Translations under genes and position numbers: made by a program
NCBI RefSeq assembly: GCF_019668485.1
Contig: NZ_AP024619.1
Location: forward strand, 2,287,757 to 2,351,756
Source: Gelria sp. Kuro-4
Lineage (GTDB): Bacteria > Bacillota > DTU030 > DUMP01
Length of the DNA: 64,000 nt
Direction: 5' to 3'
Notes under the pieces: model-generated
What the model was told of the DNA's origin: nothing
The model's database searches: none
What the model saw: the letters and a program-made list of their open reading frames with translations, nothing else
In this document: positions 1 to 64,000 of the stretch, piece by piece
Layout: the number at the start of each line of letters is the position of its first letter
Numbering within the stretch: the stretch's first letter is position 1

Positions 1-1162
1 AAACTACGGCACCGGGGTCCTGGGTGAGCGCGTCTCTCAGCTTCGCTTCGTCCAGCGTCAGCGTTCCGTCTGCGGAAACACCAGTCCCTATAGCTCCTGT
101 GCTTATTCCTATGTCCGCTAAGCTGTTCAATGGGCCCGTGGCCGAGGTAACTGGGTCAGTAACCAAGCGGCGTAGCTGTGCCTGAATACCCTGCAAGCCG
201 CTGTCGCCCAACAACACTCCTGCTTCCTTGGTTGCCGCGTTGTAGGACATCTTTTCCTTGATCGCGTTCCAGGTGGTATTGTATTGATCCACAAAGGCTT
301 TTACAGCATCTACTACCTTTTGCGTATCAGCAGCAACAGTGACGGTAGTGCCTTCGTAACCCTCCCAAGTGCCTGCCGTTCCAACAAGTTTACTTACACC
401 AACGAGATCAATAGTTACCCCGTTTATGACATCGGTCAAGTTATTGCTAGAGCGCGTTATCTTGGCACCGTCAACATAGAAAATAGCATCCTTGCCGCTC
501 ACGACATATGCCTCAGTATCATTTACCGGATAATCTGCGGTGGTAGGATTCAATAAGCCAAGTTTATCCCACACGTTCCCATTCCCAACATTACCATTTA
601 AAGTAATGTCTGAAGCGGCACCAGTTTGATTCGCCGTGATTACAAGCCGGTTGTCTACCACCGAGGCAGTCACTCCTACTGCGGCCGTGTTGTTAATCTT
701 AGCCGCCAGGGCGTCCAGGGTATCACCGCTCGTGACACCGGTAATGCTCTTGCCGTTAATAGTGATAGTTAAGTCTGTTACTCCTAAATCGGCAAGCGTA
801 GTTGTTGCACTGCCCACCCGCACCGACCACTTGCGTTGGGCAGTAGCCAGTTGCTGGACTTTGAAGGTATACGTCCCCAGCGCTGCCGTTGATCCTGCCG
901 CAACTTTTACTACCTGCTCGTTACTAGACGAAGCAGCTTTGCTCAAGAACGTACTCTCGAGCTTCAGGTCTGCCAGTTTGCTCTGCAAGGTAGACAGACT
1001 GGTGCGGATCTGCCGCCAGGCGTCCTGCTTGGCTTTCAGCTGGTCCTCTTTCCCTTGTAGCAGGACCAGCGGACGCCGTTCGATCTCCATGAGCTTGTTG
1101 ATTATATCCGTTGTATTTAGCCCTGAAGCCAGGCCGTCAAAGGTTATGGGACTTAAGGACAT
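1..1162 (-). CDS. fliD: Flagellar hook-associated protein 2 (filament cap), C-terminus outside window
   Basis: Open from an ATG at 1162 to the window edge, about 387 codons, with an AAGGGGGT ribosome binding site upstream. The start MSLSPITFDGLASGLNTTDI is the classic FliD N-terminus. A helical stretch and a beta-rich middle with VQQLATAQR and a FliD-like DLGVTDLTITINGK segment follow. FliD caps the growing filament outside the cell and helps fold exported flagellin. It is the last visible gene of a minus-strand run fed from the glycosyltransferase and flaG. In relatives fliS and fliT follow, which would lie beyond the left edge. Only the extreme C-terminus is missing. Confidence 0.95.
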   Translation of the reverse strand, partial: MSLSPITFDGLASGLNTTDIINKLMEIERRPLVLLQGKEDQLKAKQDAWRQIRTSLSTLQSKLADLKLESTFLSKAASSSNEQVVKVAAGSTAALGTYTFKVQQLATAQRKWSVRVGSATTTLADLGVTDLTITINGKSITGVTSGDTLDALAAKINNTAAVGVTASVVDNRLVITANQTGAASDITLNGNVGNGNVWDKLGLLNPTTADYPVNDTEAYVVSGKDAIFYVDGAKITRSSNNLTDVINGVTIDLVGVSKLVGTAGTWEGYEGTTVTVAADTQKVVDAVKAFVDQYNTTWNAIKEKMSYNAATKEAGVLLGDSGLQGIQAQLRRLVTDPVTSATGPLNSLADIGISTGAIGTGVSADGTLTLDEAKLRDALTQDPGAVV

Positions 1163-1174
1163 GGTCTTACCCCC

Positions 1175-1543
1175 TTATACTTTCTCGTCGAGGAGAAGCC
1201 CTACCATTTCCCGTATACGGGCAATAACTTCGAGAACAGCGGTAGGTGGGATCTCCTTGACAATCTCTTGGGTCGCATTATCAATTACCTGCACCTGCAT
1301 CCGGCCGCTTTCACGGTGAAGTACGAAACTAATTCTTTCGCTGAATGCCCGGACGGTCTGATCCAGGGCTGCCACTGCATCTTCAACGTCTTGGGGGTTA
1401 AACTTTGTTTCCTCACCCATACGCGCTTTTTCAACTGCCGCGTCAGCAGGCTTAGTCAGCGCGCCAGTTCCGCCTACCGCCGGCGGCGTTCCTTCACTCC
1501 GTGTTCCGGTCGCCCCCTGTCCCTGGATCGCTGCAATCTCCAC
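1175..1543 (-). CDS. flaG: FlaG family flagellar protein
   Basis: 122 residues from a GTG start preceded by AAAGGAGGA. The first 45 residues are low-complexity and the rest matches FlaG: a helix VEDAVAALDQTVRAFSERI, then FVLHRESGRMQVQVIDN and the hallmark EIVKEIPPTAVLEVIARIRE. FlaG proteins affect filament length and usually sit just upstream of fliD, as here with a 12-nt gap. It is co-oriented with and close to the preceding glycosyltransferase gene, so a single transcript is likely. Confidence 0.93.
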   Translation of the reverse strand: MEIAAIQGQGATGTRSEGTPPAVGGTGALTKPADAAVEKARMGEETKFNPQDVEDAVAALDQTVRAFSERISFVLHRESGRMQVQVIDNATQEIVKEIPPTAVLEVIARIREMVGLLLDEKV

Positions 1544-1572
1544 AGCTTGTCCTCCTTTCCCGAATTTGGCCG

Positions 1573-3627
1573 CTAGTGCAACCCTAACCGTGCGATCGGT
1601 TCCCCCGTTTGATTCCCCTCATTGCCGTGTCCCCCAAGCGCTCGCACCAGCCGCAGGGTCGTCCGTATAACCTCGTCCTTAGGAAAGTGGCGCACCCCCG
1701 CCAGAAGAACAGCCTCTGCTTCTCCGAACCGACCTTCCTTCGTGAGGAAGCCCCCCAAGGCCAAATAATACTTTCTGTTCTGCGGTTCCAGGCGAATGGC
1801 CTCGCTGTAAAAAGGTCCCGCATCCTGACCGGCTTCGGCTGCAATGTCCCCCAGCATGCGGAAGGCCTCGGCGTCCGCCTGCCCCGCCTGCGCTGCAGCC
1901 AGGAGCCCTTCCGCGGCAGACTCCTTGAAGCCGTGCTCGAAGTAGAGTTTGCCGAGAAGAAGCCCCTTTTGAGGGGCTGCAACAAATCCACTCAAGGGTA
2001 ACGCCTTGGCAAAAGCATCGAACTCCTGCAGATCAAGCAGCTTTCCCAGTAGGTCAAGCGCAATCCTACCTTCCGTTTCACCAGGCTCCGCCTTCAGTTC
2101 AGTCCCAGCACCAAACAGGAGGCTGAGAAACGCCTCGAACACTGCCTTTTGCGCGGCCAGGCCCTCGCCCTTCACTCGAGCCAGCCGTTCCTGCGCCGCC
2201 TTCTCTTCGCCCAAGAGTGACAGGCAGAACATAGCATCCAGCTGGGCAGGCTCATAAAGCGAGGCGGTTGGCCTGATGGAGTCGAAGGCGGCGATGGCTT
2301 CCCGGTACCTTTTCAGATTGAGGAGAATTTCTCCCTTAACAAAGGCCCCCTGCGGCGAAAAACCTTCTTTTTGCAAAGCCTGCTCCGCATACTCCAGGGC
2401 CTCGGCGTATTTCTTTGCCGCCGCAAAAGCCCCAGCCAAGGCCAAGAGGACCTCTGGATCCTCAAGGTTCGTATGCCGGCTAAAGAAGGCCTTCACTGCC
2501 TCTACTTCTTCGCGCGGCAGCAGGATGCGAGCCAAGTCATAAACCGGCGTAAGGAAGAGAGGGTTCTCATCCAACGCCCGGGTGTAATTTTGAACGGCCG
2601 TGGCCTCGTCCCCGATCCTCTCTGCCACCTGGGCCAGCCCGTAGCGGGCGCGAAAGCCGCCTGTACCGCGCAGGCTGATGTGCCGCCAGCTCGACTTACC
2701 CTGCTCGAGGCATTCCTCATAGGCCCGTATCGCTGCCGAGTACTCGCCCCGGGCGGCCAGTACCGTCGCCTTAAGGTAAGTAAGGTCCGTGTAGTCGGGG
2801 TAAGCGAGGAGAGCATCGTTCAAAACCTGCAGTGCTTCCTTGTACCGCTTGAGCTCTTTCAAGCAAACAACGATGTTCTTGACTAGCACCGAGGCATAGC
2901 CCACGTCCAGCGAGGGAAGGCCGACAAAAGCTTTCTTAAATTGAACCAGGGCCTGGTCGTGCTCGCCCAACCGGATGTATTCTACACCCAAATTGTAGCG
3001 GGTAAAGTGGTCCGCAGGCTTCTCTTTTACTTCCTGAAGCAGTATGGCGATGTTACGTCTTATCTTGTCTTTCTTTGAAACCGCCCTGTCAAGGTAACCG
3101 TAGTGGTAAACCTTAAAGGGGCTGAGTTCAATTCTTCCGCCCTGTGCGCTTATTGCGCAGCTTATCTGCTCGTGGAGCGCCCCCTTGAAGCGGTACTCAG
3201 GCCGGTTCCGAAAGAGGCGGGGAAAGACGTGGTTTGTGGCGTCCAGGCCTGGCTTATCCCCTACGTAGCTGATTATCTCCAGGTAATAACCTTCAGCTGT
3301 AGCCGTCTGAAGAAAAGAGCGGATTTCAGCTCTGCTTTCCGGGTCCAGCTCTTCGTCCGCGTCCAAGAAGAGTATCCACTCGCCGCTCGCTTTTTCCAGC
3401 GAGCGGTTCCGCGCTGCAGCAAAGTCGCCGTTCCAGGCAAAGTCAAGTACCTTCGCACCGTAGGCTGCAGCTATTTCCTTAGTCTGATCTTCTGATCCCG
3501 TATCGACGAGGATAATCTCGTCCACAGCTCCCTGCACGCTGCGCAGGCAGCGGGAAAGATTCTCTTCTTCATTTTTTGCAATCATGCACAGGGAAAGCAA
3601 TGGTCGTCCCCAGCACGCTTCAGCCAC
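1573..3627 (-). CDS. Family 2 glycosyltransferase fused to TPR repeats, probable flagellin or surface glycosyltransferase
   Basis: 684 residues from a GTG start with AAGGAGAGG upstream. Residues about 10-230 are a GT-A family 2 domain: LSLCMIAKNEEENLSRCL, EIILVDTGSEDQT and the metal-binding FLDADEELDPES near residue 88. The remainder is a long array of TPR helices (for example LGEHDQALVQFKKAF and ALEYAEQALQKEGF). TPR-containing GT2 enzymes of this layout transfer sugars to peptides or proteins in several Gram-positives. The position between flagellin and flaG/fliD makes flagellin the most likely acceptor, which is inference from context. A sigma-28-like promoter lies just upstream. Confidence 0.85.
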   Translation of the reverse strand: MAEACWGRPLLSLCMIAKNEEENLSRCLRSVQGAVDEIILVDTGSEDQTKEIAAAYGAKVLDFAWNGDFAAARNRSLEKASGEWILFLDADEELDPESRAEIRSFLQTATAEGYYLEIISYVGDKPGLDATNHVFPRLFRNRPEYRFKGALHEQISCAISAQGGRIELSPFKVYHYGYLDRAVSKKDKIRRNIAILLQEVKEKPADHFTRYNLGVEYIRLGEHDQALVQFKKAFVGLPSLDVGYASVLVKNIVVCLKELKRYKEALQVLNDALLAYPDYTDLTYLKATVLAARGEYSAAIRAYEECLEQGKSSWRHISLRGTGGFRARYGLAQVAERIGDEATAVQNYTRALDENPLFLTPVYDLARILLPREEVEAVKAFFSRHTNLEDPEVLLALAGAFAAAKKYAEALEYAEQALQKEGFSPQGAFVKGEILLNLKRYREAIAAFDSIRPTASLYEPAQLDAMFCLSLLGEEKAAQERLARVKGEGLAAQKAVFEAFLSLLFGAGTELKAEPGETEGRIALDLLGKLLDLQEFDAFAKALPLSGFVAAPQKGLLLGKLYFEHGFKESAAEGLLAAAQAGQADAEAFRMLGDIAAEAGQDAGPFYSEAIRLEPQNRKYYLALGGFLTKEGRFGEAEAVLLAGVRHFPKDEVIRTTLRLVRALGGHGNEGNQTGEPIARLGLH

Positions 3628-3662
3628 GGTGCCTCTCCTTCCTCACTTCTCTTTTGCTCTAT

Positions 3663-3690
3663 TCATCGGTAAAAACCCAAGGTTGGTTTA
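3663..3690 (-). promoter_or_regulatory. Candidate sigma-28 (SigD) promoter for the GT-flaG-fliD run
   Basis: On the minus strand TAAA (3690-3687), 16 nt, then ACCGATGA (3670-3663), against the consensus TAAA N15-16 GCCGATAA. It lies about 36 nt before the glycosyltransferase start. The match is imperfect in the -10 element. Confidence 0.5.
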
Positions 3691-3703
3691 GCGGGAAAGC
3701 TGC

Positions 3704-3736
3704 AGAAAAAAGCAAGGCGCCCATTTGGACGCCTTT
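3704..3736 (-). terminator. Rho-independent terminator after fliC
   Basis: Minus strand AAGGCG...CGCCTT stem followed by GCTTTTTTC, just downstream of the flagellin stop codon at 3751. Confidence 0.8.
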
Positions 3737-3750
3737 GACGCTGTATTGGC

Positions 3751-4578
3751 TTACCGCAGGAGCTGCAGCACCGCTTGCGGGGCCATATTCGCCTGCGCCA
3801 GCATAGCAACGCCCGCCTGCTGTAGGATCTGCGTCTTGGTGAAGTTCATCATCTCTTGGGCCATATCTGCATCCCTGATGCGCGACTCGGAAGCAGTCAA
3901 GTTTTCAGAAGCCACGCTCAAATTGGCGATGGTGTGCTCGAGGCGGTTCTGAACAGCACCAAGGTTGGCGCGCTGGATGGAAACATAATTGATAGCACTA
4001 TCCAGCGAAGCAATGGCAGCACTAGCAGCAGCAGCATCGGCAACGCTAATTCCAGAAATCGTCATGGCGGCGGTATCGGCCGCACTGATTTTCACGTTAA
4101 TATTCTGGCCGGCATTTGCACCAATTTGTAAGTTCAGGCCCGTAGTTGCAAGTGTCCCACCATCCAAAAGAAGCTGCGCATTGAACTGCGTCGTTTTGGC
4201 AATCCTATCGATTTCTTCAAGCAGCTTGTCAACTTCTGTCTGAATAGCGTTGCGATCCGCTGTGGTTAGCGTATCATTTGCCGCCTGGACCGCCAGTTCC
4301 CGCATGCGCTGCAGGATGCTGTGGGTCTCGGTAAGAGCACCTTCTGCCGTCTGAATCAGAGAGATGCCATCCTGCGCATTCCTAACTGCCTGGTTCAAGC
4401 CGCGTACCTGCGCACGAAGCTTTTCGGAGATGGCCAGCCCTGCGGCATCGTCCCCGGCCCGGTTGATCCTGAGACCAGACGAAAGCTTTTCCATCGCCTT
4501 GCTAAGGTTGGTCGAGGTCACAGTGAGGTTCCGCCACGCATTGAGAGCCTCAAGGTTCGCATTGATCCGAAGTCCCAT
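3751..4578 (-). CDS. fliC: Flagellin
   Basis: 275 residues when started at the ATG at 4578, which has GGAGGAGG eight bases upstream. A longer reading frame to 4728 lacks a site and would add about 50 non-flagellin residues. The N-terminal D0/D1 domain reads MGLRINANLEALNAWRNL ... LSSGLRINRAGDDAAGLAIS, and the C-terminal D1/D0 domain ends in QAGVAMLAQANMAPQAVLQLLR. The variable centre is short (about residues 140-200), so the filament surface region is small and Ser/Thr/Ala-rich. It is transcribed alone from a sigma-28-like promoter and closed by a terminator, as expected for an abundant late flagellar product. Confidence 0.97.
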   Translation of the reverse strand: MGLRINANLEALNAWRNLTVTSTNLSKAMEKLSSGLRINRAGDDAAGLAISEKLRAQVRGLNQAVRNAQDGISLIQTAEGALTETHSILQRMRELAVQAANDTLTTADRNAIQTEVDKLLEEIDRIAKTTQFNAQLLLDGGTLATTGLNLQIGANAGQNINVKISAADTAAMTISGISVADAAAASAAIASLDSAINYVSIQRANLGAVQNRLEHTIANLSVASENLTASESRIRDADMAQEMMNFTKTQILQQAGVAMLAQANMAPQAVLQLLR

Positions 4579-4684
4579 TCTTATTCCTCCTCCTTGATTC
4601 TTCGGCCCCCGCTTCCATGCGGTGGGCCTTGCCTGCCCCTCACCCCCGGTCGGCCGCCCCGGAGATTTCAGGGTTCCGCTTTTC

Positions 4685-4712
4685 TTATCGACATCAAAGA
4701 GACAGCACTTTA
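4685..4712 (-). promoter_or_regulatory. Sigma-28-like promoter of fliC
   Basis: Minus strand TAAA (4712-4709), 16 nt, GTCGATAA (4692-4685), one mismatch to the GCCGATAA -10 consensus. It gives a leader of about 100 nt before the flagellin start. Confidence 0.65.
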
Positions 4713-4733
4713 GAGTTAGCTTACTCACTTTCC

Positions 4734-4761
4734 TTTACCCAAGAGCTCACTTTGTCGATAA
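4734..4761 (+). promoter_or_regulatory. Possible divergent sigma-28-like promoter for the multi-glycosyltransferase
   Basis: Plus strand TTTA (4734-4737), 16 nt, then GTCGATAA (4754-4761), the same -10 octamer and spacing as the opposite-strand fliC promoter. The -35 element is poor (TTTA instead of TAAA), so this is tentative. Confidence 0.4.
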
Positions 4762-4815
4762 ATGTAGCAGTAAGGGCAAGTAGAGATAAGTGTAGAAAAA
4801 CAGAGGAGGCCTTTG

Positions 4816-7800
4816 ATGTCACAGCTCAGCAACTATTACGGGTTGGTACGCGAAGAAATCCTCGCGTGCATACCGTACTGGGTTACATCCGTACTCGACG
4901 TAGGATGTGGGACGGGAGCTCTAGGGGCTGCTGTCAAAAGGCGGAATTCGGCGTGTTTTGTAGCCGGAGTAGACATCTTTCCGCCGGCATTGAATGAAGC
5001 TAGGCAGGTTTTAGACAAAGTCTGGCTAGGCAATGTTGAAGAATTGCTGAAGCGAGGGCAAATAAAATCCCCTGACGGCGGCTTTGATGTGATCGTATGC
5101 GCGGATGTTTTAGAACACCTGGTTGATCCATGGAGCACCCTAAATCAACTCACCGCTCTGCTCAGCGATCGCGGTCAAGTAGTCATCAGCCTGCCTAATT
5201 TCAGGAACATCGTTGAGCTCGGTTTTCTTCTTTCTGGCTCTTGGAGTTATACGGAAGCCGGCATTTTCGACCGAACTCACCTGCGCTTCTTTACCTTGGA
5301 CAGTGCCAGAGAGATGATCGAAAACGCTGGACTAGAGGTATACTCGACCCGCTTCGTAGCAGACTCCAGGGTACGCATCGCCCAAGGCACCGGCCACGAG
5401 TTGTACCTGCCCCAAGAAATAGAGTTGCCTGGGCTAAAACTGCCCCGAAAGGTACCGAAAGAAGAACTCGATGAGCTGACGGCCTATCAGATACTTTTCA
5501 TTGCCGGCCCGCGGAAGGGCCGGCGAACACTGACAGAACCGCAAGTTTCCATCATCATCCCTCATTATAACCGCTTGGAGCTTATCAACCGCTGTCTTGA
5601 AGCCATTCGCAAGAACTCCGGCCCCGCCTCAGCCTATGAAATAATCGTGGTCGACAACGGTTCCAGCGATGGCTCAAGAGAGTTCCTGGAAAAGCATCAA
5701 GACGTGAGATGCATCTCCAACGCCGGCAATATGGGGTTCACTTTGGCGGCAAATCAGGGGGCTGCCGGCGCTCGTGGCAAATACCTCATCTTTCTCAACA
5801 ATGATACCGAAGTACAAGAGGGCTGGCTTGCTGCTCTCATGGCGGCCGCTTCACCTGAAAATGTAGGGGCAGTCGGAGCACGTCTCATATACCCGAGCGG
5901 CAAACTCCAAGAAGCAGGAGGCATTGTCTTCGCCGATGGTTCAGGCTGGAACTATGGGCGAGGGGAAGACAAAGACGATCCTCGGTTCCTTTACCCGCGC
6001 GATGTTGATTACTGCAGCGGGGCTGCGTTACTGGTAAAAGCCCGTGCCTTTTGGACTGTCGGAGGATTCGATCCCCAATACGCGCCGGCATATTATGAAG
6101 ACACAGACCTTTGCTTTTCCCTGCGACAACACGGCTGGCGTGTTGTTTACCAACCGCGGGCGGTAGTTGTACACTTGGAAGGGGCAACGGCTGGAAAGAG
6201 CCTTGATCAAGGCATAAAGTCTTACCAGGCCATTAATCAGGCCAAATTCCGTTCAAAGTGGAATAATGAGTTGCGGCAACAGTACCCGATGAACCGAACC
6301 TTCTTAGAGAGGGCGGCGCACAGGGTACCGCCCCTCCGAATTCTGATTGTTGATCAGCTTCCGCCATTGTTTGACCGCGCCTCCGGAAGCCAGCGCATTT
6401 TTCAAGTAATGCAATTGCTAAAGAAAGAAGGGCATGCCGTCTGCTTTTTCACCTTCTTTGAGCATGGCTTTCAGGAATACATGAAAATCCTGCAATCTAC
6501 CGGTGTGTACGTCATTGCCAGTACAGGAAACGCTGTCACAGGAAATACAGTGCAGACTGCTATTGAAGCCAAGGCCAGACTAGCCGTACTCCTATCTTCC
6601 TACCAACCTCATGTCGTTTGGGCTGAGGGTTACGCGATAGCTACCGCAATTGCGGATACGGTCCGCTCATTTGCCCCGCACGCTTCTCTCCTTACCGATA
6701 CCGTTGATCTCCACTTCTTGCGCGAGCAGCGCATGTCAGACCTGGAAGGCGGTCCAAAGACGGACACGAAAGAGAAAGAGCTGGCGATATACAGGCAGTC
6801 CGACGCGGTGATTGCCGTTACCGAAAAAGAAAAAGCCATCCTGATGCAGGAACTTCCTTCAAAGATGATTTCTGTGGTGCCCAACGTCCATCAACCTGAG
6901 CCAACATTAAATTCATTTCACCAGCGAAAGGGCCTGTTGTTCGTCGGTAACTTCCGGCACCCACCCAACCTCGACGGTATCGTATGGTTCTTACAGAACT
7001 GCTGGCCAACAATTGTACAGCAAATCCCTGACATTTCCCTGTACATTGTCGGCGATCCCGTACCGAACGCGCTGAGGGAAGCCGTAGCCGGCGCTCTGCG
7101 CTTCGGCGGACATGTCCAGATAATGGGCCACGTACCAACCTTGCGTCCCTTGTTAAACTCAGCCCGCCTTTCAATTGCCCCGCTGCGGTTTGGGGCAGGG
7201 ATGAAAGGGAAAGTTGCAGAAGCGCTTGCTGCCGGGCTTCCGGTGGTGACGACCCCTATCGGAACGGAAGGGATGGGGTTAACAGACCGCGTCAATGTTC
7301 GCGAAGCCGAAACGCCGCAAGCCTTTGCCCAAGCAGTCGTGGAACTATACTCGAATGCTGCCGCTTGGGAAACCCTGCGTAAAAAAGGGCTTGAACATGT
7401 GGCACAGCATTACAGTCCCCAAGCCGTGACCTTCCGGCTTCGTGAAACCCTGCGCCCCTTGGTATATGGCGAAGGTAAGCCTCTTGCCATGTTCAGTCTG
7501 GCGGAGGACACCAGGAAACAACCGCTTGTCTCAGTTGTCATTCCCTGCTGGAACAATGTTGAATACACCCGGCGGTGCGTCGACAGCGTTTTTCGTAACA
7601 CTGAGGAACCATTTGAGCTTATACTGATTGACAACGGCTCTACAGACGGTACGGCTTCTTATTTCGCCAGCCTGCAAAAACAACATACGAATGTCGTGGT
7701 AATAAGCAATAAGCTCAACACAGGCTTCGCGTACGCGTGTAACCAAGGCTTGGCCGCTGCCGCGGGCGACTACGTGGTAATCCTGAACAATGACATAGTG

Positions 7801-8817
7801 CTTTCGCCTAATTGGCTGCGTCTACTCCTGCGACCAGCCCAAGCGGCGCAGGTGGGCATCGTGGGGCCACGTGCCAACAACGTCTCGGGGAGCCAGTGCA
7901 CCGCCGCTTCCTATGGAAACAACCTGAGTCTAATGGAAGGCTTTGCACGGGCCCTGGCCCGCAAAAATGCTTACCAGGGTTCCTTCGCCATCCGCGCCAT
8001 CGGCTTTTGTATGCTGGTCAAACGCGCAGTGATAGAAGCCATCGGCGGATTCGACCCGCGTTTCGGTATCGGTAATTTTGAGGACGATGATTTTTGTGTC
8101 CGTGCTCAACTGGCTGGTTACAAGATCTGGATAGCAGATGATGCTTTTGTTCATCATTTTGGCAGCGTTTCGTTCCGCAACGGGGGCATCGATTACGCCA
8201 AACTGATGCGGCGGAACTTTGAGCTTCTGAAAGCAAAATGGCAGGTTGCCCCTGAAACCAAAATAGAGGACGGAATCCCCTACGGAGAAATGCTGTGCCA
8301 GGGTTTCTCAAAGGATTGGCACTACTGTCCCTTAACCCCTCGGCAATTGGCCGAAGAAAACGACGCTCCTGTGCCTCTGCTGGATAAGCGTTCATACCAC
8401 TTTTTAATCATCCCCGACTGGGAACGCCCGGGCGAACGCTGGACTGAAGCCGTAAAGGCCTTTTATGAAGCTTTTGCGGCCAGAGCTGATGTGGGGCTGT
8501 TGATCCGTATCGATCCCCTGCTTTGGCCTGATGTCGGTTCAATTCTAGAGCGCCTCCAAACTTGGGCCACACGTGAAGGAATAGACTTGGAGGAGGAAGG
8601 TCGCCTCCTTCTGGTAGTAAACGATGTTGTACCGCCGCGGGCTGGGGCAGCAGTTTATCGCACGGCCCACGCCTTCATTGACACGGCTCCCGCGGGCGTC
8701 TTTAACCGGTACGCCGAGGAAGCCCAGGCGTGTGGATTAACGCTTTGCCACCCCGCGGTCCAAGAACTACAAAACGCTTTAACGGGCACTGAGGGAAAAC
8801 AAGAAGGAGGGTTATGA
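4816..8817 (+). CDS. Giant methyltransferase-GT2-GT4-GT2 surface glycan assembly protein
   Basis: 1333 residues. The ATG at 4816 is chosen over the TTG at 4813 because AGGAGG ends six bases before it. Domains in order: SAM-dependent methyltransferase (about 20-165, VLDVGCGTGALGAA and DVIVCADVLEHL); first GT2 (about 245-490, VSIIIPHYNRLELINRC, FLNNDTE, YYEDTDLCFSLRQ); GT4 domain (about 508-880, ILIVDQLPPLFDRASGSQR, GMKGKVAEALAAGLPVVTTP); second GT2 (about 900-1150, VSVVIPCWNNVEYTRRC, ILNNDIVLS, NFEDDDFCVRAQ); and a C-terminal region of about 180 residues that I do not recognise. It probably builds a methylated oligosaccharide. It lies 4 nt from the rhamnose genes and is divergent from flagellin, so a rhamnose-containing flagellin or cell-surface glycan is a reasonable inference. 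Confidence 0.88.
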   Translation: MSQLSNYYGLVREEILACIPYWVTSVLDVGCGTGALGAAVKRRNSACFVAGVDIFPPALNEARQVLDKVWLGNVEELLKRGQIKSPDGGFDVIVCADVLEHLVDPWSTLNQLTALLSDRGQVVISLPNFRNIVELGFLLSGSWSYTEAGIFDRTHLRFFTLDSAREMIENAGLEVYSTRFVADSRVRIAQGTGHELYLPQEIELPGLKLPRKVPKEELDELTAYQILFIAGPRKGRRTLTEPQVSIIIPHYNRLELINRCLEAIRKNSGPASAYEIIVVDNGSSDGSREFLEKHQDVRCISNAGNMGFTLAANQGAAGARGKYLIFLNNDTEVQEGWLAALMAAASPENVGAVGARLIYPSGKLQEAGGIVFADGSGWNYGRGEDKDDPRFLYPRDVDYCSGAALLVKARAFWTVGGFDPQYAPAYYEDTDLCFSLRQHGWRVVYQPRAVVVHLEGATAGKSLDQGIKSYQAINQAKFRSKWNNELRQQYPMNRTFLERAAHRVPPLRILIVDQLPPLFDRASGSQRIFQVMQLLKKEGHAVCFFTFFEHGFQEYMKILQSTGVYVIASTGNAVTGNTVQTAIEAKARLAVLLSSYQPHVVWAEGYAIATAIADTVRSFAPHASLLTDTVDLHFLREQRMSDLEGGPKTDTKEKELAIYRQSDAVIAVTEKEKAILMQELPSKMISVVPNVHQPEPTLNSFHQRKGLLFVGNFRHPPNLDGIVWFLQNCWPTIVQQIPDISLYIVGDPVPNALREAVAGALRFGGHVQIMGHVPTLRPLLNSARLSIAPLRFGAGMKGKVAEALAAGLPVVTTPIGTEGMGLTDRVNVREAETPQAFAQAVVELYSNAAAWETLRKKGLEHVAQHYSPQAVTFRLRETLRPLVYGEGKPLAMFSLAEDTRKQPLVSVVIPCWNNVEYTRRCVDSVFRNTEEPFELILIDNGSTDGTASYFASLQKQHTNVVVISNKLNTGFAYACNQGLAAAAGDYVVILNNDIVLSPNWLRLLLRPAQAAQVGIVGPRANNVSGSQCTAASYGNNLSLMEGFARALARKNAYQGSFAIRAIGFCMLVKRAVIEAIGGFDPRFGIGNFEDDDFCVRAQLAGYKIWIADDAFVHHFGSVSFRNGGIDYAKLMRRNFELLKAKWQVAPETKIEDGIPYGEMLCQGFSKDWHYCPLTPRQLAEENDAPVPLLDKRSYHFLIIPDWERPGERWTEAVKAFYEAFAARADVGLLIRIDPLLWPDVGSILERLQTWATREGIDLEEEGRLLLVVNDVVPPRAGAAVYRTAHAFIDTAPAGVFNRYAEEAQACGLTLCHPAVQELQNALTGTEGKQEGGL

Positions 8818-8821
8818 CCCC

Positions 8822-9277
8822 ATGATTAGCGGGGTAAAAACAAAGAAGCTTGTTCGCCGCCCCGACGATCGCGGGTTCTTTCAAGAGATCCTGCGTGACG
8901 ATGAAGGGCTGCTGGAGCGGTTCGGTCAGGCGTCGATGTCGAAAACCTACCCTGGGGTAATCAAGGCTTTTCACTACCACGAGAATCAGGATGACCTTTG
9001 GTTTTTCCCCGTAGGAAACGCCCAGGTGGTGCTGCACGATTTGCGGTCCGACTCCCCGACTTACCGGGAAACGAACGTGTTTTACCTTGGGGAGGACAAT
9101 CCGGAGCTCCTCCTTATCCCCAAGGGCATTGCTCATGGTTACCGGACGCTGGGTGAAAAACCCGCTATCATCATCTATTTTACCACCCGGTCTTACAATC
9201 CTAATGAACCAGACGAAAAACGTTTGCCCTACAACGACCCCAGCATTGGCTTCAACTGGGCCACGCAAATGAGGTAG
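8822..9277 (+). CDS. rfbC: dTDP-4-dehydrorhamnose 3,5-epimerase family protein
   Basis: 151 residues of a cupin fold. KLVRRPDDRGFFQEIL at the start, KAFHYHENQDDLWF with the likely catalytic His, and IPKGIAHGYRTLGEKPAIIIYF. It converts dTDP-4-keto-6-deoxyglucose to dTDP-4-keto-rhamnose. It is somewhat shorter than the usual 180 residues, so a related sugar epimerase is possible, but rfbD, rfbB and rfbA follow directly. The start lies 4 nt after the multi-glycosyltransferase stop. Confidence 0.85.
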   Translation: MISGVKTKKLVRRPDDRGFFQEILRDDEGLLERFGQASMSKTYPGVIKAFHYHENQDDLWFFPVGNAQVVLHDLRSDSPTYRETNVFYLGEDNPELLLIPKGIAHGYRTLGEKPAIIIYFTTRSYNPNEPDEKRLPYNDPSIGFNWATQMR

Positions 9278-9281
9278 CCCC

Positions 9282-10127
9282 ATGAACGTGCTCATAACCG
9301 GCGCCCGAGGAATGCTGGGGCAGGCCATGGTGAACGAGTTTATGGCAAAGGGTTGGAACGTATTAGCAACCGACCACAGCACTCTCGACATAACCGACTT
9401 CCCTGCGGTTAGAGCAGCCGTTGCAGCGCAACGGCCTCAACTCGTCGTTAACTGTGCCGCCTACACCGCTGTGGACAAGGCTGAAACAGAACCGGGACCG
9501 GCCTTTGCTGTAAACGCGCTGGGGCCCCGTAACCTGGCTTTGGCCTGCCTTGAATCCGGGTGCGCACTTCTTCATATCAGCACGGATTACGTGTTCGATG
9601 GCGAAAAAGGCGAACCTTATGAGGTCTGGGACTCCCCTAACCCCCTCAATATCTACGGCAAAAGCAAGCTCTGGGGAGAAAACTACGTACGGTCGCTCAC
9701 AGCCCACCACTACCTGGTACGCACCAGCTGGCTCTTTGGCCCCGGCGGCAAAAACTTCGTCTCGGCCATGCTAAACCTGGCTGCAAATAAAGCTCCTTTG
9801 CGCGTGGTCGACGATCAGCTGGGCTGCCCCACCTATACGCTTGATCTTGCGCGCGCTTGTTCCAGCCTGGTAGAGACAGGTGCATTTGGGATCTATCATG
9901 TTACAAATCAAGGTTCCACCACATGGTTTAAGTTCGCGGTTGAGGTTTTCCGGCAGGCCGGTTTGCAGGTAGACGTGGTTCCAATCAGGACTGGGGAACT
10001 TTTACGCCCGGCACGCAGGCCGATGAACTCTTGCCTAAATTCTTTCCCTCTGCGGGAAACCGTGGGATACCTTTTACCAGCGTGGCAAGACGCCCTGAGC
10101 CGCTTTCTTTTGTACCTCAAGGCTTAG
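9282..10127 (+). CDS. rfbD: dTDP-4-dehydrorhamnose reductase
   Basis: 281 residues, an extended SDR. The Rossmann motif MNVLITGARGMLGQAM is at the N-terminus, then VVNCAAYTAVDKAE, the HISTDYVFDGEKGEPY stretch and the YGKSKLWGE catalytic Tyr-Lys segment. It makes dTDP-L-rhamnose with NAD(P)H, the last step of the pathway encoded by this operon. The start is 4 nt after the epimerase stop. Confidence 0.95.
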   Translation: MNVLITGARGMLGQAMVNEFMAKGWNVLATDHSTLDITDFPAVRAAVAAQRPQLVVNCAAYTAVDKAETEPGPAFAVNALGPRNLALACLESGCALLHISTDYVFDGEKGEPYEVWDSPNPLNIYGKSKLWGENYVRSLTAHHYLVRTSWLFGPGGKNFVSAMLNLAANKAPLRVVDDQLGCPTYTLDLARACSSLVETGAFGIYHVTNQGSTTWFKFAVEVFRQAGLQVDVVPIRTGELLRPARRPMNSCLNSFPLRETVGYLLPAWQDALSRFLLYLKA

Positions 10128-10180
10128 CCAAGGGTTTTCTTTTGAAGTCTTCCAGGAGCCCGTAGAAAGGAGTTAAGATA

Positions 10181-11227
10181 GTGCGTATCCTAGTCACCGG
10201 CGGTGCCGGTTTCATCGGCAGCAACTTCATTCGTTATGTGCTCAGCGCTCACGAAAACTGGTACGTAGTAAATCTAGACAAGCTGACGTATGCCGGTAAT
10301 CTCGAAAACCTTAGCGACATAGCGCCTGATCCGCGTTATACGTTTGTGCATGGGGATATAGCCGACAAAACCCTCATTACCCAACTTTTAAGTGCTAACA
10401 CCTTTGACGCCATTGCAAATTTTGCCGCTGAATCCCACGTCGACCGCAGTATCCATGACGCAACTCCTTTCATCGAAACAAACATTCAGGGCACCCACGT
10501 ACTGCTCGACGCCGCCCGCGCGCACGGCGTGAAGCGCTTTCTTCAGGTGTCCACGGATGAAGTCTATGGAACTTTAGGCTCCGATGAACCTCCTTTCACC
10601 GAGCACGCCCCACTCGCTCCTAACAGTCCGTATGCGGCTAGTAAGGCAGCAGCCGACCTGCTGGCGCGCACCTATTACCATACCTTCGGCCTCCCCGTCC
10701 TCATTACGCGCTGCTCCAACAACTACGGGCCCTACCAGTTCCCCGAAAAGCTGATTCCGCTGATGATCACTAACGCTCTTGAAGGCCGACCGTTCCCCGT
10801 ATACGGGGACGGTCTGAACATTCGTGACTGGATCCATGTCCTGGATCACTGCCGGGCCTTGGAAGCAGTGCTCCTTGGCGGCGTGCCAGGCGAGGTTTAC
10901 AACATTGGCGGCAGCTGTGAACTGACGAACCTCGAAGTGGTACGCAGTATACTACAAACCCTTGACCTACCGGAAAGCTTAATCACCTTTGTGCCTGACC
11001 GTCCAGGGCACGACCGCCGCTACGCCATTGACGCCTCAAAGATTAAAGCAGCCCTTGGTTGGAAGCCTCAGTATCGTTTTCAGGAATGGCTCCCGGAAGT
11101 AGTACGCTGGTACAAGGAACATAGGGAATGGTGGCAGCGTGTGAAGGCCGGTAGCTACCGGCAGTACTACGCACGGCAATACGAGCAGCGCCTGAACCGT
11201 AACGATTTCAAAAGGGATGTGATATAA
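10181..11227 (+). CDS. rfbB: dTDP-glucose 4,6-dehydratase
   Basis: 348 residues from a GTG start with AAAGGAGTT upstream. MRILVTGGAGFIGSNFIRY NAD-binding motif, AESHVDRSI, QVSTDEVYGTL, and the YAASKAAADLL catalytic Tyr-Lys. It converts dTDP-glucose to dTDP-4-keto-6-deoxyglucose. Full length for the family, and the second step of rhamnose nucleotide synthesis. Confidence 0.96.
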   Translation: MRILVTGGAGFIGSNFIRYVLSAHENWYVVNLDKLTYAGNLENLSDIAPDPRYTFVHGDIADKTLITQLLSANTFDAIANFAAESHVDRSIHDATPFIETNIQGTHVLLDAARAHGVKRFLQVSTDEVYGTLGSDEPPFTEHAPLAPNSPYAASKAAADLLARTYYHTFGLPVLITRCSNNYGPYQFPEKLIPLMITNALEGRPFPVYGDGLNIRDWIHVLDHCRALEAVLLGGVPGEVYNIGGSCELTNLEVVRSILQTLDLPESLITFVPDRPGHDRRYAIDASKIKAALGWKPQYRFQEWLPEVVRWYKEHREWWQRVKAGSYRQYYARQYEQRLNRNDFKRDVI

Positions 11228-11230
11228 CCC

Positions 11231-12301
11231 ATGAAAGCCTTAGTTCTGGCCGGCGGGCGCGGCACCCGCTTACGGCCTCTAACGTATACAACCGCCAAGC
11301 AATTGCTTCCGGTTGCCAACAGGCCGATTCTTTTCTTTGTCATTGATCAAATCGTAGCGGCCGGAATTACCGAAATCGGGATCATCATCTCTCCTGAAAC
11401 CGGCGGAAGCATCAAAGCGGCGCTGGGGGATGGTTCCCGCTGGGGCGCCAACTTCACTTACATAGTGCAAGAGGCACCTGCAGGCCTGGCCCACGCGGTG
11501 ATGACTGCCCAACCATTTTTGGAGGCAGCGCCTTTCGTGATGTTTTTGGGCGACAATTTGATTCAAGGCGGCATAAAACAGCTGGTGGCGAGTTTCCGGA
11601 ATGAGAATGAAGTAGCCGCCTCCATTCTGCTTAAAAGAGTTTCTGATCCCCGGCAATTCGGCGTGGCGGTTCTCGCCGGCGACGGCCACGTTGTTCGCCT
11701 TGTTGAGAAGCCCAGTAATCCGCCCAGCGATCTCGCCCTGGTTGGCGTATACGTCTTCTCCGCCGCCATCCACCAGGCTATCGGGCGCATCAAACCCTCG
11801 TGGCGCGGCGAGCTGGAGATCACCGACGCCATACAGGAACTGCTGGATGAAGGACTTCCTGTTACGGCCAAAGAAGTATCCGGTTGGTGGCTGGATACTG
11901 GAAAGAAAGATGATATACTCGAGGCCAATCGTGTGGTGCTCGATGAATTTGCGGTCCGGCGTATAGAGGGCGAGACCGATGATGCAAGTAAGCTAATGGG
12001 CCGCGTGGAGCTACCGCCGGGTGCCCAGGTTCTTAGGAGCACTGTGCGAGGTCCCGTGGTCATTGGACCCGGCACGATTATCGAAGATTCCTTTATCGGT
12101 CCTTTCAGCGCCATCGGTGCCGGCAGTACGTTGAAAAACGTCAGCGTCGAGCACTCTGTCATTCTGGAAAACTGCCGTCTCTCGGACGTCGGTCCTATTG
12201 AAGACAGCTTAATCGGGCATAACGTCAAGGTCTACCGCTCCACTGGTCATCGCCAGGCCCTGCGCTTGTTGCTCGGAGACAACTCGGAACTAGCTGTCTG
12301 A
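11231..12301 (+). CDS. rfbA: Glucose-1-phosphate thymidylyltransferase, long form
   Basis: 356 residues. The N-terminal nucleotidyltransferase has [18 protein letters not shown] and [10 protein letters not shown], and the C-terminal third carries left-handed beta-helix repeats ([21 protein letters not shown]). The extra C-terminal domain marks the long RmlA class rather than the 290-residue E. coli type. It forms dTDP-glucose from glucose-1-phosphate and dTTP, supplying rfbB immediately upstream. Confidence 0.93.
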
Positions 12302-12384
12302 ATAAGCATAAGCTTGGTGACGTTGACAGTTGGATCGAACTACACCCCAAGATTAGGGTTGGAGAGTACGAAGCGCCTGATTGC

Positions 12385-12402
12385 GGAGTCAGGTATCAAC
12401 TT
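12385..12402 (+). repeat. Dispersed repeat family A, copy 1 (partial)
   Basis: GGAGTCAGGTATCAACTT, a near copy of the GGGGTCAGGTATCAACTT core found at four other places. It lies about 85 nt downstream of rfbA. The 12302-12582 gap holds this repeat and a hairpin; no gene was seen. Confidence 0.6.
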
Positions 12403-12458
12403 GTTGCTCTTTTGTATCGAAACGTGTCGAAGCATTCATCAGGTGGAGAACGCTGAAA

Positions 12459-12488
12459 ACGCCTGCCGCAGGTAGGGGCGGCAGGCGT
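12459..12488. terminator. Hairpin terminator between convergent rfbA and the secreted hydrolase
   Basis: Perfect 11-bp stem ACGCCTGCCGC / GCGGCAGGCGT with an 8-nt loop, between two convergent genes. The T tract on the plus strand is weak (CTTGCTT). Confidence 0.6.
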
Positions 12489-12582
12489 CTTGCTTGATGC
12501 GCCATTAGCTCATGGCGCTTCCCCATGTTATGCTGGGACTTTTTGCTCAAACCGAGGGCTACTTAAGGACACGAAGCATGGT

Positions 12583-14088
12583 TCAGCGGTTGTGCGGCGT
12601 CTCTTTCAATTTCCCTCCTTCGCCCCGCGGCCCCAGCACGGTCCACTCCTGGACCGGCATGCTGAAGTTCCAGGGCTTGAGCCAGGCGTTCTTATCCGGA
12701 TACTGGGCGAAGTACTCGGTGCTGGAGATGGGTGTGCCGCAGGGGTGACCGAAGCGCGCCCAGAATTTCATCTCCTTGGCTAGGCTGGCGGAGGTCACCT
12801 TGCCGTCCACGGCGCCGGAGGTCCCGCCGCCCAGTTCGCCGTGACCGCAGAGGGTACGGCGCACGTCCGGGCCGTACTCTTTTTTCATAGCGTCGTAGTG
12901 GTCGGCCAGGAACTCTTTACCAAGCTCCACGGTGATCTTCCCGTAGTACTGCTTTTTCAGCTGGTTCCAGCGTTCGAAGCGCCAGTAGGAACCCTCGGGT
13001 TTGGTATAGTCGTACGTGGTCTCGCTGCGGATGGCTTCGGTCTGCGGGAAGTTGCAGGAGCCGATGAAACCGCTCTTGGTCCGCTGCACGTCGTACTTCT
13101 TAAGGCCCAGGTCCAGGGCCGCGATCTCGTTGTTCTTCGCGTCGCCCACCAACCAGTGGTTGGAGTAGGCGCCGTTGTTCTTCTCCACCATGATCTTAAC
13201 CCACTCGTCGATGTTGTCGGCGTACTGGGTGGCCTGGCGCGAACGGACGAAAACGGGGATACCGTTCACGTCATACCAGGAGCTCATGCCCGGGTTGGTG
13301 GTCTCCGCCACCACCAGGCCGGCCCCGCTCATCAGCCAGTCGCGGCCGCTCCAAATACCGCCCACGTAGGGCTGGTAGAGGATCTCGTGGCCGCTGGTGG
13401 GTGTTTCGTGGACGATGATGTTCTCGCCCAGCTTGGCCAGAGCATAGTTGGTCCAGGTGTTGTGACCGAGGATCATCTCGCCGGTGAGCGTGGCCGCGCC
13501 GGTGGCAGCAAAGGCGCTGCAGCTTTCCGCCTGCTTGGCCAAGAAAGAGTCGATGGCAGCGTAGATGCCGGGCGTAGCAACGGTGTAGTCGCCGAACTCC
13601 TGCGGGATCGGGAGCTTGTTGTTCTTGAGGTAACCCAGGTAGTAGGAGATGTCGTAGCGCGCATTGCTGGCGGTGATGTCCCAGATATCCACCTCGTAGC
13701 CGCGCGTCTGCACCCCGGCCACGATCCCCTCCAGCTGCCGTTGGTATTCGTGCGGCACCTTGTTCCAGATCATTTTCTCCGCTATGCTGCGGTAGAGCTG
13801 CCACGGCTGGTTGTCCTGGGCGTAATAGTCCTTGAGCAGGGCAATGGATTGCTCGATCTCCGGCCCCATGTAAAACCCGTACTGGAACCCCCGGGCGAAG
13901 GGCTCACCCTCGATGTGGAGGAACCACCAGCCATCTTCTTGGTAGCGGTAGGAACCTTTGAGGAGCTCGAACAACGTCTCCGGTTCCAGCGGATAGAGTG
14001 GTTTCGCCAGGCCCACCAGTGGAAGAAGTAGCATAACAACAAGCACGCCGACGGCCACCAGTTTTTGTCCCCACTTCCAACGCAGCAC
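12583..14088 (-). CDS. Exported Ntn-hydrolase of the phospholipase B-like / C45 acyltransferase type
   Basis: 501 residues from the GTG at 14088, preceded by AAGGAGGG at 7 nt; a TTG further upstream would place that site inside the gene. A signal peptide occupies residues 1-29 (LVAVGVLVVMLLLPLVGLAK). The likely autocatalytic nucleophile is Cys190 in AESCSAFAATGAATLTGEM, followed by GHNTW, as in phospholipase B-like and C45 Ntn-hydrolases. These cleave amide or acyl-ester bonds after removing their own propeptide. The substrate is unknown. It lies 75 nt downstream of the P1 peptidase, whose leader peptide is very similar, and is probably cotranscribed with it. Confidence 0.8.
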   Translation of the reverse strand: MLRWKWGQKLVAVGVLVVMLLLPLVGLAKPLYPLEPETLFELLKGSYRYQEDGWWFLHIEGEPFARGFQYGFYMGPEIEQSIALLKDYYAQDNQPWQLYRSIAEKMIWNKVPHEYQRQLEGIVAGVQTRGYEVDIWDITASNARYDISYYLGYLKNNKLPIPQEFGDYTVATPGIYAAIDSFLAKQAESCSAFAATGAATLTGEMILGHNTWTNYALAKLGENIIVHETPTSGHEILYQPYVGGIWSGRDWLMSGAGLVVAETTNPGMSSWYDVNGIPVFVRSRQATQYADNIDEWVKIMVEKNNGAYSNHWLVGDAKNNEIAALDLGLKKYDVQRTKSGFIGSCNFPQTEAIRSETTYDYTKPEGSYWRFERWNQLKKQYYGKITVELGKEFLADHYDAMKKEYGPDVRRTLCGHGELGGGTSGAVDGKVTSASLAKEMKFWARFGHPCGTPISSTEYFAQYPDKNAWLKPWNFSMPVQEWTVLGPRGEGGKLKETPHNR

Positions 14089-14163
14089 GTGAATGCCCTC
14101 CTTCAAAGTAGAATCGTACGGACCAGGCGCCTTTGTCTTACGTCTTCTTGTTTCTTCTTGGGT

Positions 14164-15399
14164 TTACTTTTGGCCGTTTCCCCACGGTGGGAGCTTTTTG
14201 TCCCAATCGAGGGCGTTGTACTTCTTAAGGACCTGTAAGAGCTCTTTGATGTCGATGGCGTCGCGGGTGTTGCCGTCGCGGCCGACCACGGTGGTGGCCT
14301 TGAGCAAAGAGTTGAGCACGGCTTCCTCGGTAGCCTCAACGGTAGCCAGAAAGAGGGCGGACATGGAGTCGTTGCTGACGACTTCGCTCTTGATGGTGAG
14401 GCCGGAGCTGTGCGGGATGCGCTGGGCCGTGGAGAACGCGATGAAGAAATCCCCGGAGCCGTTACTGCTGTAAAACCCGGTGCGGGCCAGGCCGAGTCCT
14501 ACGCGTTTCGCCACCCGTTCGAGCTGACGTTGATCGAGCGGGGCGTCGGTGGCCACTACCACCATCACCGAGCCGCCGGGGTCCTGCGGCTCCGGGAGGC
14601 TGTATGGGAAGTATTTGCTAAAAGAGTAGCGGCCCAGTTCGCGCCCGACGGGAGCGCCGCCCACGGTGAGCACCCCGTCGAAGTTCGTCTGCACCAGCAC
14701 CCCCACGGTGTAACCGCCCAGCTCTGCCGGCAGCACGCGGGACGCCGTGCCGATACCGCCCTTCCAGCCCATGCAGGAGCTCCCTGTCCCGGCGCCTACC
14801 GCCCCCTCCTCCACCGGCCCGGAGTGGGCGTTCTCCAGGGCCTGGAAGACGTCCTCTTTGCGCACGTGCCGCCCCTGGATGTCGTTGAGGAAGCCGTCGT
14901 TGACCTCGCCCACCACCGGATTCACAGTGCCGGTGCGGATGCCGATCTCTGGGTTTTGTTTGAGCGACCATTCGATGACGGCGTCGGCCACCAGCGGTAC
15001 GTTGAGGGTATTGGTAAGAACGATGGGTACCTCCAGCGTGCCGAGCTCGTTCACCTGTTGCAGGCCGGTAGATTTGCCGAAGGCGTTGAGAACAAAGGCA
15101 GCGGCGGGCACCTTTTCTTGAAAGAGATTCCCCTCGTGCGGGATGATGGCCGTAACGCCGGTGCGCACCGGCCCTTGGCCCGGCACCAGCTTGCCCTCGC
15201 CCTCGATGAGAGCGGTGTGCCCCACTTTAACACCTTTGACGTCGGTTATGGCGTTATACTGCCCTGGCTTGAAAACACCGGTGACAATGCCGACGTCCCT
15301 GGCGCGCGGCCTCGCCGGCGCGGCTGAGGCCACCAGCGGAAGAACCAGCATGATGACCACCACGCCGACGGCCGCCCATCTCCGTCCCCAACACACCAT
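14164..15399 (-). CDS. Exported P1 family (DmpA/BapA-like) aminopeptidase
   Basis: 411 residues, ATG at 15399 with AAAGGAGGAATTCCAG before it. Signal peptide about 1-26 (VGVVVIMLVLPLVASAAP). The DmpA fold is shown by NAITDVKGVKVGHTALIEGE, KGGIGTASRVLP and a Gly-Ser processing site at GGSVMVVVATDAPL. By analogy with DmpA and BapA, Ser277 would become the N-terminal nucleophile after self-cleavage. Such enzymes release N-terminal D- or L-amino acids or beta-peptides. Export is unusual for the family, many of whose members are cytosolic. It heads a two-gene run with the Ntn-hydrolase. Confidence 0.9.
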   Translation of the reverse strand: MVCWGRRWAAVGVVVIMLVLPLVASAAPARPRARDVGIVTGVFKPGQYNAITDVKGVKVGHTALIEGEGKLVPGQGPVRTGVTAIIPHEGNLFQEKVPAAAFVLNAFGKSTGLQQVNELGTLEVPIVLTNTLNVPLVADAVIEWSLKQNPEIGIRTGTVNPVVGEVNDGFLNDIQGRHVRKEDVFQALENAHSGPVEEGAVGAGTGSSCMGWKGGIGTASRVLPAELGGYTVGVLVQTNFDGVLTVGGAPVGRELGRYSFSKYFPYSLPEPQDPGGSVMVVVATDAPLDQRQLERVAKRVGLGLARTGFYSSNGSGDFFIAFSTAQRIPHSSGLTIKSEVVSNDSMSALFLATVEATEEAVLNSLLKATTVVGRDGNTRDAIDIKELLQVLKKYNALDWDKKLPPWGNGQK

Positions 15400-15629
15400 C
15401 TGGAATTCCTCCTTTGCAGTGGAATCGCAGGGTTCTCCATTCCCATAAAGTTACAGTATGAGTATATGAGTTCCAGCGTAAAAAATGACCCGAGGAAGAT
15501 CCGGGTCGTACGCCAGGCCATCATAGGTTGCATTGAGGTTAGAAAAGAAATCGGGTGCCGAAGAAACATCGGGATCCCGAGCAAACGCTGGGAGTGCCTG
15601 CCGCGGTCAAAGGCAGCGGGCGCCGCACA

Positions 15630-15811
15630 CGGGAAGCGACTGCGAAAGAGCTCTTACCCTGCCCATGTCCGATTACGAGGACGCCCTGCTGGCTGCTTGT
15701 GCCAAACGCAACCGGCTTGATCTGATAATCACCCGTAATCTCAAGGACTTTACGGGATCGCCCGTCAAAGCAATGGCTCCCGATGCTTTCCGTGCCGGCT
15801 TTAGAGAATGA
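15630..15811 (+). pseudogene. C-terminal remnant of a PIN-domain (VapC-type) toxin
   Basis: The frame from the ATG at 15665 encodes SDYEDALLAACAKRNRLDLI and then ITRNLKDFTGSPVKAMAP, the C-terminal half of a PIN RNase with the conserved acidic DYEDA and TRNLKDF segments. Just upstream, REATAKEL typical of the same family appears in another frame, and no N-terminal catalytic Asp is present. This is a frameshifted and truncated toxin gene. The 15400-15630 stretch holds nothing else I can support. Confidence 0.7.
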
Positions 15812-15886
15812 CGGCTTAACCACCTCACCTGGTTGGGCGGTTTTTCTGCTGTAAGTATACCCACCACCATACGTCCGAAACTTAAC

Positions 15887-15924
15887 AACTCGGGGCGGCG
15901 GCAGTGCCCCGAGTTGGTTTTTTT
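15887..15924 (+). terminator. Rho-independent terminator
   Basis: AACTCGGGGC / GCCCCGAGTT 10-bp stem followed by GGTTTTTTT on the plus strand. It also lies just past the stop of the minus-strand gene at 15938 and may act on both strands. Confidence 0.8.
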
Positions 15925-15937
15925 GCACGGTTGAGCC

Positions 15938-16234
15938 TTACCTCAGTTGGTTTTCGAGCGTGCTCAGGAGCTGGTCCAGCTGCTTGAGCTGCGAGACGGC
16001 GTTGTTCTCGGCGTTGGCGAACTGGTTGAGTTGATTAGCCGCTTGGGCCTCTTTGGCAGCGGTCGCCTGATAGTTCGGCGAACGCGCGTTGGAGAGGACC
16101 TGCTGGTTGGCCTTCTCGTCCTGGGCCAGCCGCTGGGCCGAGCGCACGTTGGTCGCCTCGCTCCGCTGCAACTGCCCCACGATCTGGCGCATCTGGCTGA
16201 TGGTCTGGCGCGCCTGGTTGGTGTTTGCCGGCAC
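15938..16234 (-). CDS. Small Gln/Ala/Asn-rich coiled-coil protein of unknown function
   Basis: 98 residues when started at the GTG at 16234, which follows AAGGAGGTGA at good spacing. No family recognised. The sequence is nearly all amphipathic helix (ARQTISQMRQIVGQLQRSEA; NQFANAENNAVSQLKQLDQL), with no Cys, no Trp and no membrane segment. Its composition resembles small spore-associated or coat proteins of clostridia, but that is only an impression. It is monocistronic, with its own ribosome site and a terminator just beyond. Confidence 0.7.
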   Translation of the reverse strand: MPANTNQARQTISQMRQIVGQLQRSEATNVRSAQRLAQDEKANQQVLSNARSPNYQATAAKEAQAANQLNQFANAENNAVSQLKQLDQLLSTLENQLR

Positions 16235-16294
16235 GTGTCTCACCTCCTTCAGGGTTAGTCTTCCCCGTAAGGAGGCCGTTTAAAGACGAGGCGC

Positions 16295-16727
16295 TTATTC
16301 GTAGCGGGTGGTGGATTTCTCCGCAATGTAATCGAGGAGCCGATTGAGGAGGAGCGTAAGATCGCCTAGCTCATTTTGGATAATGCCCCACATCTCCCTT
16401 TCATCGAGACGGGCGTAATCATGCACCAGTCGGTTGCGGTACCCTGCCATTCCACGGAACTTATGCGTCAAATCGGGTTCAAGGACGCCGCCCCTTTCCA
16501 GGAGGTCAAAGATATCCCTATAATTGGCTGGGTTACCTAGGCCCGCTTTCACCACCGCCGAGGTCTAGAACGGCCTGTAAAGCTCGACGTAGGTGATGTT
16601 CGGCAATGGCAAAGTTGTCCGGATTTCCTGCAAACTCTTCCCAGGATAAAGACGCCAGACTCTTCAGGCGAGCAATAGAGGCCTGAATCAGCTGCGTGTG
16701 ATCTGCCACAAGCTGTTCGTTAAACAT
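16295..16727 (-). pseudogene. hepT: HepT-like HEPN ribonuclease toxin, broken by a frameshift
   Basis: Two overlapping frames together give one HEPN (DUF86) protein. The first (16727-16533) reads MFNEQLVADHTQLIQASIAR ... FAIAEHHLRRALQAVLDLGG and stops. The second (to 16295) resumes at VVKAGLGNPANYRDIFDLL and carries the catalytic RNRLVHDY (R-x4-H-x-Y) motif. A small deletion near 16550 in the usual LDLGRHVVVKAG junction explains the shift. The intact protein would cleave RNA and be silenced by adenylylation by the neighbouring MntA. As written it should be inactive unless frameshifting occurs. Confidence 0.75.
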
Positions 16728-17157
16728 GTTGTGTTGCCGCCCCCTCCTTTGCTGCTTCTAGGATCTCCCGGAAGTTCTGTTCGTACATGGGCTTAAGGTC
16801 CAGATAATCGCGGACAATGATGTCTTCCGCGTCCGTACGGGCGTCGAAGCTGGACTCATAGAGAACCCGCCCGGTATGGATAATTTCAAACTGCAGCGGC
16901 AGGCGCACAGCATTGACCACTACCAAATCCACCTGCCGGTTAGCAATTCTTTGTAAGCGGTCGATTATGTCAAAACGCTCAAGCGCCGATAACGCCTTGC
17001 CCTCCGGCAGCAGCACTGCCAAGTCGATATCGCTGTCCGGCCGCACCTCTCCGGTGGCCTGGGAACCAAAGAGGTAGATCGCCACCGGCGCAAGTCCGAG
17101 GAGTTCCGAAGTAAGACGCTTAAGAATAGCGTCCAGATCTCCACTGGTCTCTGTCAC
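16720..17157 (-). CDS. mntA: MntA-like minimal nucleotidyltransferase antitoxin
   Basis: 145 residues from the GTG at 17157, which has GGGGGAGG nine bases upstream; an upstream in-frame extension to 17253 lacks a site. The active site is IYLFGSQATGEVRPDSDIDL, the GSxxxG and SDID motifs of the MNT fold, with a further acidic residue in RQVDLVVVNA. Such proteins AMPylate the HEPN toxin partner. It overlaps the start of the broken hepT gene by 8 nt, the standard MNT-HEPN arrangement. Confidence 0.85.
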   Translation of the reverse strand: MTETSGDLDAILKRLTSELLGLAPVAIYLFGSQATGEVRPDSDIDLAVLLPEGKALSALERFDIIDRLQRIANRQVDLVVVNAVRLPLQFEIIHTGRVLYESSFDARTDAEDIIVRDYLDLKPMYEQNFREILEAAKEGAATQHV

Positions 17158-17286
17158 AGGGTACACCCTCCCCCTTGGGATGGTCTTGGTCTTACGTGAT
17201 GCAGAAACACAAAGACCCAATTTGAGCATAGCAGTAACGGGATCTGCTGTCAATGTTTGGGATCACCCCGCCCACTCAGATTAAAG

Positions 17287-17322
17287 GGCACCTGGGAAGA
17301 GTTCCCAGGTGCCCGGCACCAC
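17287..17322. repeat. Dispersed palindromic repeat family B, copy at 17.3 kb
   Basis: Hairpin ACCTGGGAA / TTCCCAGGT followed by CCAGGTGCCCGGCACCAC, shared in 17 of 18 positions with the element after the MacB-type permease at 24584-24601. It lies directly beyond the histidine kinase stop codon and may double as its terminator. Confidence 0.6.
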
Positions 17323-17325
17323 AGT

Positions 17326-19098
17326 TCAGTCTTCCGGCACGGCCGGAAGGGTGAACCAAAAGGTAGAGCCGCGGCCGACCTCGCTCGTAACACCCACTCG
17401 GCCCCCGTGGGTCTCGATGATTTCCTTGGCGATGGCGAGCCCCAGACCGGTCCCGCCCAGGGCGCGGGACCGGGATTTTTCTACGCGGTAAAAGCGTTCC
17501 CAGATGTGGGGAAGGTCCTCCGCCGGAATGCCGGGCCCCTGGTCCTCCACTGCCACGGTTATGTTCCCGGTCGCAGAAAAAGCCCTGAGGCTGATCGTGC
17601 TGCCGGGTGGGGAGTAACGAATCGCATTGGTCAGGAAGTTGACAAGAACCTGCTCGACACGGTCCTCATTGGCCAGAAGGAACGGCAGGTCGGGCGGAAC
17701 ATCCTGTTCCACTGTGAGACTTTTCGCAGAAACTTGCTCACTGAGCTTAAAGAGGACGCGCCCAAAGAGGTCGGCGACATCCACCGCATTCAGATCCCAT
17801 TTGGGTTGCCCCGACTGCAGGAGAGAGAGCTCCAGGATATCGTTGATTAAGGCTTTCAGGCGCAAGGTTTCCTGATAGATCACTTCAAGGTACTGCTTCG
17901 GATCGCGAGTCACTTCGTCCAGCAGGGCCTCAACAAAACCCTGGATGGCGGTAAGCGGGGTGCGCAGCTCGTGCGACACATTGGCCACGAAATCCCGCCG
18001 CAGCTGGTCCACCTGCTTGAGCTCCGTAACGTCCTCCAGCACGGCCACTGCGCCGCTCACCGCCTCCCCCGGTTCCACCAACGGTGTGACGTGTGTTATG
18101 ACACAGGTCTTGCCATCGTTCAGCACGAGTTCACCGCTCCGGCTTTCTTTGCACTTAAGTACATCGGCGAACAGCTCGGCCAGTTCCGGGCAGCCCAGGG
18201 AGCCGATTGGGGCCCCTTGCAGGACAGCACCGCATGCCGTCCCCAGGTTTCTCGCCACGCCGGGATTGGAAAAAAGGATACGGCCTTCTTGATCGACGGC
18301 GATCACTCCTTCGCTCATGTTGGCCAGGATGTCCTCTATTTTTCTTTTCTCTTGTCTGAGGGCGCCGATGGTGCGATCCAGAGCAACCGCCAGGTCATTG
18401 AAGTTCTGCGCGAGTTGCCCCACCTCGTCGTGAGAGGTTACCGGTACCTGTTGCTTGAAGTTCCCCTCCGCCATGGCCAAGCTGATACGGCCCATTTCTT
18501 TCAAAGGACGGGAGATGGAACGGGAAAGATAAAAGCCGAGCAATGTCGCAAAGAGCACGGCGATTCCGGCGGCGCTTACAATGAGGCGCTGCACCGCTCT
18601 GATGGTCGCGGCGATATCGGCCAGGGGTGTAAAGATAACGAGCGCGCCCATCACCTCGCCCTGGTCCTTCAGGGGGATCACAGCCCGCAGAATGTCTTGC
18701 CCGAAGGGACTTGCAGGTACGCGCCCGCTGGCAGGTTCCCCCCGCAAGACCTTCAAGCTGGTCGCCGGGTCAAGGAGCGGCGGCGGCCGGCCCGGCGGCC
18801 TTGGGTCGGCGCCGGGGGCCAGATCCGCCCGCTCCAGCACCACCAACCGGCTCCCGGGAAGGTTACGGAGGTGGCTGCCCCACACGCGCAGGTTTTCGCG
18901 CGCGGTGCCGATGGAGGTCTGCAGAGCCTGCGCCACTTGCTGGCCCTGTTGGAGCAGTTCTTTTTCTTTGACCGAGTAATAGAAGCCGGCGAAAAGGCGC
19001 GACGTGGTTATGCCCACCGCCAGCAGGGTTACGAGAGCGACAGCCAAGTATGACAGGAGGAGTTTCCCGAAAAGGGTGCGCGGCGACTTGAGTCTCAT
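17326..19098 (-). CDS. Membrane sensor histidine kinase (PhoR/WalK type)
   Basis: 590 residues from an ATG at 19098 with GAGGGTGG upstream. TM1 near residues 12-36 ([18 protein letters not shown]), an extracytoplasmic sensor of about 130 residues, TM2 ([18 protein letters not shown]), HAMP ([17 protein letters not shown]), a PAS domain ([18 protein letters not shown]), HisKA with [19 protein letters not shown], and HATPase with [20 protein letters not shown] and GGTGLGLAI. It should phosphorylate the OmpR-type regulator encoded 14 nt upstream. Context points to sensing of envelope stress or a toxic compound that is then exported by the MacAB-like pump. Confidence 0.93.
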
Positions 19099-19112
19099 GC
19101 CTAGTGCCACCC

Positions 19113-19796
19113 TCAGTTTTGGTTTACTTCAAACTTGTAACCCTTGCCCCAGATGGTTTTTATGTAGGAGATCCCGGCGGGGCGAAGTTTTTCGCGCAGA
19201 CGGCGGACATGGGTATCCACCGTGCGCGCATCGCCGAGATACTGGTACCCCCAGACAGACTCGAGCAGCTGCTCGCGGGTGAATACGCGCTCCGGCCGGG
19301 AGGCCAGGAACCAGAGGAGTTCAAACTCCCGGGGGGTCAGCTGGACCTCCTCACCCGCCACCTCCACCCGGTTGGCGGCTTTATCCAGCATAAGCTGCGG
19401 GTAATTGAGGACCTCACGCTGCGCCTTGCCGGCCCCTTGGGCGCGGCGCAGAACCGCCTTGACCCGTGCCACCATTTCGCGGGGACTGAAGGGCTTGGAA
19501 ATGTAGTCGTCCGCCCCGAGCTCGAGACCCAGCACCCGGTCAAATTCCTCCGACTTTGCTGTGAGCATGATGATCGGCGTGGAAGAGCTTTTGCGAACCT
19601 CCTTGCAGATCGCCCAGCCGTCTACTTCCGGCAGCATGATGTCCAGGAGGATAAGATCATACCGGCCCTGCTCCAGCTTCGCGAGCGCCTCACGACCATC
19701 GTGGGCTGTTTCCACAGTAAAAGATTCTTTTTCGAGGTAAACGCGCACCAGATCACAGACCGGCTGCTCATCCTCCACTACCAGGATCGTGGTCAA
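19113..19796 (-). CDS. OmpR/PhoB-family response regulator
   Basis: 227 residues from a TTG at 19796 with GGAGG seven bases upstream; the open frame continues to 20057 but without family similarity. Receiver domain TTILVVEDEQPVCDLVRVYL with phospho-Asp in LILLDIMLPEVDGW and the Lys in GADDYISKPFSPREM. Winged-helix domain VQLTPREFELLWFLASRPER ... ARTVDTHVRRLREKL. It is paired with the kinase at 17326-19098. PhoB-type regulators bind 11-bp direct repeats, and such repeats lie upstream of the divergent exporter operon. Confidence 0.95.
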   Translation of the reverse strand: MTTILVVEDEQPVCDLVRVYLEKESFTVETAHDGREALAKLEQGRYDLILLDIMLPEVDGWAICKEVRKSSSTPIIMLTAKSEEFDRVLGLELGADDYISKPFSPREMVARVKAVLRRAQGAGKAQREVLNYPQLMLDKAANRVEVAGEEVQLTPREFELLWFLASRPERVFTREQLLESVWGYQYLGDARTVDTHVRRLREKLRPAGISYIKTIWGKGYKFEVNQN

Positions 19797-19896
19797 AGCA
19801 GCCACCTCCCGTCTCTCGTAATTCCACATAAAGCAGCTGAATCCTCTAGACATAATGGGCGAGGGAGAGTTTTCTCCCTCGCCTGCGTTAACGGAG

Positions 19897-20580
19897 TTAG
19901 GACTGGGAAGAGGTACCGGACGAAGGCGCGTCGGTTGGAGGCGCACCGAATCCGCCCCTCCCGTGAGGTCCGCGCCCGCCGCCGAAACCGCCGAAGCCGC
20001 CGAAACCACGCAGGGACTTCGCCTTTTCCAGCTGTTCAGCCGTGAGGATGGACTCAAACTTCTTTTGGTACTCTTGGGTGACTTGCTGCAACTGGGTCCG
20101 GAGGTCGCTCACCTCTTTGGTCTTGGCGTCCACAGTCGCCTGGTCGGGGTTTTTCTCCCACCGGAGCTGCCGAAGCTCAAACACGGCGTCCTGCAGCTTG
20201 GCTCTCAAGTCCTTAGTTCCCTCATACATTTCGCGCTGCAGGTCTTGAATCTTCTGTACCTGCTCGTCGGTAAGCCCCAGCTCAGCGGCCGGACGCGCAG
20301 CACCGGGGAGGGAACCGCGCCGAGACTTAACCTTTTCCAGCTGCTCAGGCGTGAGGATGGACTCAATTTTCTGCCGGAACTCCTGGGTAGATTGCTGCAA
20401 CTGGGTCTTCAGATCCTGGATTTGCTTCACCTGCTCATCCGTAAGCCCCAGGTCGGCCGCCAACTTTGTAGGATCGGCGGCGATTCTGCCGCCGAAGCCC
20501 CAGGGCGCGGCGGCCGCCAGCTGAGCGACGCCCAGGACCAGCGCCAGGGTGAGCGTCAGCCACACGGCTTTCTTTTTCAT
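19897..20580 (-). CDS. Exported LTXXQ (Spy/CpxP-like) protein with two repeat units
   Basis: 227 residues with a signal peptide MKKKAVWLTLTLALVLGVAQ LAAAA. Two copies of a helical unit each contain LTDEQV(K/Q)(Q/K)IQDL, then a Q-rich helix (QLQQSTQEFRQKIESIL or QLQQVTQEYQKKFESIL), then LT(P/A)EQLEKVK or LEKAK. The LTXXQ motif defines Spy and CpxP, envelope chaperones and stress sensors of Gram-negatives. The tail is Gly/Phe-rich (FGGFGGFGGGRGPHGRGGF). It is first in the minus-strand run before the response regulator and kinase, so it could modulate that sensor as CpxP does CpxA; this is inference. Confidence 0.85.
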   Translation of the reverse strand: MKKKAVWLTLTLALVLGVAQLAAAAPWGFGGRIAADPTKLAADLGLTDEQVKQIQDLKTQLQQSTQEFRQKIESILTPEQLEKVKSRRGSLPGAARPAAELGLTDEQVQKIQDLQREMYEGTKDLRAKLQDAVFELRQLRWEKNPDQATVDAKTKEVSDLRTQLQQVTQEYQKKFESILTAEQLEKAKSLRGFGGFGGFGGGRGPHGRGGFGAPPTDAPSSGTSSQS

Positions 20581-20773
20581 CCTCGCTTCGCTCCTTTACC
20601 GTAAGTATCGCAGGACGGTTGCTGGTTACGCCAGTCGAGTTCGAACAGCTCGCCTCCTTTTCCTCAGCCTGGGGGCGGCCACCGGTGAACCGCCTTCGAG
20701 ACTTATTGTAGCCGGCGTTTGTGACGATTCTGTGACCAAGGTGTGAGGGAACGTCGAACTTTCACGGGGAATT

Positions 20774-20935
20774 ACGTTCGGTTTTCGGAAATGGTTTGAT
20801 CACAATTCGTTCACAAATTTAGGATAGAATTACCACATGAAGATGAACTTCCGGAGCGGCCACTGCTGCGGATTTCGCTTTTCGGAAAAGGTTTCATCAC
20901 CATTACTTCACAAATTCCAGAATAGAATTAGGCGA
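20774..20935 (+). promoter_or_regulatory. Duplicated promoter/operator block with PhoB-box-like sites before the exporter operon
   Basis: Two direct repeats of about 52 nt start near 20776 and 20878. Both read TTTTCGGAAA-GGTTT, then TCAC(A/C)AT, then TTCACAAAT, then ATAGAATTA. In each, TCACAA/TCACCA and TTCACAA are spaced 11 bp, as in PhoB-family half-sites, and are followed by a TAGAAT -10-like element. The divergent OmpR-type regulator is the obvious candidate binder. The 20581-20987 gap holds nothing else recognised. Confidence 0.6.
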
Positions 20936-20987
20936 GGCAAGGCAACGGAAGGAGGGCCGGCTTGAGGAAGGCGAAGGAGCGGCGGTT

Positions 20988-22688
20988 GTGACTGTTTCCG
21001 GCAGCCACTGTAGCCAAGAGCGAAAACATAACTATGAGGTGAGGAGCTTGCAGGTCAAATCCCGTACTTTCGTTTTCATAGGCACAGGTTTAGTTCTCGC
21101 GCTGCTGGCCGGATACGCGGGCCTTCATTTGCTTGGACGGCCTAAGGCCAGCGCTCAGCAAGCCGCCAAGACGGTTCAGGTCAGCCGTGGAGCCATTGAG
21201 GTCGCGGTCAGCGGCAGCGGCAACGTGGCTTTTGCTGAGGATGTCCAGCTTAAGGCCCAGGCCTCTGGGAAGGTGGTTCAGGTATTGGTAAAGGACGGTG
21301 AGCAAGTCAAGGCCGGGCAGACCCTCTTTGTTCTGGAGAACAGCTCGCTGGAGCTGCAGCGCGAACAGGCGCAAAGCACTGTTGATAATCTGAGTACCGA
21401 GTTGGAGCAACTCCAAAAAGACATGGCAGCGCTGCGCGTAACAGCGCCGCAGGCGGGCAGAATCACCGCCATAGCCGTCGGCGAAGGAGATAAGGTTACC
21501 GAAGGGGCCTCGCTTGTGACGCTGGTCGATGACGCCACCTTCTCCGTCACCGTTCCGTTCCTGAAGCCGCAGCGCGATCAGATCACAGCCGGTCAGGCGG
21601 CCGAGGTTTTCCTGCCCGATTTCCTAAGTTCTCTGCACGGCAAAGTAGTAAGGGTAAGCGGGAGCGGGCAGCCGGGCACCGGCGGGACGGTGGTCTATCC
21701 CGTAACTGTAGAATTCGCCAATCCCGGTGCCCTGACGGAGGGCGTCAAGGCCACCGTCACCGTTCAAACCAAGCAGGGCCCGGTGGAGGCGCTGGAAATG
21801 GGGACGGCCGCGCCCAAAAAAGTCGCGGAGGTCCGCAGCGCCGTCGCCGGCGAAGTAAAGGCGGTCGGCGTAGAGGTCGGTGACAAAGTGCAGCCGGGGC
21901 AGCTTCTTGTAAAGCTTGCCAACGATGACCTGCCCAACCAGCTGGCCCAAAAACAAGACAGCTTGTCCCAGGCGAAGCTCAACCTGGCCACCCAGAACGA
22001 CCAGCTGGCGCGGCTTACGGTAACCGCCCCGATAAGCGGCGTCTTTCGTGAGGTGCAAGAGACGCAGAGCAGCGATGGAACCGTGCTGGGTCCTGTACAG
22101 GTCGGCGATGAACTGAAGCCCAATGACCTCCTCGGGCGGATAGTCAACAACTCCAGCTACGAAGTAGTCGTCAAGATCGATGAGCTCGACATCAGCCAGG
22201 TCCAGCTGGGACAAAAAGCGGAGATAACGGTGGACGCCCTGCCGGGGCAGACCCTGCAGGGGACGGTGACCCAAATCGCGGAGGAAGGTACCGTACAGAA
22301 CGGAGCCGCAGTCTACCCGGTAACGCTCACCCTCCCGCCGACACCCGGCCTCAAAGCCGGAATGACTGCCAATGCGCGCATTCTGGTGGCGGCCAAGGAT
22401 AACGCACTCCTTCTCCCCGTCGAGGCGGTGCAGGACCGGAACGGACGCTTCTTTGTGGCCCTGCCTGCGGCCACAGAATCAACCCAAGGAAAACAGGGCA
22501 GACGGCAGGAAATCAAGGTCGGCCTGCACAACGAGGCTTTTGTCGAAGTGCTCGAAGGTCTCCAGGAGGGCGATACGGTGCTGCTGGCCCAGACCAGCAC
22601 GACCCCGGCTAAGCAAGAAAACAGCGCGCGCCCCCCAATGCCGGGGATGATGCCGGGCGGATTCGGTGGCTCTCGTCCCCGCGCGTAG
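20988..22688 (+). CDS. macA: MacA-like efflux adaptor with two tandem adaptor cores
   Basis: 566 residues from a GTG with AAGGAG eight bases upstream; a TTG at 21048 with GAGGTGA is a competing start. An N-terminal membrane anchor (FIGTGLVLALLAGYAGLHLL) is followed by lipoyl/barrel-sandwich and beta-barrel motifs that appear twice. The first core has LKAQASGKVVQVLVKDGEQV ... LRVTAPQAGRITAIAVGEGD. The second has VRSAVAGEVKAVGVEVGDKV ... LTVTAPISGVFREV. The tail is Met/Pro/Gly-rich (PPMPGMMPGGFGG). Normal MacA has one core in about 370 residues. It probably links the MacB-type transporter to extracellular substrate delivery. The gene is followed at 15 nt by the ATPase gene. Confidence 0.85.
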   Translation: MTVSGSHCSQERKHNYEVRSLQVKSRTFVFIGTGLVLALLAGYAGLHLLGRPKASAQQAAKTVQVSRGAIEVAVSGSGNVAFAEDVQLKAQASGKVVQVLVKDGEQVKAGQTLFVLENSSLELQREQAQSTVDNLSTELEQLQKDMAALRVTAPQAGRITAIAVGEGDKVTEGASLVTLVDDATFSVTVPFLKPQRDQITAGQAAEVFLPDFLSSLHGKVVRVSGSGQPGTGGTVVYPVTVEFANPGALTEGVKATVTVQTKQGPVEALEMGTAAPKKVAEVRSAVAGEVKAVGVEVGDKVQPGQLLVKLANDDLPNQLAQKQDSLSQAKLNLATQNDQLARLTVTAPISGVFREVQETQSSDGTVLGPVQVGDELKPNDLLGRIVNNSSYEVVVKIDELDISQVQLGQKAEITVDALPGQTLQGTVTQIAEEGTVQNGAAVYPVTLTLPPTPGLKAGMTANARILVAAKDNALLLPVEAVQDRNGRFFVALPAATESTQGKQGRRQEIKVGLHNEAFVEVLEGLQEGDTVLLAQTSTTPAKQENSARPPMPGMMPGGFGGSRPRA

Positions 22689-22703
22689 GGAGGCGGAAGA
22701 TAG

Positions 22704-23378
22704 ATGATCGAGCTCAAGAACATAACCAAGACATACCGCATGGGCAAAATCAGCGTTGACGCGCTACGAGGCGTCACACTTTCGGTTGCGGCCGGCGAGC
22801 TGATGGCCATCGTCGGCCCCTCCGGCTCCGGCAAGTCGACGCTGATGAACATCTTGGGCTGCCTGGATGTGCCGACGAGCGGCGAGTACTGGCTGGAGGG
22901 AAAAGAGGTCGGGAAGCTGGCAGACAATGAGCTTGCCCGGCTGCGCAACCAAAAGATCGGTTTCATCTTTCAGAGGTTTAACCTGCTGCCTCAACTCACT
23001 GCCTGGGAAAACGTTCAGGTGCCGCTCCTTTATGCCGGCGTCGGGCTCAAAGAGCGGAGGGAACGGGCCGCCGAAGCGCTCCGCCAGGTCGGGCTGGGTG
23101 AGCGCCTGCACCATCGTCCGAACGAGCTTTCCGGCGGTCAGCAGCAGCGCGTAGCCGTCGCCCGGGCGCTGGTAACGCGCCCGTCTTTCCTCTTGGCGGA
23201 TGAACCGACCGGTAATCTTGACTCTCGCGCCGGGCGGGAGATCACGGAGCTTCTCTTTGCACTAAACAGCAACCGTACCACTGTTATCGTAGTCACCCAC
23301 GATCAGGCGCTGGCCCGGCGCTTTCCCCGGCTGATCGCCATCCAAGACGGGGAAGTAGTTAAGGAGGAGGCAAGCTGA
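22704..23378 (+). CDS. MacB/LolD-type ABC transporter ATPase
   Basis: 224 residues. Walker A GPSGSGKSTLMNILGCLD, Q-loop IFQRFNLLPQLTAWENV, signature LSGGQQQRVAVARAL, Walker B FLLADEPTGNLD and H-loop VVTHD. It energises the permease encoded directly downstream, with which it overlaps in the TGATG stop/start. In E. coli MacB these two parts are fused; here they are separate genes, as is usual in Gram-positives. Confidence 0.96.
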   Translation: MIELKNITKTYRMGKISVDALRGVTLSVAAGELMAIVGPSGSGKSTLMNILGCLDVPTSGEYWLEGKEVGKLADNELARLRNQKIGFIFQRFNLLPQLTAWENVQVPLLYAGVGLKERRERAAEALRQVGLGERLHHRPNELSGGQQQRVAVARALVTRPSFLLADEPTGNLDSRAGREITELLFALNSNRTTVIVVTHDQALARRFPRLIAIQDGEVVKEEAS

Positions 23379-24547
23379 TGGAATTCGTCACGGCAGTTTC
23401 CCTGGCCTGGGAAGGCATTGTGAACAATAAACTGCGTTCTCTCCTGACCATGCTGGGGGTGATCATCGGCGTCGCTTCCGTAATTTCTATGGTCGCCATC
23501 GGCGCCGGCACGAACGAACAGGTTACCCAGCGCATCCAGTCGCTTGGCTCCAACCTGCTCACCGTTCAGGTCGGGGGACGGGGTGCTGCGACTTCGCTGC
23601 GCTACGATCAAGTCATGGCTCTCAGCGAGCTGGCGCACGTAAGCGCCGTAGCTCCGGCCGTAACAGGAAGCGCCACCGTCAAGTACGGTAACAAGTCCCA
23701 GGATACCTCGATCGAAGCAACCAACGCTGATTATGCCTCCGCCCGCAACGTAACCGTTCAAAGCGGCCGCTTTCTCTCTGCGCTGGACATCACGTTCCAC
23801 CACAAGGTTGCTTTGGTAGGAACAGAGGTGGCACAAGAGCTTTTCGGGAACACCAACCCGGTGGGGCAGCGCCTGCTTGTTAACGGAATCGAGTTCACCG
23901 TAGTAGGGCTCTTGGAGTCGAAAGGTGGAAGCGGCGGTATGTCCTTGGACAACCGTGTGCTCATTCCGCTGACTTCTGCCAACCTGGTCCTGGGAGGTCA
24001 GAACATCCGCACCATTTACGTACAAGCGGATTCGCCCGGGACTGTGGATGAGGTGGAAGCGGCCGTGAGCGACTGGCTGCTCAAGCGCTTTCGCGATGAA
24101 GACGCCTTTAGGGTTTTCAACCAGGCCGACATGCTGGCGACGGTGAACGAGGTCACCAAGTCGTTTTCTCTGATGCTGGGCGGGATTGCCGGGATTTCCC
24201 TTCTCGTCGGCGGCATCGGCATCATGAATATCATGCTGGTGTCCGTCACCGAGCGCACCCGCGAGATCGGGATCCGGAAGGCCCTGGGCGCCAAACGGCG
24301 GGATATCCTGAACCAGTTTCTCGTTGAGTCCATGGTGCTCAGCGGCAGCGGCGGGGTCCTGGGGCTGGGTGCGGGTGTAGCTTTTTGCTTCGCCCTGGAG
24401 CGGCTCTTCCAGATTCCGACACGCCTGGCTGTTTTGCCGGCGGCCGTAGCCTTCGGCTCCGCCGTCCTGGTCGGCGTGTTCTTCGGGCTCTACCCCGCCC
24501 GCCGCGCGGCCGACCTGAACCCCATCGACGCCCTGCAGTATGAGTGA
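23378..24547 (+). CDS. MacB-type ABC permease (MacB_PCD plus FtsX domains)
   Basis: 389 residues. TM1 follows LAWEGIVNNKLRSLLTMLGVIIG; a large extracytoplasmic domain spans about residues 45-260; three TM helices follow in the FtsX part (LMLGGIAGISLLVGGIGIMNIMLV, the VLGLGAGVAFCFALE region and AAVAFGSAVLVGVFFGLYPA). TERTREIGIRKALGA is the coupling motif. The gene ends in PIDALQYE, the usual family ending. It would drive mechanotransmission export with MacA and the ATPase. Its last 16 nt belong to a 20-nt stretch repeated exactly at 25134. Confidence 0.95.
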   Translation: MEFVTAVSLAWEGIVNNKLRSLLTMLGVIIGVASVISMVAIGAGTNEQVTQRIQSLGSNLLTVQVGGRGAATSLRYDQVMALSELAHVSAVAPAVTGSATVKYGNKSQDTSIEATNADYASARNVTVQSGRFLSALDITFHHKVALVGTEVAQELFGNTNPVGQRLLVNGIEFTVVGLLESKGGSGGMSLDNRVLIPLTSANLVLGGQNIRTIYVQADSPGTVDEVEAAVSDWLLKRFRDEDAFRVFNQADMLATVNEVTKSFSLMLGGIAGISLLVGGIGIMNIMLVSVTERTREIGIRKALGAKRRDILNQFLVESMVLSGSGGVLGLGAGVAFCFALERLFQIPTRLAVLPAAVAFGSAVLVGVFFGLYPARRAADLNPIDALQYE

Positions 24548-24601
24548 TCCTGGCCCCGGCTCGCGAGACTTGATCCTGGTTTTCCAGGTGCCTGGCACCA
24601 C
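24533..24601 (+). repeat. Family B repeat after the MacB-type permease
   Basis: It begins with the 20-mer CTGCAGTATGAGTGATCCTG, shared exactly with 25134-25153. It continues with a GGCTC and GATCCTGG pattern also present in that copy and ends in the palindrome GGTGCCTGGCACC. The rest of 24602-24823 holds no gene that I can support. Confidence 0.7.
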
Positions 24602-24823
24602 GTTAGCACCGTGCTGGCCGGCCACTGTACCGGTTTCTCCGCCAGCTGCGCCCTCGCCCAGGCTTTGGGCAGTCGGCTTACTCCTCGGGCCGGCGGGTCC
24701 GTACTTACCGTCTAACCCCTTACGCGGCAAAACAGAACTAATGCGGTGAACAGCCTGTTGCGCTGATTTGAGGGGAATGCTAAAGTAAGAATACAGACGT
24801 GATTCGCAAGGGAGGACCCTCAC

Positions 24824-25063
24824 ATGCCACGATACAGAGGTGTTGTGCGTGGAAACGTGGTCGTACTTGAAGAAAAAGCAAACCTACCGGACGGAATGCC
24901 GGTCCTTGTAGAAGTACGAAAGGCAAACGATCACAAGGTCAGATCCAACCAGGATCCTTTTCTCGACGTAGATGCTTGGGCTCCACTTCCTTCCCAAGAT
25001 ACGCCGACCGACCTTGCGCGCAACCACGATCATTACTTGTACGGCTGCGAAAAAAATGGCTAA
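24824..25063 (+). CDS. Putative antitoxin of a PIN-toxin pair (AF2212/DUF104-like)
   Basis: 79 residues, ATG preceded by AAGGGAGGA. The N-terminal beta segment YRGVVRGNVVVLEEKANLPDG resembles small SpoVT/AbrB-like or DUF104 antitoxins, and the C-terminal half is acidic. The reading frame overlaps by 8 nt the start of a truncated PIN-domain gene, the usual antitoxin-toxin order. It may be a relic, since the partner is broken. Confidence 0.65.
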   Translation: MPRYRGVVRGNVVVLEEKANLPDGMPVLVEVRKANDHKVRSNQDPFLDVDAWAPLPSQDTPTDLARNHDHYLYGCEKNG

Positions 25064-25148
25064 GAGCGCAGTCTTTGTGGACACGGCCGGGTGGTTGGCG
25101 TTGGTCAACCGACGCGACCAGCTTCATGAACTGCTGCAGTATGAGTGA
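25056..25148 (+). pseudogene. N-terminal fragment of a PIN-domain toxin
   Basis: A 30-codon frame starting ATGGCTAAG encodes AKSAVFVDTAGWLALVNRRD QLHELLQYE and stops. VFVDTAGWLALVNRRDQLH is the start of a PIN RNase with its first catalytic Asp. The normal 130-residue protein is cut after about 24 residues, where the sequence becomes identical to the 3' end of the MacB-type permease gene (LQYE stop). The fragment cannot be catalytic. Confidence 0.8.
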
Positions 25149-25200
25149 TCCTGATCCGGGCTCAGGCGACCAGATCCTGGCTTGCCGGCTGCCGGGTACC
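25134..25200 (+). repeat. Family B repeat truncating the PIN toxin
   Basis: It shares the 20-mer CTGCAGTATGAGTGATCCTG exactly with 24533-24552. The following about 45 nt are alignable but diverged (GGCTC, GATCCTGG, TGCCGGGTACC). Confidence 0.7.
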
Positions 25201-25265
25201 TCCGCCACTGCAACGACACATCGCTTCCAGTCCCCGGAAGAGAAGGATTCGCATGGTAGCAAAAA

Positions 25266-25290
25266 CCGCCCCGAGAAGGGCGGCTTTTGT
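25266..25290 (+). terminator. Rho-independent terminator
   Basis: CCGCCC CGAGA AGGGCGG stem followed by CTTTTGTTTG, downstream of the toxin-antitoxin remnant. Confidence 0.75.
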
Positions 25291-25328
25291 TTGCAGGATA
25301 CATACGCGAGAAAACCCGATGCCGGACC

Positions 25329-26708
25329 TTAAGGCTGCGGAGCAGCCGGTGCCGGGGTGGGTACCGTGCCCAACGGTTGTTCGGAGCTTGGCTCACCGGG
25401 GGAAACGGTATTCTCGGGCAGCTCTAGCTCGGGTGCCTCGAGAACCTCGGCCGGCACTTCAAGCTTAAGGTTCGGGTCGTAGGTGTACTCGTCGGTCTGC
25501 ATGCTCATCTGCAGGGCCTGGATGGGAATTTCCTCGCCCTGGAACTTGGGTGCATAGGTGATCACCATGCTGTACTCGGCCTTTTTGGTCAGGTAGTCAG
25601 CGGCACCCACGTAGGTGATGCCCCAGAAGGAGAAAGAGTCGATCATCTCGGTGGCCTGGGCCAGAGACTTTTGCATCTCCTCCGCGCCGGCGAATTGCCC
25701 CAGGGCCGCGCTGAGGAACTTCTGGAAATCGTCCACGCGACCGTAGAAGGCGATTTCGTAGACCTTCTGCCCGTCAACCTCGGTGGTACCGAGGAGCTTA
25801 TAATGGAGGTAGTCCTCCATGCCGGGCGGGATCACCTCGGTTTGTTGCTGGGCCTGCTTCAGGATTTGGCCGAGGTCTGGCATCAAGCCCTTCGGATACC
25901 GGAACCAACCGACCTTGCCAGTTTTCGGATCCGGGAGCTTTTGGTACATCTCGCCGTCGGCCAGGTACATTTCGGTAGTCATGGCCTGCTCTTTGCCGTC
26001 GGGGAGGATCATTTTGACCGTGCTGGTCTGGTGAATCCGGTCCGGGAGCACCACTTCCTGGGTGATCTGCATGCTGGGCGCGATGCTCGGTAGCTCATCA
26101 GCGCCTTCAGCCCCCGGCCGCGGGATCAGCTTCATGCTGCCGCTCATAGCAGCGCGCATGGCCTTGATCTCTTTGCTGCGGGCCTGGCTCTTTTTCATTA
26201 TGTCCAGCACGTCTTGGTCGGTGGTGAAGACCTGGCTGAGGAAGGCCGCGCCCTCTTTCTCGCTCAAGGTGGCCGCCGGGTCGCCGCTCACCAGCCCCTC
26301 CCGGCTCAGCCAGGCGTAGAGGTTGTAGCCCCAGTGGCCGGGCTCAAGCTGGGCCGCTGTTTCCTGCGGCGGCAGCACGTCGTCGGTAAGGCCCAGGGTG
26401 CGCCCCACCAGCGCCACCGCCTCCACCCGGGTGATGGGCTGCTCGAGGTCCAGCCCTGCGCCGGGGGCGCCTTTCATAATGCCCTTTTGCGCCAGGAGGT
26501 CCGCCCCTTGGCCTGCCCGGCCAATGCCGCTCGCCTGAACCAGCAGCTGGGCGAACTCGCCGCGCGTCAGTACCCCGTCGGGCTTGGCGACAGCCTTCAA
26601 GAGGTCGGCCTGGCTGGGAGCCGCCGCCGCCACGCCGCTCAGGCTGAGGAGCGCTGCGCTCACCACCAGGGCCACCAGGCGCTTAACCCTTCTTGATCTG
26701 GAATTCAA
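25329..26708 (-). CDS. Exported SLH-domain protein with a DUF6612-like lipoprotein-type C-terminal domain
   Basis: 459 residues from a TTG at 26708, which has GGAGG eight bases upstream; the open frame extends to 26807 without a better site. A signal peptide covers about residues 1-30 (LVALVVSAALLSLSGVAAAA). Next come two or three degenerate S-layer homology segments (LTRGEFAQLLVQASG; ITRVEAVALVGRTLGLTD; HWGYNLYAWLSREGLVSG). The C-terminal half (about 200-430) is beta-rich (MKLIPRPG, TEMYLADGEMYQKLP, YEIAFYGR), like proteins that bind lipids or surface polymers. It likely attaches non-covalently to the cell wall. The Pro/Glu-rich tail is unstructured. Confidence 0.78.
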   Translation of the reverse strand: MNSRSRRVKRLVALVVSAALLSLSGVAAAAPSQADLLKAVAKPDGVLTRGEFAQLLVQASGIGRAGQGADLLAQKGIMKGAPGAGLDLEQPITRVEAVALVGRTLGLTDDVLPPQETAAQLEPGHWGYNLYAWLSREGLVSGDPAATLSEKEGAAFLSQVFTTDQDVLDIMKKSQARSKEIKAMRAAMSGSMKLIPRPGAEGADELPSIAPSMQITQEVVLPDRIHQTSTVKMILPDGKEQAMTTEMYLADGEMYQKLPDPKTGKVGWFRYPKGLMPDLGQILKQAQQQTEVIPPGMEDYLHYKLLGTTEVDGQKVYEIAFYGRVDDFQKFLSAALGQFAGAEEMQKSLAQATEMIDSFSFWGITYVGAADYLTKKAEYSMVITYAPKFQGEEIPIQALQMSMQTDEYTYDPNLKLEVPAEVLEAPELELPENTVSPGEPSSEQPLGTVPTPAPAAPQP

Positions 26709-26728
26709 CCGGAACGCCTCCTTTGCTG

Positions 26729-26945
26729 CCTTTTCCCTACCTTTAGAGACCGTCCGGCGCCCGTGCAGGACGCCGTATGACACAGGTACCACCTCCTTAC
26801 TCCTCAAGCCGCAGTCCAGCCTCTCTCCTCCGCGTACAGAGCGCGGCCGACAAGATGTGTGGGACCATAAAGTGCCGTTTCCCTACCGCTGGATACTGCC
26901 GGCACCCGCGCAGGGCGCCCTAAGGCCGAAGATATCACCTCCCCC
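26729..26945 (-). repeat. Two direct copies of a roughly 70-nt leader element upstream of the SLH gene
   Basis: On the minus strand, copy 1 (26945-26875) and copy 2 (26797-26729) both run from GGAGGTG through GGGCGCC or CGGCGTC, CTGC-CGGG-GCCGG, to GGTAGGGAAA-GGCA. Identity is roughly 70 percent by eye. In copy 1 GTGCCG and CGGCAC can pair around the conserved GGTAGGGAA. I do not recognise a known riboswitch class. No gene is evident in 26709-26963. Confidence 0.55.
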
Positions 26946-26963
26946 CAGGGTAGAGCCCCAGCC

Positions 26964-27620
26964 CTACGCCAGGTCTTTGCTGCGGAAAACGCGCTGGGCC
27001 GCAAGCGCCAGGCCGGCATACACGGCCGCCGCCGCCACCGGTAGCAGCCAGTAGAAATCAAAGGCCGAGGCCAGGTGCCTTTTCAGCCGGAGGAGCACCA
27101 CCCGCGCGCTGTCAGGGAAAAAAGCAGGCAGCAGGAACAGCAGGGGCAGCAGGTACACATAAGTGGCGCGCCGGTAACCCCAAAGGAAAAAGGCGAAGAG
27201 AAACAGTCCTTCCATCACCAGCCCCACCGACACCAGGCCGGTAAGCGCCGCCGGCAACATGGAAATGTCGGCCGGCGAGCTCAGCCAGGGTAGGGCCTGC
27301 ACTGCCTTAGCCGCACCGGCTAGGAGGAACACCGGAACCACAGTAAGGACAACGGCCGTCAGGAATTTGGCCGTTACAATGGTCTCCGCCCGCACGGGCA
27401 GGGCACGCTGTAAACTAAGCCCGTCATTCGTTTCCTCCTCGTAACAAACACGGCCGACGCACACGTACGGGATCATGAAGCTCCACGCTCCCACCATGGA
27501 AAGCCAGTCTTTGCCGTGCCCAAAACCCAGCATGGATGCCATGGATATGCCGAGGAGCAGCAGATAGATGAATAAGGTCGAGCGCAGGATCTTGAAGTCC
27601 TTCCCCACCAGGGTCCACAT
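26964..27620 (-). CDS. ABC-2 type transporter permease
   Basis: 218 residues from the ATG at 27620, after GGGAGGAG. Six hydrophobic segments are visible, including TLFIYLLLLGISMASML, FLTAVVLTVVPVFLLAGAA, LVSVGLVMEGLFLFAFFLWG and FYWLLPVAAAAVYAGLAL. The early soluble motif YEEETNDGLSLQRALPVRAETIV is typical of the ABC2 subfamily paired with YtrA-regulated ATPases. The last gene of a gntR-ATPase-permease operon. The substrate is unknown; relatives act in cell-envelope stress or peptide resistance. Confidence 0.85.
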   Translation of the reverse strand: MWTLVGKDFKILRSTLFIYLLLLGISMASMLGFGHGKDWLSMVGAWSFMIPYVCVGRVCYEEETNDGLSLQRALPVRAETIVTAKFLTAVVLTVVPVFLLAGAAKAVQALPWLSSPADISMLPAALTGLVSVGLVMEGLFLFAFFLWGYRRATYVYLLPLLFLLPAFFPDSARVVLLRLKRHLASAFDFYWLLPVAAAAVYAGLALAAQRVFRSKDLA

Positions 27621-27677
27621 ATAAGGTTCTTCTCCTCCCTTTTTCTTCTTGGACAACCCACCACGAGGAAAGCGCAC

Positions 27678-28547
27678 TTACGGGATACGGTGCGCCACTT
27701 CCGCCAGGAGCAGGCCCTCCAGGTCCAAGGGACGCACCTCCGCCTGTCCGGCGAGGTCAGGGCGCTTGGCCGTAAGGTCCCGGTAACTCCCCGTCACTCC
27801 CAGGCAGCGCTCCCCCTCTTGGGCCCAGGTTTTGAGCCAGGGTTTAAGCTCGCTGAGGAGGGCTGCCGGGAAGGCTAAGCTCTTCCAGTCGGCCAGCAGG
27901 TCGTCCTTTTCCCGGCAGAGGACGAGCTGACCGGCGCAGAGCACCGCCACGTAGTCGGCCACCTTAGCCACATCCTCCAGGAGGTGGGTGGAGAAAAAGA
28001 CGGCGCGCCGCTCGTCCTGGATCACGCCCAGCATCTCTTGCAGAACTTCCCGCCGGACGATGGGGTCGAGCCCGGCCATGGGTTCGTCCAGGATGAGGAC
28101 CTCCGGATGGTGAGCCAGGGCCAGAGCAAGGGAGAGCTTAGCGCGCGTGCCCTTGGAAAGCTGCGTGATGTTCTTGCGCGCCGGCACCTGAAACTTTGCC
28201 AATAGCTTGCGGCAGAGCTCATCGTCCCAGCCCCGGTAAAAGCGGGAGTAAAAGCGCGCCGTCCACTCCGGCGTGGTGTTTCGGTAAAAAGGGTGGGTCT
28301 CCGCCACGTAACCGACGCGCTGGTGCAGGGCCACCTCATCGCGCCGCGCATCCAGCCCCAGGATATGCACCTCCCCGCCGTCCGGGTGCACGAGGTTCAG
28401 AAGACACTTGATGGTGGTACTTTTCCCGGCCCCGTTCGGCCCGATGAAGCCCATGATGAAGCCGGAAGGCAGGGTAAAGGAAAGCGGGCCCAGGGTGAAG
28501 CCGGGAAAAGTCTTGGTGAGGCCGGCCACTTCGATAGCCGCGGTCAT
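27678..28547 (-). CDS. ABC transporter ATPase of the YtrB/BcrA type
   Basis: 289 residues. Walker A GPNGAGKSTTIKCLLNLV, a signature replaced by LSKGTRAKLSLALAL, Walker B LILDEPMAGLDP and H-loop FSTHLLEDVAK. The substituted signature (LSKGT rather than LSGGQ) is common in this subfamily. The 70-residue C-terminal extension probably contacts the permease. It overlaps the gntR stop by 4 nt (ATGA), so translation is coupled. Confidence 0.93.
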   Translation of the reverse strand: MTAAIEVAGLTKTFPGFTLGPLSFTLPSGFIMGFIGPNGAGKSTTIKCLLNLVHPDGGEVHILGLDARRDEVALHQRVGYVAETHPFYRNTTPEWTARFYSRFYRGWDDELCRKLLAKFQVPARKNITQLSKGTRAKLSLALALAHHPEVLILDEPMAGLDPIVRREVLQEMLGVIQDERRAVFFSTHLLEDVAKVADYVAVLCAGQLVLCREKDDLLADWKSLAFPAALLSELKPWLKTWAQEGERCLGVTGSYRDLTAKRPDLAGQAEVRPLDLEGLLLAEVAHRIP

Positions 28548-28930
28548 AGGTTGACATCCCCTCCCTGTAGAGCACGCTCGAAGAGCGCTGCGATCTCGTC
28601 GTTGCTGAGGCCGAGCTTCCGCGCCTCCGCTACCGCTGCCGCCAGCCGGTCGGCGGCCGCGGCGCGTGCGGCCTCTTTAGCCCGGTCCAGGCTGAGCTGG
28701 GCCACGAAGGTCCCCAGCCCCGGGCGTGTGGCGATGAGCCCCTGGCGCTCCAGCTCCAGGTAGGCACGGCGCGTGGTGATGACGCTGGTGGTGAGCTGCT
28801 GCGCCAGCTCGCGAATGGAGGGAAGCGGCTCGCCGGGAGCAAGCCGCCCGGTGAGAATAAGGCGCCGGAGCTCGCCGACAATCTGCTGGTAAAGCGGCTC
28901 CGGGTTTTCGTTTGAAACGCGTAGCAGCAA
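28544..28930 (-). CDS. GntR-family (YtrA subfamily) repressor
   Basis: 128 residues from a TTG at 28930 with AAAGGTGGTGG upstream; the longer frame to 29020 would run over the operator. Winged helix: PLYQQIVGELRRLILTGRLA PGEPLPSIRELAQQLTTSVITTRRAYLELERQGLI, then a short helical dimerisation tail, which is the length typical of YtrA. It probably represses its own operon with the ABC transporter, since a perfect palindrome overlaps the promoter. Confidence 0.92.
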   Translation of the reverse strand: MLLRVSNENPEPLYQQIVGELRRLILTGRLAPGEPLPSIRELAQQLTTSVITTRRAYLELERQGLIATRPGLGTFVAQLSLDRAKEAARAAAADRLAAAVAEARKLGLSNDEIAALFERALQGGDVNL

Positions 28931-29006
28931 ACAACCACCACCTTTCGCGCCGCACACCTGCCACCTCCTCCGACCCGGGCTCGGGCTCGTTGCAGCGGGC
29001 CTGCGT

Positions 29007-29057
29007 ACTGTATATATCAACTATATACAGTATAAACACACGCACTTCTCATGTCAA
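29007..29057 (-). promoter_or_regulatory. Sigma-A promoter with palindromic operator for the gntR-ABC operon
   Basis: Minus strand TTGACA (29057-29052), 17 nt, TATACT (29034-29029). A perfect inverted repeat ACTGTATATA-N5-TATATACAGT (29007-29031) overlaps the -10 end, the expected place for a YtrA-type repressor site. Confidence 0.85.
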
Positions 29058-29063
29058 GCCTTC

Positions 29064-29116
29064 GGGGTCAGGTATCAACTTCTCATCGTTTCTCTCAGCT
29101 CTGCGAAAAACAACTG
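29064..29116 (+). repeat. Dispersed repeat family A, copy 2
   Basis: It starts GGGGTCAGGTATCAACTTCT and continues about 33 nt further, aligning with 30492-30545 at roughly 87 percent. It lies upstream of the marR-arsM pair. Confidence 0.8.
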
Positions 29117-29199
29117 CCTACCAAGAGCTGAGAAGGCTCGGCCCTGCAAGATAACATCGTCGCCGAAAGAGACAATGGTCTCTTCATTCGTGGCGTTAG

Positions 29200-29229
29200 T
29201 TGCATTATACAATACTTGTATGATACAAT
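29200..29229 (+). promoter_or_regulatory. Promoter and overlapping operator of marR-arsM
   Basis: TTGCAT (29200-29205), 18 nt, TACAAT (29224-29229). Alternating half-sites ATACAA-TAC-TTGTAT-G-ATACAA cover 29207-29228 across the spacer and -10. They are a good candidate for autorepression by the MarR protein. Confidence 0.7.
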
Positions 29230-29247
29230 AACACCGGGTGAACAACA

Positions 29248-29718
29248 ATGCACTCAAAACCTTTAGAACCCTTAGCCAGGGAACTGCGCCAATTGCTGGC
29301 CGAACTGAGCCGGGTCACGCAGCTCGTGGAAAAAAGCGAAGTCGGCTGCTGCGGCCTGACCCTCGCCCAGTGTCACCTGCTGCTTGTGGTGGCTCAGGGT
29401 GAAGGCGGGGGGACAGCGCCGAGCGATGTCGCAACCACACTAGGGCTGGATCTGAGCACGGTAAGCCGCGTGGCTGACGGGCTGGTCCGGCAGAACTTGC
29501 TCGTGAGGGAGGTGGACCCGGCCGACCGCCGTCGCAACCTGCTCTTCCCCACCGCAGCTGGCAAAGAACTGGTGCGGTTCATAAACCAGGGTATGAATAC
29601 CTACGCACGCACGGTGCTCGAGCAGATCCCGGCGGACAAGCGGTTCGCCGTGCTGGAGAGTCTCTATTTGCTCATCGCCGCCCTACGCAAAGCCAAAGGA
29701 GGGTGCTGCTGTGAATGA
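29248..29718 (+). CDS. MarR-family regulator with C-terminal cysteine cluster
   Basis: 156 residues. Winged helix GLTLAQCHLLLVVAQGEGGG TAPSDVATTLGLDLSTVSRVADGLVRQNLLVREVDPADRRRNLLFPTAAG. Cysteines are placed unusually: GCCGL before the DNA-binding domain and GGCCCE at the very C-terminus. With arsM directly downstream (8-nt overlap), As(III) sensing through these thiols is plausible but not shown. MarR regulators of arsenic genes are less common than ArsR. The ribosome site is weak. Confidence 0.85.
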   Translation: MHSKPLEPLARELRQLLAELSRVTQLVEKSEVGCCGLTLAQCHLLLVVAQGEGGGTAPSDVATTLGLDLSTVSRVADGLVRQNLLVREVDPADRRRNLLFPTAAGKELVRFINQGMNTYARTVLEQIPADKRFAVLESLYLLIAALRKAKGGCCCE

Positions 29719-30505
29719 TTCCGTGAAGAATGCCGTCCGCACCAAGTACGCCCATCTGGCCCGACAGGCCCTGTCCGGTTCGACCTGCAGCTGTTGTTCT
29801 TCCCCGGATTTCAGTTGCTCCGCTTATACGGCCGCAGAAACGGCCGGCCTGCCCGCGGGGCTTGCCCAGTCCTCCCTGGGCTGCGGCAACCCTACCGCCT
29901 TGGCCGGTTTGCGCCCGGGTGAAGTGGTCCTCGATTTAGGGAGCGGGGCAGGTCTGGACGTCTTGCTCGCCGCCCAGCGGGTGGGACCGGAAGGCAAGGT
30001 ATACGGCCTGGACATGACCGACGAGATGCTGGAACTCGCCCGCCGCAACCAGCGCGCAAGCGGGATCAGCAACGTGGAGTTCATGAAGGGTGAAATGGAA
30101 AACATACCCCTTCCGGACAACCACATCGATGTGATCATGTCCAATTGCGTGATCAACCTGGCGGCAGATAAGGCCGTCGTCCTTAAGGAGGCTTATCGCG
30201 TGCTGAAGCCGGGTGGACGCTTGGCCATCTCGGATATGGTGTGGCGCCGCGAGGTACCCCACTGGCTGCGCGAGCAGGTGGAGCTCTGGGCCGGCTGCGT
30301 CGCCGGTGCCCTTACCGAGGCGGAGTACCGCCGGCTGCTGGAAGAAGCGGGATTTACGGACGTGAAACTGGAGGTAACCCACGTCTTTAGTGAGGCCGAC
30401 CTCCCGGTAGGTCACCTGAGTGAAGAGACCACAGAGCAACTCGCCCCGTATGCAGGTTCGCTGGTGAGCGCCTTCGTGCAGGCACGGGCACGGGGTCAGG
30501 TATAA
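29711..30505 (+). CDS. arsM: Arsenite S-adenosylmethionine methyltransferase
   Basis: 264 residues from a GTG overlapping marR. The SAM site is VVLDLGSGAGLDVLLAAQRV. Cysteines expected for As(III) binding are present in SSLGCGNPTALA, MSNCVINL and WAGCVAGAL, and there is an extra cluster STCSCCSSPDFSC near the N-terminus. It methylates arsenite to volatile or less reactive organoarsenicals in the cytoplasm. The last codons (RGQV stop) fall inside a family A repeat, so the native C-terminus has probably been replaced. Confidence 0.93.
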   Translation: MNDSVKNAVRTKYAHLARQALSGSTCSCCSSPDFSCSAYTAAETAGLPAGLAQSSLGCGNPTALAGLRPGEVVLDLGSGAGLDVLLAAQRVGPEGKVYGLDMTDEMLELARRNQRASGISNVEFMKGEMENIPLPDNHIDVIMSNCVINLAADKAVVLKEAYRVLKPGGRLAISDMVWRREVPHWLREQVELWAGCVAGALTEAEYRRLLEEAGFTDVKLEVTHVFSEADLPVGHLSEETTEQLAPYAGSLVSAFVQARARGQV

Positions 30506-30545
30506 ACTTCTCATCGTTTTTGTCAACTCTGCGAAAGAACAGCTG
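30492..30545 (+). repeat. Dispersed repeat family A, copy 3
   Basis: GGGGTCAGGTATAAACTTCT and about 34 further nt matching copy 2. It contains the arsM stop codon (30503-30505). Confidence 0.8.
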
Positions 30546-30612
30546 TCGGGCCCACCACGGGCCCTCATTTATTTCCAGCAAGGGGCCCTCGACGCGGGAC
30601 AACAGGTGCCGG

Positions 30613-30819
30613 TCACCCGGGCTTTTTTACCAGATACCTCCAGCCGCGCATTAGCTTGATGAGGTTAACCTCGGGCCGCGCCAGAAAGCGCACAGGCAGT
30701 ACTGAAGTACCGAGGCCGCGGTTGACGTAGAGGTGGGTCTTTTGCACCCGGTGAAGGGCAGCCACGTAACGCGGCGGGTAGGGCTGTTCAAGGAACAACA
30801 AACTGTTCCTTCCCCTCAT
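30613..30819 (-). pseudogene. C-terminal remnant of a YkuE-like metallophosphoesterase
   Basis: The frame encodes RYVAALHRVQKTHLYVNRGL and then GTSVLPVRFLARPEVNLIKL, which corresponds to the last 50 residues of YkuE-type calcineurin-like phosphoesterases. The metal-binding N-terminal 200 residues are absent. No other gene is seen in the 30506-31051 gap. Confidence 0.6.
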
Positions 30820-31051
30820 TATTTGCTCGGAGCAGGTATAGAATCTGTTCCTTTTTTTTGCGCGGCGGCCTAGCTACAAACAAAGGTTTAAAAAGCGGCT
30901 CAAGCGGCTGCCATTCCCACTCGCCCAGTCTTAGGCCCGGCAGGTATTCGGCAACCGGAAAACGAAGTAAATAGAAACGCGAAAAACCAGCACTCCCCAA
31001 AAAAGCGGAACGGCCGCCCTCTGTTCTGCGTCTTAAAGGTGAGGGAACCAC

Positions 31052-31651
31052 ATGGCACGAAGCGCGTCCCTCGAAAACGACGCCCCCGCCCTGCGGGTGC
31101 TCTTCGAGCTCTTTTATGAAGATGCATACCGCAGTGCCTACATGATCACCCGTAACCAGCATCAGGCCGAGGATGTTACGCAGGAGGCCTTTCTCAAGGC
31201 TTTTAACCACTTCGATACGCTGGCCGAACCGAAAAAGTTCGGCGCCTGGCTCAAGTCCATCGTTGTGCGCACGGCCATCGACCTGCTGCGGCGCGAAAAG
31301 CGGTTCGTGTTCTCGGACGAACTGGAAGGCGAATCCGGGGAGGCCGGGCTTTATCCCGCCGCCTTCCCCCTGCCGGAGCAAGAACTGGAGCGTGCAGAAC
31401 TCAAGGCAGTGGTGCGGCAGGCCGTCGCCGCTCTGCCGGCCAAGCAGCAGCTCGTGGTAGTGCTGAAGTTCTACCACGGCCTCAAGGACCCGGAAATCGC
31501 CCAGGTTCTCCAGGTCTCGGTGGGGACGGTCAAGTCGCGTGCGCACCGCGCCCTCCTTACTTTAGCCAAAAGGTTAGGACCTTATGTGCAGGGTCGTCGC
31601 AGCACCGCGCTGGATCCTACCTCGCTTGAGCGAGGGGGTGTGGGTGAATGA
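31052..31651 (+). CDS. ECF-type RNA polymerase sigma factor
   Basis: 199 residues, with AAAGGTGAGGG six bases before the ATG. Region 2: LFYEDAYRSAYMITRNQHQA EDVTQEAFLKAF. Region 4: ALPAKQQLVVVLKFYHGLKDPEIAQVLQVSVGTVKSRAHRALLTL. The C-terminus overlaps by 4 nt the gene for a membrane protein with DUF4367, which probably controls it as an anti-sigma factor. Confidence 0.93.
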   Translation: MARSASLENDAPALRVLFELFYEDAYRSAYMITRNQHQAEDVTQEAFLKAFNHFDTLAEPKKFGAWLKSIVVRTAIDLLRREKRFVFSDELEGESGEAGLYPAAFPLPEQELERAELKAVVRQAVAALPAKQQLVVVLKFYHGLKDPEIAQVLQVSVGTVKSRAHRALLTLAKRLGPYVQGRRSTALDPTSLERGGVGE

Positions 31652-32424
31652 CCTCGCTGAATAAGTGGAAAGAACTCGAAAAGCTTCTCCAAGAGAGCCT
31701 CCACGATGAGGCCGCCCAGGTGGCTGTGCCCCCGGCGGAGGAGGCCTGGGCACGCCTCGCTGCTTCACTGGGCCGAAAACCGGCGCGTCACGTGTGGCCC
31801 GAGCGGCTGCGCCGCTTCTCACCCCTGGCGGCCGCCGTGCTCGCAGCCGTAGTCCTCACCGCAGCGGCCCTAGGTTATTCCTCCGCGGCCGGCGCTTTCG
31901 GCCGCCGCTTCTTCTCGCTGGTCGTGAACGTTCTCCAAGGGGAAACCCAGCCCCAGGACGTGCACATCTCCATGTCCAACGTAACCCCGCCCCCGCCCGG
32001 CGCGCCCCCGCCGCCACCGGACTGGCCGCTGGCCACCGGGGAACGGGTGGTCACCCCGGCGGAAGCCCACAAAGAGGCCGGCTTTGCCTTTAAGGAACCC
32101 GCGTACCTGCCGCGCGGCCTGGCGCGCGACATCGTGACCCTTCTGCCGGCCCAGGTCAATCAGTACTTTCGGGGCCAGGACGGGAAGCTTATCCTCCGCC
32201 AGCACCATACCCCGCGTGACTTCGCCGCCAGTTCTTTCTTCCGCAACGCCCGGGTGGAAAAGGTGAACATCAGCGGCGCCGAGGGCACCCTGGTCGTGCA
32301 GCGCAACCCGTTCACCCAGCGCGACGAGGTCACCCTCCTCTGGTTTGCAGACAACATCGAGTTCCGCCTGGAGGGCAACATCAGCTCCCGTGAGGCTCTC
32401 AAGGTCGCCCGCTCCCTAAAATAG
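31648..32424 (+). CDS. Membrane-anchored DUF4367 protein, probable anti-sigma partner
   Basis: 258 residues. A soluble N-terminus of about 60 residues, one TM helix (LAAAVLAAVVLTAAALGYSSAAGA), a Pro-rich linker (PPPPGAPPPPPDWP), then a DUF4367 domain (HKEAGFAFKEPAYLPRGLAR ... VTLLWFADNIEFRLEGNIS). This layout, directly after an ECF sigma gene, is common in Firmicutes, where the extracytoplasmic domain senses and the N-terminus holds the sigma factor. No zinc-binding anti-sigma motif is visible at the N-terminus. Confidence 0.8.
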   Translation: MTSLNKWKELEKLLQESLHDEAAQVAVPPAEEAWARLAASLGRKPARHVWPERLRRFSPLAAAVLAAVVLTAAALGYSSAAGAFGRRFFSLVVNVLQGETQPQDVHISMSNVTPPPPGAPPPPPDWPLATGERVVTPAEAHKEAGFAFKEPAYLPRGLARDIVTLLPAQVNQYFRGQDGKLILRQHHTPRDFAASSFFRNARVEKVNISGAEGTLVVQRNPFTQRDEVTLLWFADNIEFRLEGNISSREALKVARSLK

Positions 32425-32432
32425 CTCAGGAG

Positions 32433-32459
32433 CCCCGGTGCGCGGCCGGGGTTCTTTTA
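32433..32459 (+). terminator. Rho-independent terminator of the ECF operon
   Basis: CCCCGG / CCGGGG stem followed by TTCTTTTA, directly after the DUF4367 gene. Confidence 0.8.
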
Positions 32460-32622
32460 TCGTGCTTCCTTGCCTCGCTTCTGTTCTCGAGACGGCTCCA
32501 CAACCAAGCATCCCCCGCCCAATGCCGAGGGGCCGCCAGCCGGTCCCAGGCGAATTGCAGCGCACCCAGCAGAACTCGACCAACGAGAAGATCTTACCGA
32601 CGGCAGAATAGCAATCAGGCCC

Positions 32623-32651
32623 TTGACAGTTGGTGGCGGCCGCTATATAAT
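32623..32651 (+). promoter_or_regulatory. Consensus sigma-A promoter of the PadR operon
   Basis: TTGACA (32623-32628), 17 nt, TATAAT (32646-32651): a perfect match in both boxes. A GTCA-N6-TGAC inverted repeat lies just downstream (32655-32668) and could be the PadR operator. Confidence 0.88.
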
Positions 32652-32695
32652 AGTGTCAGCTAGATGACTTAATCATATAGAAAGAGGGATCAGAT

Positions 32696-33103
32696 ATGTA
32701 CGAGCCTCAGCAGTGGCCGCACCGGCACGGTGCGTGCGGTTGCCACGGGCCGGGTGCCGGCGGCCGGCGGGAGGGGTTCATCCAGCCCTGCCTGCTTCTC
32801 CTGCTACTGGAAAAGCCGGCCCACGGCTACGAGCTGTTGGATCGGCTGGGCGACTTCGGCCTGGCGGAGGCCGACCCGGGGGGCATCTACCGCAATCTCA
32901 AGCGCCTGGAAGAAGAGGGCTACATCGCGTCCACCTGGGAAACAGGCGGGCCCGGGCCGGCGCGCAAGGAGTACCGGGTGACCCCGGAAGGTGAAGACCT
33001 GCTCCATGCCTGGGCGAACGCCCTGACACAACAAAAAAAGAACCTGGAAAGGTTCCTTGCCCGTTATCAAGGATACTTCGGCGCGAAAGGAGGTGAAGCA
33101 TGA
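32696..33103 (+). CDS. PadR-family transcriptional regulator
   Basis: 135 residues. A His/Gly/Cys-rich N-terminus (HRHGACGCHGPGAGG), then the PadR winged helix FIQPCLLLLLLEKPAHGYEL LDRLG ... PGGIYRNLKRLEEEGYI ... PARKEYRVTPEGEDLL and a C-terminal helix. It is probably an autorepressor of the strong promoter upstream. The two HxxxCxCH residues near the start could bind metal, as could the product of the overlapping next gene. Confidence 0.9.
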   Translation: MYEPQQWPHRHGACGCHGPGAGGRREGFIQPCLLLLLLEKPAHGYELLDRLGDFGLAEADPGGIYRNLKRLEEEGYIASTWETGGPGPARKEYRVTPEGEDLLHAWANALTQQKKNLERFLARYQGYFGAKGGEA

Positions 33104-33309
33104 TGTTCGGTCGCCATGGTTTCGGCCCCGGCTTCGGGTTCGGGTTTGGCGGCGGCTGCGGCTGCCGGCATGGCTTGGGCCCGCACTTCCACCGGCACTT
33201 CCTGACCAAGGATGAGCGCCTGGCACGGGTGAAGGACTACCTGGAGGCGCTCCGCGCGGAGGAAAAGGCCGTCGAGGAGTACCTTAAGAAACTCGCGAAC
33301 GAAGAGTAA
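33100..33309 (+). CDS. Small Gly/Phe/His/Cys-rich protein cotranscribed with PadR
   Basis: 69 residues, ATG overlapping the padR stop by 4 nt, with AAAGGAGGTGAAGC upstream. The first half is GRHGFGPGFGFGFGGGCGCR HGLGPHFHRHF, and the second is a charged helix (KDERLARVKDYLEALRAEEKAVEEYLKKLA). It resembles DUF5320-like proteins that accompany PadR regulators. The function is unknown; the His/Cys pattern suggests metal binding. Confidence 0.8.
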   Translation: MMFGRHGFGPGFGFGFGGGCGCRHGLGPHFHRHFLTKDERLARVKDYLEALRAEEKAVEEYLKKLANEE

Positions 33310-33332
33310 GAGCGGCCCACCGGCCGCTTTGA

Positions 33333-33359
33333 GGGGCAACCGCGGTTGCCCCGTTTTTT
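33333..33359 (+). terminator. Rho-independent terminator of the PadR operon
   Basis: GGGGCAACC GCGGTTGCCCC stem followed by GTTTTTTA. A second smaller stem AGCGGCC/GGCCGCT precedes it. The 33360-33460 gap is otherwise empty. Confidence 0.9.
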
Positions 33360-33460
33360 ACAGTTGAGGCCCTAAATGCTGCTCAGCCTGCCCAAAGTCG
33401 GCCCCCAAGTGTGTCCAGCCCAAGTCGCCTGCTCCTCTTGTCACTCACGCTTCTGAACTT

Positions 33461-33682
33461 CTAACTTCGCCTGGGGAGTTTCGCCAGGTCCAGTTTCGTG
33501 GGGGCAGCCGCGGCCTGGTTCTCCCGGGCAATGGCTTCGTAGACCTCCCGCCGGTGGACAGGGACCTGCCGCGGGGCGGTAATACCCAAGGAAACCTGCC
33601 CGTCCTGCCACTCGAGTACGGTCACCTCGATGTCGTCGCCGATCATGATGCTTTGCCCGGGCTTGCGGCTGAGAATCAGCAC
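33461..33682 (-). CDS. csrA: Carbon storage / flagellin translation regulator CsrA
   Basis: 73 residues from the GTG at 33682, which has GGGGGAGGG seven bases upstream. LILSRKPGQSIMIGDDIEVT VLEWQDGQVSLGITAPRQVPVHRREVYEAI is classical CsrA. It binds GGA motifs in the flagellin mRNA leader and blocks translation, and is itself antagonised by FliW, encoded one base upstream. The flagellin mRNA here has GGA-rich sequence at its ribosome site (GGAGGAGGA), a plausible target. Confidence 0.96.
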   Translation of the reverse strand: MLILSRKPGQSIMIGDDIEVTVLEWQDGQVSLGITAPRQVPVHRREVYEAIARENQAAAAPTKLDLAKLPRRS

Positions 33683-33683
33683 C

Positions 33684-34145
33684 CTACCGCCCTCCCCCGG
33701 CGGCAGCTTTCCTGGAAGGAGCAAATAGTGGCGCGCGCAGAGGATACCCGGACCCGTCCAGCACCACCTGTGCAGCCCGGCGCAGGCGCCGGTTCACCAC
33801 TACGGGGGCAAGAAGATTGGCCGTTATGTCCGCGGCGCTGCCACCGGCCGGGACGCGTAGGATTACATGCACGCTGACATCCTCCGGCTGCTCGGCGCCG
33901 AGGAGTTCTTTCGCCGCCGCCGGCAGATCTACAACATAATCCGGGAAGAAGAGAAACGGATCCGTCACCAGAAAAGCCACCTCGGCGGCGGCCAGAGCCT
34001 GGAGCCAGAAGAAGGCCGGGTTTTCGGGCACCGGCACAAAAAAGAACTCCCTCAGATGCATAAAGCCCGGCACGCCCTGGGGAAAAGTTATAACGGCGTC
34101 CGGGACAACCTCCAGCTCACCAAAGCGCGTTGTCGGGCAGCGCAT
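33684..34145 (-). CDS. fliW: Flagellar assembly factor FliW
   Basis: 153 residues from the ATG at 34145. TRFGELEVVPDAVITFPQGV PGF is the family signature at the start, and FLVTDPFLFFPDYVVDLP follows. FliW binds CsrA and, competitively, flagellin, coupling filament assembly to flagellin translation. It directly precedes csrA as in B. subtilis. Confidence 0.95.
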   Translation of the reverse strand: MRCPTTRFGELEVVPDAVITFPQGVPGFMHLREFFFVPVPENPAFFWLQALAAAEVAFLVTDPFLFFPDYVVDLPAAAKELLGAEQPEDVSVHVILRVPAGGSAADITANLLAPVVVNRRLRRAAQVVLDGSGYPLRAPLFAPSRKAAAGGGR

Positions 34146-34218
34146 CCTGGGCTCCCCTTTCCAAACAGAGTGAAGCGGCACCACCAGCGGCTACTGCACA
34201 CTTTCTGCCCGCCCTTCC

Positions 34219-34247
34219 GCTTCGGCGGCACGAGTTGCCGCCGAAGC
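34219..34247 (-). promoter_or_regulatory. Perfect 12-bp hairpin in the yviE-fliW gap
   Basis: GCTTCGGCGGCA-N5-TGCCGCCGAAGC. No T tract follows, so it is not a standard terminator. It may be an mRNA processing or stability element that separates fliW-csrA from the upstream flagellar genes. Confidence 0.55.
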
Positions 34248-34276
34248 CGCATTAAGTGCGTTGAGGGGCCGCCCGG

Positions 34277-34840
34277 CTAAACCGATTCGTCCACAAGATG
34301 GGCGCGGATCTCAATCGCCGGATACTGGCGCAGGTAAACCCTTAGCGCGCCGGGCTCGTAGGGGGTACCCGGCGGCTGCGGTCCAAGGTAGGCGGCCGCA
34401 TGCCCGGGCGAGAACTCTCCCCGCACGTTCCCGGGAATCACCTCGCTCTGCACCGGGTCGACCGGCGGCGCGCCGTAATTGAAGGGCGGCCGGGGAGAAG
34501 GCTTTTCCGCCGCCACGTCCGGGATGGTGTTCCCCGGCAGCCAAAAAGCCGCCAGGCGGTCGCCTTCCTCCGCCGCCTCGCCGATGGCGGCGAGCACGTC
34601 CTGGTAGCTCTGGTCCCGCACGAGAAACCCGAGCTCTGCGTACGATGCTAGGCCGGCGTATGACCAGGCCGCACTGGCGTCGAGAAACACGCGCGGCCGG
34701 CGTATGTCGAGTGCCAGCCTGGGGTGCGCAATTTCCAGCCGCAAAGGCCTGAGCCCGGTGCGGATGGGAGCCCGGGCCGTTTTCGTCTCCAAGCCGATAA
34801 GGGCCGGCTGCGTGTGAATCTCCAAAGTCACCCGTTGCAC
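34277..34840 (-). CDS. yviE: DUF6470 (YviE-like) flagellar-region protein
   Basis: 187 residues from a GTG at 34840 with GGGGAGGG upstream. RVTLEIHTQPALIGLETKTA at the start, RPRVFLDASAAWSYAGLASY in the middle and APPVDPVQSEVIPGNVRGEFSPG near the end match the DUF6470 family, found between flgL and fliW in Bacillus and clostridia. The function is not established. The order here is the same. Confidence 0.85.
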   Translation of the reverse strand: MQRVTLEIHTQPALIGLETKTARAPIRTGLRPLRLEIAHPRLALDIRRPRVFLDASAAWSYAGLASYAELGFLVRDQSYQDVLAAIGEAAEEGDRLAAFWLPGNTIPDVAAEKPSPRPPFNYGAPPVDPVQSEVIPGNVRGEFSPGHAAAYLGPQPPGTPYEPGALRVYLRQYPAIEIRAHLVDESV

Positions 34841-34882
34841 GGCCTTCCCTCCCCGCATGTACCAGTTACTGGAAAGTTTGAA

Positions 34883-34907
34883 AAGTTGATACCTGACCCC
34901 GGGGTCA
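34883..34907 (-). repeat. Dispersed repeat family A, copy 4, abutting flgL
   Basis: On the minus strand GGGGTCAGGTATCAACTT follows the flgL stop after four bases. The junction is a perfect 14-bp palindrome TGACCCCGGGGTCA that includes the stop codon. Confidence 0.75.
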
Positions 34908-35810
34908 GCGGAGGAAATCGACGAGGGTGGGCTGGATGATGCGGGCGCCGGTGGCCAGGGCGGCGCGGTAGACGTTCTCCTGGTTCTTGAGTTCCATGAT
35001 GACCTGGGCCACGTCCATGTCCTCGGCCTTGGAAAGGAGGTCGGTGAAGTTGATGTTGGCGTCGTCCAGGCGGGACTTGGTCAGCTCCAAGCGGTTGACC
35101 CGGGCGCCCACCTCGGCGCGCACGGCCAGGAGGTGGTCGATGGCTTGATTAAGGTCAGCCAGGTCCTGATCTGAAATTGCAGCGGTGTCTCCTGATTTTA
35201 GGTGCACATACAAGTTCTGAACGACTGTAAAGATGGTTTTGCCGGCGTCCTTATCGTAATAAAAGGCTTCCATGCCCGTCACATTGTAAGGGATCGTAAT
35301 GTTGGTGCCTACTTCAGTTTCCCTTTTGGCCTCATTGCCTGCGTAACTAACTGTGTAAGTACTTGGGTCAAGGCTGAAAGGCTTAGCTTTGGTGGCAGTG
35401 CCGGCGAAAATGTATTGTCCGGCCTGTGAGGTGTTCGCCACCTGCACCAACTGCTCAAGAAGCTGCCCCACCTCTTCCCTTATGGCATCGAGGGCCTGCT
35501 GCGGGTTGGTGCCGTTGGCCGCCTGCACGGCCAGCTCGTTCACCCGCTGCAGGATATCCCCCGCCTGGCCGAGTGCGATGTCGGTGGTGCTGAGCCAGGA
35601 GAGGGCGTGGTCGGCGTTCTTCACGAACTGCTCGATGTCGCCCAGGTCGGAGCGCAGGCGCAGGCTCTTGACGATGGCCACCGGGTCATCGGAGGGGCGG
35701 CTCACGCGCTTGCCGCTGGCCAGCTGGTGCTGGTACTTGGCCAGCCCCCGCAGGTTTCGATTGAGATCCTGCATGAAGGTGGCACTAAGCATGCCGTTGG
35801 TGATACGCAT
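34905..35810 (-). CDS. flgL: Flagellar hook-associated protein 3
   Basis: 301 residues. MRITNGMLSATFMQDLNRNL N-terminus, LASGKRVSRPSDDPVAIVKS and ERVNELAVQAANGT-type D0/D1 helices, and a C-terminus resembling flagellin. It is the second hook-filament junction protein, exported by the flagellar secretion system. It starts 6 nt after the flgK stop. Confidence 0.96.
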   Translation of the reverse strand: MRITNGMLSATFMQDLNRNLRGLAKYQHQLASGKRVSRPSDDPVAIVKSLRLRSDLGDIEQFVKNADHALSWLSTTDIALGQAGDILQRVNELAVQAANGTNPQQALDAIREEVGQLLEQLVQVANTSQAGQYIFAGTATKAKPFSLDPSTYTVSYAGNEAKRETEVGTNITIPYNVTGMEAFYYDKDAGKTIFTVVQNLYVHLKSGDTAAISDQDLADLNQAIDHLLAVRAEVGARVNRLELTKSRLDDANINFTDLLSKAEDMDVAQVIMELKNQENVYRAALATGARIIQPTLVDFLR

Positions 35811-35815
35811 TCAGG

Positions 35816-37252
35816 CTACCTCCCTGCGATGCCGGTGCGGCTGATCAAGGTATCCAGCATCTCGTCCACGGCGGTGATCACGCGCGCCGCGGCGTTGTAG
35901 GCCTGCTGGAAGCGGACCATGTTGGTCATCTCTTCGTCCAGCGACACGCCGGAGACCGCCTGCCGGCGGCTGTCGAGCTGCGAGGTGAGGAGCTCCTGGT
36001 TGTCCACCATGCGGCTGGCCTCTTGGCCTTTGACGCCCAGGTCGGCCACCCAGGAGTTGTATTTGTCGGAGAAGATCACATTCGTCTCGGGTGTACCATC
36101 ACCGTCGGTGTCCACCCACGCACCGTTTTTGAGCTGGGCGATGAGCAGGGCGTTGGAGCCGTCGCCCGGAGGAGGAGGAACTGTGCCCGGCGGTGAATTG
36201 CCGGCCGGATTCTGCGCCGCGGCGATTTTCCTTAAGTCCCCCATGATCTCGTCGCTGACCTTGAGGCTGCCTGCAGCGGAGCCGGTGAAGAAGCTCACTC
36301 CAGTGGAACCATCGAGGCCGGCACCAGCCTCGTGCTGGGCATTCACGGCCTGGGCGATGTAGCCCGCCAGCTCATCGAGCTGTGCTTTATAGTCCTCCAC
36401 TACGCTGTCCCGCGCTTCGAGCAGCCCTTCCAGGCTGCCGTAGGGATGTTCGCCTACGGTAAGTTCAGCGCCGTCGGGCCAGGTGACTTTGCCAGTGCTC
36501 GGATTAAAGGCCAGCTCGCTAACCTGCTGGCCGCTTAAGAGGGTGTGGTCGCGCACCACGATGCTCACGGCGCCGTAGCGGTCCTCTTCCACCTGAATCG
36601 GCACCACCTTGGCCAGCTCGTCGAGCAGTAGGTCGCGCCGGTCGCGCAGGTCGTTGGCGGCCATGTTGCCGGACTCGGCCTTGACGATCTGGGCGTTTAG
36701 ATCCCGGATCTGGCGGGCCAACGAGTTGACCTCGTTTACCCGTACCCCGACCGATGTACTCAGATCAGCAGATAAGTCGTTCAGTTGGCCGGCCAGGTGA
36801 TTGAAGGCCTCGGCGAGCGCGATCCCTTCCTGGCGTACCACAGAACGGGCGGCCTCGCCCTCCGGGTTCTTGGCCAGCTCCTGCCAGGCGGCGAAGAAGC
36901 GGTCCATGAGCTTGCTCAGCCCATCGTCGCCCGGCTCATTGAGGATGGCCTCCAGCTTCTCCAGCGTGTCGCGCCGTACTTCCCAGCGGCCCAGGGCCTT
37001 GGATTCGTTGCGGAACTGCGCGTCAAGGAAGCTTTCGCGCAGCCGGCGCATGCGCTGCACCTCCACGCCGGTCCCCAGCTGCCCGGCCCCCATGCCCGGG
37101 TAGGAGTAAGGTGTGGTGGTAGCCAGCACCGCCTCTTGTCGCGAGTAGCCCTTGGTGTTGGCGTTGGCGACGTTGTGGCTCGTTGTTTCCAGCGCCCGCT
37201 GCTGCGCCATGAGCGCGCGGCGCCCGATCTCAATCCCGAAGAATGTGCTCAC
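35816..37252 (-). CDS. flgK: Flagellar hook-associated protein 1
   Basis: 478 residues from a GTG with AAGGAGG at 7 nt. FFGIEIGRRALMAQQRALET TSHNVANANTKGYSRQEAVL is the conserved rod/hook-family N-terminus, and SLDEEMTNMVRFQQAYNAAARVITAVDEMLD is the C-terminal motif. It forms the first ring between hook and filament. It lies between flgN (its chaperone) and flgL. Confidence 0.97.
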   Translation of the reverse strand: MSTFFGIEIGRRALMAQQRALETTSHNVANANTKGYSRQEAVLATTTPYSYPGMGAGQLGTGVEVQRMRRLRESFLDAQFRNESKALGRWEVRRDTLEKLEAILNEPGDDGLSKLMDRFFAAWQELAKNPEGEAARSVVRQEGIALAEAFNHLAGQLNDLSADLSTSVGVRVNEVNSLARQIRDLNAQIVKAESGNMAANDLRDRRDLLLDELAKVVPIQVEEDRYGAVSIVVRDHTLLSGQQVSELAFNPSTGKVTWPDGAELTVGEHPYGSLEGLLEARDSVVEDYKAQLDELAGYIAQAVNAQHEAGAGLDGSTGVSFFTGSAAGSLKVSDEIMGDLRKIAAAQNPAGNSPPGTVPPPPGDGSNALLIAQLKNGAWVDTDGDGTPETNVIFSDKYNSWVADLGVKGQEASRMVDNQELLTSQLDSRRQAVSGVSLDEEMTNMVRFQQAYNAAARVITAVDEMLDTLISRTGIAGR

Positions 37253-37273
37253 CGCAAAACCTCCTTACGCCCC

Positions 37274-37720
37274 TTACACCCGGCGGTCTACCAGGTTTTT
37301 CCCGGCCGCCACACCGCCCAAGGTGCGCTTCACGAGCTCCAATGCGCCGGCGATGATGCTGGCACAGCGCGCGTTGCGCTCCTCAAGTTCAGCGAGCAGC
37401 TTTCCCAGCTCTGCGCCCGCCGCCCGGCAGCGGGCCACCGTCGCCCAGTCCGCCCGCTCGGCAATGGCCCGCAGCGTAAGTTCTGCCACGGGCACGCCCC
37501 AGGCCACCGCCAGGTCCGCCTGGGCCTCATAGCGCTGCTTTTCGAGTCTCCCGCCCTTAACCACCAAGGCCTGCTCCAGCTTGTTGATTTGCTCCACCGC
37601 TTCTACGTCGGCGAGGCGTAGGGCCTCCTCTTTGCGCCCCGCCAGTTCATTTAAAGTGCGGTACAGCTGCACCTGTTCCTCCAGCAGCCGGGTTAACTCG
37701 GTCAAGGCCGCAGCGCTCAT
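37274..37720 (-). CDS. flgN: FlgN-type flagellar export chaperone
   Basis: 148 residues, almost entirely helical (LTELTRLLEEQVQLYRTLNEL; LEERNARCASIIAGALELVK). Low sequence conservation, but size, position between flgM and flgK, and composition fit FlgN, the chaperone for FlgK and FlgL. Confidence 0.85.
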   Translation of the reverse strand: MSAAALTELTRLLEEQVQLYRTLNELAGRKEEALRLADVEAVEQINKLEQALVVKGGRLEKQRYEAQADLAVAWGVPVAELTLRAIAERADWATVARCRAAGAELGKLLAELEERNARCASIIAGALELVKRTLGGVAAGKNLVDRRV

Positions 37721-37722
37721 GC

Positions 37723-38025
37723 CTAAGCCTCCCGGTCGAGGAGACGGGGAGCCGCCAGCATCTTCTCCGCCACCGCCTCCGGATCCACCTGGTACGTCCC
37801 GGCCGCAATCTCGGCGGCCAAGCGCTTAACTTTATCGGCACGAACGGCCGAACTTTGCGCCACCAGCTTTCGGGCACGGCTCAAGTCCCGCGCCTGCTGC
37901 GACAGGATTACCTGATCGCCGCCGGCGGATTTGGTCCGAGCAGCGCGCTTCGACTCCGCTGCTGCAACTTTCTGGCCCGCGTAGGCCGAGAGAACCCCGT
38001 TGAGCCCGGGGGAAGTAATGGTCAT
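37723..38025 (-). CDS. flgM: Anti-sigma-28 factor FlgM
   Basis: 100 residues from the ATG at 38025 with AAGGAGG upstream; an upstream in-frame start at 38061 lacks a site. The unstructured N-terminus ends in the sigma-binding helices DQVILSQQARDLSRARKLVA and VKRLAAEIAAGTYQVDPEAVAEKML. It sequesters sigma-28 until it is secreted through the finished hook. The promoter upstream is itself a sigma-28 site, so feedback is expected. Confidence 0.93.
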   Translation of the reverse strand: MTITSPGLNGVLSAYAGQKVAAAESKRAARTKSAGGDQVILSQQARDLSRARKLVAQSSAVRADKVKRLAAEIAAGTYQVDPEAVAEKMLAAPRLLDREA

Positions 38026-38070
38026 GCCTCTGGCCTCCTTCGGCGTAGTCCCGCCCTTCACTTAATATCT

Positions 38071-38097
38071 TTATCGGCGGCCGGCGGCAAAACTTAA
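38071..38097 (-). promoter_or_regulatory. Near-consensus sigma-28 promoter of the flgM operon
   Basis: Minus strand TTAAGTTT (38097-38090), 11 nt, GCCGATAA (38078-38071). This matches the classical TAAAGTTT-N11-GCCGATAA at 15 of 16 positions, about 45 nt before flgM. The remaining gap to 38286 shows only a terminator hairpin. Confidence 0.85.
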
Positions 38098-38255
38098 TCC
38101 CACGCCATGCCCTTTTCACGCACAGAGAATAACGTGCAAGCCGTAGACACTGCACGCGGGTGAAGCGCGCCTGCCTACACGGCCGGCAGCCAAGACGGTA
38201 CGGTCCTGTCACCCTGAAGCCGCCGCGCTTCCCCGGCCGCTGGGAAAGCTGCTGA

Positions 38256-38287
38256 ACAAAAGTCTAGGGCGCGATGCATCGCGCCCT
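38256..38287 (-). terminator. Terminator of the YvyF-like gene
   Basis: Perfect palindrome AGGGCGCGATGCATCGCGCC CT, followed on the minus strand by AGACTTTTG. It starts at the stop codon of the gene at 38287. The opposite strand also has a T-rich side, so it may be bidirectional. Confidence 0.75.
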
Positions 38288-38727
38288 TACTTTTTTTCCG
38301 GCCGGCGCTTGTACCCTTCACCGGTCTTTCCCATTACCAGGTCGGCAATGTGCAGCCGGTGGTCGCGCCCTTCTTCCGCCGGGGCCGGCGCAGCCGGCTT
38401 TCTTTCTTGGACCAGACCCTTTTTCAGCTGCCCCGCACACTGCCGGCAGATGCGCCCCTGGTCGATGGGCCGCCCGCAGATCTCGCAGCGCAGCAGCCCT
38501 TCGGCCTTCAGGGTGACCAGCCGTCCATTGCGGATGAAATCGAGGATGATCTCCTTATCGATCCCCGTACCTTCCGCCACCGCTTCCAGGTTGGCCCCCG
38601 GGTGCGTACGCAGATAGCTTTCCACCTGGGCGAACAGGTTCTCCTCTTCCCGCCGGCAGGCCGGGCAAAGCTTGAACCCCGAATAGGCAAACATTTTCCC
38701 GCAGCGCGGGCAGTTGCGTACTTCCAC
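38287..38727 (-). CDS. yvyF: YvyF-like (TIGR03826) flagellar operon zinc-binding protein
   Basis: 146 residues from a GTG. Two zinc-ribbon halves, CPRCGKMFAYSGFKLCPACR and CEICGRPIDQGRICRQCAGQ, flank a helix-turn-helix-like middle (LEAVAEGTGIDKEIILDFIRNGRLV). This family sits between comF and flgM in Bacillus and clostridia, as here. It may bind nucleic acid; the role in motility is not defined. Confidence 0.88.
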   Translation of the reverse strand: MEVRNCPRCGKMFAYSGFKLCPACRREEENLFAQVESYLRTHPGANLEAVAEGTGIDKEIILDFIRNGRLVTLKAEGLLRCEICGRPIDQGRICRQCAGQLKKGLVQERKPAAPAPAEEGRDHRLHIADLVMGKTGEGYKRRPEKK

Positions 38728-38745
38728 GACGCTCTTCCCCCCAAG

Positions 38746-39516
38746 CTATTTCTTATGCGGCCGCGGGTGGCTAGAGGCCACCGCCACCGTGGCTACATAA
38801 ACCGCCCGGGCACCGGCAGCGCGAAGGGCCCGGCTTGCCGCTTCCACTGTTGCCCCCGTAGTATATATATCGTCCACCAACAGGATTTCTTTACCATACG
38901 CCCCTGCGGTGGCGGCAAAGGCGCCGGCTACGTTCGCCTCGCGTTCCGCGGCCGTAAGGTCGGACTGCGGGCGCGTCGCCCTCGTCCTGCGGAGCAGCCC
39001 CGGCGCCAGGGGCCAGCCCTTCGCCCGGGCCACCCGGCGCGCCAACAGCTCCGCCTGGTTGAAGCCCCGCTCCCTGAGCCGCGCGGCATCGAGCGGCACC
39101 GGTACCACCAGCGGCGCGTCCGGCACCCCGCGCGCCGCTTCCAGCCGCGCCAGCACCAGTGCCCCGAGAAAGGGAGCCAGGCGCGTCTCACGCCCGTACT
39201 TAAAGCGGTGCAGGCAGGCCCGCAGCGGGCCGCGGTACAGGGCCGCCCCCCAGGCACGCGCGAAGGCGCGTTCCTCCTGCCGGCAGCGCGCGCAGAGCCC
39301 GCTGTGGGTAAGCGGCCGGCCACAGCGTGCACAGCACGGCTCAGATACCAGCGCTATTTCCGCGCGGCAGCGGTGGCAAAGCAGGGTTTCCCCCCGGGCC
39401 AGCGCGGCACCGCAGCCGGCGCAGGTGGTAGGCGGCGGGAAAAGGAGATCGAGGAGCGCCCGGCCAAGAGGCGCCAGGCCGGTCCGGCCCGGGGCTGAAC
39501 CTTCGCCCTTTTTCAT
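38746..39516 (-). CDS. comF: ComF family phosphoribosyltransferase-like protein
   Basis: 256 residues from the ATG at 39516; a longer frame to 39699 lies over the upstream gene. N-terminal zinc fingers CAGCGAALARGETLLCHRC and CCARCGRPLTHSGLCARC, then FKYGRE, the Lys-Arg rich RERGFNQAELLAR and the PRPP-binding ILLVDDIYTTGATVEAA. ComF is a cytoplasmic DNA-uptake factor. It overlaps the diguanylate cyclase stop by 4 nt, so the two are coupled. Confidence 0.95.
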   Translation of the reverse strand: MKKGEGSAPGRTGLAPLGRALLDLLFPPPTTCAGCGAALARGETLLCHRCRAEIALVSEPCCARCGRPLTHSGLCARCRQEERAFARAWGAALYRGPLRACLHRFKYGRETRLAPFLGALVLARLEAARGVPDAPLVVPVPLDAARLRERGFNQAELLARRVARAKGWPLAPGLLRRTRATRPQSDLTAAEREANVAGAFAATAGAYGKEILLVDDIYTTGATVEAASRALRAAGARAVYVATVAVASSHPRPHKK

Positions 39517-41186
39517 GCGCTGCCTCCGTCCCGCGGCCCGGCCGCAGCTGCCGGGGGCAGCTGGGCGCAGGTGAGCGCGCGGTCCCCGCCCTGGCGTTTG
39601 GCGTAGTACATGGCCCGGTCTGCCGCCGCCAGGAGCTCCCCCGCCTCTTCTCCCTGCTGCGGGTAGGCGGCGATGCCGATGCTGGTGGTAACCTGGCAAG
39701 GCTCCTCCTGGGTGGCTTCCCGCACTGCCCGCCGCACCCGTTCCGCCACCTGGTACGCCTCGAGCGGCCCGGCCTCCGGCAGGACAATGGCCAGCTCATC
39801 GCCCCCGTACCTGCCCACCACATCGATGCTGCGCACGCTGGAGGCGATGCAGGCGGCGATGCGCTTGAGCACGGCGTCTCCCGCCGGGTGCCCACACGCG
39901 TCGTTGACCGCCTTAAAGTTGTCCAAGTCCACCATGAGCACGCAGAGCTTGGTGCCGTAACGGCGGCACCGCGCCAGCTCGCCGGTGAGCGCCTCCACCA
40001 GGGCCCGCCGGTTGTACACCCCGGTTAGGGGATCCAGGCGGGCCAGCGCCGCCACCTCGCTGTAAAGGCGCGCGTTCTCCAAGGCACTCGCCGCCTGCCC
40101 GCCCAGGATGGCCAGGAACTGCACCTCGTGCGGGCTGAACGGTGGTTTCTCACGCTCCAGCGCCAGCACGCCCACCAGCCGCTCGCCGGCGAGGAGCGGC
40201 AGGGCCAGCCGGCAGCCGCTGCCCGCCCCACCTTTCTCTGCCGCGCCGGCGGACGCCAGCTCCGCGTGGTGCGTTACGCCCACCCGCCCCACCAGCCCCT
40301 GCCCCAGGGGCACCGCGCAGTGACGCTGGAGGTCGGTTACCGCTCCTTCGCTGGCTGCCGGGATGAGGGTTTCTTCATCCACCAGGTACACCAGCCCCCC
40401 GTCGTAGCGCACCAGGCGCCGGGCCTGGGTCAGAATCTCGTTTAAGGTGGTACTGAGATCGATGCTGGTGCCCACACTGCTGGTGGCGGTGTACAGAGCG
40501 ACAATCTCTTCGTTGGCCGCCCGCACCCGCGCATAGAGCTGCCAGATGTAACTTAAAGTAAGGAGCGGGATGGCCGCCACTACCAGGGGCGTCAAGCCCA
40601 GGAGCTGGTATACCTGCGCCAGGAACACTCCGGTAGGCAGCGAAAGCAGCGTACCGAGAAAATCCCAACCCACCAGGAGCCGGTTTTCCGCCAGCGCCGC
40701 CGTGCCCCGCTCCAGGACGAGGGCCACCCCTACCAGGACGTTGTTGGCCAGGAAATAACTCACAACAAAGGCCGCCTGGGGCAAGAGAAACGCCAGAGAA
40801 CTCCCACCCGGCGTCCCGCCCAAAAAGTGATAGGGCACGGCAGCGGCCAGGGCGGCCAGCACTGCCTGGGCAGAATTGAAGGCGCTGTCGAGCGACAGCC
40901 GGCGTTCCGCCACATCAGCCAAAAGCTGCCCGGCCGCCGCCACCCCTAGAGCGGCCGGCACCCCTTGGCAAAGGAGCGCGGCCAGCACCACACCGGAACC
41001 CAGGCTGAACGAAACCGAGCCGCTCGGTACCCGGGTGAGCTCCGTCCCCACCGCCAGGGCGCAAAAAAACAAAAAGAGCGCCAGGGACCCTCGGCCCTGG
41101 CCGCTGCCGATGAGCGCCAGGAACGCGGCGCCGAGCAGAATAATAAACCAGCGATAAAGGGTAAGGCTGCGGTTTCCTCTCTCCAC
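39513..41186 (-). CDS. Membrane GAF-GGDEF diguanylate cyclase
   Basis: 557 residues. About seven hydrophobic segments in the first 215 residues (WFIILLGAAFLALIG; LALFLFFCALAVG; LAFLLPQAAFVVSYFLANNVLV; LTPLVVAAIPLLTLSYI), a GAF domain (about 235-385), then the GGDEF domain DPLTGVYNRRALVEALTGEL with active-site RYGGDELAIVLPEAG. An intact GGDEL loop implies c-di-GMP synthesis. No RxxD product-inhibition site is obvious directly before it. It is encoded upstream of comF and close to flagellar genes and two HD-GYP proteins. Confidence 0.92.
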   Translation of the reverse strand: MERGNRSLTLYRWFIILLGAAFLALIGSGQGRGSLALFLFFCALAVGTELTRVPSGSVSFSLGSGVVLAALLCQGVPAALGVAAAGQLLADVAERRLSLDSAFNSAQAVLAALAAAVPYHFLGGTPGGSSLAFLLPQAAFVVSYFLANNVLVGVALVLERGTAALAENRLLVGWDFLGTLLSLPTGVFLAQVYQLLGLTPLVVAAIPLLTLSYIWQLYARVRAANEEIVALYTATSSVGTSIDLSTTLNEILTQARRLVRYDGGLVYLVDEETLIPAASEGAVTDLQRHCAVPLGQGLVGRVGVTHHAELASAGAAEKGGAGSGCRLALPLLAGERLVGVLALEREKPPFSPHEVQFLAILGGQAASALENARLYSEVAALARLDPLTGVYNRRALVEALTGELARCRRYGTKLCVLMVDLDNFKAVNDACGHPAGDAVLKRIAACIASSVRSIDVVGRYGGDELAIVLPEAGPLEAYQVAERVRRAVREATQEEPCQVTTSIGIAAYPQQGEEAGELLAAADRAMYYAKRQGGDRALTCAQLPPAAAAGPRDGGSA

Positions 41187-41266
41187 CTTCTCGTATCACT
41201 CCCGAGTCCGCGCCGGAGCGCGTCGGGCAGGGCACAGCCGCCCTACCCGGTGAGGCTGCGCAGCGG

Positions 41267-43219
41267 TTACATCCGCGGCAGGGCTGGAATGCCCAGGGTA
41301 GCCAGGGCGTTGGCCATGGCCTGCTTGAAGCTCATTACCAGCGCCACCCGGAAGCGCATGCGCGCCGGCGCCGCTGTAAGCACGGGTGAGGTTTCATAGA
41401 AGTTCATAAACGTGGTAGCCAGGTTGTAGGTGTAGTCCGCAAAGGCCGCCGGCTGCAGGTTCTCGGCCGCCCGTTCCGTGGCCACCGGCAGCTCGGCTAT
41501 GGCGCGAATGAGGTTCTTCTCTTCCGCCGTCAGGTCGGAGGGGACGGAAACCGTCCGTAAATCGATGTCGTCCAAGACTCCCCGGTCCACCCGCCCCAGG
41601 ATATTGGCCGCCCGCGCATAGGCATACTGCAGGTAGGGTCCCGTATTGCCCTGCAGGCTCAAGGCTTCGTTGAAATCAAACACCAGCACGTTGGCGATGT
41701 TGAAGCGCACCATGTAGTAGCGCACGGCGCCCACGGCAATGTCCTGTCCCAGCTTCCGGTGCTCCTCCGGCGACATCTCCGGGTGGCGCTTGGCCACCTC
41801 CGCCGTGGCCTGCTCGATCACCCGTTCCACCAGGTCGTCCGCCTTGACGCCGATGCCTTTGCGGCCTGACATGGCATACATGCCCTTTTCGTCTTCTTCG
41901 ACCGTGACGCCCAGTTCCCGCGCCGTGGCCGGGGAAAGCGCCACCACCTCGTAGCCGAAGTGGATGGAGTTTTTCCCCTGCTCCTCGAATCCCAGTTTAA
42001 TGAGGGAGAAGCGCAGCACGTCCTGCAGGTACTTCTGCCTCAGGTCGATGACGTTGATCACCTGCTGGGCGCGTCCAAAGCGCTCCATCTTGGTACCTTC
42101 GCTGCTCGAGGTCCAGAGCACGGTGCCGTTGGGCTGCAGGCAGTAGCGGTCGTAAAAGAAGTCCTTTCCCAAAACCCCAAACTTCCACAGCTGGTAGGCA
42201 ATGTCCTTGGCGGTGTAGGTGGCGGTGCCGTTGGAGCGCACCAGCACCTTGTCCGGGTTCTCCAGGTTCTGAAACTCCGGCACATCGCCCAGCTTTACCA
42301 CCCAGCAGCCGGCGTTTTCGCCTTCTTCCTCATGCACCAGGTGCCCTTTTTCCTTGAGAAGCTCAAAGGCGTGGCGCCAGAACCCCAGATGGATGATGTT
42401 GCTCTCCCAGGTGAGCAGGTTGTAATAGATTCCGAGCCGCCACATGGTGGACAGGTGGCACTCGACAATGCGCCGGGCCACGTCCTGTGCCAGCTCCGCC
42501 GTAGGATTGTTGCCCTCTTCGATCAGGCGCAGCACCTCGCGCTGCCTCTCCTTGAGGCTGGGATCTTCTTCGTATTTCTGGTTGACCTCGGTGTAAAGGT
42601 CCCAACAGAAGTAGTCGAAGCGCTCGTTTTCCGCCGGCTCGCGCTTGAACTGTTCCAGGCCCACCACGATGTCGGCCACGGCTACGCCGGTGTCGTCGAT
42701 GTAGTTTTGTACCTCAACCTCGTACCCTGCCCGGCGTTTCAGGCGGGCGATGGTGTCACCCAGGCAGGCGTTGCGCAGGTGGCCGATGTGGGCCGCTTTG
42801 TTCGGATTGATATTGGTATGCTCGATGACGACCTTCTTCCCTTTCCCCGCCTTAACCTCACCGTACTTTTCCTTGTCCACCGTAATTTCATCGAAAACGG
42901 AGCGGGTCAGGTTCGGCATGTCGAGCCACAGGTTGACATAACCGGGAGCGGTAACGGTAAACTCCTTGAGGTGCGGTAGCTCCTGGGACGCCAGATAGTC
43001 GCGCAGCTGCCCGGCGATCTCAAGAGGAGGCCGGCGGAGCGCCTTGGCCAAACGCAGGGGCAGCGGAGTGGAGAGATCCCCAAACTCGGGCTGGGGTGGA
43101 GTCTCCAAGGCAATCTCGTCTTCCGCCAGATTAAGATCGTAGATCTCCTTGAGCCCCTGGCGTAAGGTCCCCTTCACCACCCTTTCCAGCTCATAAAAAT
43201 GGTAGGAATTGGCCTCCAT
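41267..43219 (-). CDS. argS: Arginyl-tRNA synthetase
   Basis: 650 residues, ATG after GAGGAGGAG. The N-terminal add-1 domain is followed by the class I HIGH motif NPNKAAHIGHLRNACLGDT near residue 145, the MSGRKGIGVKADDL segment where KMSKS would lie (a lysine-poor variant known in ArgRS), and a C-terminal DALR anticodon-binding domain (LQYAYARAANILGR). It is longer than the common 550-570 residues. A TATAAT at 43263-43258 on the minus strand may be its -10 element. No T-box leader is visible in the 96-nt gap. Confidence 0.96.
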   Translation of the reverse strand: MEANSYHFYELERVVKGTLRQGLKEIYDLNLAEDEIALETPPQPEFGDLSTPLPLRLAKALRRPPLEIAGQLRDYLASQELPHLKEFTVTAPGYVNLWLDMPNLTRSVFDEITVDKEKYGEVKAGKGKKVVIEHTNINPNKAAHIGHLRNACLGDTIARLKRRAGYEVEVQNYIDDTGVAVADIVVGLEQFKREPAENERFDYFCWDLYTEVNQKYEEDPSLKERQREVLRLIEEGNNPTAELAQDVARRIVECHLSTMWRLGIYYNLLTWESNIIHLGFWRHAFELLKEKGHLVHEEEGENAGCWVVKLGDVPEFQNLENPDKVLVRSNGTATYTAKDIAYQLWKFGVLGKDFFYDRYCLQPNGTVLWTSSSEGTKMERFGRAQQVINVIDLRQKYLQDVLRFSLIKLGFEEQGKNSIHFGYEVVALSPATARELGVTVEEDEKGMYAMSGRKGIGVKADDLVERVIEQATAEVAKRHPEMSPEEHRKLGQDIAVGAVRYYMVRFNIANVLVFDFNEALSLQGNTGPYLQYAYARAANILGRVDRGVLDDIDLRTVSVPSDLTAEEKNLIRAIAELPVATERAAENLQPAAFADYTYNLATTFMNFYETSPVLTAAPARMRFRVALVMSFKQAMANALATLGIPALPRM

Positions 43220-43315
43220 TTCCGTACTCCTCCTCAGGTAGCGTACATCTTCCAGTTATTATACCATAAGTACGGGCTCATATCCAGGCCTAAAGTGTGG
43301 GGTGACTGGGCCGTC

Positions 43316-44044
43316 TTAACTTAGCCGCTCCACCGGCAGCCACACCCTGAATACGGTACCTTGCCCCGGCCTTGTGTCAACCTCCAGTTTACCCCCGTGC
43401 AGCGCCACAATGCGCTGGCTGATGGTCAGGCCCAGTCCTGTTCCATCTTCCTTGGTCGTAAAATAGGGTTCAAAGATATGGGTCACCACCGCCGGCGGTA
43501 TGCCTTCGCCCGTATCGCGGCAGGTAACCTTAACCCAGCCGTCCTGTGCCGGGGCCAGGCATAAAGAGAGTCTCCCGCCCTGCGGCATGGCCGCCAGGGC
43601 GTTGCTGATGAGATTCCAAAGAACCTGTTTGATGAGGTAACGGTCGGCAAAGACCAAGGGGCACTCCTTGGCGGTGAAGGCGATACTTACCCGCTGGCGC
43701 TCGGCCTGGGCACTCGCCATGGCGACCACTTCCCGTATCACCTCGGCCAGGTCCCGGCGCTCCAGGCGCACCGACGTACTGCGCCCCAGGCAGAGAAAAT
43801 CCTCCACCAGGTGCTCCAGGCGCGCCAGTTCATGTAACACCACCTCAACATAGTTTTTGTTTGTTTCATCATCTGCTACGCGCCCCGCTAAAAGTTGTAA
43901 AAAGCCGCGCATCGCCGCAAGCGGGTTCTTCAGCTCGTGGGCGACACCGGCGGCCAGTTCCTCCCAACCGAGAAGGTTCTCTGTTCTCTCTTCCCTGTCC
44001 GTAGAGAGCTGGCACTCTGTACTATCCGTGTTCCCTTTGATCAC
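43316..44044 (-). CDS. Soluble sporulation-type histidine kinase lacking a sensor domain
   Basis: 242 residues from the GTG at 44044, six bases after GGGGGG; a TTG at 44050 is an alternative. HisKA EELAAGVAHELKNPLAAMRG FLQLL with phospho-His, then HATPase NLISNALAAMPQGG, DTGEGIPP and DGTGLGLTISQRIVALHGG. The sequence is like the catalytic half of KinA/KinB-type Spo0 kinases. No cognate regulator is adjacent, so it may feed the Spo0 phosphorelay; this is inference. Confidence 0.85.
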   Translation of the reverse strand: MIKGNTDSTECQLSTDREERTENLLGWEELAAGVAHELKNPLAAMRGFLQLLAGRVADDETNKNYVEVVLHELARLEHLVEDFLCLGRSTSVRLERRDLAEVIREVVAMASAQAERQRVSIAFTAKECPLVFADRYLIKQVLWNLISNALAAMPQGGRLSLCLAPAQDGWVKVTCRDTGEGIPPAVVTHIFEPYFTTKEDGTGLGLTISQRIVALHGGKLEVDTRPGQGTVFRVWLPVERLS

Positions 44045-44112
44045 AACCAACCCCCCTTCGTACGGGTATAAGTCTTAATTCGCCATCTGGAACAAATTTC
44101 CTGCACACTTCA

Positions 44113-44135
44113 AGAAAAAAAGGGCTTCACGCCCC
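44113..44135 (-). terminator. Terminator after fapA
   Basis: Minus strand GGGGCGTGAAGCCC followed by TTTTTTTC. Confidence 0.8.
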
Positions 44136-44177
44136 GACGCCATTCGGCTCAGTGTTCCTATTTATTCCCCGGTTACA

Positions 44178-45941
44178 TCAGTGCAAAACGAGCTTACCTT
44201 CTTTGTCCAGGTGGGCGCTGATCCCGCCGTCGCTCACATCGAACTTGTGGCGGGCGGTTCCCACCTGCAGGGTAACATTGGGATGCACGGTCCCCACCTC
44301 AATGACGCCGCGCGCTTCCACCTTGAGCAGCGTAGGGCTGCCTGCCGCCGAGCCGGCCTCATTTGCACTGATGCGCTCGCGCGCCTGTACCACCCCGCCG
44401 CGCACCACCCCCGGCTTGCCGCGCACGCGCACGCTGCGGCCGGCAAAAAGATAGGCCTGGTAGCAGCCCTGGCCGCTTATGATGATGTCGCCGCTGGCTT
44501 CCACCCGCGCTCCCTGTACATAGCGGGCCTCAAAGGAAAGGCCTTCCCCGCGCTGCTCGGCAAAGCCGGCCACCAGCCCCCGGGTAAGGCGGACCAGACC
44601 CCAAACCTCGCCGACGCCCGTCACGGCCAGCGCGCCCCGGCCGCAGAGGCGCGAGCGCAGCTGCTCCAGGGCCTTTTCCACGTCGCCGGCGAGAATCCCC
44701 CCGACCTCACGGTAGGCAGCCGACAGGTCGCGCACGCGCTCGGGCAGGAAGCGATACTTGGTGTCGAGGAGACGCTGTAATACGCGCCCCCATCCCTGCT
44801 GCGCCGCAGCCGGTCCGAACTCCGGGTGCCGGGCGATCTGGGTGAGCGCCGTGGCGCACTCCTCCAGACCCTTGGCCAGCGCCTCCCAGTTTTCTTCCTG
44901 CCGCAGGTGCACCACGCCCACGCCGCCGGCCCGGGCGACGCCGCCGATGAGGTTTTGCCGCACGCGGATCTGCCCGCCGGCGCTCAGGCTTACGTGGGTG
45001 GCATTGCCGAAGACCTCAATGTTGCCGCCGGCCTGCACGGACATGGTGTCCTCCACGTTGCCCTTCACCACTACGTCGCCGCTGAACTTAATGTTGCCGC
45101 TTTTCAGATTGACCCCGTCCTCTTGTACCAGGATGGGGAGGACATCAATCCGGCCGCGCGTAGCCGCCGGGCGCCCGCTGCGCGTGGCAACAGCCCTCAG
45201 GCCGTCGATCACCTCGCAGCCCTCGCCGGCCGTAAGTTCGATATCCTTCGGCACGGGCGGCTCCAGTTCCTGGCCGGTCACCGACTGCCCCGGCCGCCCG
45301 AGCACCAGCGGGTGTTTTACCGCCAGCTCTTCTCCTGCTTCCACCGTGGGAATGTAGCTGAGCTCCCGCCAGTCCACCTTTTGCACATCGGCATCCGGCA
45401 CCGGCGGCCCCTTTTTCTCATGAAACTTAAGCTCGATCCAGGCATCCTGCCCCGGTTCCGGCGGCGTACCGCGCGCCACCACCCGAGGCACCCCGCCCGG
45501 GTCGGCCACCAGGGCGGCAACCGCCTCCTGGTCTACGCCAACGAACACGCCCTTGGCAGTCAGTGCCTGCTGTACATCCTCCACCGTAAGGGCAGGGAGA
45601 ACCTCCTCGGCCCGCGTCGCCAGCTTAAGCTGCTGGCGCGCCGCACAATCAAGGAGTGCATAGCGGCGTCCAGGCACCAGCTCGCAGTGCGCGGTGGCGG
45701 TAAGCCCGTCGGGCGCAATCTCCACCTTTACCGCCACAGACCCTGCTTCCGTCAAGGTCTCCACCTGGATGCTGTCACTCGTTCGCACTTCCGTCGGTGC
45801 AGTGATCTCTGTCCCATTGACCACCACCCTGGTGCCCGGGCCGGGCACCAGTACGGCCGGGCGCCCACCGCCCGCCGGGTCCGTTACCTTTATCCGCCCT
45901 TGAAAAACGCCCACGCTACCGTCACGCATCGCCTCCGCCAC
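44178..45941 (-). CDS. FapA / DUF342 family polymerising-type protein
   Basis: 587 residues from a GTG after AAAGGGGGG. Central DUF342 region: VDWRELSYIPTVEAGEELAV KHPLVLGRPGQSVTGQELEPP, then a long right-handed beta-helix of hexapeptide-like turns (VVVKGNVEDTMSVQAGGNIEVFGNATHVSLSAGGQIRV and VEASGDIIISGQGCYQAYL). DUF342 proteins are common near flagellar and chemotaxis genes in clostridia. In Vibrio, FapA binds a PTS component. The role here is unknown. Confidence 0.88.
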   Translation of the reverse strand: MAEAMRDGSVGVFQGRIKVTDPAGGGRPAVLVPGPGTRVVVNGTEITAPTEVRTSDSIQVETLTEAGSVAVKVEIAPDGLTATAHCELVPGRRYALLDCAARQQLKLATRAEEVLPALTVEDVQQALTAKGVFVGVDQEAVAALVADPGGVPRVVARGTPPEPGQDAWIELKFHEKKGPPVPDADVQKVDWRELSYIPTVEAGEELAVKHPLVLGRPGQSVTGQELEPPVPKDIELTAGEGCEVIDGLRAVATRSGRPAATRGRIDVLPILVQEDGVNLKSGNIKFSGDVVVKGNVEDTMSVQAGGNIEVFGNATHVSLSAGGQIRVRQNLIGGVARAGGVGVVHLRQEENWEALAKGLEECATALTQIARHPEFGPAAAQQGWGRVLQRLLDTKYRFLPERVRDLSAAYREVGGILAGDVEKALEQLRSRLCGRGALAVTGVGEVWGLVRLTRGLVAGFAEQRGEGLSFEARYVQGARVEASGDIIISGQGCYQAYLFAGRSVRVRGKPGVVRGGVVQARERISANEAGSAAGSPTLLKVEARGVIEVGTVHPNVTLQVGTARHKFDVSDGGISAHLDKEGKLVLH

Positions 45942-45980
45942 TCCACGCCCCCCCTTTGCTGGACTGTGCCGTCTCGCCTC

Positions 45981-46652
45981 TTAGAGCCCAGGGGTCTTAT
46001 CCGGCGTCACCTCTTTTCCCCGGTACCGCTCCAGCACCGCTTGGAAGTCCTGCCACACCGGCCGTTTCTTACTGGGGTCGCGCAACAGCGCGGCCGGGTG
46101 GAAGGTAGGCATAATAAGCAGTCCGTCCTTTTCCACCCATCTGCCTCGCTCCCGCGTGATGCGCACCGCCGGGTCGATAAGGGTCTGCGCCGCCAGCGCC
46201 CCCAAGCACACCACAATGCGCGGTCGAATAAGCCTGAGCTGCGCCTCCAGGTACGGCCGGCAGGCCTTCACCTCATCGGGCAGCGGCAGGCGGTTCCCCG
46301 GCGGCCGGCATTTCACCACATTGCCGATAAAAACTTCAGAGCGCTCAATTCCAGCCGCCGCAAGGATGTTATTCAGCAACTGACCTGCGGCGCCGACAAA
46401 GGGCCGGCCCTGCTCATCCTCCGCCTGGCCGGGCCCTTCCCCCACCAGCATCAGCGCGGCCTGCGGGTTACCCTCGCCAAAGACGACCCGCCGGCAGCCG
46501 GCGCGCAGGCGGCAGCGCCGGCAGGCGCCCACCAGGCGCTCGAGTTCTTCCAATGTGCCGGCTGTCTCCCAGGGCGGGCGCGGCGGCGACGGCGGGGCCG
46601 GCGGCTCGGGCTCCCCAAGTAGACTGAGCTGCACTAATTCTTCCTTTTCCAC
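45981..46652 (-). CDS. Family 4 uracil-DNA glycosylase (iron-sulfur type)
   Basis: 223 residues from a GTG. Iron-sulfur cysteines in VGACRRCRLRAGCR, the active-site motif MLVGEGPGQAEDEQGRPFVG, NVVKCRPPGNRLPLPDEVKACRPYL and the MPTFHPAALLRDPSKK leucine-loop region. It removes uracil from deaminated DNA, and thermophiles commonly carry this class. The proline-rich N-terminal 25 residues are atypical but harmless. Confidence 0.93.
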   Translation of the reverse strand: MEKEELVQLSLLGEPEPPAPPSPPRPPWETAGTLEELERLVGACRRCRLRAGCRRVVFGEGNPQAALMLVGEGPGQAEDEQGRPFVGAAGQLLNNILAAAGIERSEVFIGNVVKCRPPGNRLPLPDEVKACRPYLEAQLRLIRPRIVVCLGALAAQTLIDPAVRITRERGRWVEKDGLLIMPTFHPAALLRDPSKKRPVWQDFQAVLERYRGKEVTPDKTPGL

Positions 46653-46780
46653 GGGGCTCCCTCCTCACCCTCTAGTATTGGCCAGAGAGACCCCTTCCTC
46701 CTGCTTTCCCGCCCGGTCTATCCCGGGAAAGCCCTGGCGTGAAAGCATTCTGCCGTCCTCCCGGCCTGCCGGCCCGGGGT

Positions 46781-47473
46781 TCACCACGTGCAAAAATGCA
46801 AGAAACAGTGAGAAGTTGATACCTGACCCCGAAGGCTGAGGTGGACGCTGTCGTGCTCCAGGAGGGCTTTGAGGGCCGAGCGCGTGAGGCCGGCGACGGG
46901 GTTGTCGTTCGGCCCCGCCAGGGCCGCCAGGAAGGCCTCGACCACCCGGGGGTCGAACTGCGTGCCTGCACAGGCCGTAAGCTCCCGCGCCGAGGCCTCT
47001 GCTGTATAGGCACGCCGGTAGGGACGGTCGGTGGTCATGGCGTCGAAGGCATCGGCCACGCTGATGATGCGCGCCCCCAGGGGAATCGCCTCTCCGGCCA
47101 CGCCGTCCGGGTAACCCCGCCCGTTGTACCACTCATGATGACTGCGCACCAAGGGCGCCAGGTGCGCCAGCGCCGTCACCCTCTTCACCACGCTCTCACC
47201 CAGCAGCGGGTGCTCTTTTACCTGTTCATATTCTTTTTCGGTCAAGCGTCCGGGTTTTTTGAGTATGCGCGGCGGAATTCCCACTTTGCCGACATCGTGC
47301 AGCAGCGCCGCCTGTTCTATGTACTCCAGTTCCTTTACACTCAGCCGGAGGCGCCTGCCGGTCGCTACCGCGTACCCGGCGACGCGCAGGCAGTGAGAGT
47401 GAACCTCCTGATCCTGAATCTCCATTACCGCAGCGATGGCTAGAACCAGTGGAACAGGACTTGCCTTTGCCAA
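46781..47473 (-). CDS. HD-GYP cyclic-di-GMP phosphodiesterase
   Basis: 230 residues from a TTG at 47473 with GAGGAGGAAAGG upstream. The open frame to 47743 runs through the riboswitch and is not coding. HD-GYP core: HSHCLRVAGYAVATGRRLRL, LLHDVGKVGIPPRILKKPGRL, HPLLGESVVKRV, SHHEWYNGRGYPDGVAGEAIPLGARII, ADAFDAMTTDRPYRRA. All metal ligands and the GYP loop are intact, so hydrolysis of c-di-GMP is expected. The last 16 codons (RGQVSTSHCFLHFCTW) come from a family A repeat, so the natural C-terminus seems to have been replaced. Confidence 0.92.
   Translation of the reverse strand: MAKASPVPLVLAIAAVMEIQDQEVHSHCLRVAGYAVATGRRLRLSVKELEYIEQAALLHDVGKVGIPPRILKKPGRLTEKEYEQVKEHPLLGESVVKRVTALAHLAPLVRSHHEWYNGRGYPDGVAGEAIPLGARIISVADAFDAMTTDRPYRRAYTAEASARELTACAGTQFDPRVVEAFLAALAGPNDNPVAGLTRSALKALLEHDSVHLSLRGQVSTSHCFLHFCTW
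46811..46830 (-). repeat. Dispersed repeat family A, copy 5, inside the HD-GYP 3' end
   Basis: Minus strand GGGGTCAGGTATCAACTTCT, read in frame as RGQVSTS at the C-terminus of the HD-GYP protein. Confidence 0.8.
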
Positions 47474-47519
47474 TTCCTTTCCTCCTCGTCTGCCCGCCCG
47501 GCTAAAACCGGATGTGCCT

Positions 47520-47600
47520 TCGGCAGCCTGGCGATCGTAGCCGCGTGGCTTTAGACCCATGGCTTTGCGCCGCCACCTTTCGGTGACTTTGCCGTTTCGG
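47520..47600 (-). ncRNA. Cyclic-di-GMP-I (GEMM) riboswitch upstream of the HD-GYP gene
   Basis: On the minus strand the element has, in order: GGCAAAGTCACCGAAAGGTG (P1b/P2 with a GAAA tetraloop), GCGGCGCAAAGCCATGGGTC with the hallmark GCAAAGCC, TAAAGCC, a P3 stem, then GGCTACGATCGCCAGGCTGC CGA. These match the consensus of the class I aptamer (GGCAAACC-GAAA-GGGACGCAAAGCC...GGTTGCCGA). The aptamer ends about 45 nt before the HD-GYP ribosome site. No terminator hairpin with a T tract is obvious, so control may be translational. Confidence 0.85.
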
Positions 47601-47744
47601 GCGTTTAGTGACACTATGTAAGAGCATTCGACAACCTGCGTCCATTTCCTTCCATCAGGCGTACTAATTTGATAAGACCTTGATTCCGCGTTGATCAGGC
47701 CCGGCGGCAGCCAGGGCGGACTGTCTGGCCCCGCCGGTTGCACT

Positions 47745-47894
47745 CTACGCCCGCAGCGAACTGATGGTCTGCGCCAGCTCGGCGATGCTTTTGGTTAGTT
47801 CATCCAGCTTGCCTTCCATACGCACCAGGAGGTAGATGGACACCACCACCGGAAAGCCCAGGTTGGCAATCTGGCTGAAGACCGTCTGCTCCAC
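47745..47894 (-). CDS. yvrJ: YvrJ family small membrane protein
   Basis: 49 residues from a GTG at 47894, seven bases after GGAGGTG. VEQTVFSQIANLGFPVVVSI YLLVRMEGKLDELTKSIAEL is the YvrJ family: one TM helix followed by a short amphipathic helix. In Bacillus it lies at the sigma-O (YvrI) locus. Here it ends a run of sigma factor, DUF1659, DUF2922 and YvrJ genes. Confidence 0.85.
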   Translation of the reverse strand: MEQTVFSQIANLGFPVVVSIYLLVRMEGKLDELTKSIAELAQTISSLRA

Positions 47895-47913
47895 GCTGCA
47901 ACACCTCCGCGGC

Positions 47914-48132
47914 CTAAGCCACGGTAAACTCGCTCACGTCGCGGCTTACCAGCCGGGCCGTCGCCGCCGCCACCAGCTCGCCACCGCTGCCGGCGAAGAT
48001 GTTCTTTTGGATGATGGTCTGCATAACCTGCGCCACCTCCGCGTCGGTGAGATCGTCGCGCGGTGCGGCCAGGGACAGGGTGGTGGTGCGCCCGGCTGCG
48101 TTCTTAAAGACCAGGCTCAAGGTTTTCTCCAC
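47914..48132 (-). CDS. DUF2922 family protein
   Basis: 72 residues from the GTG at 48132, five bases after GGAGGTGA. KTLSLVFKNAAGRTTTLSLA APRDDLTDAEVAQVMQTIIQKNIFAGSGGELVAAATARLV matches DUF2922. It is a predicted small alpha/beta protein with no known function, nearly always beside DUF1659 and YvrJ in clostridia. Confidence 0.88.
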   Translation of the reverse strand: MEKTLSLVFKNAAGRTTTLSLAAPRDDLTDAEVAQVMQTIIQKNIFAGSGGELVAAATARLVSRDVSEFTVA

Positions 48133-48176
48133 GTCCTTCACCTCCTTTGAGAAGCCGTGTCTTTACCCGGCCCGCT

Positions 48177-48404
48177 TTAGGCCACTTCGTTCAAGGCACC
48201 GGTATCGATGCGCCGCACCGCCACCAGCGGGTAGATCTGCAGGCCCGCCAGCGCCTGCGCAACGTCGAAAACATCCTGGTCGGCGGCATCGGCCTTCACG
48301 TTGGCGAAGGACTTGGCCCGCACCACGGGTTTGCCGGCTTCGTCCGTTCCCGTCTGCAGCGAAAGCTGTAGGCGGGCGCCCTCCGGGACTCGCTGCACCG
48401 CCAT
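48177..48404 (-). CDS. DUF1659 family protein
   Basis: 75 residues from the ATG at 48404, after AAGGAGGTGA. RLQLSLQTGTDEAGKPVVRA KSFANVKADAADQDVFDVAQALAGLQIYPLVAVRRIDTGAL is typical DUF1659. No known function. Encoded 45 nt upstream of DUF2922. Confidence 0.88.
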   Translation of the reverse strand: MAVQRVPEGARLQLSLQTGTDEAGKPVVRAKSFANVKADAADQDVFDVAQALAGLQIYPLVAVRRIDTGALNEVA

Positions 48405-48458
48405 CCGCGTCACCTCCTTCCGTCCGCCTTCGCCTATAGACTGACGGCGGGAGTACGA

Positions 48459-49043
48459 TTAGACGCGGCCGGCCAAAAGTTTTTTCACGCGCGCGGTGCC
48501 GCGGGCGGCAATCCCTTTGGCGCTCGAGGGCGCAATCCCCAGCGCCGCCGCCACCTGGAGGAAAGTGGCTCCCCCAGCGCGGGCGCTGAGCACCTGGCGC
48601 TGCCGGGGTGTGAGCCGGTCCCAGGCCGTACGCAGGGCGGCGCGCGCGCTGGCCGCAATGGCGCAGTCCTCGGGGCCGGGGGCCGGATCTTCCAGGAGAT
48701 CGACCGGGCTGAGGCCGCCCGCTCCGGCTTCGTCCAAAGTAGCCTCCTCCCGGCTCCGGCCCCTTTTGAGGCGCCGGGCCGCCGCCTGCACGGCCCAGTA
48801 CACCCGGCGCTTGGCATACCAGGCAAACGGCGCTCCCCCCGCCGGGCGGAACGCGCGAACGGCCAGCACCAAGGCCAGGTTACCCTCCTGGGCCAGGTCT
48901 TCGGCATCGTCCGGCGTCGGGGCCAGGCGCCGCGCCGCCGCCCACACCAGCGGCTGGAAACGGCCCACCAACGCCGCCAGCGCCGCCGGCTCCCCCCTTT
49001 GCGCCGCCCGCACCAGGTGCTCCAGCTTTGTCTTGTCCGTCAT
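48459..49043 (-). CDS. Sigma-70 family factor (YvrI/sigma-O-like or SigH-like)
   Basis: 194 residues. Region 2: VRAAQRGEPAALAALVGRFQ PLVWAAARRLAPTPDDAEDLAQEGNLALVLAVRAF ... APFAWYAKRRVYWAVQAAARR. Region 4: WDRLTPRQRQVLSARAGGATFLQVAAALGIAPSSAKGIAARGTARVKK. It is the first gene of the run with DUF1659, DUF2922 and YvrJ, implying a small dedicated regulon. The function of the group is unknown. Confidence 0.85.
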   Translation of the reverse strand: MTDKTKLEHLVRAAQRGEPAALAALVGRFQPLVWAAARRLAPTPDDAEDLAQEGNLALVLAVRAFRPAGGAPFAWYAKRRVYWAVQAAARRLKRGRSREEATLDEAGAGGLSPVDLLEDPAPGPEDCAIAASARAALRTAWDRLTPRQRQVLSARAGGATFLQVAAALGIAPSSAKGIAARGTARVKKLLAGRV

Positions 49044-49160
49044 CCTCTCCCCTCCTCCGCCTTAAGTTTACGGCGGGAAGGGGAGAAGAGCCAAAAGCCG
49101 GCCTGGTGCAACTCTTCTGCAACTTTCGCTAAGTGCCGGCCGTCAGCCGACTGAAGGCGC

Positions 49161-49191
49161 AAAAGGAGCCCGGCACACCACCTACCGGGCT
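49161..49191 (-). terminator. Terminator after the DUF192 gene
   Basis: Minus strand AGCCCGG / CCGGGCT stem followed by CCTTTTG. It overlaps the last base of the stop codon. Confidence 0.65.
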
Positions 49192-49532
49192 TAACATAAA
49201 CCCAACTCCAAAGTATCGCCGCATCTAAGATCGGCCCGCGCCGCCGCCCCGGCGCTGAGCCCGAGCAGCTTCTCGACGCGCACGCGGCCCGCCTGGGCCG
49301 GAAGTATGGCCGGATACACCGCCACTACCTTAAGATCCCGGTCCAGGGCCACCAGGTCCAAGGGGTTTTGCACCGGGACACTGGCCAAGCTGCCGCTGCC
49401 GGCGAAAATCCCCACCCCGTCGGCCAGGCGGAGGGCGCCTTGCCCCATCATCCCCCGGCGGCTCGTCAGCTCGCTGGCGAACAAGATCTTCCATACCAAA
49501 ATTCGACCGGTTCGGCCGTGGCGGAGGTACAT
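49191..49532 (-). CDS. DUF192 family protein
   Basis: 113 residues from the ATG at 49532 with GAGGGGGT upstream. FASELTSRRGMMGQGALRLA DGVGIF is the typical DUF192 N-terminal segment (a degenerate relative of the RGLMFR motif), and VQNPLDLVALDRDLKVVAVYPAI follows. No signal peptide. The function is unknown. Confidence 0.8.
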   Translation of the reverse strand: MYLRHGRTGRILVWKILFASELTSRRGMMGQGALRLADGVGIFAGSGSLASVPVQNPLDLVALDRDLKVVAVYPAILPAQAGRVRVEKLLGLSAGAAARADLRCGDTLELGLC

Positions 49533-49643
49533 TTTGTCAAACCCCCTCGAAAACAATTCTAGCAGCCACGGCCCGTTTGTCCATCCGCCGCCGGTCTTAA
49601 TTTTCTGGGTAACTTAAGGCCTGCATCACAGGGTGTCGGGGTC

Positions 49644-50102
49644 CTAGGAAAGGATACGCGTCACCGCCCGGCCGGCGCGGCCCGGTGCCTGCTTGGCCAG
49701 ATCCATCAGGCAAATCACCTCGCCCCGGCAGCACGCGATCCCCTCCTCGTACGCCTCTGCGCCCGGGGGAACGCTTACGGCCGTAAGGGTGCAGAATTCC
49801 CGTGCCAGCCGCTCCGCTATGGCCGGTGTCTGGTCGCAGGCACCGGCACTTACCACCACCACTTCGAAATTGGGGCGTCCACGCGCGTCCAGGTAGTCCA
49901 GCCCCAGGAGCCAGCGCAGCACCCCCTCAATTTTGTCTTCATCATTGTGGGCAATGACCAGGATGCTGATGAAGGGCTTCTCGTCCTTGGCCCGCGTGCG
50001 CTCCCTCCAGCTGCGCCGCACGGCACCAATGAGAGCCAGGAGCCCGTACACCGCGAGCAGAATCAGGATGTACCGCGACAGGTCACTTCCGGCCCAGAGC
50101 AT
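49644..50102 (-). CDS. Short membrane-anchored family 2 glycosyltransferase-like protein
   Basis: 152 residues from the ATG at 50102. One TM helix (YILILLAVYGLLALIGAVRR), then PFISILVIAHNDEDKIEGVL and NFEVVVVSAGACDQTPAIAERLA, the first half of a GT-A fold. It stops at CLMDLAKQAPGRAGRAVTR, near where the metal-binding acidic motif would lie, so it lacks the acceptor half and probably is not a catalytically complete transferase. It may be a family of its own, as it sits beside degU. Confidence 0.7.
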   Translation of the reverse strand: MLWAGSDLSRYILILLAVYGLLALIGAVRRSWRERTRAKDEKPFISILVIAHNDEDKIEGVLRWLLGLDYLDARGRPNFEVVVVSAGACDQTPAIAERLAREFCTLTAVSVPPGAEAYEEGIACCRGEVICLMDLAKQAPGRAGRAVTRILS

Positions 50103-50162
50103 GCTTTCACCGCCCTTTCGCTGCATGCTATGCTCCGGGTGGAAGCCGCGTGCCTGTCACGC

Positions 50163-50816
50163 CTAGTTGATATCCACCAACCCGCGGCGAATGGCGTAGA
50201 GCGCCGCCTCGGTACGATCGTCCACTCCGATCTTGCGGAAGATGCTGGTAACGTGGTTTTTCACGGTCTTTTCACTGATGGCCAGGGCGGTGCCGATCTC
50301 CTTGTTGCTCTGCCCGTGGGCGATGAGGCGCAGCACCTCCTGCTCGCGGGCCGTAAGCCCGTCCACCGTGTCCTCCTCCTGCCCGCTGCTCAGGCGCGTA
50401 AACTCTCCCAGGAGTTTTTTCGCGGCCGGCGGCGAGATGTACGAATTGCCATCTTTCACCGCCCGGATGGCGCTCACCAGCCCCCCCGGTTCCACGTCCT
50501 TGAGGACGTAGCCTTCCGCCCCGGCACGCACCATCTCCAGCAGGTAGTCGCGGTCGTCGTGAATGGTGAGCGCCACCACGCCTGTGCCCGGGTATTTTTC
50601 CTTGATCTCCCGGGTAGCCTGCACGCCGCTTACGTCCGGCAGGTCCAGGTCCATCAGCACCACATCCGGGCGCACGCTCCCCACCGCGGCTACTGCATCC
50701 TTGGCGGTACCCGCTTCCCCGACGATCTCGATGTCCTCTTCAAGCTCCACTATCTTCTTAATACCGCTGCGCACCAGCGGGTGGTCGTCAACCACCAGCA
50801 CCCGTATTTTCCCCAC
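50163..50816 (-). CDS. degU: NarL/LuxR-family response regulator, DegU-like
   Basis: 217 residues. Receiver IRVLVVDDHPLVRSGIKKIV with phospho-Asp in DVVLMDLDLPDVSG. LuxR-type HTH DGLTAREQEVLRLIAHGQSNKEIGTALAISEKTVKNHVTSIFRKIGVDDRTEAALYAI. The kinase partner is encoded two genes upstream. In Bacillus this pair governs exoenzymes, motility and competence. Confidence 0.92.
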   Translation of the reverse strand: MGKIRVLVVDDHPLVRSGIKKIVELEEDIEIVGEAGTAKDAVAAVGSVRPDVVLMDLDLPDVSGVQATREIKEKYPGTGVVALTIHDDRDYLLEMVRAGAEGYVLKDVEPGGLVSAIRAVKDGNSYISPPAAKKLLGEFTRLSSGQEEDTVDGLTAREQEVLRLIAHGQSNKEIGTALAISEKTVKNHVTSIFRKIGVDDRTEAALYAIRRGLVDIN

Positions 50817-50886
50817 CTGCTAAACCCCTCCTCCAGGCCAACTTATTTCACCTTTATATACATATCGACGCCTAGGACCAGCTTTG

Positions 50887-51792
50887 TTACTTCTCTGCCA
50901 GGACCTTTGACCCGGCGGGCCGGCTTGGGGCCGGTGCCTGGGCAAAGACCACCGCCGCCAGCACCAGGGCCATGCCGGCGGTCTGCAAGAGGTCCAGCCG
51001 CTCGCCCAGGAGAACCAGCCCCAGAATCACGCCCACCACCGGTTCCACGCTGGCCACCACCGCCGCCCGGCCCACCTCCACCAGCCCCAGACCCGTGGTG
51101 TACGCCACCCAAGGCACCAGGCTCCCCCAGAGGCCCAAAGACAGGGCCGGACCCCAGAAGGCCGGTCCGTGCGCATGTTGCACCAGGGCCAGCGGCCGGT
51201 GAAGCAGCGTCAAGAACAAGGTGCCGAACAGGGTGCAGTACAAAACCGTGGTTTCGGCCGGATAGCGCGCGCGGGCCTTTTTGCCGAAGATGCCGTACAA
51301 GCCGTAGGTGACGCCTGCACCGAGGCCGGCCAGCACCCCTGCAAGGTTGAGCCGGAGCGCCGTCAGGTTGTAGCCGCGCGCCACCAAAAAACACCCGGCC
51401 AGGGAAAGAGCCACAGCGAACGCCTTACCCGGGCTGAGAGGCTCGGCGAAGGCCAGGCGGGCAAAGAGCGTGGCAAAGGCAGGCGCGGTATAAAGGAGGA
51501 TAACGGCCGTGGTAACCCCTGCCTTATCGACGGCCGTGAAATAGAGGATGTTATAAAGTGCACCGTTAACCAGGCCGAAGGCGGCAAAAAGTTTAAGGTC
51601 TTCCCGGGCCAGGCGCGGCCAGCCCCCCTGCCGGCAAAGGACCAGGGGAACCAGTCCCAGCAGCGACACCACCCCCCGCAGCCAGGAAACATCGAGCGGG
51701 CTCAAGCCCAGGTCAAGCAACCGGCGGGCGAAGACGCCGATGCTTCCCCAAGCCGTCCCGGCGAGGAGAATCCAAGCGTAGCCCTTATTCAC
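50887..51792 (-). CDS. EamA (DMT superfamily) transporter
   Basis: 301 residues with about ten hydrophobic helices and two EamA repeats: YAWILLAGTAWGSIGVFARR ... VTTAVILLYTAPAFATLFARLAF and LGAGVTYGLYGIFGKKAR ... VEPVVGVILGLVLLGERLDLLQTAGMALVLAAV. Members export amino acids or metabolites. The gene overlaps the degS stop by 8 nt and thus lies inside the degS-degU unit. Confidence 0.9.
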   Translation of the reverse strand: MNKGYAWILLAGTAWGSIGVFARRLLDLGLSPLDVSWLRGVVSLLGLVPLVLCRQGGWPRLAREDLKLFAAFGLVNGALYNILYFTAVDKAGVTTAVILLYTAPAFATLFARLAFAEPLSPGKAFAVALSLAGCFLVARGYNLTALRLNLAGVLAGLGAGVTYGLYGIFGKKARARYPAETTVLYCTLFGTLFLTLLHRPLALVQHAHGPAFWGPALSLGLWGSLVPWVAYTTGLGLVEVGRAAVVASVEPVVGVILGLVLLGERLDLLQTAGMALVLAAVVFAQAPAPSRPAGSKVLAEK

Positions 51793-52963
51793 CCGCTTTA
51801 CCCCCTTCGGCCGCCGCCTCCCCCAACGGCAGGTGCAGCTCCACGCGCGTGCCCCTGCCGGGGGTGCTCTTTATGCGCAGGGCAGCGCCGATGAGCTCCG
51901 CCCGCTCCCGCATCCCCAAAAGCCCCAGGTGCTCGCCGCCAGCGGCTTTCGCCACCCCCTTCTCCGGCACAAAGCCCTTGCCGTTGTCCACCACCCGCAC
52001 GGCCAGGAAGGCCGGGTTGAACTCGATCCGCACCTGCGCCTGGGTCGCCTCGGCGTGCTTGACCACGTTGTTCAGGGCCTCCTGGATAATGCGAAAGACG
52101 CAGCTCAACATGGTGGCTTCCAGCTGCTGCTCTTCGCCGTGCACCGTCACGGTTATGCTGAGGCCCGTACGCTCCTCAACCTGGACGGCCAGATTGTCCA
52201 CCGCCGCCTTAAGCCCCAGGTTGTCCAAGGCAGGTGGCCGCAGGTTAAAGATGACATCGCGCGTCTCCCGGAGACCGCTGCGGATGATCTTTTCCACCGT
52301 TTCCAGCTCGCTCCGCGCCTTGTCGATATCCTCTTCCAGCAGGCGCTGCGTCACCTGTAGTTCGAGCAGGGCGCTGGCCAGCTGCTGCGCCAGGCCGTCG
52401 TGCAGATCGCGGGCCACCCGCCGCCGCTCCTCTTCCTGGGCCTGAATAACCCGCACGGCGATTTCGCGTTTCTCCTGCACCGTCGCCAGGGTTTGGGAGA
52501 GCTGCTGGATGTTGCCGCTCAGGTAGTCGATGGCCACGCCCACCTGGGCCGTCAACGCCTCCGAGCGGCTGAGCAGGCGGGTTACGTTGCGCAGGTTGCG
52601 CTCGATCTCATCGCGCTGGGCCCGCAGGGCCTTTTCTTTTTCCGTGAGCAAAATAAGGCGCACCTGGACATCGCGGGCGCGCTCGTAGGCGCGGCGGATG
52701 TCCTCCTCGCCGTACTGGCTGAAGTCGCGGCTCACCCGCATCAGCTCCATGCGGGAGCGCTGTTCTTCACTCCGGGCGGCGTCCACCGCTTCAATAACGT
52801 CCAGGGTTTCGCCCTTGACCCGTTCCAGCTCCCGCTTCAGCCGGGCCACCTCGGCCCGCGCCTCGTCGGCGATGGCGCTGATCTGTTTCTGGCTTTCCTT
52901 GATGGTATCGACGGTCTGGTGGAGAATCTCCTCCAGGCGGGCCAGGTCGGCGTTAACCTCCAT
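51785..52963 (-). CDS. degS: Cytoplasmic sensor histidine kinase, DegS-like
   Basis: 392 residues. A long coiled-coil N-terminal half (ADEARAEVARLKRELERVKG; ERNLRNVTRLLSRSEALTAQ), then HisKA_3 VRVIQAQEEERRRVARDLHD GLAQQLASALLELQV with phospho-His, and HATPase IIQEALNNVVKHAEATQ, VVDNGKGF and GLLGMRERAELIGA. No membrane segment, as for DegS. It probably phosphorylates the DegU-like regulator at 50163-50816. Confidence 0.92.
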   Translation of the reverse strand: MEVNADLARLEEILHQTVDTIKESQKQISAIADEARAEVARLKRELERVKGETLDVIEAVDAARSEEQRSRMELMRVSRDFSQYGEEDIRRAYERARDVQVRLILLTEKEKALRAQRDEIERNLRNVTRLLSRSEALTAQVGVAIDYLSGNIQQLSQTLATVQEKREIAVRVIQAQEEERRRVARDLHDGLAQQLASALLELQVTQRLLEEDIDKARSELETVEKIIRSGLRETRDVIFNLRPPALDNLGLKAAVDNLAVQVEERTGLSITVTVHGEEQQLEATMLSCVFRIIQEALNNVVKHAEATQAQVRIEFNPAFLAVRVVDNGKGFVPEKGVAKAAGGEHLGLLGMRERAELIGAALRIKSTPGRGTRVELHLPLGEAAAEGGKAGE

Positions 52964-53043
52964 GCCTTTTTCACCCCGGCTTACAGTATTCGACTTCCCG
53001 GCCCTGCCTTCCTGCCAAATCTTGAGAGCTTTATCCCGGAGTA

Positions 53044-53058
53044 GAAAAAAGCCTCCGC

Positions 53059-53069
<11 letters not shown>
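53044..53069 (-). terminator. Terminator of metK
   Basis: Minus strand CCTCCGCTGAGCGGAGG followed by CTTTTTTC. The metK stop codon lies in the loop. Confidence 0.9.
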
Positions 53070-54252
<1,183 letters not shown>

Positions 54253-54271
54253 GAAAAGTCCTCCCTTCAAT

Positions 54272-54418
54272 CAAAAAGGCCGCCTCAATTTGGAAGCGGC
54301 CTGGGCACTCCTATCTTCCAGAATTGACATTCTGCAGGAATTGGCACATCACCAGGACACCCCCTGGCACGCTGCCGGGTTTCATCGGGCCCGTCCCTCC
54401 ACCTCTCTGGATAAGAGT
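54272..54418 (-). ncRNA. SAM-I (S-box) riboswitch with terminator, upstream of metK
   Basis: Minus strand CTCTTATCCAGAGAGGTGGA GGGACGGGCCCGATGAAACCCGGCAGC, then GTGCCA...GGTGCCAATTCC, as in S-box leaders. The expression platform is a terminator GGCCGCTTCCAAATTGAGGC GGCCTTTTTG at 54302-54272. SAM binding should favour termination. Confidence 0.95.
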
Positions 54419-54447
54419 TTTATTCACTTGTCCAGCTTTTCGTTCCG

Positions 54448-54476
54448 ATACTAGCATATCCAGCCACGGGTGTCAA
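54448..54476 (-). promoter_or_regulatory. Sigma-A promoter of the S-box-metK transcript
   Basis: Minus strand TTGACA (54476-54471), 17 nt, TAGTAT (54453-54448), about 30 nt before the aptamer. Confidence 0.85.
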
Positions 54477-54555
54477 TAGTCCGTGCCGGCCGGAGCGTTT
54501 GGACCGCCGCACCGCCGGGGTGAACTGCCTCGGCATGGAGCAAGGCCCCGGCGGT

Positions 54556-54936
54556 TCAGCCTTCATGCCCGGTGTCGGGGGAGCGGTCCTTGACAGCGTG
54601 CAGGAAGTTCGCCAGGTGCTGTACACCCTCCGGCGGCAGGTCCGCCAAGAGGGTGACCAGGTTTCTCAGTTCCGGGCGGCGGAGAAAAAGATTCACCACG
54701 TCCTTCAGCTCCGGCGGGATGCACTCGGTGACTTCCGCCGGGGAAAGCACCAGGTAAGCCACCGGCACCCCGTAGAGCTGTGCCAGCCTGCGCGCGTTTT
54801 GCAGGGAGGGTTTCTTCTCACCCCGCTCGTACGCGGAGACGAGGCTGAAGCGAATCCCCGTGCGGCGCTCCACATCGTAGATGCTCATGTTGCGGGCTTT
54901 GCGCCAGGCCCGCAGGGTAGCTCCTAATTCTTGCAT
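54556..54936 (-). CDS. XRE-family helix-turn-helix regulator
   Basis: 126 residues from the ATG at 54936. HTH_3 domain LGATLRAWRKARNMSIYDVE RRTGIRFSLVSAYERGEKKPSLQNARRLAQLYGVPVAYLVL, then an acidic helical C-terminal region with LKDVVNLFLRRPELRNLVTLLADLPPEGVQHLANFL. It resembles SinR/Xre-type regulators. The divergent HD-GYP gene has its own promoter in the shared gap. Confidence 0.9.
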   Translation of the reverse strand: MQELGATLRAWRKARNMSIYDVERRTGIRFSLVSAYERGEKKPSLQNARRLAQLYGVPVAYLVLSPAEVTECIPPELKDVVNLFLRRPELRNLVTLLADLPPEGVQHLANFLHAVKDRSPDTGHEG

Positions 54937-55092
54937 CGAATATGCCCCCACTTACAGGTATTGCCTCTACTTTTCGCCCCAGCGGCGCATAGGGCCTATG
55001 CACTGCAGGTAGATATATGTATCCTTGCTGAGCATAAGGGAGCAATTGCCGCCTAGGTCCGCATAAACAGGCAAAACTGCTGTTACTTGCTT

Positions 55093-55121
55093 TTGGCAGT
55101 CGTCGATTCGAATGCTATAAT
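55093..55121 (+). promoter_or_regulatory. Sigma-A promoter of the second HD-GYP gene
   Basis: TTGGCA (55093-55098), 17 nt, TATAAT (55116-55121), about 65 nt before the TTG start. The rest of 54937-55185 shows no other feature. Confidence 0.75.
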
Positions 55122-55185
55122 GCGATTTAGACTTACATGATTCGGCCCTGATCGACTTCCGTTGTAGAAACGAGGCAGATCGGCA

Positions 55186-55893
55186 TTGGACTTCTTCTTC
55201 CAACTTTTGGCGCAGCTGGAAGACGCACTCCCAGACGTTCACCGACACTCTTTGAACACGGCTAAGCTTGCACTGAAAGCTGGTAAATATATGCGCCTGG
55301 ACGCTGCCGCCCTGGAAAGCCTGGTCACGGCGGCTTTCTTGCATGACGTGGGGAAGCTGCGGATTGCGCCGGCGGTTCTACATAAGCCCGGCCGCCTCGC
55401 TGCCGCAGAGTGGCAGGAGATGGTAAAGCACCCCCGGTACGGCCTGGAAATGCTGGCCGGTCTGCACCCGCCTGAGCGCCTGGCGGCCGGCGTGCTCTAC
55501 CACCATGAGTGGTGGAACGGCGAAGGTTACTTTGGGCTCCGCGGGGCAGGCATACCGCCGGCGGCGCGGCTCCTCGCCCTGTGTGACAGCTGGGACGCCA
55601 TGACGTCGCCCCGCGTTTACCAACCTACTAAAACCCGGCAGGAGGCACGCCAGGAACTCGAGCGGATGCGCGGCCGCCAGTTTGACCCGGCGCTGGTCCC
55701 TCTCTTTCTCCGCATGCTGCAGGAAGAGCAGTCGCGCAGCCCGGCCGAAAGTCTGAGGGACGCCAGCGAGTGGCTCGCGCGCTGTTTCCAGATGTACCGC
55801 AATTTTCACAACCCGGTGGTGTACGCAGCCAGCCTCTTGATCGACGACTTGGTGCTCTGCGATGTGGTTGCCCAATGCGCCATTACCCGTTGA
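55186..55893 (+). CDS. HD-GYP-type protein with a C-terminal segment resembling Spo0E
   Basis: 235 residues from a TTG start; the ribosome site (GAGG) is weak and the start uncertain. HD core: HRHSLNTAKLALKAGKYMRL, FLHDVGKLRIAPAVLHKPGRL, YHHEWWNGEGYFGLRGAGIPPAARLLALCDSWDAMTSPRVY. The GYP loop is GYF, but the HD metal ligands remain. The last 30 residues (MYRNFHNPVVYAASLLIDDL VLCDV) resemble the Spo0E phosphatase motif, where NxxxPxVxxxSxxLDxL is typical. That suggests a link between c-di-GMP and sporulation, a tentative call. Confidence 0.8.
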   Translation: MDFFFQLLAQLEDALPDVHRHSLNTAKLALKAGKYMRLDAAALESLVTAAFLHDVGKLRIAPAVLHKPGRLAAAEWQEMVKHPRYGLEMLAGLHPPERLAAGVLYHHEWWNGEGYFGLRGAGIPPAARLLALCDSWDAMTSPRVYQPTKTRQEARQELERMRGRQFDPALVPLFLRMLQEEQSRSPAESLRDASEWLARCFQMYRNFHNPVVYAASLLIDDLVLCDVVAQCAITR

Positions 55894-55924
55894 AAGTCGG
55901 AACCACCGAAGGGGGGTGTACCGG

Positions 55925-56068
55925 ATGGCCCAGGAAGAAGCCCGTACCGATCCGGACAGAGCAATCGTTGTCGGAACCAAGGACGATGCGCCTGAGAAGG
56001 ACCTCTTAACCGAAGCCGAAATCCGTGCCCTGCTCAGGAGCCTGGAAAACGGCCGGGGGAGTAAGTAA
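55925..56068 (+). CDS. Small hypothetical protein
   Basis: 47 residues, ATG preceded by AAGGGGGGTG, 31 nt after the HD-GYP stop. Charged and without a membrane segment; the C-terminal helix is LTEAEIRALLRSLENGRG. No family recognised. Probably cotranscribed with the HD-GYP gene. Confidence 0.6.
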   Translation: MAQEEARTDPDRAIVVGTKDDAPEKDLLTEAEIRALLRSLENGRGSK

Positions 56069-56223
56069 TAGTTTATTTAATCAGTACAAACGAAAGATTC
56101 TGATCCAGGTGCGGACGGCGGAGAAAGGAGCAGAGCGGCGCAGCCGCCGGCCGCCGGCGACCCGCCGCAAAAAATGACCGGCGTGCAGTGGCTCCGGCAG
56201 CAGACGAGGTCCAACGAAGCAAA

Positions 56224-56250
56224 CAGTCCCCCACCGCTGTGGTGGGGGAC
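56224..56250. terminator. Hairpin downstream of the convergent ComK-like and small ORF genes
   Basis: AGTCCCCCAC / GTGGGGGACT 10-bp perfect stem. T tracts on either side are weak. The 56069-56290 gap has nothing else I can support. Confidence 0.55.
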
Positions 56251-56290
56251 TCTCTCTATGGGCCGCCGGCAGCCGGTTGTACGAAGGCTT

Positions 56291-56866
56291 CTAGAAGAGA
56301 TAATGCGCGCTCAGCTCGCGCAGGAAGGCGCCCAGGCGCTCGCTCAGGCGAAGCTCCTCCGCGGGCGGCTTCCAGCCGTGTCGGCTGAGGTAGCGCTCCT
56401 CCACCAGGCGGGCGGCGCTCAGGTGCTCCAGAACGACGCGCCGGCGGGACAAGGCGGGTACCTCCACCCCGGAAAAGAGAACGACACGGCTCCGAAAGGG
56501 CCCTGGCTCGGCGGCGCGCACCTCCTTGACCTCGTGGTAAGAGATGTAGCCCAGGGAGGCGTCGCCACGGCACCGCGGCCGGCGCAGGCGCAGCGGCACC
56601 AGGATCAGGCGCGGGCAAAGCGGCAGCGGCACGCTGCTCGAACGCTCCAGGAGCGCGCCGTAGATGCGCCGCACCGCCACCAGGTCCACCCCGTAAAGGT
56701 GGGCCAGCTCGGTCCGCACCGCCCGGATGCGCCGCGGCTGCCAAAGCCTTTCTCCCGAACGCAGGATGATCTCGGTGCCGTCGCCGGCGCCGTCGCAATA
56801 AAGTGGCCGCAGGGCCGCCACCTCCGCCCGGACTGCTTCCAACTTCAGCTGCTCCCGCTCTCCCAC
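56291..56866 (-). CDS. Possible ComK-like competence regulator
   Basis: 191 residues from a GTG, seven bases after AAGGGAGGAG. The central stretch SSSVPLPLCPRLILVPLRLR RPRCRGDASLGYISYHEVKEV ... VVLFSGVEVPALSRRRVVLEHLSAARLV resembles the ComK fold, where a conserved Pro-rich strand, GYI/WI helix and V-x-F-x(2)-G hairpin occur. Sequence identity is low and ComK is rare in Clostridia, so this is a resemblance only. The protein is Arg-rich. A strong promoter precedes it. Confidence 0.45.
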   Translation of the reverse strand: MGEREQLKLEAVRAEVAALRPLYCDGAGDGTEIILRSGERLWQPRRIRAVRTELAHLYGVDLVAVRRIYGALLERSSSVPLPLCPRLILVPLRLRRPRCRGDASLGYISYHEVKEVRAAEPGPFRSRVVLFSGVEVPALSRRRVVLEHLSAARLVEERYLSRHGWKPPAEELRLSERLGAFLRELSAHYLF

Positions 56867-56932
56867 GGAAACTCCTCCCTTCCCTCGACCTTACTGAGTA
56901 GAAGCAACTGAGCCATTCTTCGGCTTGTTTTC

Positions 56933-56962
56933 ATTATATTCCCAAACACATGTTCGTGTCAA
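56933..56962 (-). promoter_or_regulatory. Sigma-A promoter of the ComK-like gene
   Basis: Minus strand TTGACA (56962-56957), 18 nt, TATAAT (56938-56933): perfect boxes with one extra spacer base. Confidence 0.85.
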
Positions 56963-57054
56963 GAAACGCAGCGGCCGCCTCGGCCACCGGCTTCTTGCCC
57001 CCGGCGCTGCAGTATGGTAAACTTCGGCTGAACCGGTAAGGAAGGAGAAGGCAC

Positions 57055-57504
57055 ATGAAAGCTCATACCGTCGTCCGCATCGCCCTCATCGCCGCGCTCT
57101 ACGCGGCCCTCACCTACGCGCTGCAGGCCGTAAGCTTCATGCCGACGCAGTTCCGGGCGGCCGAGGCCCTGACGGTGCTCCCCATCATCTATCCGGAGGC
57201 CGTCTGGGGTGTTTTCCTCGGCTGCCTCTTGGCAAACCTCATGAGCCCGGCCGGGCTCATCGACGTGGTGGTGGGCAGCCTGACCACCCTGCTCGCCGCC
57301 TGGGTAACCTACCGCTTTCGCCACAGCGTCATTGCCTACCTTGCACCGGTGGTCTTGAACGCCTTCATCATCAGCGCTTACCTGCATGTTTTGGCCCGCC
57401 TGCCGTACTGGGCCACAGCGCTCAGCATCGGCGCCAGTGAAGCGCTGGTGGTGTTCGGGCTCGGCTGCCCGCTCATCTGGTATCTGAAAAGAAAAAAGAG
57501 CTAG
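57055..57504 (+). CDS. queT: QueT family queuosine precursor transporter (ECF S component)
   Basis: 149 residues with five or six TM helices: VVRIALIAALYAALTYALQA VSFMPTQFRAAEALTVLPIIYPEAVWGVFLGCLLANL, then SVIAYLAPVVLNAFIISAYLH and IGASEALVVFGLGCPLIWYL. RAAEALTVLP is a QueT family feature. It imports a preQ1-type precursor with a shared ECF energising module, not encoded here. No preQ1 riboswitch is visible in the 188-nt gap upstream, where the GTAAGGAAGGAGAA ribosome site is strong. Confidence 0.92.
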   Translation: MKAHTVVRIALIAALYAALTYALQAVSFMPTQFRAAEALTVLPIIYPEAVWGVFLGCLLANLMSPAGLIDVVVGSLTTLLAAWVTYRFRHSVIAYLAPVVLNAFIISAYLHVLARLPYWATALSIGASEALVVFGLGCPLIWYLKRKKS

Positions 57505-57532
57505 CAGGTCCGCTGTGCGCCGGAAACAAAGA

Positions 57533-57571
57533 GGGCAGGAAACCGAGCAGGCTTCCTGCCCTTCTTTTTTT
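57533..57571 (+). terminator. Rho-independent terminator of queT
   Basis: GGGCAGGAA / TTCCTGCCC stem with TTCTTTTTTT. Confidence 0.92.
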
Positions 57572-57652
57572 ACGGCGGCTGTCAGCGGCGCGGCGGCCGA
57601 ATAGATATGTAGCGTAAGGCCCCTCGAGCACAGGAAACGAGGAGGGATGAAC

Positions 57653-58207
57653 ATGCCTGCGCAGCGTTGGACCATCCAGCCCGGCGACACCCTGTACCAA
57701 ATCGCCTTCAAGACCGGCGTGCCGCTCTCGGAACTGCTCGCGGCCAACCCCGGCGTCGACCCGTGGAACCTTAAGGTGGGCAGCGTGCTCACCGTGCCTG
57801 CCGGCGCCGACAACCCGGATGACCAGCACCCCTGGCCCGGCGGCGTGTACTGGGTGGTCGCCCCGGGGGACACCCTGTACAGCATCGCCCAAGCCACCGG
57901 CACCTACCTGGAAGACATCCTCGCCGCCAACCCGGGTCTTGACCCGAACAACCTCCAGGTGGGCCAGCGGATCTCATTACCGTCCCCGCCCATTGTCCCG
58001 CCTGAGGTCCCGCCCTGTCCCAGCGGCATTTACTGGGTGGTGGAGCCGGGCGACACCCTGTACAAAATCGCCCGGGCCACCGGCTTCACCGTGGAGGAGA
58101 TCCTGGCCGTGAACCCGGGGCTCGACCCGCAGAACCTGCGCCCGCGCACCAACATCTGCCTGCCTCGGGGTGGGCTCTTACGCCAGGGCATAAAGGGCAA
58201 TCCCTAG
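57653..58207 (+). CDS. Triple LysM-domain protein without signal peptide (spore-coat type)
   Basis: 184 residues from the ATG at 57653, seven bases after AGGAGG; the upstream in-frame ATG at 57647 is too close to that site. Three LysM domains: TIQPGDTLYQIAFKTGVPLS ELLAANPGVDPWNLKVGSVLTVP, then two more with VVAPGDTLYSIAQATGTYLEDILAANPGL and VVEPGDTLYKIARATGFTVEEILAVNPGL. LysM binds N-acetylglucosamine polymers. Lack of a signal peptide fits spore proteins such as SafA that assemble at the forespore. Its last 30 nt overlap the convergent DUF401 gene. Confidence 0.9.
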   Translation: MPAQRWTIQPGDTLYQIAFKTGVPLSELLAANPGVDPWNLKVGSVLTVPAGADNPDDQHPWPGGVYWVVAPGDTLYSIAQATGTYLEDILAANPGLDPNNLQVGQRISLPSPPIVPPEVPPCPSGIYWVVEPGDTLYKIARATGFTVEEILAVNPGLDPQNLRPRTNICLPRGGLLRQGIKGNP

Positions 58208-59398
58208 GGCCATCACCCCGGCTTCCGAAAGGGCCACCCAGGTCCACACGCGCCCCATGGCGGCACGGAAGTAGTCCACCGAGAGCGGAAAACACAAATG
58301 CAGCGGCGAGAGCATAAACCCGGCCTGGCCCGCGGCATAGGCCAGAGCCGCCCAGCGCAGGTTCAGAGCGCCGCCCAGGGTGAGCAGGCCCTGGATGAGC
58401 GGGAAGCTGACGCCGATGTAGCCCACGCTCGAGCCCATGAGCAGGCCTGCGCAGAAGGGAATCCCCAGCACCGCCAGCAGCGGCGGCACCCCCAGGGCGG
58501 CGAAGATGCCGGGCATGGCCTCCACCGCCCCGGTGGCGAGGAGCACGCCGCGAAAGGCCATGATGGCCGCCACGCTGGCCATGATGTCGTTTCCCATCAG
58601 CGTCTGCAAAAGGCGCGGCAGCCGCCGCAGCGGGTAGCGGTGGAGAATGAGCAGCAGGCCCAGGACCGCCCCGACGGAGAGGGCAACGTTCAGGTTGAAC
58701 ACCAAAACCAGCATAACGATGAGCAGCACCGGCCACGCCTCCCGCAGGAACCGGCCCCACACCGCAAGCTGCTCCCCGGCCGGGGCCGCCACCGCCGTGA
58801 GCTCGGCCGAGGGCAGGCCGCGGAAGGCCACCACGGCGCCCACCAGGCAGGCAAAGAGGGTAAAAGGCCACATGTGGCGGATGAGGCTCCCGGTGGGCAC
58901 GGCCAGTATCCCGGCCGCCAGCACCACCGCCTGGTAGAGCGGCAGCCAGTATTCAAACAGGTGGCGGTACCAGTAGTTGATGTAGGCCTTGCGCTCGCGG
59001 GAGAGGCCGAGCGGGCTTCCCACCTGCTCCACCATGGGGCAGGAGAAGACGGCGCCGCCCGCCGAAGGCAGAAGGCCGATGAAGGCCGGCAGCGCAGCCA
59101 AGGCCAGGCGCGGGTCGCGGAAGGCCGCCCGCGCCCGCTCCACCATGCGCTGCATCAGTTCTTTTTCCGTGAGAAAGTTCTCCAAGAGCATGACCAGTCC
59201 CAGGATGAGAAGAAGGTTGATGGTCTCCCAGGCCTTAAGGCCGGCCCACATGGAGCCGACGATGGCGAAGGGAGCGAGGTGGAAAAGAAACCCCAAGAAA
59301 AAGGAGCCCAGCACCATTACCCAACCCAACCGGACGTGCCGGCCGATGAGGACGGCGAGAAAGAGTGCCGTAAGACCGAGTTTCCAGAGTGCAGCCAA
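58178..59398 (-). CDS. DUF401 family membrane protein
   Basis: 406 residues from a TTG start after AAGGGAAG. Around ten TM helices (LGLTALFLAVLIGRHVRLGW VMVLGSFFLGFLFHLA; LALAALPAFIGLLPSAGGAVFSCPMVEQ; VLLIVMLVLVFNLNVALSVGAVLGLLLI; GVPPLLAVLGIPFCAGLLMGSSVGYIGVSFPLI). The pattern of reentrant GG/PSAGG loops is like ion-transporter-type families. It lies 67 nt after lysK on the same strand and may be cotranscribed with the lysine operon. The substrate is unknown. Confidence 0.88.
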   Translation of the reverse strand: MAALWKLGLTALFLAVLIGRHVRLGWVMVLGSFFLGFLFHLAPFAIVGSMWAGLKAWETINLLLILGLVMLLENFLTEKELMQRMVERARAAFRDPRLALAALPAFIGLLPSAGGAVFSCPMVEQVGSPLGLSRERKAYINYWYRHLFEYWLPLYQAVVLAAGILAVPTGSLIRHMWPFTLFACLVGAVVAFRGLPSAELTAVAAPAGEQLAVWGRFLREAWPVLLIVMLVLVFNLNVALSVGAVLGLLLILHRYPLRRLPRLLQTLMGNDIMASVAAIMAFRGVLLATGAVEAMPGIFAALGVPPLLAVLGIPFCAGLLMGSSVGYIGVSFPLIQGLLTLGGALNLRWAALAYAAGQAGFMLSPLHLCFPLSVDYFRAAMGRVWTWVALSEAGVMALGIALYALA

Positions 59399-59465
59399 AG
59401 CGCAACTTCCCTTCCCTATGGTTGGAAGTTACCTTCGACAGCTTACGGCGATTTCCTCCCCGGTT

Positions 59466-60554
59466 TCACGCCTGCCGCCGCTGAACCCCTCCCTCGCCGG
59501 TCAAGGCCGGGTGGGTCAACACACGCGCCAGCACAGCGATGGCCTGCGCGTACTCCGACAGGGGCAGGTGCTCGCTCGGCGTGTGGTCCAGGCGGGAGTC
59601 GCCCGGGCCGTAGGCCAGGATGGGCACTCGCCAGGCCGGCCCCACAATGTTCATGTCGGCCGTGCCGCTCTTCAGTTTGAACGCCGGCCGCCCGCCCTGG
59701 GCGCGGATGGCTGCCAGGAAGGCCCGGGCGAGCGGCGTGTTTTTTCCGGCCTTAAATGCACTTTGGGCGGGCGAGAAGGTGAGCTCCACCCGCGGGTCCA
59801 GCCCTTCAAGGCGCTCCTTCAGGGCCGCCGGTTCCAGGCCCGGCGGCAGGCGCAGGCCGATGCCGAGCCTGGCCTCTTCCACCAGGCCGTCACTTTGGCT
59901 CGCCATGTCCCGCAGGGAGGCCTCCAGGGCGGCAAAGCCGCTCTTGCCCCCGTTCAGTTCAGCGCAGAGTTCCTGTACCCGCGTCCAAAACTGCACCGCC
60001 ACCTCGGGCGCGCCGGTCTCGGGGCCGGCGCTGTGGCCGGCCGGGCGGCGCACCCGGGCGGTGAGGTTCAGGCACCCCTTGTAACCCAGCGTCACCGCCG
60101 CCCAGCCGCTCGGCTCCCCCACCAGGCAGAAGTCCGGCCGGTAACGGTCGCGCACATAGCAGGCGCCCGGCGACAGCGCCGTCTCCTCCCCCGCGGCCGC
60201 GATAAAGATGAGGCGCAGCCCCAGCGCCGCCTTTACCCGCTCGGCCGCCGCCAGGAAAGCGGCCAGGGCGCCCTTGGCGTCCACTGCTCCCCGGCCAAAG
60301 AGGCAGCCCGCCTCCCGGCGCACCGGGATGTAGCCGGGGGCGGTGTCCAGGTGGCCGAGAAAAAGGAGCGTTTTTTCCCCTGTTCCTCTCTCGCCAACGG
60401 CGTTCCCGGCCGCATCCACTTCGGCCCGCCAGCCGCGGCGCCGCAGGAAATCCACCAGGTAGGCGGCCGCTTCCCCCTCCTCTCCCGAAGGGCTGGGGAT
60501 GCGGCAGAGGCCGGCGAGCAGGGCCACCTCGTCCTCCCTAAGCTCCGGCTGCAT
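59466..60554 (-). CDS. lysK: LysK-type M20 deacylase, LysW-lysine/ornithine hydrolase
   Basis: 362 residues from the ATG at 60554; the TTG at 60563 is an alternative, both read in the end of lysJ. M20 peptidase: ALLAGLCRIPSPSGEEGEAA, LLFLGHLDTAPGYIPVRR with metal His-Asp, GRGAVDAKGALAAFL, and IAAAGEETALSPGACYV with the catalytic Glu-Glu. It releases lysine (or ornithine) from the LysW carrier protein. It is the last visible enzyme of the operon. Confidence 0.88.
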   Translation of the reverse strand: MQPELREDEVALLAGLCRIPSPSGEEGEAAAYLVDFLRRRGWRAEVDAAGNAVGERGTGEKTLLFLGHLDTAPGYIPVRREAGCLFGRGAVDAKGALAAFLAAAERVKAALGLRLIFIAAAGEETALSPGACYVRDRYRPDFCLVGEPSGWAAVTLGYKGCLNLTARVRRPAGHSAGPETGAPEVAVQFWTRVQELCAELNGGKSGFAALEASLRDMASQSDGLVEEARLGIGLRLPPGLEPAALKERLEGLDPRVELTFSPAQSAFKAGKNTPLARAFLAAIRAQGGRPAFKLKSGTADMNIVGPAWRVPILAYGPGDSRLDHTPSEHLPLSEYAQAIAVLARVLTHPALTGEGGVQRRQA

Positions 60555-61755
60555 CTGCGGCAACCTCTTTCCCGGCCAGCACCCGGCCCAGCGCCGCCGC
60601 CACCTGCGCCAGCTCTTCTTCCGTGATAACCAGGGGTGGAAGGAGCCGGATCACCTGGGGCCCGGCCGCCAGCGCCAGCACCCCGGCCTGCTGCAGCGCG
60701 GCCAGGTAAGGGGCGGCGCGGAAACGCAGTTCGATGCCGATCATAAGGCCCAGCCCGCGCACCTCCCGCACCGCCGGGAGTGCCAGCTCCCGCAGGCGGT
60801 CCTGGAAAGCCGCACCCAGGCGCGCGGCGCGCTCCGGCAGGCCCTCGTCCAAAAGCACGTCCAGGGCCGCGCCGGCCGCGGCGCACGCCAGGGGATTGCC
60901 TCCGAAGGTAGAAGCGTGCATACCGGGGCTGAGCCCGGCCACCCGCGGCCCCAAGGCCACGGCACCCATGGGCAGCCCCCCGGCGATCCCCTTGGCCAGG
61001 CAAAGAAGGTCAGGCACCACGCCGTAGTGCTCGGCGGCAAAGAGGTGACCGGTGCGGCCGAAACCCGTTTGCACCTCGTCCAGGATGAGGAGGGCACCGC
61101 GGGCGCGCGCCAGCTGCGCAGCGCCCTGGAGGTACGCAGGCGTAGCCGGGTACACCCCGCCCTCGCCCTGTACGGGCTCGAGGAGGACGGCGGCGGTGTC
61201 GGCCGTCACTGCTTCCGCCAGCGCCGGAAGGTCGTTGAAGGGCACGTGCGTAAAACCGGAAACCAGGGGCTGGAAGGGCTTTTTGTACTGCTCCTTCCAG
61301 GTGGCGCTGAGGGCACCCAGGGTGCGGCCGTGAAAGCCTCGCCGCGCGGCTACAACACCAGGGCGGCCGGTGGAGGCGCGGGCGAACTTGATGGCCGCTT
61401 CCACCGCCTCCGTACCGGAGTTGCAGAGAAAAAAGCGGTCCAGCCCCGGCGGTGTTACCTGGGCCAGACGGGCCAGGTAGGCGGCGCGGGCGTCGTTTCC
61501 CAGCGCCCCCGGGCAGGTGAGGAGCCGTCCCGCCTGCTCCCGGATGGCCGCCACCACCTTGGGGTGGCAGTGGCCCACCACCGCCACCCCGTGGCCACCG
61601 ATGCAGTCGATGTAGCAGCGCCCCGCAGCATCCCAGACGCGCGCCCCCTCGCCCCGCACCACGGCCAGGTCCCGCTTGTGGTAAAGCGGTGCTTCGTGCC
61701 GGGCCTCCAGGGCGGCAATCGCTTCCGCGGTCAGCGTGCCCGGTGCAGCGCTCAT
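60538..61755 (-). CDS. lysJ: LysJ-type aminotransferase, LysW-aminoadipate semialdehyde aminotransferase
   Basis: 405 residues, class III PLP enzyme. [70 protein letters not shown] and the Schiff-base lysine in [19 protein letters not shown]. Close to ArgD by family; the LysW-dependent role is assigned from the lysX-lysY-lysZ-lysK context. The start overlaps the lysZ stop by 4 nt. Confidence 0.9.
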
Positions 61756-62585
61756 GCCGCGATCACCGTCCCTTCCCCGGCCAGGGCCAGAGTGAGTGGC
61801 CGCGCCCGGCGGGCATCGGCGATGATCACCCGCTCCACCCCGCCGGCGACGGCTTCGGCGGCAGCCAGGAGTTTTTTCTTCATCCGGCCCTGGGCTACGC
61901 CCTGAAAACTGGCGAGTTTGCCGGCCGGTATCCGGCTGATCAGTGAGCGGGCGTCCGCCGGGTCGCGCAGGAGGCCGGGGACGTTGCTCAGAAACACCAA
62001 GGCCTCCGCTCCCAGGGCGCAGGCCACCCCCGCCGCCACCCGGTCGGCATCGAGGTTGAGGGCTTCGCCCGCCTCGCTCAGGGCCAGCGAGCTGATCACC
62101 GGCGTGCAGCCGGCGGAAAGGAGCAGGCGCAGGAGGGGGGCGTTCACGGCTTCCAGCCGCCCGCTGTAATCGTCCCGGAGAACCACCGTGCGCCCGTCCA
62201 CCACGGCCTTCACCGCCTTTTTGCGCAGGCCGGTGATGAGGCGCCCGTCCAGCCCGGAGAGCCCCACGGCGTTTACCCCTTCTTTTTGCAGCGCCTCCAC
62301 CAGGAGCTTGTTGAGGCGCCCGGCGCAGGCCATAAGGAGCACCTCCAGGGCGGCGCGGTCGGTGTAGCGGCTCTTTACCCCCGAGGGAGACATATAATGG
62401 CGCGGCGGCTGGCCCAGGGCCAGCGCAAGTTCATCGGCGGCCGCCGAGCCGCCGTGTACCAGCACAACTTCCCGGGCCGTCCTCCCCGCCGGCCCGGCGG
62501 CCGCGCCTTTGAGACAGTCAGCCAAATCCTTCACCAGGGCGCCGGGTTCAATCCCGGCCGCTCCACCCAGTTTTACCACCAGCAT
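61752..62585 (-). CDS. lysZ: LysZ-type kinase, LysW-aminoadipate 6-kinase
   Basis: 277 residues. LVVKLGGAAGIEPGALVKDL, VVLVHGGSAAADELALALGQ, a long substrate insertion HYMSPSGVKSRYTDRAALEVLLMA (found in LysZ rather than in ArgB), SGLDGRLITGLRKKAVKAVV, ALNLDADRVAAGVACALGAEALVFLSNVPG and GRMKKKLLAAAEAV. It phosphorylates the side-chain carboxylate of the LysW-bound substrate. AGTGGA-type ribosome site (GGAGGGAAGGCC) before the ATG. Confidence 0.92.
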   Translation of the reverse strand: MLVVKLGGAAGIEPGALVKDLADCLKGAAAGPAGRTAREVVLVHGGSAAADELALALGQPPRHYMSPSGVKSRYTDRAALEVLLMACAGRLNKLLVEALQKEGVNAVGLSGLDGRLITGLRKKAVKAVVDGRTVVLRDDYSGRLEAVNAPLLRLLLSAGCTPVISSLALSEAGEALNLDADRVAAGVACALGAEALVFLSNVPGLLRDPADARSLISRIPAGKLASFQGVAQGRMKKKLLAAAEAVAGGVERVIIADARRARPLTLALAGEGTVIAA

Positions 62586-62600
62586 GGCCTTCCCTCCTAC

Positions 62601-63632
62601 CTAGGGGTGCAGCCCCGGAAAGTCCAGGGCACAGGTTTCCGGATAACCGGCCATCAGGTTGAAGCACTGCACCGCCTGGCCGGCCGCTCCTTTTACCAGG
62701 TTGTCGATGGCCGCCAGCACCACCAGGCGGCGCGAGTGCGGGTCGCGTTCAAAGCCGATGTCGCAGTAGTTAGTCCCCGCCAGGATCTTCGGCTCCGGGT
62801 ACTTGTACACGCCGTGGCGCTCGCTCACCAGGCGGATAAAAGGCTCTGCGCCGTACGCCGCCCGGTACACCTGCCAGATGTCCTTGGCGCTCAAGTCGTC
62901 CTTGAGAAAGACGTGGCAGGTGGTAAGGATACCGCGCACCAGGTCCACCGAGGTGGCCGAGAGGTTCACCTCCACCGGACCGTGGAAGGCCAGCTCCTGG
63001 GCGATTTCCGCCGTGTGGCGGTGCCCCGTGGGAGCGTAGGAGCGTACCACCTGGCTGCGCTCGGGGTGGTGCGAGGCCGGCGACGGGTGGCTCCCGCCGG
63101 CAGAGGAACCGAACTTTCCCTCAATGACCACGCGGTTTTCCACCAGGTCCGCCTTAAAGAGCGGTGCCAGGGCCAGGATGGTGGCCGTGGCCAAGCAGCC
63201 CGCCCCCGCCACCCAGGCGGCCTGTTTGATCGCCGCCCGGTGCAGCTCGGGGATGCCGTAGGCGAAGCGGTTGAGAAGCTCCGGGTGCGGGTGCGTAAAG
63301 CCGTACCACACAGGGTAGGCCGCCGCATCCCTCAGGCGGAAGTCGGCGGAAAGGTCGATAACCCGCGGGGCAAGGGGAAGGAGGGTCTCCGCGCGCGGGG
63401 CCACCGCGCCGTGGGGCAGCGCAATAAAGAGGGCGTCGCAGGGCTTAAGATCCGCCAGGCGGCAGAACTTGAGGGCCGTGCGCCGACGCAGGTTCGGGTG
63501 AACAGCGGTGACGGGCTTCCCCGCGCGCGACTCCGAGGTCACCTGCTGGATCTCGACCTCCGGGTGCCCGAGGAGCAGGCGCAGGAGCTCACCCCCCACG
63601 TACCCCGAGCCGCCGATGATGCTGACTTTCAT
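62601..63632 (-). CDS. lysY: LysY-type reductase, LysW-aminoadipyl phosphate reductase
   Basis: 343 residues. [20 protein letters not shown] nucleotide site, [48 protein letters not shown] with the catalytic Cys (GCLATATIL), and the [10 protein letters not shown] and [11 protein letters not shown] segments of LysY rather than ArgC (where HTHxPE-type loops differ). It reduces the acyl phosphate to the semialdehyde. The start overlaps the lysX stop by 4 nt. Confidence 0.92.
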
Positions 63633-64000
63633 TCCTCTCCCACCTTCAGCACGTAGTCCACCAGCCTGCCGGCCACATCTACTCCGCTCGCCTCGGTGAG
63701 GCTTTTAAACTCCATGGTGGCGTTCACCTCAGTGACGAGGAGACCACGCGGGCTTTCGATCAGGTCCACCGCCACCGCCCCGCCGCCCACCGCCGCCGCG
63801 GCCCTGCAGGCCAGGTCGGCGATTGCGGGGGTGAGCGGGCAGTTCGTGCAGTGCGCCCCGCGGGCGGCGTTGGTGATCCAGTGGCCGGAGCTGCGGTACA
63901 TGGCCGCCACCGGCTCACCGCCGATCACCACCACCCGGATGTCCCGTCCCGGCTTGGCGATGTACTCCTGGATATAGAAAATGGAGTGCTGGTAGGAACC
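63629..64000 (-). CDS. lysX: LysX-type ATP-grasp ligase (LysW-aminoadipate ligase), 5' end outside window
   Basis: The C-terminal 123 codons are visible. [43 protein letters not shown] and [39 protein letters not shown] are the C-terminal ATP-grasp lobe, as in LysX/RimK. The usual NTARGG loop reads NAARGA. The substrate-determining region and lysW are outside the window, so lysine versus arginine specificity cannot be settled here. Confidence 0.9.

Follow-up and report, generated by a model that had tools for sequence, protein, structure and literature searches.

A divergent LTXXQ two-component and MacAB-type exporter module in Gelria sp. Kuro-4, with promoter boxes on both arms and a probably nested adaptor

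In the Cpx system, an extracytoplasmic LTXXQ protein is encoded with an OmpR-family two-component system; this protein, CpxP, binds and inhibits its cognate kinase, acting as a brake on it. Among MacAB-type exporters of Gram-positive bacteria, the adaptors of Spr0693-0694-0695 and YknXYZ are described as one core with a hairpin domain (PMC5768738, PMC4446572), and a tube into the wall zone has been proposed for this type (PMC5768738). Why Gram-positive bacteria keep the adaptors of tripartite pumps is presented as an open question in two reviews (PMC5985334, PMC4446572). No description of a nested or two-lipoyl adaptor was found in the openly licensed literature, preprints excluded, including passages of PMC5985334, PMC5768738, PMC4446572, PMC8277102, and PMC13328181.

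The window analyzed here is a 64,000-nucleotide stretch of the Gelria sp. Kuro-4 genome (Bacillota), in which genes for a kinase, a PhoB-type regulator, and an LTXXQ protein diverge from those for an adaptor, an ATPase, and a permease. All six genes named in the original prediction are real, but its number of LTXXQ units and its adaptor architecture required correction, and the interval it gave (19897-24547) leaves the two-component system outside, at 17326-19805. The features, in window coordinates, are:

17326-19110, minus strand: sensor histidine kinase of PhoR/PnpS/WalK type (HAMP, PAS, HisKA, HATPase_c)
19113-19805, minus strand: response regulator of OmpR/PhoB type, with a putative GTG start
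19897-20580, minus strand: exported LTXXQ-family (ZraP/CpxP/Spy) protein; full unit at residues 95-190, partial copy at 43-89, signal peptide judged by eye
20705-20746, minus strand: putative promoter of the LTXXQ-regulator-kinase arm; triple 11-bp direct repeat of TCACA (20720-20746) and a -10-like TACAAT (20705-20710)
20800-20830, plus strand: putative first adaptor promoter; TCACA-N6-TCACA, 9 nt, TAGAAT; kept in both congeners
20897-20928, plus strand: putative second adaptor promoter; TCACC-N6-TCACA, 10 nt, TAGAAT
21051-22688, plus strand: MacA-type adaptor, probably nested, with a probable TTG start (longest ORF from 20988)
21429-21926, plus strand: predicted inserted adaptor cap (model residues 127-292), a second lipoyl and beta-barrel replacing the hairpin tip; boundaries approximate
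22593-22685, plus strand: Gly/Pro/Met-rich C-terminal tail of the adaptor, predicted to be disordered (model residues 515-545, pLDDT < 50)
22704-23378, plus strand: ABC ATPase of MacB/LolD type (profile match)
23378-24547, plus strand: MacB-type permease (MacB_PCD and FtsX)

The longest adaptor ORF, from 20988, is too long at its 5' end; the four orthologs align from residue 17-21, so the start is probably the TTG at 21051. A contig search yielded only four orthologs, all titled as Bacillota metagenome assemblies. The adaptor falls within the RND_mfp subfamily (TIGR01730; 184.9 bits, cut-off 94.9) and below the MacA equivalog cut-off (PRK11578; 76.4 bits vs 342). Matches to MacB_PCD (168.5 bits), FtsX (79.0 bits), and ABC_tran (125.1 bits) identify the exporter as MacB-type; the permease does not reach the cut-off (966) of the full MacB equivalog, a model that spans the fused protein. 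The adaptor-ATPase-permease order recurs in all 19 further adaptor loci, and relatives of the adaptor, some not full length, occur in 81 of 299 genomes of the phylum at E <= 1e-30.

The regulator carries Response_reg and Trans_reg_C domains. Its best-scoring models are YycF/PhoB and those of the kinase WalK/PnpS, far above CpxR (179.1 vs a cut-off of 341) and CpxA (146.2 vs 486), and a Cpx label for the pair was rejected. The regulator stays under the curated cut-off of each of the 25 families listed, and the kinase under those of WalK, PnpS, and PhoR; scores short of the equivalog cut-offs include PhoB (247.5 vs 296.2), PhoR (269.6 vs 334.2), and PnpS (360 vs 400).

The LTXXQ protein belongs to its Pfam family (PF07813; 46.5 bits, gathering cut-off 24.3), has a signal-peptide-like N-terminus as judged by eye, and contains four LTxxQ motifs, at residues 46, 76, 103, and 179. 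Two LTXXQ units had been claimed; Pfam scores one, at residues 95-190, and the N-terminal part amounts to a partial copy of 47 residues (43-89 against 146-192, 59.6% identity), leaving one full ZraP-like unit and a fragment. The C-terminal unit of the structural model, in which pLDDT exceeds 70 only for blocks 111-180, superposes on ZraP (3lay_A) with a TM of 0.91 by target, an rmsd of 1.0 A, and a probability of 1.00. The best Foldseek matches are chains of ZraP, CpxP, CnrX, and Spy (3qzc_A, TMt 0.62), placing the protein in the ZraP/CpxP/Spy fold with no E-value at 0.001 (best 0.064, for 3lay_A). ZraP, not CpxP, is the nearest solved structure, and the sequence scores below the ZraP equivalog cut-off (PRK11546; 33.3 bits vs 200); it has no Cys and one His, located in the tail. 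With the family present in 54 of 398 genomes of the phylum, and ZraP closer than CpxP, its attribution to the Cpx system of Gram-negatives is too narrow.

Genomic context was surveyed for 40 of 60 LTXXQ matches, omitting 16 weaker ones, three from the genus of the window, and one second unit. A response regulator and histidine kinase lie within 3.7 kb of the LTXXQ gene at 13 of 31 loci, compared with 1/31 at 3.7-7.4 kb, and this linkage extends to other families. MacAB as a general LTXXQ partner was rejected, as it occurs within 4 kb in two of the 40 loci (1/31 near and 1/31 far with other limits).

Facing each of the divergent transcripts are direct repeats of 11 bp, together with a matched -10 element. 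The second adaptor promoter falls within a 43-nt repeat (20777-20819 and 20874-20916, 86%), and the triple repeat of the LTXXQ arm is, like the first adaptor promoter, visible in both congeners. Four of the five box matches in the window lie in this intergenic region, as against 0.18 expected window-wide from shuffling. The combined box and -10 pattern occurs three times in the 2.88-Mb genome, always at this locus, and its reversed control does not occur; a near variant has two genome-wide matches in each of the two congeners (drafts, 90-92% complete), all at the orthologous locus. Across 12 genomes, 4 of 13 matches to the variant lie elsewhere or are unplaced, and the reversed control returned five. 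Two further genera have related boxes ahead of the adaptor, in a scoring of hand-chosen regions with a window-derived consensus and single-base shuffles as the reference; 8 of the 19 regions, including all three of L130, contained no convincing box. In a genome of another family (G343), a box precedes an LTXXQ-regulator-kinase operon that is followed by an ATPase, a single-core adaptor, and a permease. The box was found at one of 19 other adaptor loci. Its candidacy as a general feature of LTXXQ promoters was rejected (one match across 16,249 bp of sequence ahead of LTXXQ genes, Poisson expectation 0.12), as was that of an exported small protein as a further target (L037:3354-3743, repeat 3907-3922), which has no -10 element at the correct spacing.

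The arrangement goes beyond chance, as both congeners retain the kinase, regulator, LTXXQ protein, and divergent adaptor; in one (G001) the permease is split across two ORFs, and in the other (G002) neither an ATPase nor a permease was found behind the adaptor gene. Genome searches found no LTXXQ gene in two further genomes (G006 and G007), and the G006 exporter has no adjacent two-component system.

The adaptor was modeled with AlphaFold2 from five close sequences. In the best of five models (mean pLDDT 74.6, pTM 0.46; the other four 53.0-65.2), the halves pair in a nested manner, forming one MacA-type core with a second lipoyl and beta-barrel cap in place of the hairpin tip. Between its residues 42 and 513 this model matches MacA 4dk1_B over 278/285 residues (Z 17.1 at 2.9 A); it also matches MacA 5nik_D (Z 17.0) and 5xu0_B (223/231 residues, 2.6 A, Z 13.8); the biotinyl domain 2ejf_C matches over 69/69 residues (1.2 A, Z 14.2) within 128-290. 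The model has two single helices of 29 and 28 residues without a turn, and Pro/Gly content is at most 3% at mid-helix (model 102-120 and 298-318) across 129 homologs; the MacA-type alpha-hairpin with a tip turn for TolC docking is thus predicted to be absent. A longer first linker (53 residues) occurs in 42/129 homologs, with Pro/Gly there at 25-29% at model positions 124 and 127; linker lengths do not vary together in these homologs or in the 43/51 group. Helix-length covariation, with r = -0.22 in 38 homologs and +0.55 in 129, was discarded as proof of nesting and is not main evidence, because r is partly driven by a few long-linker members.

The original prediction had described two complete tandem cores, and the adaptor could still be a true tandem, each lipoyl domain closing on its own very short hairpin and the two cores stacked in a row. 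The sequence contains two copies of each half-motif in tandem order, the strongest single lipoyl coupling (286-364) is tandem-type, and mutual information separates the arrangements poorly: its lipoyl pairs (0.076, 0.231) are not distinct from the tandem A1xA2 (0.297) and are comparable to controls (hAxB1 0.058, A2xB2 0.097). Direct coupling was computed on 125 homologs, four with long linkers having been dropped from the 129, and gave rank fractions, which are positions among shifted blocks and not p-values, of 0.003, 0.029, and 0.026 for nested pairs against 0.829 and 0.575 for tandem pairs; the control hAxB2 reached 0.083, and the parallel offset of 194, the internal-repeat register, outscored the antiparallel diagonal. 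Nested coupling exceeded tandem in 40/40 overlapping subsamples. Together with these couplings, the cross-paired halves and unbroken helices of the best model make a tandem unlikely here, and the adaptor is probably a single MacA-type core with a nested cap. Four of the 129 homologs have a first linker of more than 60 residues, of hairpin length by eye (three of the four in both halves), so the wider family may include tandem forms. The suggestion that this adaptor acts differently from its Gram-negative counterparts is plausible because one core with a nested cap is favored, and not for the reason given, a tandem adaptor with no outer membrane to reach. The C-terminal Met/Pro/Gly tail, described as unusual, is common: in 61/129 homologs, G, P, and M make up 40% or more of the final 25 residues.

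Other readings concern the circuit. The two gene sets could be neighbors by chance, without co-regulation, as LTXXQ and MacAB are seldom adjacent elsewhere (the 2/40 above) and the G006 exporter stands apart from any two-component system; against this, both arms carry the same box and spacing, exclusive to this locus in three genomes of the genus, and we regard chance adjacency as very improbable. Co-regulation of both arms, left open in the original prediction, has strong sequence support, and an envelope-stress-type module with co-regulated divergent arms is supported by the regulator-type boxes shared by the two sides. A phosphate (Pho) two-component system, with the exporter an ordinary Pho-regulon member and the LTXXQ protein a passenger, would fit the high, sub-cut-off scores of the PhoB and PnpS/PhoR models, and E. 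coli PhoB likewise binds two 11-bp direct repeats (PMC2648988). However, the box with its -10 element is found at no other locus of the genome, and the LTXXQ linkage recurs in other families. Around five of the eight regulator paralogs, out to ~5.5 kb, no phosphate genes were recognized by eye from the N-terminal 70 residues of the ORFs, a weak test because the other three paralogs were left out. The Pho reading therefore seems improbable. It is also unlikely that the exporter deals with a peptide made by the cell itself, in the way of YknXYZ and SDP, with the LTXXQ protein guarding against the product: Gram-positive MacAB relatives do protect against their own peptides (PMC5985334), but no maturation gene was noticed around the module among ORFs of at least 80 aa; a small precursor would escape notice, because the ORF listing began at that length.

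The host is probably a monoderm, judging by gene content: Omp85 had no matches in the source genome in a search that was positive in 7/14 control genomes. The premise that there is no outer membrane fits this absence, but a TolC-like gene is present elsewhere in the genome.

From the genes and domains, the near-unique promoter boxes, the LTXXQ linkage, the nested model, and its couplings, we infer a pair of envelope-stress operons under autoregulation, which drives a MacAB-type exporter whose adaptor is capped, a reading that we hold moderately probable. The kinase would sense a disturbance outside the membrane and phosphorylate the PhoB-type regulator, which may bind the 11-bp direct repeats that take the place of a -35 element on both arms. 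This would raise both the exporter and the regulator's own operon, including the exported LTXXQ protein, which outside the membrane may serve as a chaperone-like buffer and, by analogy with CpxP, probably as a brake on the kinase. The exporter would rid the membrane or wall space of a harmful peptide or amphiphile. Its adaptor, with a MacA-type core, two single antiparallel helices, and an inverted lipoyl and barrel cap at the tip, may form a double-ended tube rather than a TolC-docking hairpin.

More broadly, we give a slightly better than even chance to the proposal that Bacillota MacA-type adaptors include a widespread nested class, in which inner, inverted lipoyl and beta-barrel halves are threaded between the outer helices of a MacA core and six copies form a closed, double-ended tube with barrel rings at the membrane and in the wall zone; this would be a single-membrane design, not a loan from TolC pumps, wired here to LTXXQ through its own promoter box. 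If so, the far end of the adaptor, rather than docking to a channel, would gate the tube or make contact with the wall, and the second lipoyl and barrel end would answer, testably, the question of why Gram-positive bacteria have such adaptors; a nested adaptor may help explain their role in cells without an outer membrane. The promoter box also opens a Gram-positive LTXXQ stress circuit to direct test.

Compared with CpxRA-CpxP, the locus shares an extracytoplasmic LTXXQ protein encoded with OmpR-family two-component genes, and likely autoregulation; here the putatively controlled neighbor is a MacAB-type exporter, and the regulator and kinase score best as YycF/PhoB and WalK/PnpS. The LTXXQ protein resembles the CpxP/Spy/ZraP family in its Pfam match, ZraP-like C-terminal unit, and signal-peptide-like N-terminus, and differs in its Bacillota host, PhoB/PhoR-type partner, 47-residue partial copy, and lack of Cys. 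With the MacAB(-TolC) systems of Gram-negatives (E. coli and A. actinomycetemcomitans MacA), the exporter shares the modeled MacA core fold, a MacB_PCD and FtsX permease, an ATPase, and genes in series; however, its ATPase and permease are separate genes, the TolC-docking hairpin tip is replaced in the model by a lipoyl and barrel cap, and the genome search found no Omp85. It is of the same Gram-positive MacAB type as Streptococcus pneumoniae Spr0693-0694-0695 and Bacillus YknXYZ, a likeness that includes the 5xu0_B alignment, but the adaptors of those exporters are described with one core and a hairpin domain where a nested cap is predicted here.

The module lies in a 2.88 Mb, single-contig genome and comprises two divergent arms:

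17326-19110, minus strand, PhoR-type kinase
19113-19805, minus strand, PhoB-type regulator
19897-20580, minus strand, exported LTXXQ protein
21051-22688 (probable), plus strand, adaptor, divergent from the kinase, regulator and LTXXQ arm
22704-23378, plus strand, ABC ATPase
23378-24547, plus strand, MacB-type permease

The adaptor had originally been predicted to contain two MacA-like cores in a row. Profile matches to the lipoyl and barrel domains are each repeated; in the best structure model the copies appear nested, not in tandem. AlphaFold2 was run with five sequences and five models, and topology was read from the best of these (pTM 0.46; mean pLDDT 74.6 overall and 78-94 for the ten-residue blocks between 71 and 330), the remaining four scoring 53.0-65.2. 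The best model contains no hairpins, only single helices at residues 98-126 and 293-320. MacA (4dk1_B) aligns over 278 of its 285 residues inside model residues 42-513 at 2.9 Å, leaving out 194 model residues, and a biotinyl domain (2ejf_C) aligns over 69 of 69 residues inside 128-290 at 1.2 Å. The simplest reading of the model is thus a single MacA core (about 42-126 and 293-513) that would carry a second lipoyl and barrel at the tip of its hairpin; the boundary of this cap, 127-292, is inferred, as the structural alignment returns only the end points of a range.

Covariation among 129 adaptor homologs bears on the choice between nested and tandem arrangements. Direct coupling was run on 125 sequences, four homologs with a first linker longer than 60 residues having been set aside. 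Block-mean ranks were 0.003, 0.029, and 0.026 for the nested pairs and 0.829 and 0.575 for the tandem pairs, with the best control at 0.083; a parallel offset of 194 was likewise high-scoring. When the lipoyl and helix columns were subsampled 40 times, with overlap, nested pairs exceeded both tandem and unrelated pairs every time, and tandem pairs exceeded unrelated pairs 11 times. By mutual information, the helix pair ranked at 0.006, with an antidiagonal peak at 416-419 (418 predicted), and the lipoyl pairs (0.076, 0.231) were not distinguished from controls (0.058, 0.097). The top single lipoyl pair across all 129 homologs is of the tandem type (286-364, z 8.3), followed by a nested pair (155-269, 8.1). 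First and second linker lengths were 43/43 in 60 homologs, 53/43 in 42, 43/51 in six, 36/36 in six, and other values in 15. Proline and glycine make up at most 3% at model positions 102-120 and 298-318, and 25-29% at positions 124 and 127, the site of the insertion in the 53/43 group. Three adaptor homologs (L238, L242, L243) have two linkers of 64-74 residues, by eye with room for full hairpins; such homologs possibly represent a tandem form ancestral to the nested adaptor with single helices.

The exported protein had also been thought to hold two LTXXQ units; a single unit (residues 95-190) passes the Pfam cut-off, and the N-terminal region duplicates 47 residues from the end of that unit (59.6% identity), with no second complete unit. 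By sequence, its closest solved relative is ZraP (E 7.6e-6), followed by Spy (0.033). The confident part of its model (blocks 111-180, pLDDT ≥ 70) matches ZraP 3lay_A at 1.0 Å (TM 0.91 by target length) and, more poorly, CpxP 3qzc_A (4.3 Å, 0.62), though none of these Foldseek matches reached an E-value of 0.001. Metal sensing by this protein seems unlikely, because it contains no cysteine and a single histidine, located in the tail.

The LTXXQ family was found in 54 of 398 phylum genomes, counting the window's genus (49 above cut-off), and in none of the five other genomes of the host's taxonomic family (G003-G007) in that search. Forty of the 60 listed matches were fetched with flanks; within 4 kb, response regulator and histidine kinase genes lay near 18, a regulator alone near two, MacAB genes without either near one, and none of these near 19. 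Among the 31 loci flanked by 7 kb or more on both sides, 13 have the regulator and kinase pair nearby, versus one at the control distance. These counts point to LTXXQ with a two-component system as a recurrent theme in the phylum, to which certain lineages add MacAB-type genes: the genus of the window, L130 (all six genes on the same strand), L152 (LTXXQ preceded by adaptor, ATPase, and permease), and G343, a genome of another family. A G343 contig has two LTXXQ-regulator loci (L173:5256-12505 and L174:2155-3312), with genes for an ATPase, a single-core adaptor, and a permease after the first.

Adaptor relatives occur in 81 of 299 phylum genomes at E ≤ 1e-30, part of the matches being partial. 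The adaptor-ATPase-permease order is retained at all 19 further loci fetched; both regulator and kinase are present at seven, one of them at six, and neither at six, with some stretches ending at contig ends. Four orthologs with titles are from Bacillota metagenome assemblies. In congener G002 (L033:1-4526), neither ATPase nor permease was found 3′ of the adaptor, and in G001 (L032:2745-3914) two ORFs share a split permease; assembly error or gene decay may account for both. Past the module lie a DUF6612-domain exported protein (25329-26807, minus) and, 3′ of the permease, a short intergenic repeat (24547-24562 and 25148-25163; three window matches at ≤1 mismatch, the third at 63164, vs. 0.17 expected). 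The window also holds c-di-GMP-I (47519-47603, minus, 76.3 bits) and SAM (54308-54417, minus, 81.2 bits) riboswitches.

Between the arms are direct repeats of TCAC[AC] spaced by 11 bp, one triple toward the LTXXQ arm and two double toward the adaptor arm. A spacing of 9 or 10 nt separates each of them from the TANAAT element that follows. Four of five box matches in the window fall in this region (0.18 expected), and box plus -10 matches three times genome-wide, always at this locus (reversed pattern, 0). In both congeners the triple repeat is seen, and a close pattern variant matches this locus only, once per arm. Related boxes lie 5′ of the adaptor in two more genera (G006, G007), and the same box precedes an LTXXQ-regulator-kinase operon of G343. 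Across 12 genomes, four of 13 matches were not linked to genes of this kind (G007 has two, G300 and G343 one apiece), with five matches for the reversed control; eight of 19 chosen promoter regions lacked a convincing box, two more were marginal, and one of 19 other adaptor loci (L111) has one. PhoB sites are described as two 11-bp direct repeats (PMC2648988), and we infer that the module's PhoB-type regulator binds these repeats. A small exported protein (L037:3354-3743, minus) has a perfect TCACA-N6-TCACA repeat upstream (3907-3922), with no -10 at the usual spacing, and may be another target for a PhoB-type regulator.

The host fits a single-membrane cell, since Omp85 was not found in the genome by a search positive in seven of 14 control genomes, though a TolC-like gene elsewhere leaves some doubt. 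That gene (446 aa, beta-barrel strands seemingly missing by eye) lies in an RND-type operon with an AcrA-like protein and a 1049-aa AcrB-like pump (L101:8836-14388, about 814.8-820.4 kb). We propose that stress outside the membrane would switch on the kinase and the regulator would then raise both arms; the LTXXQ protein might buffer misfolded or amphiphilic material and damp the kinase, and the exporter would expel a harmful substrate, with the adaptor serving as a double-ended tube. LTXXQ appears dispensable to the exporter, because G006 and G007 keep adaptor, ATPase, and permease without it.

Based on Spr0693 domain heights (lipoyl 24 Å, barrel 24 Å; PMC5768738) and a helix of 29 residues, about 43 Å long, the tube would stand about 140 Å plus the membrane-proximal part, near the 154 Å by which the Spr0693 assembly model rises over the membrane (PMC5768738). 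A literature search found neither this gene arrangement nor a nested adaptor described. Every component is a member of a known family; what appears new is the arrangement and the probably nested adaptor, a variant of real structural interest.

Follow-up and report, generated by a model that had tools for sequence, protein, structure and literature searches.

The present analysis suggests that four short genes in the window, that is, the whole 64,000-nucleotide stretch of Gelria sp. Kuro-4 DNA analyzed here, are on the best reading the local copy of a widespread chromosomal cassette with the gene order [sigma]-DUF1659-DUF2922-YvrJ-(endolysin)-(ComK-like). We tentatively propose, with somewhat less than even confidence, that this cassette is a small ComK-coupled, holin-type operon that acts in competence and in which DUF1659 and DUF2922 form one complex. 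The more specific proposal, which we consider possible and hold with slightly less assurance, is that DUF1659 and DUF2922 are an obligate pair heading a ComK-coupled holin/endolysin operon, that this operon provides the wall-opening or export step of Clostridia-type transformation, and that in the lineage of the window it is partly under its own sigma factor. The window set consists of the following genes:

48459..49043, minus strand: sigma-70 factor, ECF-like (Pfam and NCBIfam matches), first gene of the set, with regions 2 and 4 and no region 3
48177..48404, minus strand: DUF1659 protein (PF07872; Pfam 1.8e-27), corrected ATG start at 48404
47914..48132, minus strand: DUF2922 protein (PF11148; Pfam 1.9e-25), corrected GTG start at 48132
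47745..47894, minus strand: YvrJ (PF12841; Pfam 2.7e-20), one hydrophobic helix plus an amphipathic helix, holin-like

The three small proteins score far above the Pfam gathering cut-offs (95.4 vs. 24.1 bits for PF07872, 89 vs. 25.5 for PF11148, and 72.1 vs. 29.5 for PF12841). A good purine-rich Shine-Dalgarno sequence precedes the start codon of each of the four genes, and the DUF1659 and DUF2922 starts were corrected because those given by the ORF finder fall inside it. Thus, the preliminary description of the locus, as four closely spaced genes with ribosome sites encoding a sigma factor and three families of no assigned function, holds at the sequence and family level.

The grouping was said in that description to recur, gene-neighborhood statistics were called for, and co-occurrence no better than chance was named as grounds for abandoning the idea. 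In a survey sample of 199 genomes drawn evenly across the phylum of the window, DUF2922 was found in 103 and DUF1659 in 104, with 103 carrying both, and DUF1659 lies directly upstream, on the same strand and within 2 kb, of 124 of the 128 DUF2922 genes (median gap 61 bp). The reverse order was not seen at any of the 128. YvrJ lies downstream within 2 kb at 75 of them and, when linked, is always downstream. Chance co-occurrence is excluded by the 124/128 adjacency and the 103 shared genomes, and the order of the pair is constant. The literature search returned no paper on the function of DUF1659 or DUF2922, the former being mentioned once in passing; the earlier suggestion of an undescribed, regulated and partly membrane-anchored system is supported for the DUF1659/DUF2922/YvrJ group.

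Several individual genomes depart from this pattern. Of the two control genomes, Thermotoga maritima has DUF1659 and DUF2922 and no YvrJ match, and Bacillus subtilis has YvrJ and no DUF1659 or DUF2922 match. Two genomes (G165 and G189; loci L061 and L072-L080) carry eight and four DUF2922 matches, mostly paired with DUF1659; almost all of these matches have a DUF3102 gene next to them and no YvrJ, which suggests a mobile or amplified variant. At two further loci, L046 (G005) and L139 (G027), DUF1659-DUF2922 is repeated in tandem within a few kilobases, pointing to local amplification. The record MT838210.1 (L152), named "Bacteriophage sp.," combines DUF1659 with galU- and galT-like genes and an IS transposase and looks bacterial.

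Structure prediction is consistent with the two DUF proteins forming a single heteromeric unit. The paired alignment comprised 121 rows, from loci with both genes in frame, with stop codons read as glycine to give a read-through fusion. From it, AlphaFold2 predicted the 169-residue DUF1659-DUF2922 pair with a pLDDT of 92.4 and a pTM of 0.80, each protein forming one beta-beta-alpha-beta domain. A pTM well below this value would be expected from two domains of this size that were not placed relative to each other, so the model predicts a specific complex. When YvrJ was added in the same way, the DUF pair stayed intact, YvrJ appeared as one long helix and the pTM fell to 0.63; docking of YvrJ on the pair is therefore unsupported, and this model doubles as a specificity control. 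Although both proteins are predicted to share the beta-beta-alpha-beta topology, profile comparison detected no homology between DUF1659 and DUF2922. There were no credible sequence relatives of either in the PDB, no Foldseek match to the pair in the PDB, and no signal peptide in either protein. Against viral models, Foldseek matches were weak or fitted poorly overall; the weak ones (E 0.14-0.47) were to double-strand binding and histone-like p6 proteins of phages, and p6-type matches were not among the best 50 with a second model.

The third protein of the cassette, YvrJ, is inferred from sequence resemblance, its hydrophobic helix and its genomic pairing to be a holin-type protein. Specifically, 28 of 32 YvrJ relatives match PHROG 4898 (holin); the window YvrJ did not match Pfam Holin_BhlA at E<=1. 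A peptidoglycan hydrolase of the Amidase_2, Peptidase_M15_3 or Amidase_3 type follows the cassette in 28 of 114 loci, from 19 families, and is commoner where YvrJ is present (25/69 loci vs. 3/45 without YvrJ, p 3e-4). These counts come from a neighborhood set of wider stretches around the 114 loci, from 48 families, in which genes were labelled by profiles grown from the loci themselves. None of 29 adjacent hydrolases has a hydrophobic, signal-peptide-like N terminus, as expected for holin-dependent endolysins. No hydrolase lies beside the window cassette, so that in the window genome an endolysin would act in trans, or YvrJ alone.

The window cassette lies between a ComK-like gene, metK and degS-degU on one side and comFC on the other, with a c-di-GMP riboswitch and its gene immediately downstream:

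56291..56866, minus strand: ComK-like regulator (by alignment with relatives), 8.2 kb upstream of the cassette
54308-54417: SAM riboswitch, with metK
53059..54270, minus strand: metK, a syntenic marker of the locus
51785..52963, minus strand: DegS sensor kinase (Pfam DegS 4.1e-48)
50163..50816, minus strand: DegU-type response regulator (Pfam Response_reg and GerE)
47519..47603, minus strand: c-di-GMP-I riboswitch (Rfam 76.3 bits)
46781..47473, minus strand: HD-GYP phosphodiesterase, probable TTG start at 47473
38746..39699, minus strand: comFC-type phosphoribosyltransferase (Pfam DZR_2 and Pribosyltran), a syntenic marker of the locus

The cassette occupies this metK, degS/degU and comFC context in about 20 of the 114 loci (about a sixth), the window included. 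The HD-GYP gene with a c-di-GMP riboswitch that had been noted as following the set is indeed there. Since the riboswitch lies between YvrJ and the likely TTG start at 47473, it would sit in the leader of the HD-GYP gene, which probably has its own control. HD-GYP and riboswitch adjoin the cassette in just two cases, the window and the single congener that carries the cassette; with this adjacency conserved only within the genus, they were rejected as part of the module. Counting this gene, three c-di-GMP genes ring the degSU-comF region, the others being a second HD-GYP gene (55186-55893, plus strand) and a MASE9-GAF-GGDEF gene (39513-41186, minus strand).

The link to competence comes chiefly from the ComK-like gene. 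A gene for a protein of ~190 aa follows the cassette within 5 kb in 38 of 114 loci, and the protein is called ComK-like because relatives match Pfam ComK (PF06338), two of them above the gathering score and 6 of 34 at E<=0.01. In the window, the protein found no match in Pfam, and hhalign gave a probability of only 49% against a sequence taken to be B. subtilis ComK; the relationship to ComK appears to be a distant one. A profile search found the ComK-like protein in 85 of the 199 genomes, and with p-values that ignore shared ancestry and are inflated by it, 82 of these 85 carry DUF2922 (44 expected, p 1e-31), the association persists in a restricted test on the 34 genomes in which the two genes are unlinked or on different contigs (p 5e-16), and at the level of taxonomic family ComK-like occurs with DUF2922 in 39 of 39 (p 1e-17). 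The two are linked within 10 kb in 48 genomes, and 41 of 49 such linked pairs have the ComK-like gene downstream on the same strand. Neighborhood alone is an unlikely cause, given the family-level result and the unlinked cases. The ComK-like gene is missing from 21 of the 103 cassette genomes, and a B. subtilis-type K-box (A4N5T4) was not enriched in the two upstream sets scanned, those of DUF1659 and of the ComK-like gene. ComEC (194/199 genomes) is too common to discriminate and adds no support, and Spo0A (175/199) is likewise too common. In the window, a short in-frame stretch at 54970-55085 (minus strand) resembles the N terminus of the ComK-like protein (KQVTAVLPVYADLGGNCSLML), has no Pfam match, and is apparently the remnant of a second copy.

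By comparison, the sigma factor accompanies few of the loci. The window protein (194 aa) combines regions 2 and 4 in one chain and lacks region 3, as in ECF-type factors; it matches Pfam Sigma70_r2 (2.9e-13), Sigma70_r4 just under the Pfam cut-off (1.4e-4), and the NCBIfam sigma70-ECF superfamily above cut-off (2.3e-19). A sigma gene lies directly upstream of the cassette in 12 of 114 loci, from 6 of 48 families, and also at the cassette of Lucifera butyrica, where Pfam confirms it, as it does further members. Of five related genomes of the same class, four have their best match to the window sigma factor (66-42% identity across the five) at the cassette locus; in the remaining genome it is found on the contig bearing the ComK-like gene. 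The sigma-bearing loci mostly share the metK/degSU/comFC context (9/12 vs. 10/102 others, p 2e-6), and none of the 12 has an adjacent hydrolase (p 0.04). No convincing shared promoter was seen upstream of the sigma gene when three relatives were compared by eye. The earlier idea of the sigma factor as the defining controller fails as a general rule: with 102 of 114 loci lacking a sigma gene directly upstream, the DUF pair does not generally depend on one. The sigma gene is not core to the cassette, and the ComK-like protein is, as judged from co-occurrence, its more widespread regulatory partner. At two other loci (L146 and L147), YvrJ genes unaccompanied by the DUF pair adjoin sigma-factor genes, as in the SigO system of B. 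subtilis.

From this linkage and composition, we infer a possible course of action. The operon would be switched on by the ComK-like protein, a role that the ECF-like sigma factor would take in some lineages. YvrJ, as a small holin, would then open the membrane enough for an endolysin, encoded by a neighboring gene in many species and in trans in the window genome, to reach the wall. The wall might be thinned locally for a transformation pilus or for DNA, or DNA or protein might be released. The DUF1659-DUF2922 complex would be cytoplasmic and could gate or accompany this wall step, or could itself be the exported cargo.

The last option, taken alone, becomes a distinct explanation in which holin and endolysin export the DUF1659-DUF2922 complex as cargo, much as Bcn5 is released, and the competence link reflects shared timing only. 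The combination of a sigma factor, a small holin-like protein and an amidase is that of Bcn5 (PMC9527704), and the DUF proteins, lacking signal peptides, stand at the operon head; we nevertheless think it unlikely, as sigma and hydrolase genes never occur together in these loci, no bacteriocin-like feature is present, and the correlation with unlinked ComK-like genes is left unexplained. That the DUF proteins are instead anti- or co-sigma proteins, with YvrJ as anchor or sensor, would fit the window, where the sigma gene lies 45-55 bp upstream in the same orientation, and the other loci so arranged. We regard this as quite unlikely given the 102 loci without such a gene and the finding that sigma genes from other families come scarcely nearer to that of the window than other sigma factors do.

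Two further readings draw on resemblance to phage proteins. A lysis cassette of phage origin, domesticated or left as a remnant and with no role in competence, would account for the PHROG holin matches of YvrJ, the existence of PHROG families for DUF1659 and DUF2922, and the endolysin-like hydrolases; yet two pattern scans of IMG/VR found no relative, tblastn found no DUF2922 match among 50,697 phage records, and the sole DUF1659 phage match is a mislabelled bacterial fragment, whereas the cassette occurs in 49 families and shows chromosomal synteny across families, about 20 loci lying among metK, degSU and comFC. This makes a phage remnant very unlikely. Of comparably low probability is a DNA-binding pair like p6 of phi29, coating or organizing DNA in competence with YvrJ as its membrane tether. 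The p6-type matches and the competence linkage favor it, but it is retained only as a rival because those viral matches are weak or fit poorly overall; the named matches were absent from the top 50 when the second model was used, TM-scores were low, the PDB search was empty, and the DUF pair is not basic by inspection. Finally, Spo0A is present in most cassette genomes, as a sporulation-linked device such as one for mother-cell lysis would predict, but its near-ubiquity in the sample does not discriminate, and five cassette genomes (G027, G042, G086, G133 and G158) lack it; a role in sporulation is highly improbable.

The competence reading has several implications. DUF1659 and DUF2922 are of undescribed function, yet about half of the species sampled in the phylum carry them. 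Their ties to a ComK-like regulator, to a holin-like protein and to wall hydrolases that lack signal peptides offer a first testable role, wall opening during DNA uptake or release. Such a role bears on competence regulation and on the passage of pilus and DNA through the thick wall of anaerobic Gram-positive bacteria. These ties also suggest that regulation of the ComK type extends far outside the Bacilli. In addition, the cassette would provide a simple marker set for naturally transformable strains among anaerobes that are hard to engineer.

Elements of this arrangement are found in several known systems. The window resembles the degSU-comF region of B. subtilis, where degS-degU also lies near comFC and flagellar genes; that region is not known to contain the DUF1659/DUF2922/YvrJ cassette. 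Competence control in streptococci is, to our knowledge, not ComK-based, and we know of no YvrJ or DUF pair described there. The likeness to the streptococcal hydrolases CbpD and LytF lies in the tie between a wall hydrolase and the competence program, LytF being reported to promote pilus extrusion (PMC13192262). In B. subtilis, yvrJ is transcribed by the two-subunit sigma factor SigO-RsoA (PMC8103513), so that in the oxdC-yvrL/yvrJ system, as would hold in the window, yvrJ and a sigma factor dedicated to it belong to one regulatory unit. There, however, the sigma factor is split into two proteins, whereas the window protein unites regions 2 and 4, and neither DUF1659 nor DUF2922 was matched in the control search of B. 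subtilis. In Clostridium perfringens, Bcn5 bacteriocins are accompanied by the sigma factor UviA, the BhlA-family holin UviB and an amidase (PMC9527704). As in the window, an ECF-like sigma gene lies near that of a one-helix, holin-like protein, and the amidase lacks a signal peptide, a feature shared with relatives of the window locus. In the window set and 11 other loci, sigma gene and YvrJ lie together in this way with the DUF pair between them. The cassette differs from UviAB in its DUF1659-DUF2922 core, its ComK-like partner, its chromosomal and widespread occurrence, a YvrJ family separate in Pfam from Holin_BhlA, and sigma and hydrolase genes that are not found together. As far as these sources show, DUF1659 and DUF2922 are absent from the UviAB, SigO-RsoA and streptococcal hydrolase systems. 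No endolysin gene adjoins the window set, nor was a gene for a bacteriocin or toxin cargo identified next to it; for this reason it falls outside the UviAB group, and it would work like a sigma/holin/endolysin module, for which UviA, UviB and the amidase of Bcn5 are the closest described arrangement.
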